32,443 nucleotides of DNA, from positions 1-32,443 of the forward strand of contig CALCGG010000008.1 in the NCBI GenBank assembly GCA_937900945.1, read 5' to 3'. This document shows, in pieces, positions 1-32,443 of the stretch; the stretch's first letter is position 1, and each line of letters opens with the position of its first letter. The stretch comes from an uncultured Sulfurimonas sp. Lineage in GTDB: Bacteria > Campylobacterota > Campylobacteria > Campylobacterales > Sulfurimonadaceae. The notes below the pieces were generated by a model. It worked only from the letters and a program-made list of their open reading frames with translations. It did not search any database and was not told the origin of the DNA. The position numbers and the translations under genes are program-made.

Positions 1-714
1 GAGTGTGGAAGCGGTAATTTGACAAGTTCCCGTCTTGGAACTGCCGAGGCTGTTAAAAATATCGCTGAGGAATTCCCCCAAGCGAGAGTTGAACAGTTTG
101 ACAGAGATATTATTACGACATCCAACAAGCTAAAAAAAGCACTGAAGCGATTTAATGACGAGGAAACGGATATATTAGTAGGAACTCAGATGCTAAGTAA
201 AGGGCATGATTATCATGGTGTTACCTTGGCTGTTGTTTTAGGGATGGACAATATGCTCAACATGAGCGATTATAGAGCAAGGGAAAAGGCCTTGTCTTCG
301 CTTATTCAGGTTGCGGGAAGAAGCGGAAGAAAGAAAAATGCCAAGGTTTTGGTGCAGAGTTTCAATGAAGAGTTCTTTAGCACCTATATAGATAATTATG
401 AAGCATTTTTGGAAGAGGAAAAAACTTACCGCCAAGAGCTTTATCCTCCTTATAAAAAACTATGTCGTGTTTTGTTCTCACATGTAAATGGATTAAAAGC
501 AAAAGAAGAGATGCTGAAGATGCATGAAGCTTTGGCGAAATTTACAAATATAGAGATAGTCGGTTTTGGCAAATGCGGGATTGAGCGGGTGGCAAATAAG
601 TACAGATTTGAGATTTTGCTCAGAAGCGATAAAAGTACGGATTTGATTAAAGCAATCTCTACATGTAAGGTCAGTTTGGCTGAGGTTGACATGGACCCTA
701 TTGAATTTGGATGA
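1..714 (+). CDS. priA: Primosomal protein N' (PriA helicase), C-terminal part, truncated by window start
   Basis: Frame 1 is open from base 1 (ECGSGNLTSSRLGTAEAV = PriA zinc-binding end), followed by DILVGTQMLSKGHDYHGVTLAVVL and QVAGRSGR helicase motifs. Confidence 0.93.
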   Translation, partial: ECGSGNLTSSRLGTAEAVKNIAEEFPQARVEQFDRDIITTSNKLKKALKRFNDEETDILVGTQMLSKGHDYHGVTLAVVLGMDNMLNMSDYRAREKALSSLIQVAGRSGRKKNAKVLVQSFNEEFFSTYIDNYEAFLEEEKTYRQELYPPYKKLCRVLFSHVNGLKAKEEMLKMHEALAKFTNIEIVGFGKCGIERVANKYRFEILLRSDKSTDLIKAISTCKVSLAEVDMDPIEFG

Positions 715-720
715 TTATTC

Positions 721-1416
721 CTAATTCAATAGTTTTGAAGCTCTTAACTGTGGAAATAAAGTTAAAATCTCCTTACTTGATGATTTTGGTATTTGAATTA
801 AAATAGGATTTTTAGTTTCATCCAGCCAAGAAGTTATCTGCTTCAACTCTTCCAACTTCATGGAAGTGCATCCGACTGTTGGCGCATTGTCAAATTTCTC
901 AACATGCATAAAAATACAGGAACCTTTTTGTTTAATGCCTGATTTATTATGAGCTACAACTATGCCTAACTCATACTGATTATCACCTCTTTTCATATAT
1001 TCAAAGCTTTTTGGTTTATTGTCGGGCATCTGAATGATTTGATTGTAGTACTCAGATACAACATCATCCACACAAATGAGATTTTTTGATGCAAAAAGGT
1101 ATGGCATGTGAAAATTTCTTTTTTCTTTATAACCAAAAATATTTGTGAGTTTAAACACTCCGGCGGGTGCTTTTTTATCTCCCTCTTTTTTGAAGGGCTC
1201 ACCACTTTTTTTTGTGAGAATCAGCTCTCCTAAACCCCAGCCTAAGCCATTTTTTCCGATGTTCACATGGAACGTCTCAAAGACTTTTTTATCATCTTCA
1301 TAGCACTCCATGGAAGCACCTGAAGTATTGAAGTCTGCACTGACAACCAAGATGACCTGTTGCGATGCAAACAAGAAAGTTTGAATACTTATTAAAATTA
1401 AGAATGTTTTTATCAT
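721..1416 (-). CDS. L,D-transpeptidase (YkuD-like) family periplasmic protein
   Basis: Signal peptide; KKAPAGVFKLTNIFGY, CIFMHVEKFDNAPTVGCTSM resembles the HxxxxxxxxxGC(T/S)S catalytic motif. Confidence 0.75.
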   Translation of the reverse strand: MIKTFLILISIQTFLFASQQVILVVSADFNTSGASMECYEDDKKVFETFHVNIGKNGLGWGLGELILTKKSGEPFKKEGDKKAPAGVFKLTNIFGYKEKRNFHMPYLFASKNLICVDDVVSEYYNQIIQMPDNKPKSFEYMKRGDNQYELGIVVAHNKSGIKQKGSCIFMHVEKFDNAPTVGCTSMKLEELKQITSWLDETKNPILIQIPKSSSKEILTLFPQLRASKLLN

Positions 1417-1468
1417 AAAGTATGGTACTATTACTCTTATATGAATTAAATTAAATTGAGAAGAAATT

Positions 1469-2092
1469 ATGGGTATTGAAATAAGAAAGGCTGGTGTTAA
1501 GGATGCTTCATTTTTAGCACAAATGATATTACAAAGTAGTAGAGCTGGAAAGAAGTCGGGTCTGTTTGATTTGATCTTTGAGAGTAATGATAATGAAAAA
1601 ATATTGAAATGTTTAGAAGCTTTAACTCAAACTGTGGCAAAGAATCATTGTCATTATGAGAATTTTTTAATTGCTGAACTTGATGGACAAAGTGTTGGTA
1701 CACTTTGCAGTTATGAGCCTAGAATCGCTACGAAGCAGGCTTTTGAGGATGCTTTACAAGAAGTTGGCTGCAGTGAAGATTTAGAGGAAAGTTTAGAGGT
1801 TCTGTATCAGTGTGATTTCAAGCTTAACACAAGAACTTTAATGTTTGATTTTATGGAAGAGCTGGAAGGTTTTGTTGATGTTGGGGTTTTAAAATCTCTT
1901 ATGCAAAAAAGCCTGCTTACCGCAAGATTGAAAGGTTATCGTATAGCACAGGCTATTGTTGAAATAGGTTCATTGGAAACTTTGTTGTTTTACAAAAAAT
2001 TAGGATTCAAAGAAGTTCAGGAAAAAGAGTGTGAACTTTATAAAGAGAAGTTTGGAAGAATCGGTTTAGTCCTTTTAGCTATAGAGTTTTAA
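1469..2092 (+). CDS. GNAT family N-acetyltransferase
   Basis: Overall GNAT-like layout: IRKAGVKDASFLAQMI N-terminus, FLIAELDGQSVGTLCSYEP, and C-terminal LETLLFYKKLGFKEVQE. Confidence 0.7.
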   Translation: MGIEIRKAGVKDASFLAQMILQSSRAGKKSGLFDLIFESNDNEKILKCLEALTQTVAKNHCHYENFLIAELDGQSVGTLCSYEPRIATKQAFEDALQEVGCSEDLEESLEVLYQCDFKLNTRTLMFDFMEELEGFVDVGVLKSLMQKSLLTARLKGYRIAQAIVEIGSLETLLFYKKLGFKEVQEKECELYKEKFGRIGLVLLAIEF

Positions 2093-2101
2093 GGAACTCC
2101 C

Positions 2102-3469
2102 ATAGAACTTTCAGCCCTTTCTCTTTTACCCCCGTTACTGGCAATATTTTTAGCCCTTTATTCAAAAAATGTACTTTTATCACTTCTAAGTGGAACAGTT
2201 TTAGGACTTTTTATCTTAAATGATTTTGCTTTTATTGCATCTCTAGGAGCTATTTTTGAGCTATTTTTCTCATTGCTCTCAGAGCCTTGGATACTCAAAA
2301 CTCTAGGTTTTGCTATTTTGGTCGGCAGTATAATGGCTTTGATTGAAAAATCTGGCGGGATTTATGGATTTGTACATTTTGTTCAAAATCAAAAGCAGTT
2401 GGTCACTTCTCCCCGTTCCGGTCTTTTACTTAGTTATGTAGTCGGTGTTGTTATTTTTGTCGAATCCTCCATCACTGCACTTATCTCGGGTGCAGTCGGA
2501 AAACCACTGTGTGATCATTATAAGATTCCACATGCAAAGCTGGCCTATGTGTGTGATTCTACATCTGCACCTGTTAGTTCTCTCATCGTTTTAAACGGCT
2601 GGGGAGCACTTTTACTTGGACTTATCTCTACTCAAATAACAGAGGGGATGATAAGCGGAAGCAGCATAGATATTTTAATAGATGCTGTTTTGTATAATTT
2701 TTATGCCATGAGTGCTCTGGGAGTCACTTTTTTAGTTATATGGTTTGGCATAGATATCGGTCCGATGAAATATGCCGAGTACAACCCTTCTTCACATGTA
2801 AAAGAAAATGTTAAGCAAGTAAGTAAATACTATATGATTTTGCCAATAATTCTGATGGTATTGATGGTTTTTGTATTTTTATATATCACAGGAGATGGAA
2901 ATATCTTAAAAGGGAGCGGTTCAAGTTCTATATTTTACACTATGCTGACTACGCTTATTTTTATGCTTTTTTATTATGTAGGTACAAAAAATATGAGTTT
3001 TTCAACATGGGGAAGTACCGCTTTTAAAGGGGGTGTAAAATTTGTTCCAATAGCTCTTATTTTACTCTTTGCATTTTCAATAGGAAAAGTCACGATGGAA
3101 CTTAAAACAGGACTTTATCTTGCATCTTTGGCAAGCGAAAATTTAAATGTCCACTTTTTGTCAGGAGCAATCTTTTTGCTTAGTTCTGTCATAGCATTTG
3201 CCACAGGGACAAGCTGGGGAACTTTCAGCATCATGATACCGGTTGCCGTGCCGATGGCTGTTGGCATGGATGCGAATGTTGCACTTGCCATCGGGGCTGT
3301 AATCTCTGGCGGTGTTTTTGGCGACCACTGTTCACCTATTTCGGATACAACTATCATCTCGTCTATGGCAAGTGATTGTGAAGTTATCGAACATGTAAGA
3401 ACTCAGCTTCCTTATGCCTTAATCTCTGGGCTCATTGCATTAGTCTTTTTTATTGTTTTTAGTTTTTAA
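2102..3469 (+). CDS. NhaC-type Na+/H+ antiporter; conserved reading frame extends 57 codons upstream of the first canonical start (TTG at 2273)
   Basis: Multi-TM protein with GTSWGTFSIMIPVAVPMA and GGVFGDHCSPISDTTIISSMAS motifs. In-frame upstream sequence IELSALSLLPPLLAIFLALYSKNVLLSLLSGTVLGLFIL is hydrophobic and antiporter-like; AAGGA at 2091-2095 is 6 nt before ATA at 2102. Confidence 0.8.
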   Translation: MELSALSLLPPLLAIFLALYSKNVLLSLLSGTVLGLFILNDFAFIASLGAIFELFFSLLSEPWILKTLGFAILVGSIMALIEKSGGIYGFVHFVQNQKQLVTSPRSGLLLSYVVGVVIFVESSITALISGAVGKPLCDHYKIPHAKLAYVCDSTSAPVSSLIVLNGWGALLLGLISTQITEGMISGSSIDILIDAVLYNFYAMSALGVTFLVIWFGIDIGPMKYAEYNPSSHVKENVKQVSKYYMILPIILMVLMVFVFLYITGDGNILKGSGSSSIFYTMLTTLIFMLFYYVGTKNMSFSTWGSTAFKGGVKFVPIALILLFAFSIGKVTMELKTGLYLASLASENLNVHFLSGAIFLLSSVIAFATGTSWGTFSIMIPVAVPMAVGMDANVALAIGAVISGGVFGDHCSPISDTTIISSMASDCEVIEHVRTQLPYALISGLIALVFFIVFSF

Positions 3470-3593
3470 ATAGCTTCACCTTCATTTTTTTTATATAATG
3501 TTTTACACAAAAAAAAGATAGAATGTTTCTTATAAAGTATAACCCTTGAATTGTTTTTTTAGAATCTTATCAAATAAAAGGTATATATGAATT

Positions 3594-5930
3594 ATGAATA
3601 ATTATGATAAATCTCATAGTCTGAATATAGCTACCGAAGATCGTACAATCCATATTGGCAAAAGAATAGCATATGATAAATTGACATATTTTTATCTTTC
3701 AATGCCGGTTGTAATTATAGGGCATATGCTTGGTGCTCTCCTTTTAAGTGCTTTGCTATATAGAGTCATTGACGTATACAATATATTTGTATGGTTAGGA
3801 TTAAGTGTAATATTTTTCTTTTATCGTTTTTATCATTATTATCTATTTAAACGTGAAGAAGAACATAAGAAGATGCGTGATTATAGGATTTGGATAGACC
3901 GTTTTTACGCTGATGTTCTTATAAGTGCTCTTTTGTGGGGAAGCAGTGCTATTTTGATGTTTCCAGCCGGTGATATTATGAATCAGATGATTATTGTCAT
4001 TTTCATCTTTGCTGTGAGTTTTACTTCTATGGGAAACATCGGAGCAAAACTCGACCTTCTTATCTTTTATGCATTTTTTAGTTTTTTACCCTTGATTATA
4101 CAGTTAATCGTACTTGGACAACAGCAATATGTACAATTAGGCATACTTGTAATTGCTTTAATGATCGTTCTGATGGCTGTGAGTTATTATTTTGGTAATG
4201 TAGTAAATAACTCCCTTTATAATCATCAAAATTTCATTGAAATAAAACATTCCAATGAAATTTTACAAGAACGATTTTTTTCTCTTTTTGAGCGTGCACC
4301 GGTTGGCATATTTTACTATAACGATAAACTTGAAATATTGGATTCAAATACTTTCTTTTCGGAGCTTAATGATTGTGAAAGTAAGGAAGATCTTGTAAAT
4401 AAATCTATTAAATATACGAGTAACAAAGAGCTTTTGGATAGTTACAAAATTGTTTTTCAAAATACAATCGGTGATTATAGAGGGCCGTATACTTCTTTAA
4501 TGTCTGATAAACAACTCTATGTAGACCTCAATACTGTGCCGCTTATTGATGCAGGCGGGATAGTTAAAGGCGGTATTACTATTGTAAAAGATATCACAGA
4601 AGAAGTAAATGCCAAAGAAAGTATGGTCCGTAATGCCTATTATGATATATTAACCAACATCCCTAATCGTACTTTGTTTATGGATCGTCTCAATGAAGCA
4701 ATAGAATCAAGTAAAAAAGAACACACTTTTGCCGCAGTTTTGTATATGGATTTAGATAATTTTAAAAAACTTAATGAAACTTTTGGACATGACAAAGGTG
4801 ACTCAGCCTTGAAGCAAGTTGCTGAGCGTGCTTTAAATACGATTAATGCCCAAGACACTCTTGCTCGCCTTGGAGGAGATAAGTTCGCGGTACTTCTTCC
4901 TAATCTTACTCATGATTATAATTCTGCATACGAACAAGCGATGAAAAAGGCACAAAATATTCTTGATGTTTTGATAACTCCTTTAAAAATTTCCGGAGAA
5001 GATTATCATGCCGGTGCTTCTATCGGGATTTATTTATTTCCTTCAAATGGTGCTACCGCTTACGATATATTAAAAAGAGCGGAAACAGCAATGTATGAAG
5101 CAAAAAGAACCGGACGTAATACTATTATGCCTTATCAGGATTATATGGGGGATTCTGTTGCAGAATTTATCGGTATTGATAATGATTTAAGAAAAGCTCT
5201 TCTTAATGATGAACTTATGATGTATTACCATCCACAACTGGATGTACAGACCGGTAAAATTAGCGGAGCTGAAGCGCTTATACGATGGGCACATCCAACA
5301 AGAGGAATGGTTCCACCCGCAAAATTTATCCCTATTGCTGAAGAAAGCGGCTATATTATAGAACTGAGCCATTGGATTTTGGAGCGGGTTATCAAAGATA
5401 TTAAGAGACTCAGTGAACTTCCTGGAGGATTTAAACTCAATCATATTGCAATTAATATAAATAGTAACCATTTTTTAAGACCGGATTTTACTAAAGAGTT
5501 AAAAAGCATCATAGAAAAGCATCACATTCCGGCAAAGTGGGTCGAAATTGAGATTACAGAAGGTGTGATAATGGATAATATTGACGAAGCAATTAAAAAG
5601 ATGAAAGAGTTAAAGGAATACGGAATCAAGTTTTCTATGGATGATTTTGGAACAGGTTATTCATCTCTCTCCTATCTAAGTCAACTTCCTTTCGATACAT
5701 TAAAAATCGACCAAGCCTTTGTTATGAAAATGACAAATGACATAAGCGATTCTACTTTGGTATATGCCATCATAGACATAGCTAAGAACTTTAATTTTGA
5801 AGTTGTAGCAGAGGGAGTAGAAACACTTGAAATACTGGAGCTACTCCAAAAAAGTACCTGTAATATTTACCAAGGCTTTTATGCACATAAACCAATGCCA
5901 CTTAGTGACTTTACTAAACTTATATCATAA
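3594..5930 (+). CDS. Membrane PAS-GGDEF(degenerate)-EAL protein, probable c-di-GMP phosphodiesterase
   Basis: N-terminal TM segments; PAS (RFFSLFERAPVGIFYYNDKLEILDSN); LARLGGDKFAVLLPN; EAL with GAEALIRW, EITEGVIMDN, MDDFGTGYSSLSYL, VVAEGVET. Confidence 0.92.
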   Translation: MNNYDKSHSLNIATEDRTIHIGKRIAYDKLTYFYLSMPVVIIGHMLGALLLSALLYRVIDVYNIFVWLGLSVIFFFYRFYHYYLFKREEEHKKMRDYRIWIDRFYADVLISALLWGSSAILMFPAGDIMNQMIIVIFIFAVSFTSMGNIGAKLDLLIFYAFFSFLPLIIQLIVLGQQQYVQLGILVIALMIVLMAVSYYFGNVVNNSLYNHQNFIEIKHSNEILQERFFSLFERAPVGIFYYNDKLEILDSNTFFSELNDCESKEDLVNKSIKYTSNKELLDSYKIVFQNTIGDYRGPYTSLMSDKQLYVDLNTVPLIDAGGIVKGGITIVKDITEEVNAKESMVRNAYYDILTNIPNRTLFMDRLNEAIESSKKEHTFAAVLYMDLDNFKKLNETFGHDKGDSALKQVAERALNTINAQDTLARLGGDKFAVLLPNLTHDYNSAYEQAMKKAQNILDVLITPLKISGEDYHAGASIGIYLFPSNGATAYDILKRAETAMYEAKRTGRNTIMPYQDYMGDSVAEFIGIDNDLRKALLNDELMMYYHPQLDVQTGKISGAEALIRWAHPTRGMVPPAKFIPIAEESGYIIELSHWILERVIKDIKRLSELPGGFKLNHIAININSNHFLRPDFTKELKSIIEKHHIPAKWVEIEITEGVIMDNIDEAIKKMKELKEYGIKFSMDDFGTGYSSLSYLSQLPFDTLKIDQAFVMKMTNDISDSTLVYAIIDIAKNFNFEVVAEGVETLEILELLQKSTCNIYQGFYAHKPMPLSDFTKLIS

Positions 5931-5965
5931 AAAAGTTAGAAGATTTGTAGTGGTTTTTTACTATT

Positions 5966-6000
5966 ATGACTACAGCATCTGTTGTCATTATTTTTGGTTT
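5966..6000 (+). terminator. Putative intrinsic terminator downstream of the EAL gene
   Basis: Hairpin ATGAC-T-ACAG CAT CTGT-T-GTCAT (one T:T mismatch) followed by TATTTTTGGTTTTT. Confidence 0.6.
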
Positions 6001-6058
6001 TTAAATAACTTTAATCCTAAAAAGAGTACAATCTTCTAATTTCAAAAAGGGTGTAGTC

Positions 6059-7357
6059 GTGAAAAATATTCTTATTTTTATGTTGATATTCCCTGCCTAT
6101 ATCTTAGCTTCAGATGTACAGCAGACATATAATGTTGCCATGAGCGCTTACAAATCAAAAGATTTTAAAACTTCTTATGATCTTTTATCAAAGCTTTATC
6201 TAACAAAACTCTCAGATGTAAACTTGAACTTTGCTCTTGGCATGTCCGCTTATGAAACAGGACATTACGAGATAGCTCTTGGGGCTTTTGAACGGGTTGA
6301 AATGCTTGAGCCTGCAAACTTAAGAAATAAGCTTGAAAAAGCTAGAACATATTTTATGTTAAAGATGTATGAGGATGCAGAACTTGGGTTTAAAGAAGTT
6401 CTAGACAACCCGATGATTTCCGAGAACGTACGAAAAAATATAGAATTATATCTATCTAAAGTTTCCAAGGTTCAACAAAAATCATTTACTTATGCGACGA
6501 TTAGCTTAGATTGGATTTATGATTCAAATGTAAACTATGGCTCATTGGATGATACTTACAACGTAGGTTCTACCGCATACCCAACAGCAGATGAACGCTC
6601 AGACAGAGCTCTTCAACTCTCAGCAGATATAATGAATATTTACGATATTGGTGAAGCAAACGGTTTTGCTCTCAAAAATAGAGCTATTTTATACTTGAAA
6701 GACTACCAACATGAAGATGATTATGATGTGCAATATTTGGCTTATATGCCAAGTTTGGTTTACAAATACACTCAATATACAGCAGAGATGGTTGTTGGCG
6801 TTGACGCTATGACATTGGGTAAAGAGCTTTATTTAAAAACAGTCTCTTTTATGCCAAGAATCGAGTATGCACATACCAATAGTTTAAGAAGTATTGCCTA
6901 TTTCAAATACCAAACAAAATTCTTTCAGCAATCTACTCAGTCTGATTTAAACTCAAACCATTATGAGTTGTCTTATGCTATGCAAGATATTTTATCTCCT
7001 CGCTCGTATATTCAAGTCAACATTGTCGGTGTACAAGAAAAGAAACAAAAAGGATCAAGAATAGATGTTGACTATAGTGAATATAAGCTAAATACAATTT
7101 ATGTAAATCAGTTTACACCAACTTATGGTGGGGAACTTTATGCTGAGATAAAAAAGAGAAAATATGACGACTATAGTTCTCTTTTTGATTCTACAAGAGA
7201 TGATGTCAGCCGAAGCGTAAGCGCGAGCGTAAGTGCAAAGATATTACAAACATTGCGTTTTAAAGTAAAAGCACTATACAACAGGGTTGATTCAAATCAA
7301 GACCTGTTTGGTTATCAGAAATACACGGTATCTGCCGGTATCGTAAAAACTTTTTAG
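6059..7357 (+). CDS. TPR-containing outer membrane beta-barrel-like protein
   Basis: GTG start, signal peptide (MKNILIFMLIFPAYILAS), TPR-like N-terminal half, C-terminal half rich in alternating aromatic/polar strands ending in VSAGIVKTF. Confidence 0.7.
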   Translation: MKNILIFMLIFPAYILASDVQQTYNVAMSAYKSKDFKTSYDLLSKLYLTKLSDVNLNFALGMSAYETGHYEIALGAFERVEMLEPANLRNKLEKARTYFMLKMYEDAELGFKEVLDNPMISENVRKNIELYLSKVSKVQQKSFTYATISLDWIYDSNVNYGSLDDTYNVGSTAYPTADERSDRALQLSADIMNIYDIGEANGFALKNRAILYLKDYQHEDDYDVQYLAYMPSLVYKYTQYTAEMVVGVDAMTLGKELYLKTVSFMPRIEYAHTNSLRSIAYFKYQTKFFQQSTQSDLNSNHYELSYAMQDILSPRSYIQVNIVGVQEKKQKGSRIDVDYSEYKLNTIYVNQFTPTYGGELYAEIKKRKYDDYSSLFDSTRDDVSRSVSASVSAKILQTLRFKVKALYNRVDSNQDLFGYQKYTVSAGIVKTF

Positions 7358-7367
7358 GAGAGTTGTT

Positions 7368-8177
7368 ATGGAAATATTTAAAAAAGTTATTTTATCTTTG
7401 ATCTTAGTTAGTTCATTTGTACTAGCAAACAGTGTTGGAACTATCACAGCATTAAAAGGCAGTGCTACGATTGTTCGTGATGATTCAAACATAGAAGCGA
7501 CAGTCGGTGCAAAACTAAACGAAAAAGACACCATTACAACAAAAGCAAAAAGTAAAATTCAAATTATTTTTAATGATGAAACTATTATAACCATTGGTCA
7601 AAATAGTAACTTTTCAATCTATGAGTATTTATTTGAAGAGAACAAAGCACCAAAGGCTAAGTTTGGACTATTAACAGGGGCTATTAGAACCATAACCGGA
7701 AAGATAGGAAAAATAGCACCTGATAAATTTAGTGTTGAAACTAAAACAGCACTTATTGGGATACGTGGAACAGACTTTACTATTTTAGCAAGAGAAGATG
7801 GCGGGATTAGAGCTTATTGTACTTTTGGAGCGATTAGTGTTAGTGTAAACGGTAAGATAGTTATTGTTGAACAAGGATTTTATGTTGATGTTTCTGCAGA
7901 TGGAAAAATAGGAAAACTCCAGAAGTTTACTCCACAACAGCTGAAAAAAATGAGAAGCGATAGTTTTGTAGTTGCTGAATCTACTAAAGAGACAGATCCG
8001 ACAGGATTAACAGAAACTACAGTAACTGACTCATCTGGTGATATTGATATGGTTGTTTCAGATATTACGCAGAGGACAACTACAGGTACGCAGGCAAATG
8101 CGCTAGATGCAGCTGAAGCAGCAGTTACTCCAGATCGAATAATTAATGATAATCTCGAAATAATCTCTGGACAATAA
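7368..8177 (+). CDS. FecR domain-containing periplasmic protein
   Basis: Signal peptide; GTITALKGSATIVRDD, DTITTKAKSKIQIIFNDETIITIGQNS, TALIGIRGTDFTI are FecR-domain hallmarks. Confidence 0.88.
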   Translation: MEIFKKVILSLILVSSFVLANSVGTITALKGSATIVRDDSNIEATVGAKLNEKDTITTKAKSKIQIIFNDETIITIGQNSNFSIYEYLFEENKAPKAKFGLLTGAIRTITGKIGKIAPDKFSVETKTALIGIRGTDFTILAREDGGIRAYCTFGAISVSVNGKIVIVEQGFYVDVSADGKIGKLQKFTPQQLKKMRSDSFVVAESTKETDPTGLTETTVTDSSGDIDMVVSDITQRTTTGTQANALDAAEAAVTPDRIINDNLEIISGQ

Positions 8178-8183
8178 TAGAGG

Positions 8184-10403
8184 ATGAAAGATAAATACAA
8201 GGTACTCATCTTACTCTTTTTATTTATCTCTATTCTTCTCTCGAGTGCCTATCTCTTTATGCCAAGTCACTTCCAGTCTCTGGACGACAGGGTGCGGGAT
8301 TTTTACTTTAATGTTCGTGGACCTGAAAAAGCCAGTGATGATGTGGTGATTGTAGATATAGATGAACGAAGCATCAAAGAGTTGGGTCAGTGGCCATGGG
8401 AGCGGGATAAATTTGCTCAGATTTTGACAAACCTTGGTAACTACGGAGTTGGAATCATCGGGCTGGATATGGTTTTTGCAGAGGCTGACAAAACTTCCCC
8501 GGATAAACTTGCTAAAAAATGGGGGATAAGTAAAAAAAATCTCCCTGACTATGACCTTATTCTTTCTCATGTGGTTGCGCAGACACCTACTATACTGGGC
8601 TATGTGTTTGATTTTAATGCGAAAAATACAAAAGATGCGCCGCAAATACCTGCTATCTTTATAGAAAAAAATAAGCCTGAGAGAGAGTTTTTACCAGTGG
8701 CGTATGGGGTTTTAACAAATCTTGAAGTGATTCAGAAAAATGGCTATTCAAGCGGCTACATGAACAACATCCCAGATGCAACCGGTGTTATAAGAAGTGT
8801 TCCTCTCTGCATCAAGTATGATGATATGGTTTATCCATCTCTTGCATTTGAGATGTACCGCATAGCTGTAGACTCAAAAAAAGTTATTTTAACTTACAGT
8901 AGTGGTGGTATAGAAAATATTGAGCTTGGTTCGCAAGAGATAAAAACCGATAGATTTGGGAGGTTGTATCTAAATTTCAGAGGTCCGGCTAAAAGTTATA
9001 AATATATCTCAGCAGTAGATGTCTACAATAATACAGCTGATAAAAAAAGTTTAGAGGGTAAGTTTGTACTTATCGGGACATCTGCTTATGGACTTATGGA
9101 TCTTCGTTCTACCCCTATGGACAGTGTTATACCTGGAGTCGAAGTACATGCAAATATAATTGATAATCTGTTAAATGATGATATGATGAGAAAGCCGTCA
9201 TGGGTCGAAATAGCGAATATTGCAGCTATTGTCATAATTTCTTTCATTGTGATATTTATGTACTCCAGACTCTCTTTAACAATGCTTATGATTATCTATC
9301 CTTCTACATTATTTGCGCTTTTGTATGCAAATTATTATCTCCTTTTTACAGAGCATATTATTATAAATTCACTCTTTCCACTTTCTTCAATCATATTTTC
9401 ACTTATTGGAATTTTGGGTGTGAATTATCTCTTTGAAACGCGTCAAAAAGATATGATTAAAGGAAAGTTTGCCAGTAAAGTAAGTGCAAGTGTTATGGAC
9501 GATATTCTTAAAAAATCTGATACAAATACTTTAGATGGTGCTGAAAGGGAGATTACCGTATTTTTCTCTGATGTCAGAGGTTTTACAAATATTTCTGAAG
9601 CTATGGGGAATGCAAAATCACTTATTAAATTTATGAATGAAATTATGGAGCCTATGACAGAGATAATAATACAAGAAGATGGCACTGTTGATAAATATAT
9701 CGGTGATGCGATTATGGCGTATTGGAATGCACCGCTTGATGTGGAAAATCATGCTGACAGAGCTGTCACAGCAAGTCTTAGGCAGCTTCACAATCTTAAA
9801 AATTTGAATGCAAAGCTAAGAAAAAATCCAGAATTTAAAAATGTTACTAAAATGGCAGATGAGAATAATATACCACTTGTTGATATTGGGATAGGACTCA
9901 ACAGCGGGATTGCCATAGTTGGAGAGATGGGCTCTACAAAGCGTTCTGATTATACTGCTATCGGTGATCCTATAAACATAGGATCGAGATTAGAATCTTT
10001 GTGTAAATATTATAGCTCAAGACTCAATATCTCAAACTATACAAAAAATATGTTAACCGGAAAATATATTTTCAGATTCTTAGATTTGGTAACAGTCAAA
10101 GGTAAAGTTGAACCGCTTGAGATTTGGCAGGTTCATGATTTTGATAGTGAGGAAGAGGATGAGCCACTTTTTTACTCAAGCAAAAAAGAACTTTTAAGAG
10201 AGCTTGATTTTTATCATAAGGCTATCGATCTTTACAAAACAGAAAAATTTGAAGACGCTTTAAATATTTTTAAAGTTCTTAACGAATGGGAAAATAAGAG
10301 CAATCTCAGAATTTATGATATTTACATAGAGCGTTGTGAGCACTATATGGAATTTCCTCCTGAAAATTTTAATGGTGTTTTTGTCCATACAACAAAGAGT
10401 TAG
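8184..10403 (+). CDS. CHASE2 domain class III adenylate cyclase
   Basis: CHASE2-like extracytoplasmic region (DDVVIVDIDERSIKELGQWPW), three C-terminal TM helices, cyclase motifs FFSDVRGFTNISE, VDKYIGDAIMAYWNAP, GSTKRSDYTAIGDPINIGSRLE. Confidence 0.92.
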   Translation: MKDKYKVLILLFLFISILLSSAYLFMPSHFQSLDDRVRDFYFNVRGPEKASDDVVIVDIDERSIKELGQWPWERDKFAQILTNLGNYGVGIIGLDMVFAEADKTSPDKLAKKWGISKKNLPDYDLILSHVVAQTPTILGYVFDFNAKNTKDAPQIPAIFIEKNKPEREFLPVAYGVLTNLEVIQKNGYSSGYMNNIPDATGVIRSVPLCIKYDDMVYPSLAFEMYRIAVDSKKVILTYSSGGIENIELGSQEIKTDRFGRLYLNFRGPAKSYKYISAVDVYNNTADKKSLEGKFVLIGTSAYGLMDLRSTPMDSVIPGVEVHANIIDNLLNDDMMRKPSWVEIANIAAIVIISFIVIFMYSRLSLTMLMIIYPSTLFALLYANYYLLFTEHIIINSLFPLSSIIFSLIGILGVNYLFETRQKDMIKGKFASKVSASVMDDILKKSDTNTLDGAEREITVFFSDVRGFTNISEAMGNAKSLIKFMNEIMEPMTEIIIQEDGTVDKYIGDAIMAYWNAPLDVENHADRAVTASLRQLHNLKNLNAKLRKNPEFKNVTKMADENNIPLVDIGIGLNSGIAIVGEMGSTKRSDYTAIGDPINIGSRLESLCKYYSSRLNISNYTKNMLTGKYIFRFLDLVTVKGKVEPLEIWQVHDFDSEEEDEPLFYSSKKELLRELDFYHKAIDLYKTEKFEDALNIFKVLNEWENKSNLRIYDIYIERCEHYMEFPPENFNGVFVHTTKS

Positions 10404-10409
10404 GTCTTT

Positions 10410-11153
10410 TTATAAACCTAACACAGCGTTCAAAGAGTAGCGCATATCTTCATCAAGATTTTCCATGGAGCTTAACATCCATCTTAAATAGCCGGCATCA
10501 CTGCGTGCGACTTCTTCCAAAGTTTTGCCCTTGTATTTCCCAAATTTAAACGATTTTATTATGATGGGTGTATTTGTTAAGTCCACCATCTTTTCAACCG
10601 GATTTTCACTAGGAAACTGTTTTTGCACAGCTTCTTTTAGTTTTGAGAGAAACAGTTTCAAAACCAAAACATCCCCTATGGCATCATGGGCTTTTACTAC
10701 GATATCTAAAGCATCTGCTTCTTTTTGTTCCTCTTTGTAAAGACCCAGTTTATAGCGAAAATATTGAAGTCTGTGAGCTTCTTCATCTGCAAAAATATGC
10801 TTAGCAACCCTGAGAGTATCAATCACTTTCATCTGCGTGTTAAAACCCTCTTTTTTAAGCATATCCAAGTCAAAGGGAGCGTTGTGGATAATGATATAAT
10901 TATCGTTAGTGTTGAGCTCATTGAGTCTTTTATATGCGATACTCTCTTTACATGTAGACTTGCCTTCAAGCAAATCAGGAGTTATTCCATGTACTTCCAT
11001 AGCGCCGAAGCTGATAGGCATATCGGAAGAACAAAATTCATTATGCACCTCTACCTCTTTTGAGCCTAAAACGATATATCCGAGTTGAATCACTCTGTCA
11101 AGTTCGCCTGTTCCTGTTGTTTCCGTATCTAAAATAATGTATTGTTTTGCCAA
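10410..11153 (-). CDS. 3'-5' exonuclease, DEDDh (ExoX / DNA pol III epsilon-like)
   Basis: IILDTETTG, HNAPFDLDMLKKEG, AHDAIGDVLVL motifs; C-terminal FKFGKYKGKTLEEVARSDAGYLRWML as in ExoX-type proteins. Confidence 0.85.
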   Translation of the reverse strand: MAKQYIILDTETTGTGELDRVIQLGYIVLGSKEVEVHNEFCSSDMPISFGAMEVHGITPDLLEGKSTCKESIAYKRLNELNTNDNYIIIHNAPFDLDMLKKEGFNTQMKVIDTLRVAKHIFADEEAHRLQYFRYKLGLYKEEQKEADALDIVVKAHDAIGDVLVLKLFLSKLKEAVQKQFPSENPVEKMVDLTNTPIIIKSFKFGKYKGKTLEEVARSDAGYLRWMLSSMENLDEDMRYSLNAVLGL

Positions 11154-11206
11154 TTTTTAGTCCATATTTAAAAGTAATAGCATATTTTAGCGATAAACTT
11201 TTAAAA

Positions 11207-12568
11207 CTACTTTTTTGCTCTAAATTTTACTTTGAAAGTTTCTGTGCCCTCGTTTTTGACTTGCACTTCAAATGTTACCAGATTGCCTTTTGTATATTTG
11301 TACGGCTTTGTTGAATCAATACTGCTTGTAGTACTCTTGTTAAATGGAATCAGTAGCTCAATTGTTTTAGTTGAATCGGAACTATTTTTAATGCTATATT
11401 TTGCCGTAACTTCAATGTAGTTTTTGTTGTCATCTCTTTGTAAAACTGTCTCTGTCGTACTCAGGTCGAAGTTATTTCCAAGTTTTAAATCGATTGGAGT
11501 TTTCTTGGGCGTATGATTTAGATTTGATTCGCCTAAGAGTAAGCTCGTGCCTTTTACCTTTGAATAGCTTCTCACTACCCCTTTTGGCATAGGAAAATCA
11601 AAACCGTTACTATGGATATATTGGCTTACGTCATGCTTTTGTTCCCCTTGCATGTAGAGCGGATTTGATAATTGTGCGGTGTATTTACGGGTAATCTTGA
11701 TATTCTTTTTATCGATAAACTTGATTTGTGTTTTTTCATTATCGGCTAGATTCACTTTAAAAGGGATGGTGTAAAAATGGTAGCCTTCATGGGCTTGATG
11801 TTTAACCTCTTCAGCCATTGCATCCATAGCCATTGTCTTTCTTACCTGCATGTAGCGATTTTGCGCTCTTTGTGCACGATTGATATCCCCGGCTAAAACA
11901 TATAGTTCTGTATTCTCAAACTTTTTACCTGAACGGTTGTCTATGCTTATCCAGCCAGATAAATTTGCACTTTCATCCTTGACATCTAAAATATAGTTAC
12001 TTTGCCAGTCAACATTTTTTATGAGATAGTCTAGTTCCATCTCCGCTTTTAGGTCTTTTTTTGCAGAGATATTCCAGACTAGGGACGGCTTGGTTATCAG
12101 TTCATTTGGAATAGTTTTAAAAATGATATTGTTGCTGTTGACCGATATAATCTCGTTGGAATCAGTTTGAACAATACACAAATTTCCATCGTTTGATAAA
12201 AGTGTAGCTTTGAGAATCTGAAAATTCTTGCTGTCTTTCATAACGCGGACTTCCACTTCTTTGCCTATATGAGCTTCGAGCAGCTTCTTTTGTGTGAGTT
12301 TGTCAAAACGGTATTGCTGGGAGTAAAGCGTGATGGAATCATCAAGTTTTACATTGACTGAGTCTATCTCGATAGTATTGGCAACACCTTCGTAGATAAT
12401 GCTGCCATCGCTCTTTTGCGTACTTAATGCCCTTTGCTCATGCACTAAAGCAATGCCGCCATTGTAAACGATGAGTGAGTTGGAAGAGGGCTGTGCACCT
12501 AAAACAGCTCCAAAAGCGCTCAGTGAGAGAGCCGTTGAAGAGATGATTTTTAAAAATAAATGCTTCAT
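11207..12568 (-). CDS. DUF4139 domain-containing periplasmic protein
   Basis: Signal peptide; LVYNGGIALVHEQR start and LDYLIKNVDWQSNYILDV...GWISIDNRSGKKFENTELYVLAGDINR typical of DUF4139. Confidence 0.75.
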   Translation of the reverse strand: MKHLFLKIISSTALSLSAFGAVLGAQPSSNSLIVYNGGIALVHEQRALSTQKSDGSIIYEGVANTIEIDSVNVKLDDSITLYSQQYRFDKLTQKKLLEAHIGKEVEVRVMKDSKNFQILKATLLSNDGNLCIVQTDSNEIISVNSNNIIFKTIPNELITKPSLVWNISAKKDLKAEMELDYLIKNVDWQSNYILDVKDESANLSGWISIDNRSGKKFENTELYVLAGDINRAQRAQNRYMQVRKTMAMDAMAEEVKHQAHEGYHFYTIPFKVNLADNEKTQIKFIDKKNIKITRKYTAQLSNPLYMQGEQKHDVSQYIHSNGFDFPMPKGVVRSYSKVKGTSLLLGESNLNHTPKKTPIDLKLGNNFDLSTTETVLQRDDNKNYIEVTAKYSIKNSSDSTKTIELLIPFNKSTTSSIDSTKPYKYTKGNLVTFEVQVKNEGTETFKVKFRAKK

Positions 12569-12655
12569 TGGTAAATCCTTTAGAGATATTCTACTACTTA
12601 TGTTACACTATCAGGAAAAATAGATAGTAAAAATTGAAAGTATTTGGAGAAATAT

Positions 12656-13786
12656 GTGATTAGTTCAGCGCTTGTCTATCTTTTTGTGTTGGCTTTCATA
12701 GCGACAGGCTTTCATCAGTTAGAAAAACAAACAAATTTTAAAATATTTAAATTTCTTCCGGCAGTTGTGATGATATATGCTTTTAGCATGTTCTTGGCCA
12801 GTATGGGAGTGTTTGAATCAAATGAGGCAATAAACAATATTTACTCACTTACTAAAGCAAATCTGCTTCCGGCTATGCTTTTTTTGATGCTTCTCCAAGT
12901 TGATTTTACACACTTTTTTAAACTTGGGAAATCTTTGCTTATTGCTTATGTTTTAGCGGTTCTCTCAATTGCCATTGGTTTTATAGTTGTCTCTTTGGTT
13001 TTTGATTTTAATCATGACACTGCTGCGGCTTTTGGAGCTTTAGCTGGAAGCTGGATGGGCGGGACTGCAAACATGATAGCAGTCGGTTCAGCTCTGGGAG
13101 TGAGTCAGGAAGCTTATGGTTACGCTCTTATAGTTGACAGTGTAAACTACACTTTATGGGTAATGCTGCTTTTATTTTTGGTTCCGTTTGCCTCGGCTTT
13201 TAACAGATTTGTTGGGGCAAAAGACAGTGAAGCGATTTTTTCACAAATCGGCTGCGCATGTACTATTGGAACAAAAAGATATTGGCTTTTAATCTCTTTT
13301 GCAATTATTGTCTCACTGGCTTCTCAGATGCTGGCCGTACATGTAGAGTTTTTAAATAGAACAACAACGGTAGTTTTATTGGCAACAATTTTTGGTGTTT
13401 TAGCCTCTTTTACAAAGCTGAAATCTATGAACGGCTCAAGTGAAGTTGCGACTACGATGCTTTATATTTTGATAGCACTCATTGGCTCAAAAGCGGTGTT
13501 TGAGAGTTTTGGTGCAGTCGGCATTTATGTCGTGGCAGGTTTTTTGATTTTAGTGATACATGCCGCTCTTATGGTTGCAGGTGCGAAGATATTTAAGCTT
13601 GATTTGTTTTCCATTGCAGTCGCATCCCTCTCAAATATCGGAGGTGTCGCCTCAGCTCCAATCCTCGCGGCAACCTACAACAAATCACTTGTAAGTGTTG
13701 GAGTTTTGATGGCTGTTATGGGGTATCTAATAGGCACTTTCGGCGGGCTTTTGGTTGGAAGTATTTTAGTGAGTTTAGCAAAATGA
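12656..13786 (+). CDS. DUF819 family integral membrane protein (GTG start preferred over the TTG at 12644)
   Basis: Multi-TM; GALAGSWMGGTANMIAVGSALG and SLSNIGGVASAPILAATYNKSLVSVGVLMAVMGY are DUF819-like; GGAGA at 12646 precedes GTG at 12656. Confidence 0.8.
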   Translation: MISSALVYLFVLAFIATGFHQLEKQTNFKIFKFLPAVVMIYAFSMFLASMGVFESNEAINNIYSLTKANLLPAMLFLMLLQVDFTHFFKLGKSLLIAYVLAVLSIAIGFIVVSLVFDFNHDTAAAFGALAGSWMGGTANMIAVGSALGVSQEAYGYALIVDSVNYTLWVMLLLFLVPFASAFNRFVGAKDSEAIFSQIGCACTIGTKRYWLLISFAIIVSLASQMLAVHVEFLNRTTTVVLLATIFGVLASFTKLKSMNGSSEVATTMLYILIALIGSKAVFESFGAVGIYVVAGFLILVIHAALMVAGAKIFKLDLFSIAVASLSNIGGVASAPILAATYNKSLVSVGVLMAVMGYLIGTFGGLLVGSILVSLAK

Positions 13787-14838
13787 AAATAATAAACATC
13801 CAAACAGAAGTAAAACACATTCCTCTAAAGACACCTTTTATAACTGCCCTCAGAAGAGTAGAAAATATAGAGTTTGTCAGAGTAAGCATTACATGTAAGA
13901 ATGGCTTAGTAGGGATAGGGGAAGCACCGGCGACTAAAGCGATAACAGGAGAGGGGATTGAAGATATTTTGGACTCTATAGAGAGTGTTAAAAGTACTTT
14001 AAATCATCACTCACCGCAAAATGCGCTGGAGCGCTTACACGAAAATAGACAGACGGACCATCCAATATGTTTGATAGGGAACAGTGCCAGAGCTTCTTTG
14101 GATATGGCACTTTTATCTTTGATAGCACAATCTGAAAATATGCCGTTGTATCAGTATTTCGGTGCAGAAGATGCAGTGCATTTACAAACAGATGTGACAA
14201 TCAGTTTAAATACTCCACAGGTTATGCTCGAAGATGCAAGGGCGGCATGTGAGAACAATATGGATATATTAAAAGTAAAACTAGGCGCAGACATTAAACA
14301 TGCGATAGAAGTGATACAATCCATCTCAAAAGAACTGCCTGCTGCAAAAATACTTGTCGATGCAAATCAAGCTTGGAGTGTGCAAAATTGTCTGCATTTT
14401 ATCGATAAGGTAAAGGACTGTGAAATCGAGCTTATTGAGCAGCCTGTAATTGCAGGTGATTTGGAAGGTCTTAAAATCATAACAGAGTATTCAGACATTC
14501 CTATTTTGGCTGATGAAGCAGTCTTTACACTCGAAGATGCCCAAAAAGTCATAGAGACTGCGAGTGCTGACATGATAAACATAAAACTTATGAAATGCGG
14601 CGGTGTGATTAAAGCGATTGAGATTTTAGAATATTGTAAAAGTAACAATGTTACATGTATGCTCGGTTCCATGCTCGAGGGCCCGACCTCAATAAACATA
14701 GCTTTACATCTGGCTATGGCTTACAGCGATGTTATAAAGTACATAGATCTAGACAGTCCTCTTCTTTACAAAGAGATGTCTGATGAGCTTGAGTTTATAT
14801 TTGAGGGTAAAGATATTGAATATATAGGGAAAGATTAG
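13783..14838 (+). CDS. Dipeptide epimerase (L-Ala-D/L-Glu epimerase-like, enolase superfamily)
   Basis: KVKLG (KxK), ILVDANQAW, ELIEQPV, PILADEAV, INIKLMKCGG motifs of the MLE/dipeptide epimerase group; 4-nt overlap with the preceding gene. Confidence 0.85.
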   Translation: MKIINIQTEVKHIPLKTPFITALRRVENIEFVRVSITCKNGLVGIGEAPATKAITGEGIEDILDSIESVKSTLNHHSPQNALERLHENRQTDHPICLIGNSARASLDMALLSLIAQSENMPLYQYFGAEDAVHLQTDVTISLNTPQVMLEDARAACENNMDILKVKLGADIKHAIEVIQSISKELPAAKILVDANQAWSVQNCLHFIDKVKDCEIELIEQPVIAGDLEGLKIITEYSDIPILADEAVFTLEDAQKVIETASADMINIKLMKCGGVIKAIEILEYCKSNNVTCMLGSMLEGPTSINIALHLAMAYSDVIKYIDLDSPLLYKEMSDELEFIFEGKDIEYIGKD

Positions 14839-16166
14839 TTACGTGAGGCTACGTACCTAAGCCATATAAATCCAAAGAGCCCGGCAAACAATGATGCTGC
14901 CAAGATTCCTACTTTCGCTTGAAAAATAAAAGATTCATTTCCTAAAAATGCCAAATCTGCTACAAAGATTGACATAGTAAAACCGATACCGCCTAAGAAT
15001 GCCACTCCAAAGAGTTGACTCATAGTGCTGTTATCCGGAAGTTTCGCGATACCAAGTTTTATAGCAATATATGCAACTCCGGCAATTCCAAGAACTTTTC
15101 CAATAATGAGTCCAGCAATGATGCCGATAGATATGGGTTCCAAAATAGTGGTGCTTATGGATGAAAAATCTATAGATATGCCGGCATTGGCAAGTGCAAA
15201 AAGAGGAATAACTACTAAGCTTACCGGAAGATGCAGGTCATGTTCGAGTCTTGCAGCAGGAGAGTTTACAGAGTCGATTTTATCTGTTATGTTGAGTAAA
15301 ATCGCTTTTTGCTTTTCATGCATCATGTGATCAGTTGTTACTGGATAGTTGTCATATTCATCTAGCAAATTTTTTGTATGTTTAGTAAAATCTACAGGGG
15401 CATACCTAGGCTTAGAGGGTATAGACATAGCTGCGATAACTCCTGCAATTGTCGCATGAACTCCTGATTCAAGCATAAAAAACCACATGGCAAGTCCAAT
15501 TATGAAATAGGGCAGAACAGCATGGATTCCAAAACGGTTAAATGAAACCAAGGTTAAAAAAGACACAAGAGCCAACGCAAGTGGCAGCATGTTGATTTGT
15601 TCAGTATAAAAAATTGCTATAACCACAACTGCACCAAGGTCATCTACAATTGCAAGTGCTACTAAAAATGTAACAAGTGCAGGGGAGACTCTCTTGCCTA
15701 AAAGCACAAGCGCACTGATGGCAAAAGCAATATCTGTTGCCATTGGGATACCCCAGCCGCTTGCAGCGTCAGTTCCATAGTTTATACTTAAGTATATGAG
15801 AGCCGGCAGTATCATCCCTCCTATTGCTGCAAGTATTGGAAGAATAGCAACTTTGATATTTGAGAGTTCACCTACCAGTATCTCTCTTTTTATCTCAAGT
15901 CCGACTATAAAGAAAAAGACAGCCATAAGACCATCATTTATCCAGTGGTGAATACTATGTGAGAGTTTCCAAGAGCCAACATTAAAATCTATCTGAATAT
16001 GAAAAAAATGCTTATAAGCGTCTGCAAGTGGCGAGTTCGCTAGCATAAGTGCTAACACGGTAGTAAACATTAACACAATACCGGTTGTAGTCTGTGCATG
16101 TAAAAATTCTTCAAAAGGAGTATACGCTTTATTAAAAGCCTTTTCCCATGGCGCATATAGTTTCAT
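14835..16166 (-). CDS. nhaA: Na+/H+ antiporter NhaA
   Basis: GIVLMFTTVLALMLANSPLADAY, NDGLMAVFFFIVGLEIKREILVGELS, GWGIPMATDIAFAISAL, ALAIVDDLGAVVVIA are characteristic. Confidence 0.95.
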   Translation of the reverse strand: MKLYAPWEKAFNKAYTPFEEFLHAQTTTGIVLMFTTVLALMLANSPLADAYKHFFHIQIDFNVGSWKLSHSIHHWINDGLMAVFFFIVGLEIKREILVGELSNIKVAILPILAAIGGMILPALIYLSINYGTDAASGWGIPMATDIAFAISALVLLGKRVSPALVTFLVALAIVDDLGAVVVIAIFYTEQINMLPLALALVSFLTLVSFNRFGIHAVLPYFIIGLAMWFFMLESGVHATIAGVIAAMSIPSKPRYAPVDFTKHTKNLLDEYDNYPVTTDHMMHEKQKAILLNITDKIDSVNSPAARLEHDLHLPVSLVVIPLFALANAGISIDFSSISTTILEPISIGIIAGLIIGKVLGIAGVAYIAIKLGIAKLPDNSTMSQLFGVAFLGGIGFTMSIFVADLAFLGNESFIFQAKVGILAASLFAGLFGFIWLRYVASRN

Positions 16167-16186
16167 CTTATTACCTCGTTTTCAAG

Positions 16187-17455
16187 TTAATCATCAATTA
16201 TGATGCGGTCTCTGCCGCTTTGTTTTGCTTGATATAAGGCAAAATCAGCAGATTTGACTAAATTTGATGGAATATTGCCTGTATCTGGAATGATACTGCT
16301 TACTCCAAAACTCATAGTGATAGGTCTTATCTTTATGCCATGTGCTTCAAAATTGCCTAAACTTTTAATGCCCTTTTGTATTGTCGTGCACAGTTCGTGT
16401 GCGCCATTAGTATTTGTATCATACAAGACAATAATAAATTCTTCTCCACCATATCTCGCTACAAAATCAGTACTTCTCTTAATTGAAGTTTTCATAACAT
16501 TTGCAACAATCTTTAAAACAATATCTCCTGCTGCATGTCCATAAGTGTCATTCACATGTTTAAAGTAATCAATGTCACACATGATTATAGACATATCAAC
16601 ATTTTTACGCTGTGCCATATCCCATGTATCTTTGAGATGCTGTTCAAAATATCTTCTGTTATATAATTGTGTTAATGCGTCAGTTATGGAAAGTGCTTTT
16701 AGTTTTTCGTTTACAGCTTCAAGCTCTTTAGTTCTCTCTTTTACTTTATCTTCCAGTGAGTGGTTAATAGCATCTAAATCTTTGGAATGTAGATCTATCC
16801 TCTCAACCATAGACATAATTGCATTGTGTATTACTCCAATTTCATCGGATCTTTTAGACTCCCTTAGTGAGAGATTATTGAGTTTTGGGTCATATGCCAA
16901 AACATCACGGCTTAGAACCTTTAAATCTTTAAGCTCTCTTTTAATGAGAAAAATAAATAAAAACAATAAAATAAAAGTTATCAAAAATATTGAAATAGTT
17001 GTATCTGTATTTTTTTGATGAACTTCTATTAACTCTTTATCTGAAAAATATAAATCAATAAAACCAAAATTTTCACCAGAGATAGGGTCAATTATATTTT
17101 TACTACAAAAGTTAGTATCACCTTCTTCTTTTTTTAAATGCTTTGTAGACTCTTTTATATAAGTATAAATAATATCTTTATTTACATTTTTAAGCTCTAA
17201 AAATTCCAAATCATCATTTTGCTTTACTATCTGGTTTAGGTATTCTTCATTTGCATCTTCTAATCCTAAGGAGATATTGAGTGCGATGATAGGTGAAATT
17301 GTATCTATCAGTAGATTGTTTTTTGATTTTTTTGATTTAATGAATTGATTGACAATATTATCTGAGAGTTGGTACCTCTCAGCTGATACAATCAATATGG
17401 TAAAAAGAATGATACCTATGATGATTTTGAGTTCTATGCTAAGGCTGCGTATCAA
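16187..17455 (-). CDS. Membrane-anchored diguanylate cyclase (periplasmic sensor, HAMP-like, GGDEF)
   Basis: Two TM segments flanking a sensor domain; ITDALTQLYNRRYFEQHL, KHVNDTYGHAAGD, RYGGEEFIIVL intact. TTG start overlaps the TGA stop of the upstream gene. Confidence 0.9.
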   Translation of the reverse strand: MIRSLSIELKIIIGIILFTILIVSAERYQLSDNIVNQFIKSKKSKNNLLIDTISPIIALNISLGLEDANEEYLNQIVKQNDDLEFLELKNVNKDIIYTYIKESTKHLKKEEGDTNFCSKNIIDPISGENFGFIDLYFSDKELIEVHQKNTDTTISIFLITFILLFLFIFLIKRELKDLKVLSRDVLAYDPKLNNLSLRESKRSDEIGVIHNAIMSMVERIDLHSKDLDAINHSLEDKVKERTKELEAVNEKLKALSITDALTQLYNRRYFEQHLKDTWDMAQRKNVDMSIIMCDIDYFKHVNDTYGHAAGDIVLKIVANVMKTSIKRSTDFVARYGGEEFIIVLYDTNTNGAHELCTTIQKGIKSLGNFEAHGIKIRPITMSFGVSSIIPDTGNIPSNLVKSADFALYQAKQSGRDRIIIDD

Positions 17456-18018
17456 TTTTCTTTTCCTAGATAAATTTTTGAAACTCTTAAGAGTATGTTA
17501 TCGAGTTCAACTTTATTTTTAGTTATAGCTTTCATATTTATGTATGGTAAAACTTTTCTGCCAATAAATAAAGATATTTCAACACCATTCTCCAATAATG
17601 CTTCATCGTATGACATAGTCAAAATATTTTGTTTATTTGAAAAGAGTAAGGCATCATTTATATTTTTTTCATTTGAATTAAACATAAATAGAAGTTGTGT
17701 GTTTTCACATTTAGTAATCTCTGAATAGGGGGTGCTTACTAAATGAATATGATGATTTTTAATCCCATTTGGATAATTGTTATTTACTTTATCTATTAAA
17801 GAAAGTGCTGCTGATTTATCTATATCATCATTGAGAACACAAATATCTATATTGTCTTTTATCCTTTCTTTTTGGCTGCTCATCATGATAAATCGGGGCA
17901 TTAACTTTGAGAAAATACTTAAAATATCATCATCATATGTTAAAGCATAGAGTATAGTTGTATTTAAAATGATACTAATCAGTAAAAATAAACGAATGAT
18001 ACTTTGTTTAAATTTCAT
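17452..18018 (-). CDS. YfiR-like (DUF4154) periplasmic protein
   Basis: Signal peptide; LLFMFNSNEKN...NILTMSYDEALLENGVEISLFIGRKVLPYINMKAITKNKVELDNILLRVSKIY fits the C-terminal pattern of YfiR-family proteins. Confidence 0.65.
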   Translation of the reverse strand: MKFKQSIIRLFLLISIILNTTILYALTYDDDILSIFSKLMPRFIMMSSQKERIKDNIDICVLNDDIDKSAALSLIDKVNNNYPNGIKNHHIHLVSTPYSEITKCENTQLLFMFNSNEKNINDALLFSNKQNILTMSYDEALLENGVEISLFIGRKVLPYINMKAITKNKVELDNILLRVSKIYLGKEN

Positions 18019-18616
18019 GATCTTTCTCTACATCAAGTGGTAAGGTGATTGTAGATAACGCGCCGCCATTTTGATTGCTGAGTTCTTTAAAAGATAAAAA
18101 TTCTTTTTTTAAGAAAAAAGCAAAAAATATTAAAACGATGAATACAATAAAAAAGATTTCTATGGTAATTTTAGTATTGTTTTTTAATACTTCTTTATAT
18201 CTTTCATCTGAGATATATAACTCAATTTTAGCTACATGTTCATTCATAAAACTATCTGTAATATCTTGGCTGAAATAATTTTCATCACTTTTTTTAAGTA
18301 TGTTTTTTTCATTTTCAGCTTGATAGCCGTAGATTGTAACAGCTTCTTTATCTGAAATTTTTAACATTAAAATATCTGGATTTTGCTTCGCAATTTCATC
18401 CAAGTATTCTTTATTGGCATCCAAAAGACCAAGCGACAAGTTAAGAGATATGATAGGAGATATTGTATTTATGAGCAGAGTAGTTCTTGATTTTTCTAAT
18501 TCTAAAAATTGTCTGTTTTTATTTACGCTCATCTCATATACCCCAAGTACAGAAATAAATAAAGCTAATAATATGATTGAAATTACAACTTTTGCTTCAA
18601 GACCAAATTTTTTCAT
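18008..18616 (-). CDS. Sensor-only membrane protein, paralogous to the N-terminal sensor of the GGDEF protein at 16187-17455
   Basis: LLINTISPIISLNLSLGLLDANKEYLDEIAKQN versus LLIDTISPIIALNISLGLEDANEEYLNQIVKQN in the GGDEF protein; two TM helices, no output domain; overlaps the next gene by 11 nt. Confidence 0.8.
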   Translation of the reverse strand: MKKFGLEAKVVISIILLALFISVLGVYEMSVNKNRQFLELEKSRTTLLINTISPIISLNLSLGLLDANKEYLDEIAKQNPDILMLKISDKEAVTIYGYQAENEKNILKKSDENYFSQDITDSFMNEHVAKIELYISDERYKEVLKNNTKITIEIFFIVFIVLIFFAFFLKKEFLSFKELSNQNGGALSTITLPLDVEKDHEI

Positions 18617-18651
18617 TTAAAATAACTTTTAAACCTTATATAATAATGATT

Positions 18652-18688
18652 ATAATATACTATTTTCTTATAGTTGGTAGTATATTAT
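18652..18688. promoter_or_regulatory. Perfect 11-bp inverted repeat in the divergent intergenic region, candidate operator
   Basis: ATAATATACTA (18652-18662), 15-nt spacer, TAGTATATTAT (18678-18688), located 38 nt before the likely TonB receptor ATG. Confidence 0.5.
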
Positions 18689-18725
18689 TTATTAACTTAA
18701 TCTCACATTTTTGGATAAATATCAA

Positions 18726-20864
18726 ATGAAAAAAATTATACTATCTGCCTTAATAGTTTTATCAACGTTAACTACAATCAGTGCAGACGAACTTAACAAG
18801 ATAGAGGATTTTGAATCATTGCTGAATGATGTGAGTGAGATTGCAACAAGAAAATCTTTGAATGTAGATTATATGCCATCGGTTGTAACAATCATAGATG
18901 CACAAACATACATGGATGCCGGTATCCAAAATATTGGGGAAGCTCTCGGCATGCTGCCTGGGATTCAAACCCAAACCAGTTCTATGGGCTATGCTACGAC
19001 GACAGTGCGGGGTTTAAAAACTCCAAATGCGTATATCTCAGATAAGATAAAAGTTCTTATAGACGGAGTCGCAATACATAACGAGATTTCGGGAACAAGT
19101 AACTTTTACATGGACTTTCCTATGCAGCTGGTGGACAAGATAGAAGTGCTTCGTGGACCGGGCTCTACGGTTTATGGATCGGGAGCATTTTACGGAACTG
19201 TGAATGTCATCACAAAACTCGGTAATTCAAAAAAAGAAAATCAGGTTTTTTTAGGTGGCGGCAGCTACAAATATATGACAGCCGGAACCAATGTATACAC
19301 AACTGCTGACAATTGGACTCTATTTGCAGATGGCTATTATCAGCAAAATGAGAAAAGACTGAATCAACCGGATCAGGAGCAAAGAACAGATGAACACATG
19401 GAAGATTTGTCTCTTGGCTTTAGGGCAGTAAACGGCGGTTTTGAGTTTCTAACTCGCCTCAAACAAAACACTTCCGGAAACTTTTACAGTTTTGAAGGTG
19501 AGCTTGACCCAATACCAGACCATCCTAAAGAGCATAAAAATGTATACTTTTTTGCAGAGGCTTCGTATAAGATAGATTTGAATGATTATAAGCTTGAGAC
19601 AAAAGCCGGCTTTTCACACAGAGAATCAGATATTGGAGCCAATATTGATAATGTTGCAGCAATAGCTAACAGGTTTAGTGTTGTAGGTATAAATGTGCAG
19701 GAAGGCTTTACAACGCAGGAAAAAATACAGGAACAAAATCTTGAACTTGAGAGTATCCTTACTTTTCCTGAGATAAACTCAAATGATATTTTAGTCGGAG
19801 TTGGAATTCGTAATGCGAGAGTGATGCAGGATGATTATTACAACAGTGTTGAAAATGCGATTACACAGAATTACACTGCCATTACAACTAGCGTTAATTT
19901 TGGCAGTTTTAGATATCGTCCTTCTAAAGAGCCTGCATTTTGGGCAAATCCGACAACACAGCTTTTAAAAGCAAATCTCAGTCGTACAATCGGCTATGGC
20001 TATCTTCAGGATTTGATATCACTCCACAATGATGTTGATTTATTTCTTGGAGTGCGGGTTGATGATTATTCCGATTTTGGAGCAAAATTGAGCAAGAGAG
20101 CCGGAATTGTATATAGAGCTACAGACAAAACTGTCCTAAAGCTGCTTTATGGTTCAGCTTTTAGAGCTCCTACTTTTACTGAGGCGTACTCAAACGGGCA
20201 TATCAACTTAAGACAAAGTGATGAAAACATAAAACCGGAGGAGACAAATACTTACGAAGCCGTTTGGATATACACCCCGACATTGAAGCATAAGTTTTCT
20301 TTAAATCTTTTTTACTCAGAGTTGAATAATGTAATTGATTTGGAAGAGGATGAAAGTACTCCTGCCGGGTATAAAAACTATGACAACAGAAGCTCACAAG
20401 GGCTCGAGTTTGAGTATTCTTACCGTACACAGCTTGAGCATAGTCTGTATTTTAATGCGAGCTATATAGAAACAAATTATGAGGTACCTTATGAAGGAGG
20501 AGCAAGTGCACTTCCAGAGGAGCAAACAGGCTATATCCAATCGATGCCCGATATTTCAAAACTGATGCTCAAAGCGATGTATATTTATCGTCCAACGAAC
20601 AAGCTCTCTTTTGGTACAACTTGGCATTACTATTCTAAAACAACGCCGACGGAGATAAGCTGGGTTGATGAGTCTTCTGTAGAGCCTGTAAATATTTTTG
20701 ATGAAACGCTTACTTACCGATTTTCCAGTTTAAGTGAGATGAGAGTAACTGTGAAAAATCTCTTTGATGCGGATGTGCGTCAGCCGAGTTATTACTATAA
20801 CATAAGTGGCGGAGTTCAAAGAGAAGGCAGAAATTACATGCTGAGTTATGTATATAGATTTTAA
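18726..20864 (+). CDS. TonB-dependent receptor (ATG at 18726 preferred over the TTG at 18711)
   Basis: Signal peptide MKKIILSALIVLSTLTTISA; plug motifs (SVVTIIDAQTYMDAGIQNIGEALGMLPGIQ, VEVLRGPGSTVYGSGAFYGTVNVITK-like); C-terminal NLFDADVRQPSYYYNISGGVQREGRNYMLSYVYRF. Confidence 0.93.
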   Translation: MKKIILSALIVLSTLTTISADELNKIEDFESLLNDVSEIATRKSLNVDYMPSVVTIIDAQTYMDAGIQNIGEALGMLPGIQTQTSSMGYATTTVRGLKTPNAYISDKIKVLIDGVAIHNEISGTSNFYMDFPMQLVDKIEVLRGPGSTVYGSGAFYGTVNVITKLGNSKKENQVFLGGGSYKYMTAGTNVYTTADNWTLFADGYYQQNEKRLNQPDQEQRTDEHMEDLSLGFRAVNGGFEFLTRLKQNTSGNFYSFEGELDPIPDHPKEHKNVYFFAEASYKIDLNDYKLETKAGFSHRESDIGANIDNVAAIANRFSVVGINVQEGFTTQEKIQEQNLELESILTFPEINSNDILVGVGIRNARVMQDDYYNSVENAITQNYTAITTSVNFGSFRYRPSKEPAFWANPTTQLLKANLSRTIGYGYLQDLISLHNDVDLFLGVRVDDYSDFGAKLSKRAGIVYRATDKTVLKLLYGSAFRAPTFTEAYSNGHINLRQSDENIKPEETNTYEAVWIYTPTLKHKFSLNLFYSELNNVIDLEEDESTPAGYKNYDNRSSQGLEFEYSYRTQLEHSLYFNASYIETNYEVPYEGGASALPEEQTGYIQSMPDISKLMLKAMYIYRPTNKLSFGTTWHYYSKTTPTEISWVDESSVEPVNIFDETLTYRFSSLSEMRVTVKNLFDADVRQPSYYYNISGGVQREGRNYMLSYVYRF

Positions 20865-20937
20865 AGAACTTTAGTAAAATGACAATGAGCTGAACATTAA
20901 AGAAGGTAAATATATATAAAATGAGTATAATTAACTT

Positions 20938-22290
20938 ATGAATTTAAAAGAACTAGAAAATAAAACCATATTGATGTTTGGAAAAAGCCGTGCATTTTCA
21001 GATGATGAGTTTATGCTTCAAATGAAACTGCATAACATACATGTAGTAAAGGAATACTCTGATGAGGTTGTTTTGATTGTTGATGGCAGAATGATGACGC
21101 CTTATGAAGACAATGAAAGTGTTAAACTTTATGAGCAAAAAAAAGCTGAATTTGTGGATATAGATACTTTAGACAGAGCATTGTCAAATTTTTTAGACGA
21201 AGATACACTTTTGATGAGTTTGAAGCTGAGTCATGATAAAGACAGGCTAAAAGGGTATCTTCAAAACGGTATGGTAAGTGATGCGCTTTTTTTAAAACTT
21301 ATGAAAATGTATACATGGGATGGAGATGATTTTTTTGGAAATGATGATAACCGCGACATAAGTGCAGCATTTATAAGCAGATTCTACAAAAATATTGAAA
21401 GAAATCATAATGTACAATATTCAAGCAGGGGTTTTTTACACTTAATTATCCAGACAACAGATGAAGGGCTCATAGAAACTGTTAGCTTGCTTGAACCCTT
21501 GCAAAAAAGCTTTCAGGCGGATGCAGAAGATAGTAACTATAGGATTATAACTGCTATAGCAACGCACTATAGAACGCCCAAAAGAGTGTTGAAGATGCTC
21601 ATTAAAAATTCAAATTCCTATGTTAGGACACTCATAGCCATGAGAGAGGATTGTGATGAATCTATGCAGATTCAACTCTTTGAAACTGACGATGAAGAAG
21701 TCCTCAGAGCGCTTTCTTATAATGAAAAACTGAATATAAATCTGGCTTTAAAGCTTATGAAAAATAAAGAATATGCAAAAAATATAGCAAAATATATTAA
21801 TCTGGATAATAGAGTATTTGATATGCTTTATGAAAGCTCATCTCTGGAGTTAGCAATAAATAACAGCATAAGATATGATATGCAAAAAAAATTAATTGAT
21901 ACAAATAATATCGACATAATGACAGCATTGGCTACAAATAAATATTTACATAAAGATATCTTTTATGAACTTGTTGCAAAAAAAGATGAAAACATAAATA
22001 TAGCTATCTACCGGAATCCTTCTGTACAAAAAACTACACTTGCAAAAGCTTATAAAAATAAAAAATATTATACATCTTTGGCAAGTAATGAAAATACACC
22101 GGAAGATATTTTACAAAAACTTTCCCAGAGTGAAGATACAGTCATACTTTTAGGTCTTGCTAAAAATCCAAGCACTCCTATCGATGTTTTGTATCAGTTG
22201 CAGCTAGATAGCAGGTTTGAACGCTCAGTAAAAGAAAATCCTACTTTTGGCAGACATATCCAAACTGAAAATATCGGCTGGCAAGAATAA
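20938..22290 (+). CDS. Leucine-rich-repeat-variant (LRV)-like repeat protein with possible BRCT-like N-terminus
   Basis: C-terminal repeats such as SLASNENTPEDILQKLSQSEDTVILLGLAKNPSTPIDVLYQL; N-terminus LENKTILMFGKSRAFSDDEFMLQMKLHNIHVVKEYSDEVVLIVDG is BRCT-like by eye. Confidence 0.6.
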   Translation: MNLKELENKTILMFGKSRAFSDDEFMLQMKLHNIHVVKEYSDEVVLIVDGRMMTPYEDNESVKLYEQKKAEFVDIDTLDRALSNFLDEDTLLMSLKLSHDKDRLKGYLQNGMVSDALFLKLMKMYTWDGDDFFGNDDNRDISAAFISRFYKNIERNHNVQYSSRGFLHLIIQTTDEGLIETVSLLEPLQKSFQADAEDSNYRIITAIATHYRTPKRVLKMLIKNSNSYVRTLIAMREDCDESMQIQLFETDDEEVLRALSYNEKLNINLALKLMKNKEYAKNIAKYINLDNRVFDMLYESSSLELAINNSIRYDMQKKLIDTNNIDIMTALATNKYLHKDIFYELVAKKDENINIAIYRNPSVQKTTLAKAYKNKKYYTSLASNENTPEDILQKLSQSEDTVILLGLAKNPSTPIDVLYQLQLDSRFERSVKENPTFGRHIQTENIGWQE

Positions 22291-23286
22291 GTGAAAGCAT
22301 CTAGTTTAATAAGCACAATATCTTCTCTGATAGAGCAAAAAGTGCCAACTTTTCTTTGGGGCGCGCCGGGGATTGGAAAATCATCCATTGTCAAACAGAT
22401 TGCAAAAGATAAGGCTATAGGTTTTATAGATTTAAGGCTTGCTCTTATGGACCCGACCGACTTGAAAGGTATTCCTTTTTACGACAAAGAATCCCACACA
22501 GCACTTTGGGCACCTCCTGCATTTTTACCGCGAGAAGGCGAGGGGGTGTTATTTTTAGACGAGTTAAACTCGGCTCCTCCTTCCGTTCAGGCATCCGCTT
22601 ATCAGCTGATTTTAGACAGAAAAGTGGGTGAGTATGAACTCCCAAAAGGCTGGGCAATAGTCGCTGCCGGAAACCGTGAAGGAGACAGAGGTGTTACTTA
22701 CCGCATGCCTTCCCCTTTGGCAAATAGGTTTGTCCATTTTGAGATGGAAGTAGATGTGAATGACTGGAGATACTGGGCTTATCAAAACAGTGTTGATGAG
22801 AGGATAATATCTTACATCACTTTTAAGAATGAACACCTGTTTACCTTTGATGCAAAAAGTGATGTTAAAAGCTTTGCAACACCTAGAAGCTGGGAGTATG
22901 TTGATAGCATTTTAAAGAGCAATATTAAAGAAGAATTACTTTTAGACTGTTTGTCCGGAGCCATCGGAAGAGAAGTTTCTGTCGGCTTTTTGAGTTTTGC
23001 CAAAGTTATGAATAAACTCCCCGATATTCAAGCTATTCTGGCAAGCGGAAGCGGCGAATACAGCGATGAGGTAGATGTGCTTTATGCTCTAAGTACAGGT
23101 CTTGTCAGTGCTTTACTCAAAGACAATACAAAAGACAACTTAGATAATCTGTTAAATTACTCCTTAGAGTTAAAGAGTGAATTTGCTGTCATGGTCGTTC
23201 AGGATTTGCAAAGAAACGGCATCAACATGGAACACTCAGAAGTTTTTAAAAAATGGGTCAGAAAATTTGCTTATCTTTTAGCGTAA
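22291..23286 (+). CDS. MoxR-family AAA+ ATPase
   Basis: Walker A LWGAPGIGKSSIV, Walker B GVLFLDELNSAPPSVQASAYQLILDRKVGEYELP, AAGNREGDRGVTYRMPSPLANRFVHFEM; GTG start directly abuts the upstream TAA. Confidence 0.9.
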   Translation: MKASSLISTISSLIEQKVPTFLWGAPGIGKSSIVKQIAKDKAIGFIDLRLALMDPTDLKGIPFYDKESHTALWAPPAFLPREGEGVLFLDELNSAPPSVQASAYQLILDRKVGEYELPKGWAIVAAGNREGDRGVTYRMPSPLANRFVHFEMEVDVNDWRYWAYQNSVDERIISYITFKNEHLFTFDAKSDVKSFATPRSWEYVDSILKSNIKEELLLDCLSGAIGREVSVGFLSFAKVMNKLPDIQAILASGSGEYSDEVDVLYALSTGLVSALLKDNTKDNLDNLLNYSLELKSEFAVMVVQDLQRNGINMEHSEVFKKWVRKFAYLLA

Positions 23287-23310
23287 TTTTCTTTTTCCAA
23301 AAAATCTCAC

Positions 23311-24447
23311 ATGTCAATCAAACAAAAAATCTCTCAGGCAAAAGCAAAACTTTTAGTCGATTATCCTTACTTTGGAACAATCGCGTCAAAGTTAGAACTT
23401 ATCCAAAATGATGATATTCAAGCTTTTAAAAGTGACGGAAAAAAGGTGGAGTATAATGGCGATTATTTTGAAGCTCTTGAACTTGCTGAGATGGAATTTG
23501 TTCTTGCAAACGGGGCTATGCACGCATCACTCTCACATGAGCAAAGAAAAAATGGCAGAAGCGGCTGGCTTTGGCAGATGGCTACGGATTATGCAGTCAA
23601 TGACATGTTGGTTGAAAATGGACTGCAAAGACCGGATTGGGCAACGTATTCCAAAAGATTTTCAGGGCTTTATGCTGAAGAAATTTATGCAGAGCTTAAA
23701 GATGACATACTTCGTGATGAACTCGAATATGAAGCTGATGATTTGGACGATGTTCAAGAGAATGAAAACAAAAATGAGGATTCAAGCTCAGGAGAGACAA
23801 AAGAGCAGATTGAGCAAGATAAACTCTTAGAAGAACAGCTCTTTGAAGAGTTTACAAAATCAGTCCTTGAAGCAGAAGAAAAAAGAGGGGAATTGCCTCT
23901 TAGCATGGAGCGATTTTTTAACCTTGAAAAATCTTCAAAGATTGACTGGCGAAATGAACTCAAAGTTGCTATTGACAGATTTCATAAAGACGATTACATT
24001 TTAATCCCTCCAAATAAAAAGTTTTTGTATCTTGGCATGTATCTTCCTTCGTCTGTAAGTAATAAGTTTCAGCTCGTTATTGCAGTTGACAGTTCCGGTT
24101 CTGTGGATGAGAAGCTTCTTGATGAGTTTTTAAGTGAGATTGATTTTTTGATGTCAAGTGTGCAGAATTTTCAGATTGATTTGCTTGTCAGTGATGATAA
24201 GATTCACTCCCATCATGTTTTTTACAGTGGGGATACTTTGGAAGTGGACTTAAAAGGTGGTGGAGCAACTGATTTCAGACCTGTCTTTGAGTTTATAGAA
24301 AATGAGCTTGAAGGTACAAAACTCCTTTTATATTTTACAGATTTAGAAGGAAAATTTCCACATGCAGCTCCAAATTATGATGTGAAGTGGATCTCTCCAA
24401 AAGAGCAAATAATTCCTTTCGGAGAGATTATCATTTTGAAAGATTAG
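23311..24447 (+). CDS. DUF2201-type putative metallopeptidase / VWA-like protein
   Basis: N-terminal HASLSHEQRKNGRSGWLWQMATDYAVNDMLVENG; C-terminal MIDAS-like LVIAVDSSGSVDEKLLDEFL and GGGATDFRPVFEFIE. Confidence 0.85.
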   Translation: MSIKQKISQAKAKLLVDYPYFGTIASKLELIQNDDIQAFKSDGKKVEYNGDYFEALELAEMEFVLANGAMHASLSHEQRKNGRSGWLWQMATDYAVNDMLVENGLQRPDWATYSKRFSGLYAEEIYAELKDDILRDELEYEADDLDDVQENENKNEDSSSGETKEQIEQDKLLEEQLFEEFTKSVLEAEEKRGELPLSMERFFNLEKSSKIDWRNELKVAIDRFHKDDYILIPPNKKFLYLGMYLPSSVSNKFQLVIAVDSSGSVDEKLLDEFLSEIDFLMSSVQNFQIDLLVSDDKIHSHHVFYSGDTLEVDLKGGGATDFRPVFEFIENELEGTKLLLYFTDLEGKFPHAAPNYDVKWISPKEQIIPFGEIIILKD

Positions 24448-25688
24448 TTCGAAATTACTTGATTTTTACCGCCCTGTTTAGCGTTGTATAAAAGTAAATC
24501 TGCCGCACTGACATCATTCTCAAGTGTGTCTTCATGGTTTATAGATAAGCCAATAGAGATCGTAAATCTAATTTCTTCTCCTTCATCAGATAGAATTAGA
24601 TGTTTTTTTACACTATTCCTTAGTCGCTCCATTGCAGTAAAAGCATTTTGTGAAGAAATATTTTTTAAGATAATGCAAAACTCTTCTCCTTCAAATCTTG
24701 CAACAATATCATCTTTATTTGTATTTGTTCTTATAATTTCTGAAATAGCAACTATCACCTTATCGCCAGTATCATGACCATAAGTATCATTTATCTTTTT
24801 GAAATTGTCAATATCTACCATTGCAATTGCAAAGCTTTCGTTATTTTCTACTGCATCAGAAAAATAGCTCTCCATGTTAGAAAAAAAGTAGCGGCGATTA
24901 TATAATCCAGTTAAAAAGTCCCTATTCGCATGGTTAGTGATGAAATGAATATTTTCTAATGCCTCTATAGCATTATTTATACGACATGAAAATTCCTCTT
25001 TCGAAAAAGGTTTTTTAATATAGTCATTCGCTCCATATTTTAAAAAGAGTGCAGTTGCTTGGTCATCTGTATTTGAAGAAAGAGCGATTATGCTTAGGTC
25101 ATTTTTATTGTGTGTTTTTCTGATTTCACGGGTAAGCTCAAGTCCATCCATGACTGGCATATTGTAATCTGTGAGCACAAGAGAGATATCAGGATAAGTT
25201 TTTAACATGCCAAGAGCTTCTTCACCATGAGCGACACTTATCACTTTAAAGAAAAGATTTTCTAACATCCCTTGCATTTGCTTACGAAAAACCATAGAAT
25301 CATCAACTACCAATATTTTGTGTTTTTGATTTTTGTATAATCTTCTTACCGTTTGTAGGATGTAGTTTATATCATCAATTCCACTTTTAGTAACATAATC
25401 TATAATGTTTTTCTTTAACATTTTTTCTCTAAAATCTTTGTCTACGTTCGAGCTTAAAACTATTACATGATTTTTCTTTTCTAAAAGATAATCAATTACT
25501 TCGCCATTTGGGGCATCTGGTAAATTTAAATCACTTAACACAATAAAGTATTTATATTTATGCAAAAAAAGTTTAGCTTCAGAGAGAGTGTATGCTACAT
25601 CAACATCAAAACTGAGTTCAGAACTTATTTTCTTCGCAATAAGCTTTGCCAGTGTTTTACTGTCTTCTACTACTAGAATTCTATTCAT
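24444..25688 (-). CDS. REC-REC-GGDEF response regulator (PleD-like layout)
   Basis: Two receiver domains (ILVVEDSKTLA...VLSDLNLP; ILVVDDSMVFRKQ...LTDYNMPVMDG...YIKKPF) plus DFLTGLYNRRYFFSNM, DTYGHDTGDKV, RFEGEEFCIIL. Confidence 0.92.
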   Translation of the reverse strand: MNRILVVEDSKTLAKLIAKKISSELSFDVDVAYTLSEAKLFLHKYKYFIVLSDLNLPDAPNGEVIDYLLEKKNHVIVLSSNVDKDFREKMLKKNIIDYVTKSGIDDINYILQTVRRLYKNQKHKILVVDDSMVFRKQMQGMLENLFFKVISVAHGEEALGMLKTYPDISLVLTDYNMPVMDGLELTREIRKTHNKNDLSIIALSSNTDDQATALFLKYGANDYIKKPFSKEEFSCRINNAIEALENIHFITNHANRDFLTGLYNRRYFFSNMESYFSDAVENNESFAIAMVDIDNFKKINDTYGHDTGDKVIVAISEIIRTNTNKDDIVARFEGEEFCIILKNISSQNAFTAMERLRNSVKKHLILSDEGEEIRFTISIGLSINHEDTLENDVSAADLLLYNAKQGGKNQVISN

Positions 25689-25838
25689 TCTTTAACTCCA
25701 ACGGTTTTAGATAGTTTTGTCGAGATTGTACTGTTATTATTAAAATTTTTAGTTTAAGAAAAACAAATTTATAATGTAAATTTAGTTTTATAAATATGTA
25801 AAATTTTGTAAAGAAGCATAAGATGAGGATTTCTAATG

Positions 25839-25913
25839 TGGTGCCCGATAGCGGATTTGAACCACTGACTTTTTCCTTGTCGAGGAAACACTCTACCACT
25901 GAGTTAATCGGGC
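25839..25913 (-). tRNA. tRNA-Val (anticodon GAC), CCA encoded
   Basis: Reverse strand GCCCGAT TA ACTC AGTGGTA GAGT G TTTCC TCGACAA GGAAA AAGTC AGTGG TTCAAAT CCGCT ATCGGGC ACCA folds as a cloverleaf; anticodon GAC; position 33 is C. Confidence 0.9.
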
Positions 25914-25923
25914 TGTTTTATAT

Positions 25924-25970
25924 TTTTTATCATGTCAAGGTAATATTCTAACTTACTGAGTTAAGCGGTC
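25924..25970 (-). pseudogene. Decayed 5' half of a second tRNA-Val(GAC)-like gene
   Basis: Reverse strand GACCGCTTAACTCAGTAAGTTAGAATATTACCTTGACATGATAA has tRNA acceptor-5', D-arm and anticodon-arm layout, but lacks the D-loop GG, has mismatched stems and has no T-arm or 3' acceptor. Confidence 0.6.
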
Positions 25971-26142
25971 GAATTTTAGGAATTTTACATAAGAAAGCCT
26001 TAAAAGCTTCTTCTTTTTGCAAATAAAAATATGATAGTTTTAAATTGTAGAAAATATATAAGGTAATGAATATATTTACTTTTAATTTAGGTTTATTGAT
26101 AGTATAATTTTGGCATATTAGAAAAGAATCGGAAGGCAAATT

Positions 26143-27729
26143 ATGAATTTAATTGAACTAGAAGAGTTAGGGCTAAAAAATATTGGTAAAATTCATCGCA
26201 ATATTAGTTATGATGAGTTGATTGAGCACGAGCTTGAAAATGGTGAGTGTTTGCTTACAAGTAGTGGTGCTACTACTGTTGATACAGGTATATTTACAGG
26301 AAGAAGTCCAAAAGACAAGTATATTGTGGATCGAGACCCATCAAATAAACATATTGCTTGGGGTAAAGTAAATCAAAAAGTAAGTGAAGAAATTTTTAAT
26401 GAACTTTTAGAACTCTCAAGAAAAGAACTCTCAGGTAAAGACCTTTATGTGACAGATGTGTTTACCGGTGCAAGCGCCGCTTCCAAAAGATCGGTTCGTT
26501 TTGTTTCTGAAATAGCATGGCAGTCACATTTTGTTAAAAATATGTTCATTCGTCCAACTGCATCAGACTTGGATGTATTTAAAGCTGACTTTACGGTGTT
26601 AAATGCATGTAAAGCAGTCAATGATAGATGGAAAGAGCATGGTTTAAATTCTGAAGTTTTTGTCATGTTCGATATTGAAAACAACATAGCGATTATTGGT
26701 GGAACTTGGTACGGCGGTGAAATGAAAAAAGGTATTTTTTCTATGATGAACTACTGGCTGCCACTAGAAGGTAAGCTAGCTATGCATTGTTCTGCAAATG
26801 TTGGCAAAGAAGGTGATACAGCTCTTTTCTTCGGACTCAGCGGAACAGGTAAAACAACACTATCAACTGATCCTCACCGTGCTTTAATCGGTGATGATGA
26901 GCATGGCTGGGATGATCATGGTATATTTAACTTTGAGGGTGGATGCTATGCAAAAGTTATCAACCTTGATGCCCAAAGCGAGCCGGAAATTTATGGTGCA
27001 ATCAAAAAAGGTGCATTACTTGAAAATGTTGTAGTAGATGATGACGATGAAGTAGATTATACAGATGGTTCTAAGACAGAAAATACCCGTGTTTCTTACC
27101 CGATTGACCACATCGAAAATCATACACCGGATCTTATGGGTGGACATCCAAACAATATAATCTTTTTATCTGCTGATGCTTTTGGTGTACTGCCTCCTGT
27201 TTCTAAACTTACAAAAGAGCAAGCAATGTACTACTTCTTAAGCGGATACACTGCTAAAGTGGCCGGAACGGAGCGCGGTATCACTGAACCGGTTGCTACA
27301 TTCAGTTCATGTTTTGGTGAAGCATTTTTGCCACTCCATCCAACAGTATATGCAAAACTTCTAGGCGAGAAAATAGATCAGCATGATGTGCATGTTTATT
27401 TAGTGAACACTGGCTGGACGGGGGGTGCTTACGGCGTTGGCAAGCGTATGAGCATTAAAGATACTAGAGCATGTATCCATGCTGTTCTTGATGGCACGAT
27501 TCATAATAGTGACTTTAGAACAACTAAAGTATTTGGTTTTAGTGTTCCCAACCATATTGATGGTGTTGACCCTAAAGTGCTTTTCCCTAGAGAAGCATGG
27601 GCGGATGAATGGGAATATGAAAAAGCCAGAGATAAGTTAGCACAGATGTTTATAGATAACTTTCACAAATATGAGACAGCAAGTCATGAATTTGACTACT
27701 CCGCTGCTGGACCTCAACTAGAAGCGTAG
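26143..27729 (+). CDS. pckA: Phosphoenolpyruvate carboxykinase (ATP)
   Basis: [81 protein letters not shown]. Confidence 0.97.
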
Positions 27730-27785
27730 CCTAAGCTTCTAGTGTTTGGAAATCCATCCTCTGTTGAGGGTGTGAATTCTAGCGA

Positions 27786-28352
27786 CTATTTAGTCCTTTT
27801 CTTTGTAGCATGCGTTAAATAAAACCATAAAGTTCCACCCAGTACAACAAGTACAAGCGGAGCAATCCAAGGCTTATCACCGATAATTTCAGCAAACTTC
27901 ACTAAAGCATTTCCAGAATAATAACTTCCAAGCCCAAAAGTTAAAGCCCAAACTCCAGCACTGAAAACATTTAAGATAGCAAATTTTTTAAAGTCATATT
28001 TTGTAAGACCGATTGCAATCGGGATAAGCGTTTTGATTCCATAAATATATTTTTGAATTAAGATTATCCAAGAGCCATACTTTTTCATCATGATATGTGA
28101 AAGTGCTAATTTCCTTCTATGTTTACGTATACCGTCCATCATGGTTGCCTTATGGTATCTTGCCATGTAAAAAAGAAGAACATCTCCTAAAGCATTTGCA
28201 AAAAAGGCAATGGCAATCGAGTAAGTTAAGTCCATTTTCCCCAAAAACGATAAAACTCCCGCACCAATCAGTGCTACAAAACCACCGCCAAGTGAATATA
28301 AAAATAGTCCTATATATCCATAAGTTGCTAAATTGCTAAAAGTATCTTCCAT
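27786..28352 (-). CDS. DedA family membrane protein
   Basis: GGFVALIGAGVLSFLGKMDLTYSIAIAFFANALGDVLLFYMARY, QKYIYGIKTLIPIAIGLTKYDFKKFAILNVFSAGVWAL. Confidence 0.85.
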   Translation of the reverse strand: MEDTFSNLATYGYIGLFLYSLGGGFVALIGAGVLSFLGKMDLTYSIAIAFFANALGDVLLFYMARYHKATMMDGIRKHRRKLALSHIMMKKYGSWIILIQKYIYGIKTLIPIAIGLTKYDFKKFAILNVFSAGVWALTFGLGSYYSGNALVKFAEIIGDKPWIAPLVLVVLGGTLWFYLTHATKKRTK

Positions 28353-28359
28353 GTTATTC

Positions 28360-30342
28360 CTAAAGTTGTTTTATTTTCATGATCTCATCACGAAGTCTGG
28401 CGGCTTCTTCAAAGTTTAATTCTTTCGCTGCTTGTTTCATTCTCAGCATAAGTTCTTTTGTTATTGCTTTGCGCTCTGATGCCGGTATTTTATCCATTTT
28501 TTTGTGTTTTTGGTAAAGGTCACCGTAATCTTCTAGCTTTAGATTTTCATCAAGTGAACGCTTGGTCGTTGTTGGAGTAATGTTGTGCTTTTTGTTGTGA
28601 GCATCCTGCATCTCTCTTCTGGCAGTTGTCTTTTCTATGGCTCTTTGCATAGAACCCGTTATCTTATTTGCATATAAAATAACTCTGCCCTTAGAATTTC
28701 TGGCACCTCTGCCTATAGTTTGAACCAGGGCAGTTTCACTTCTTAAAAATCCCTCTTTATCAGCATCCAAAATAGCCACTAAACTAACTTCCGGCAGGTC
28801 TAAGCCTTCCCGTAGTAAATTTATTCCTATCAAAACATCAAACTCGCCAAGACGAAGAGCACGAATGATTTGATTTCTTTCAATAGTGTCAATATCTGAG
28901 TGCATGTACTGAACTTTTATTCCTAAATCAGCAAGATATTTTGTGAGAGCTTCTGCCATTTTTTTTGTGAGAACAGTTATGAGAACCCGTTCGTCATTAA
29001 CAGTGATTTTCTTAATCTCGTCATGAATATCTTCTACCTGATTATCAGATGATTTGATTTCAATAATTGGGTCAAGCAGTCCTGTAGGACGTATAATCTG
29101 TTTTGCCGTCACACTTGACATCTCCAATTCATACACAGAAGGTGTCGCCGATACAAAAAGATAGTGAGGTGCTTTGTTGATATACTCATCTGCCTTAAGC
29201 GGTCTGTTGTCAAGAGCACTCGGAAGTCTAAAGCCGTATTCTACAAGAACTTCTTTTCTAGCTCTGTCTCCGGCATACATGCCACGATACTGAGGAAGCG
29301 ATACATGTGATTCATCCACTATGACAAGATAATCTTTGTGGTGAAGTTCAAAATAGTCAAGCAGAGTATAAGGCGCTTCTCCAGGTTTTTTGTTTGTCAA
29401 AAGTCTTGAGTAGTTTTCTACACCTTTACACATGCCGGTTGTTTGAAGCATCTCTAAGTCAAACTCAACTCTTTGTTTGAGTCGCTGATGTTCTAAAAGC
29501 TTTCCTTCGGCTTGGAAAAAGGCAAGCCGCTCATCCAGCTCTTCTTCAATCCTTTTAATAGCAACTGCCATTTTTTCCTGAGAAACACTAAACTGGGAAG
29601 TAGCGTAAATAGTAAACTGTTTATGGTCTTCGAGTCTTTTGTTATCTATGATATCAAAGGTGTAAATGGCTTCTATTTCATCACCGAAAAATTCTATACG
29701 GATAGCTTCTTGTTCAAAATAAGGTGGATAAATATCCAAGCTTTCCCCATTGACACGGATATGCCCGCTGTCAAAATAGGTGTCATTTCGACTGTAACCC
29801 ATCTCAACAAGACGAAGAAGAAGTTTTTTCTGAGCAATTACATCTCCTATAGCAATAGACTGAACCATATTCTCATACTCTTGGGGGTCACCAAGTCCGT
29901 AGTTGGCGGAGACAGAAGCTATAACTATTACATCATCATAACTAAGCAAGTTGGCAGTTGAAGAGAGTCTCATTCGCTCCAATTCATCATTGATAGCACT
30001 GTCTTTTTCTATAAACAGATCTTGACGAGGAATGTAAGCCTCCGGCTGATAATAATCATAATAAGACACAAAATATTCAACATGATTATTCGGAAAGAAT
30101 TGTCTAAATTCCGAGTACAACTGAGCGGCTAATGTTTTGTTGTGCGTCATGATGATGGTTGGCATCTTAACATTCTCAATAACCCGCGCCATAGTGTAGG
30201 TTTTACCACTGCCTGTCACACCTTCAAGTGCTTGGTAACGATTCCCCTTGAGAATAGACTCTGTGAGCTCTTTGATGGCTGTCGGCTGGTCTCCGGCTGG
30301 AGAATAATCTGATTTTACTATAAAATTCGCTTCTTTTTTCAT
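28360..30342 (-). CDS. uvrB: Excinuclease ABC subunit B
   Basis: [72 protein letters not shown]-terminal UVR motif. Confidence 0.98.
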
Positions 30343-30451
30343 GTTTGGAATTATAGCTAAATGTGGAAAATGGATGGGAAAGGTGATGATTTTGATTAGT
30401 TTTGTTGAGTATGGCTACTATTAGGCTGCCGAGAAGTTATTCTAAATATAT

Positions 30452-30601
30452 TCAACCTTCAATTAAACGAACTACATTACTAGAACAATTTTCACATTTA
30501 CCTTTTAGTATTAAATCATTGTTCTCCATACTAGCTTCAAAATCAACTATTTTAATCATATCTTTACATTTTGAACAATATTGAAATTTTAATAAATTCC
30601 C
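30452..30601 (-). pseudogene. Cys4 zinc-ribbon protein fragment without a start codon upstream of the first CxxC
   Basis: Manual translation: GNLLKFQYCSKCKDMIKIVDFEASMENNDLILKGKCENCSSNVVRLIEG*, with paired CxxC knuckles; no ATG/GTG/TTG before CSKC. Confidence 0.55.
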
Positions 30602-30795
30602 TCAACCGCTGATACCTTATTCGCCTCACTTAGCTTCATGTAGCGCAAAGTTATATTAATATCTTTGCGGTTCAAAAGCTTCTGAATTTCAAATAACGGC
30701 ACTTGATTTATCGCTAAGTGCGAAGCAAAAGTGTGATTACAAACACGAAATTTATAATCATCCTCTGATTTTGTTATTGCAGTATGCATTTTCAA
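30589..30795 (-). pseudogene. Tyrosine recombinase/integrase C-terminal remnant
   Basis: HTFASHLAINQVPLFEIQKLLNRKDINITLRYMKLSEANKVSAVEGIY retains the box II and Tyr-motif outline, but catalytic R (now N) and a His (LNHKD to LNRKD) look substituted, and the N-terminal domain is absent. Confidence 0.8.
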
Positions 30796-30918
30796 GCTGG
30801 AGCTTTGGAGTGAGAAATAAGTGACGGTGGAATTGGTTTGGGACAGGTTTATTACGCTTTTCTCACAATTTTGAAATCTGTTTGATACAATTCCAATATT
30901 ATATTAAAGGAGTTTATC

Positions 30919-31626
30919 GTGATACATGTGAGAAATTTTTTTTATTTTGCAGCTTCGGCTGTTTTACTCGTTCTACTTGGCGGGTGTGCAAGCACTACTC
31001 CTTCTACTACTCCGCCGGTTGCAGCCAAAGCTGAATGTATGCAAGACGGCATAAGTGCACCTTTTTGGATCTGTAAACCTCAGGTAGCAGATGCTTATGT
31101 AAGCTTGGCAATTGCAGAAACAAATGGGGCTGATAAGGCTCAGACAATAAAAGCTGCTCTAGAAATCGGTCGCATAGAGATTGCAAAACAGATGCAATCA
31201 CATGTAAGAGAAAAACTTGATAATTTTGCCCGCACACCAGAAGGAAGCAATAAAGAAAAAGTTGATAATCTTTATGCATCCATTGCAGATGAGGTTAAAC
31301 CGAGGGATTTACATCTTCAAAAAATGCTAAAATCTTGGATCACTCCTTCTGGCAAAGTGTATATACATGTCATAGCTCCAAAATCAAATTTTGATGCAGA
31401 TCTAAAAAGAGCAGTGAAATTAAGTTATATCCACCATAAGCGTACATGGCTTAGTTTTAAATCCAAGCAATCTATTGCTAATCTTGAAAAAGAGTTTGAT
31501 GTAAGGATGCCGGTAGAACAGGGAATAAAAATAGCGCAACGATTAGAGCAGGGAGAAAAAGTATCGGAACTGTTTCAAGTAGAGAGAGTGCCTAATATGA
31601 TAGTGGGACGTAATAGAAGAAACTAA
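30919..31626 (+). CDS. LPP20-like lipoprotein
   Basis: Lipobox LVLLGGC; ICKPQVADAYVSLAIAETNGADKAQTIKAALEIGRIEIAKQMQSHV pattern. Confidence 0.65.
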   Translation: MIHVRNFFYFAASAVLLVLLGGCASTTPSTTPPVAAKAECMQDGISAPFWICKPQVADAYVSLAIAETNGADKAQTIKAALEIGRIEIAKQMQSHVREKLDNFARTPEGSNKEKVDNLYASIADEVKPRDLHLQKMLKSWITPSGKVYIHVIAPKSNFDADLKRAVKLSYIHHKRTWLSFKSKQSIANLEKEFDVRMPVEQGIKIAQRLEQGEKVSELFQVERVPNMIVGRNRRN

Positions 31627-31739
31627 TTCTTAAAACCGTATATCAAGAATTTTGGGATGCTAAAACACCTTTGAAATTACGGGATGTTGTTAGTAAACAA
31701 AAGTTTATCTAGAAATTGACTTAAATACATCACAAGCAA

Positions 31740-31991
31740 TCAATATTTTTTTAAAAAAGTTGTTGCAGAACATGGCATTTCACAAGGTCTTAAAAGTCCA
31801 TCGCCTATGTGTGGATAGTAGTTTAGACTCATAAAATCATTGTCTCCCAACTCTTTGGCATAGAGCTTTATAAGTTTGCCATCCAGTTCAGTCTGTTTGG
31901 ATAGTAAGTATCGTTTGTTATAGTAAAAAACATCATAACTCCCATCTTTTAAGGCTAAGAGTTTAGTATGAAATAGTTTCTTTAAACTCAT
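31740..31991 (-). CDS. Conserved hypothetical small protein, directly abutting the radical SAM gene
   Basis: 83-aa ORF whose ATG directly follows the upstream stop; coherent composition (YDVFYYNKRYLLSKQTELDGKLIKLYAKELGDNDFMSLNYY). Confidence 0.55.
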   Translation of the reverse strand: MSLKKLFHTKLLALKDGSYDVFYYNKRYLLSKQTELDGKLIKLYAKELGDNDFMSLNYYPHIGDGLLRPCEMPCSATTFLKKY

Positions 31992-32443
31992 TTAAAAACC
32001 TCTAAAAATATTTGGGATTAATGCATCACTGCCAATATTCATAGCTATATCCAATTGTGCTAAAAGTTTATCTGTATCTTTTGGGAGTGTTCCAGATAGA
32101 TGAAGTGCGTTTGATGCATGGTTTGAACGGAAGATGATTTGATTGGTAGGATCTAAAAGTTCTAAGAATCTCTTTTGTTCGTCTAAAACTTGAGAATCAT
32201 CTAGTGGGGTAAAATTACTAAAGTGTTTGTAAAAGTTATCCTTGGCATCCTCTTCTATTCCTAGTTGTAGAGTGCTGAGATAATTTATAGTTGTATTGTT
32301 TATAATATTTGCAGTATCAATTATATGCTCTTTTGTGTATTTAGTTCCACCTATGCCTAAGATAACAGTTGCAGATATTTTCATCCCTTTTGGAACTTTG
32401 TTTAGTGATTTTATAATCTCACTTTTATTTACACCCTTTGTAA
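31992..32443 (-). CDS. Radical SAM protein, 3' part, truncated by window end
   Basis: Frame stays open to base 32443 (TKGVNKSEIIKSLNKVPKGMKISATVILGIGGTKYTKEHIIDTANIIN); FRSNHASNALHLSGTLPKD typical of this radical SAM family. The ATG at 32384 is probably internal. Confidence 0.75.
   Translation of the reverse strand, partial: TKGVNKSEIIKSLNKVPKGMKISATVILGIGGTKYTKEHIIDTANIINNTTINYLSTLQLGIEEDAKDNFYKHFSNFTPLDDSQVLDEQKRFLELLDPTNQIIFRSNHASNALHLSGTLPKDTDKLLAQLDIAMNIGSDALIPNIFRGF

Follow-up and report, generated by a model that had tools for sequence, protein, structure and literature searches.

The closest described systems include a gene cluster of Campylobacterota in which, according to the available part of PMC9239204, a CHASE2 adenylate cyclase, a FecR protein (there called an 'outer membrane protein'), a TPR protein, and a cAMP phosphodiesterase occur together, with one pathway proposed for all four. 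The locus described here lies in a window of 32,443 nucleotides (the whole stretch of DNA that was analyzed) from an uncultured Sulfurimonas sp. As judged from that part of PMC9239204, it shares the phylum, the cyclase architecture, and the FecR and TPR neighbors with the reported cluster but differs in having no linked phosphodiesterase. A preliminary description of this DNA had taken FecR and CHASE2-cyclase genes as known neighbors but a defined barrel-FecR-CHASE2 signaling route as not established; both the cluster and the single pathway are already in the available part of PMC9239204, where we found no mention of Slam, of type XI secretion (T11SS), or of the TbpB-type barrel of FecR.

A second point of comparison is the Slam/T11SS family. 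The Slam barrel has been described as 14-stranded in a paper that left out epsilonproteobacterial neighborhoods (PMC5449769), and two T11SS papers (PMC8406197, PMC12282271) make no mention of FecR, cyclases, or Campylobacterota. With the systems of these three papers, the family of outer-membrane proteins (OMPs) studied here shares a TPR domain, a 14-stranded barrel, and SlipAM-type sequence, and the neighboring gene often ends in a TbpB/fHbp-type 8-stranded barrel. It differs from them in that the N-terminal domain of the partner is FecR, that a CHASE2 cyclase is linked, and that the partner in the window has no cargo barrel. The link of the cassette to this protein-secretion family appears to be new.

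Three further systems each share part of the arrangement. FecA-FecR-FecI and PupB-PupR have the same FecR-domain fold (a relative from locus L010 resembles 6ovk and 4m0h) and likewise pair it with an outer-membrane barrel that carries a periplasmic domain; in contrast, the cassette has neither a TonB receptor nor an ECF sigma factor, its FecR is unanchored, and its output would be a cyclase. In the Burkholderia BiofilmReg operon (PMC5192318) a FecR gene, there LysM-FecR, also directly precedes a CHASE2 sensor, but the output is a histidine kinase and there is no OMP. CHASE2 is a widespread sensor domain, and the same paper states that the factors it recognizes are unknown. In Magnetospirillum, the gene for the extracytoplasmic TPR-Ig protein MtxA precedes a CHASE2 adenylate cyclase as well (PMC4439547), although this protein is soluble and has an Ig-like domain in place of any barrel.

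Layout of the cassette and its cyclase

The OMP, FecR, and cyclase open reading frames are all intact on the + strand, with spacings of 10 and 6 bp; they are as tightly packed and co-directional as first described, and at exactly the same positions. The features are as follows.

6059..7357, + strand: T11SS/Slam-family OMP gene, GTG start, 432 aa (open reading frame, Pfam TPR, AlphaFold2, SlipAM PF04575 and TPR_Slam matches of homologs, hhalign)
6128..6472, + strand: OMP TPR domain, where FecR is proposed to dock (Pfam TPR, model helices; top co-divergence with FecR)
6482..7354, + strand: 14-stranded beta-barrel domain of the OMP (AlphaFold2 secondary structure)
7368..8177, + strand: gene for a FecR-domain protein of 269 aa (PF04773, 8e-15; signal peptide, no lipobox, no TbpB-type C-terminal barrel)
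7527..7835, + strand: FecR domain (PF04773 match)
8184..10403, + strand: CHASE2 class III adenylate cyclase gene, 739 aa (PF05226, 2.9e-58; PF00211, 4e-18; catalytic residues)
8259..9203, + strand: extracytoplasmic CHASE2 domain, aa ~26-340, in the TM1-TM2 interval (Pfam boundaries, hydropathy)
9546..10127, + strand: cytoplasmic adenylate cyclase catalytic domain (PF00211; alignment to 3r5g and 1wc1)
10399..10422, - strand: weak terminator-like hairpin (consensus scan), between the convergent genes 8184-10403 (+) and 10410-11153 (-)

The hairpin is not significant, because the promoter and terminator consensus scan returned 3 elements where 1.8 were expected, not meaningfully above chance. An EAL/GGDEF gene lies immediately upstream of the cassette.

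The Pfam matches bear out the FecR and CHASE2 cyclase identities originally given. Pfam boundaries and hydropathy (transmembrane segments at about 7-25, 341-359, 363-381, and 392-410) place the CHASE2 domain outside the cytoplasm, flanked by transmembrane segments, and the class III catalytic domain inside. The motifs described as intact are so: the metal-binding D463 and D508, the substrate residues K504 and T591, and N598-x3-R602 are all present and align with those of CyaB (3r5g) and CyaC (1wc1), two adenylate cyclases of known structure. The protein is thus predicted to be a catalytically competent adenylate cyclase.

Where would a FecR signal go? No ECF sigma gene adjoins the cassette, in line with the preliminary description, and PF08281 found none in the genome. 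A genome search with the sigma-70 region 4 model gave one match above its cut-off, a FliA-like protein encoded beside a FliM-like one (read from their sequences), and one below it that reads as a LuxR-type regulator. With no sigma factor as partner of this FecR, a conserved gene unit, and an intact cyclase, cAMP is the natural reading of the output, as suggested earlier. A Crp-family regulator had also been proposed for checking. Crp-like proteins do occur in the genome, but all of those found lack the cAMP phosphate-binding arginine.

The outer-membrane protein and its FecR partner

The OMP has a signal peptide, a periplasmic TPR domain (aa ~24-138, confirmed by Pfam matches and model helices), and a barrel (aa 142-431). 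Its AlphaFold2 model (mean pLDDT 90.5) combines TPR helices with exactly 14 long strands, in agreement with the TPR/beta-barrel architecture first proposed. In profile searches, SlipAM (PF04575) matches 14 of the 29 members of the OMP family (best 1.6e-14) and TPR_Slam matches 24 of 29; the related OMP of locus L015 scores 37.7 bits against SlipAM, where the cut-off is 22. The window OMP by itself has no direct SlipAM match in a single-sequence hmmscan. When its clade is compared by hhalign with a 90-bit SlipAM protein, however, 420 of 432 columns align (E 4e-18), and through its homologs and this profile comparison we place it, on sequence grounds, in the DUF560/SlipAM family. Homology to Slam/T11SS is well supported by sequence and predicted fold together. 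The barrel is better regarded as a T11SS/Slam-family protein than as a generic receptor, and many of the FecR proteins paired with it resemble cargo for its export.

The 60 matches listed in a PDB profile search span only the TPR part, and Foldseek of the OMP model yielded generic barrels, with PelBC, BcsC, and OmpG as the top solved matches. This ranking is uninformative because no solved Slam is among the 50 best matches. Matches to LcrH/SycD, MamA, and the LapA retention module fell far under their cut-offs and were set aside as TPR or FecR-fold look-alikes.

The cargo signal of T11SS is a C-terminal 8-stranded barrel of the TbpB/fHbp type. Among related FecR proteins, 21 of 36 match TbpB_B_D and 5 of 36 match FHBP_C, and about half of the complete ones end in such a barrel. 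One end of the L010 FecR model matches PupR-type anti-sigma domains (6ovk and 4m0h among the matches), and the other matches TbpB, fHbp, NHBA, and LbpB. Short, barrel-less FecRs are also common among the relatives, with the OMP retained alongside. The window FecR has a single hydrophobic segment, at its N-terminus, which we interpret as a signal peptide, and it has no lipobox and no inner-membrane anchor; neither TbpB_B_D nor the cargo-barrel profile matches it, and it has probably lost the barrel that many relatives kept. Since this FecR has no cargo barrel and the whole genome has no TbpB_B_D protein, export is no evident job of the OMP here, which we class as a Slam homolog and not as a working T11SS.

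Conservation of the three genes

How consistently do the three genes travel together? Of the 42 related cyclase loci flanked on each side by 4 kb or more, 28 carry both OMP and FecR, a frequency that argues against chance linkage and upholds the three-gene conservation that had been put forward for checking. With the SlipAM model alone, all 14 matches in 61 family genomes adjoin FecR. Across 249 genomes of the phylum, FecR adjoins 25 of 29 OMP loci (27 of 29 when barrel-ended fragments are included), and CHASE2 is present in 23 of the 26 genomes with the OMP versus 15 of the 223 others (Fisher p 2e-19; by genus 17/18, p 2e-7). This co-occurrence persists where the genes are unlinked (5/23 genomes). 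That the three genes form one conserved, co-inherited cassette is well supported.

The OMP-FecR pair forms a two-gene unit of its own, without the cyclase, in several genomes, and at locus L134 FecR sits beside the cyclase with no OMP in the operon; FecR, which pairs with either, thus looks like the hinge of the cassette. Many cyclases of the same family adjoin neither OMP nor FecR. At the locus of the closest cyclase (L004, 81%), the OMP, FecR, and EAL genes are all missing between conserved flanks. Most of the orphan-cyclase genomes examined carry an OMP-FecR pair elsewhere. An apparent FecR-cyclase fusion of 1088 aa (L017) was rejected: in the DNA, an alanine-repeat stretch is followed by stop codons of the FecR reading, in a different frame and immediately ahead of the cyclase ATG. 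A frameshift or an assembly error is therefore the likelier cause; moreover, CHASE2 in a fused protein would lie on the wrong side of the membrane.

Co-divergence over 35 loci, computed from patristic distances, was strongest between the TPR domain and FecR (rho 0.72), followed by barrel-CHASE2 (0.69) and FecR-CHASE2 (0.58), whereas CHASE2 and its own cyclase domain reached 0.33; joint transfer can produce co-divergence of linked genes. Simple distances gave a similar, weaker pattern, and FecR-CHASE2 exceeds CHASE2-cyclase by a modest margin (bootstrap mean 0.2, minimum 0.02).

A possible relay to cAMP and its alternatives

We propose a T11SS-derived trans-envelope relay that runs from the OMP TPR domain through FecR and CHASE2 to cAMP, and hold it with about even confidence. 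Its parts, the homology and predicted fold of the OMP, the linkage, co-occurrence, and co-divergence, and the predicted catalytic competence are supported. The module would have originated as a type XI (Slam) secretion pair. FecR, with its signal peptide but neither lipid nor membrane anchor, would be a free adaptor in the periplasm, descended from, or interchangeable with, T11SS cargo, whose TbpB-type export barrel is still found in many relatives. It would dock both on the OMP, at the TPR domain, and on the cyclase, at the periplasmic CHASE2 domain, and the state of the OMP channel (whether governed by a ligand, by passing cargo, or by envelope stress) may set cytoplasmic cAMP production; we infer the direction of the signal, its stimulus, and its effector. 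A more tentative extension, on the unlikely side, is that a T11SS/Slam channel with FecR-headed cargo forms a sensory front end. CHASE2 would then read the passage, retention, or surface engagement of cargo, the bacterium would measure its own secretion, or what the exported protein meets, as cAMP, and the window would hold a derived form in which FecR is a dedicated relay.

Would an outside signal be needed at all? FecR may be, or have been, T11SS cargo whose periplasmic backlog is read by the cyclase, with cAMP reporting on export and adjusting surface-protein expression. The cargo-type barrel on half of the complete related FecRs and the stand-alone OMP-FecR units fit such a checkpoint, but in the window OMP and cyclase are retained with a FecR that lacks this barrel, and short barrel-less FecRs commonly keep their OMP; we consider it unlikely. 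Alternatively, one operon may hold two independent functions, surface display by a T11SS-like pair of OMP and FecR, and a CHASE2 cyclase that responds to a separate periplasmic ligand, linked by joint transfer and co-regulation. Each pair does occur without the third member, neighborless cyclases are common, and horizontal transfer of the cluster was inferred in the available part of PMC9239204. Against this, the genes still co-occur when unlinked, the divergence of CHASE2 follows that of FecR and of the barrel more closely than that of the catalytic domain in the same protein, and in Burkholderia FecR genes are also found with CHASE2 histidine kinases (PMC5192318), which makes independence quite unlikely in our view. 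Finally, the OMP could be a polysaccharide-export or porin-type protein (a PelB/BcsC/PgaA-like TPR-barrel) in a cassette that regulates matrix export, as its top solved Foldseek matches and the EAL/GGDEF gene directly upstream might suggest. Given 14 strands instead of 16, a family that matches the SlipAM profile and not exporter profiles, the uninformative Foldseek ranking, and no polysaccharide genes recognized near the cassette, this is very improbable.

If FecR is the periplasmic input of CHASE2 and the Slam-type channel is the partner of FecR, as in the proposed relay, this would give CHASE2 receptors an input that can be tested, T11SS a role in regulation, and Campylobacterota a concrete cAMP pathway, beyond 'four genes in a cluster'. 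Removal of cAMP in the relay may fall to a class-II phosphodiesterase / GAF / HD-GYP protein, a cyclase neighbor in many relatives that would tie cAMP output to the turnover of c-di-GMP. No linked cAMP phosphodiesterase is found among the genes adjoining the window cassette. A phosphodiesterase/HD-GYP neighbor is present at 29 of the 42 full-flank related cyclase loci, and the genome of the window carries an unlinked phosphodiesterase homolog elsewhere (C177).

The cassette and its cyclase

What does the cassette encode, and how much of it is already known? ORF calls and Pfam domains place three genes exactly at the positions and on the strand given in the preliminary description, separated by 10 bp (OMP/FecR) and 6 bp (FecR/cyclase):

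6059-7357, + strand, TPR and beta-barrel outer-membrane protein (OMP) gene; ORF, TPRs by Pfam
7368-8177, + strand, FecR gene; ORF, Pfam FecR 8e-15
8184-10403, + strand, CHASE2 cyclase gene; ORF, Pfam CHASE2 2.9e-58, Guanylate_cyc 4e-18

Four hydrophobic segments in the cyclase (about 7-25, 341-359, 363-381 and 392-410) would place CHASE2 on the periplasmic side of the inner membrane and the catalytic domain in the cytoplasm. The class III adenylate cyclase residues (D463 and D508 for metal; K504 and T591 for substrate; N598 and R602) line up with CyaB (3r5g) and CyaC (1wc1), confirming the metal Asp, substrate Lys and N-x3-R motif previously read as intact.

The gene cluster is already known from Campylobacterota: PMC9239204 describes cyclase, FecR, TPR-protein and phosphodiesterase genes and proposes a single pathway for them. 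FecR-CHASE2 neighbors are also known in Burkholderia (PMC5192318), where the CHASE2 output is a histidine kinase, whereas in the window it is a cyclase; in Magnetospirillum, a CHASE2 cyclase gene follows one for an extracytoplasmic TPR protein (PMC4439547). The link to type XI secretion (T11SS) is new within the openly accessible literature searched.

The 2.35-Mb draft genome of the window (G000) holds three CHASE2 cyclases. One of the other two has a FecR gene directly upstream (L003, contig C72, 232-3106), and the contig piece stops just upstream of this pair, before any OMP position. The third (L002, contig C79, 451-3823) immediately follows genes for an apparent M48-type metalloprotease and an SH3-like secreted protein, with no FecR on that sequence piece. 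Directly upstream of the cassette, a gene for a GGDEF-EAL protein with a PAS domain (3594-5930) probably lies outside it, because the corresponding site in L010, a close relative that shares the cassette, lacks this gene. Another envelope-to-second-messenger cluster occurs at 16187-20864, where a TonB-dependent receptor gene is oriented divergently to genes for a GGDEF protein and for a periplasmic protein resembling YfiR/HmsC, in a YfiBNR-like arrangement.

A Slam-like barrel and cargo-like FecR proteins

Among 29 aligned OMP homologs, 14 match SlipAM (PF04575, the barrel of Slam, the T11SS outer-membrane translocon family; best E-value 1.6e-14) and 24 match TPR_Slam (best 1.2e-9); the L015 homolog scores 37.7 bits against a SlipAM cut-off of 22, with the whole barrel covered. 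The window OMP itself has no direct SlipAM match; in profile comparison, its close clade aligns with L111, a 90-bit SlipAM protein, over 420 of 432 columns (E 4e-18). Its AlphaFold2 model (mean pLDDT 90.5) combines TPR helices with 14 long strands, the architecture described for Slam (PMC5449769). The Foldseek matches listed include PelBC, BcsC and porins with 14 strands (e.g., OmpG) and no solved Slam, so the assignment of the window barrel protein as Slam-like rests on sequence and predicted strand count.

Many FecR partners of the OMP, in turn, look like Slam cargo, judging from domain matches and one model. TbpB_B_D is matched by 21 of 36 aligned FecR proteins and the factor-H-binding-protein family by 5, both being known T11SS cargo folds. 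The full-length L010 FecR model has an 8-stranded C-terminal domain; Foldseek pairs its FecR half with PupR and other anti-sigma structures and its C-terminal half with TbpB, fHbp, NHBA and LbpB. In the collected set, which includes some repeats, this cargo barrel occurs in about half of complete FecR-type ORFs and in none shorter than about 310 aa, the window FecR among them. By pattern, every collected FecR-type ORF lacks a lipobox, which fits either cargo in soluble form or a protein free in the periplasm. The window genome has no TbpB_B_D protein.

Two loci without an OMP carry large proteins between FecR and cyclase (L021, 2086-4956, 956 aa; L061, 1524-4910, 1128 aa), which have no Pfam match and are possible exported partners. 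In several loci with short FecR (L097-L106, L108), a large ORF, with Big_5 in L097 and a weak, below-cut-off beta-propeller match in L098, stops just before the OMP gene and is a candidate alternative cargo or partner. The third FecR match of the window genome (L086, contig C2, 1513-1944) is a 143-aa ORF with a stop within the matched region, adjoining an OmpA-like lipoprotein ORF; since this small pair recurs in L140 and L156, the ORF may encode a genuine short protein and need not be a pseudogene.

Linkage and co-divergence

How consistently do the three genes travel together? Independent tests strongly uphold their association. With the SlipAM model alone, all 14 matches in 61 family genomes adjoin FecR, and a cyclase is visible in the same short locus for 8. 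Of 249 genomes sampled across the phylum, 26 have the OMP family, 38 have CHASE2 and 23 have both (Fisher p 2e-19; by genus 17/18, p 2e-7; both inflated by relatedness). FecR adjoins the OMP at 25 of 29 phylum OMP loci, 2 more having a neighbor with a cargo-type barrel end, and by coordinate count OMP and CHASE2 lie <5 kb apart in 18 of the 23 genomes with both. Of the 42 window-cyclase relatives whose loci extend 4 kb or more in both directions, 28 carry OMP and FecR together and 29 carry a phosphodiesterase/HD-GYP gene. Most genomes examined with solitary cyclases (e.g., L004, L006, L008, L009, L014) have an OMP-FecR pair elsewhere. The closest cyclase (81%; L004, 3288-6727) lacks the EAL, OMP and FecR genes that the window has between antiporter and cyclase, with flanks kept, and its genome has the OMP-FecR pair at another site (L152).

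FecR pairs with the OMP without an adjacent cyclase (L106, L107, L109, L110, L136 and others). In L134, related to L003, it pairs with a CHASE2 cyclase without an OMP in the operon. FecR thus looks like the hinge between the two. Patristic distances from 35 complete sets correlate most highly for envelope parts (TPR-FecR 0.72, barrel-CHASE2 0.69, FecR-CHASE2 0.58) and at 0.33 for CHASE2 versus the catalytic domain to which it is fused. Simple distances give a smaller contrast, which still holds in column bootstraps (the difference averages 0.2, with a minimum of 0.02) and after dropping any single taxon. This co-divergence suggests, short of proof, a CHASE2 domain tuned to FecR and to the barrel.

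A possible relay and the fate of cAMP

We favor, at about even odds, a relay built from a T11SS pair, in which the OMP TPR would signal to FecR, FecR to CHASE2, and CHASE2 to cAMP production; the cAMP route proposed in the preliminary description is partly supported. The main competing model is a secretion checkpoint, with the cyclase sensing stalled FecR cargo, a reading that the cargo-like FecR relatives would suit; the loss of the cargo barrel from the window FecR argues against this as the sole role here. Possibly the genes simply share an operon. Within the relay, FecR would stand between barrel and cyclase.

The window has no linked phosphodiesterase. Elsewhere in its genome, a GAF-HD-GYP-PDEase_II protein (L093, contig C177, 352-2274) fuses HD-GYP and class-II cAMP phosphodiesterase domains, combining c-di-GMP and cAMP hydrolase folds in one chain; in relatives, a PDEase_II-GAF-HD-GYP protein adjoins the cyclase. 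As for the Crp-family regulator to be looked for according to the preliminary description, the genome encodes three Crp/Fnr-type proteins; when their sequences are read against the CRP motif, each is without an arginine at the position equivalent to E. coli CRP Arg82. A fourth cNMP-domain protein is of the CBS/nucleotidyltransferase type.
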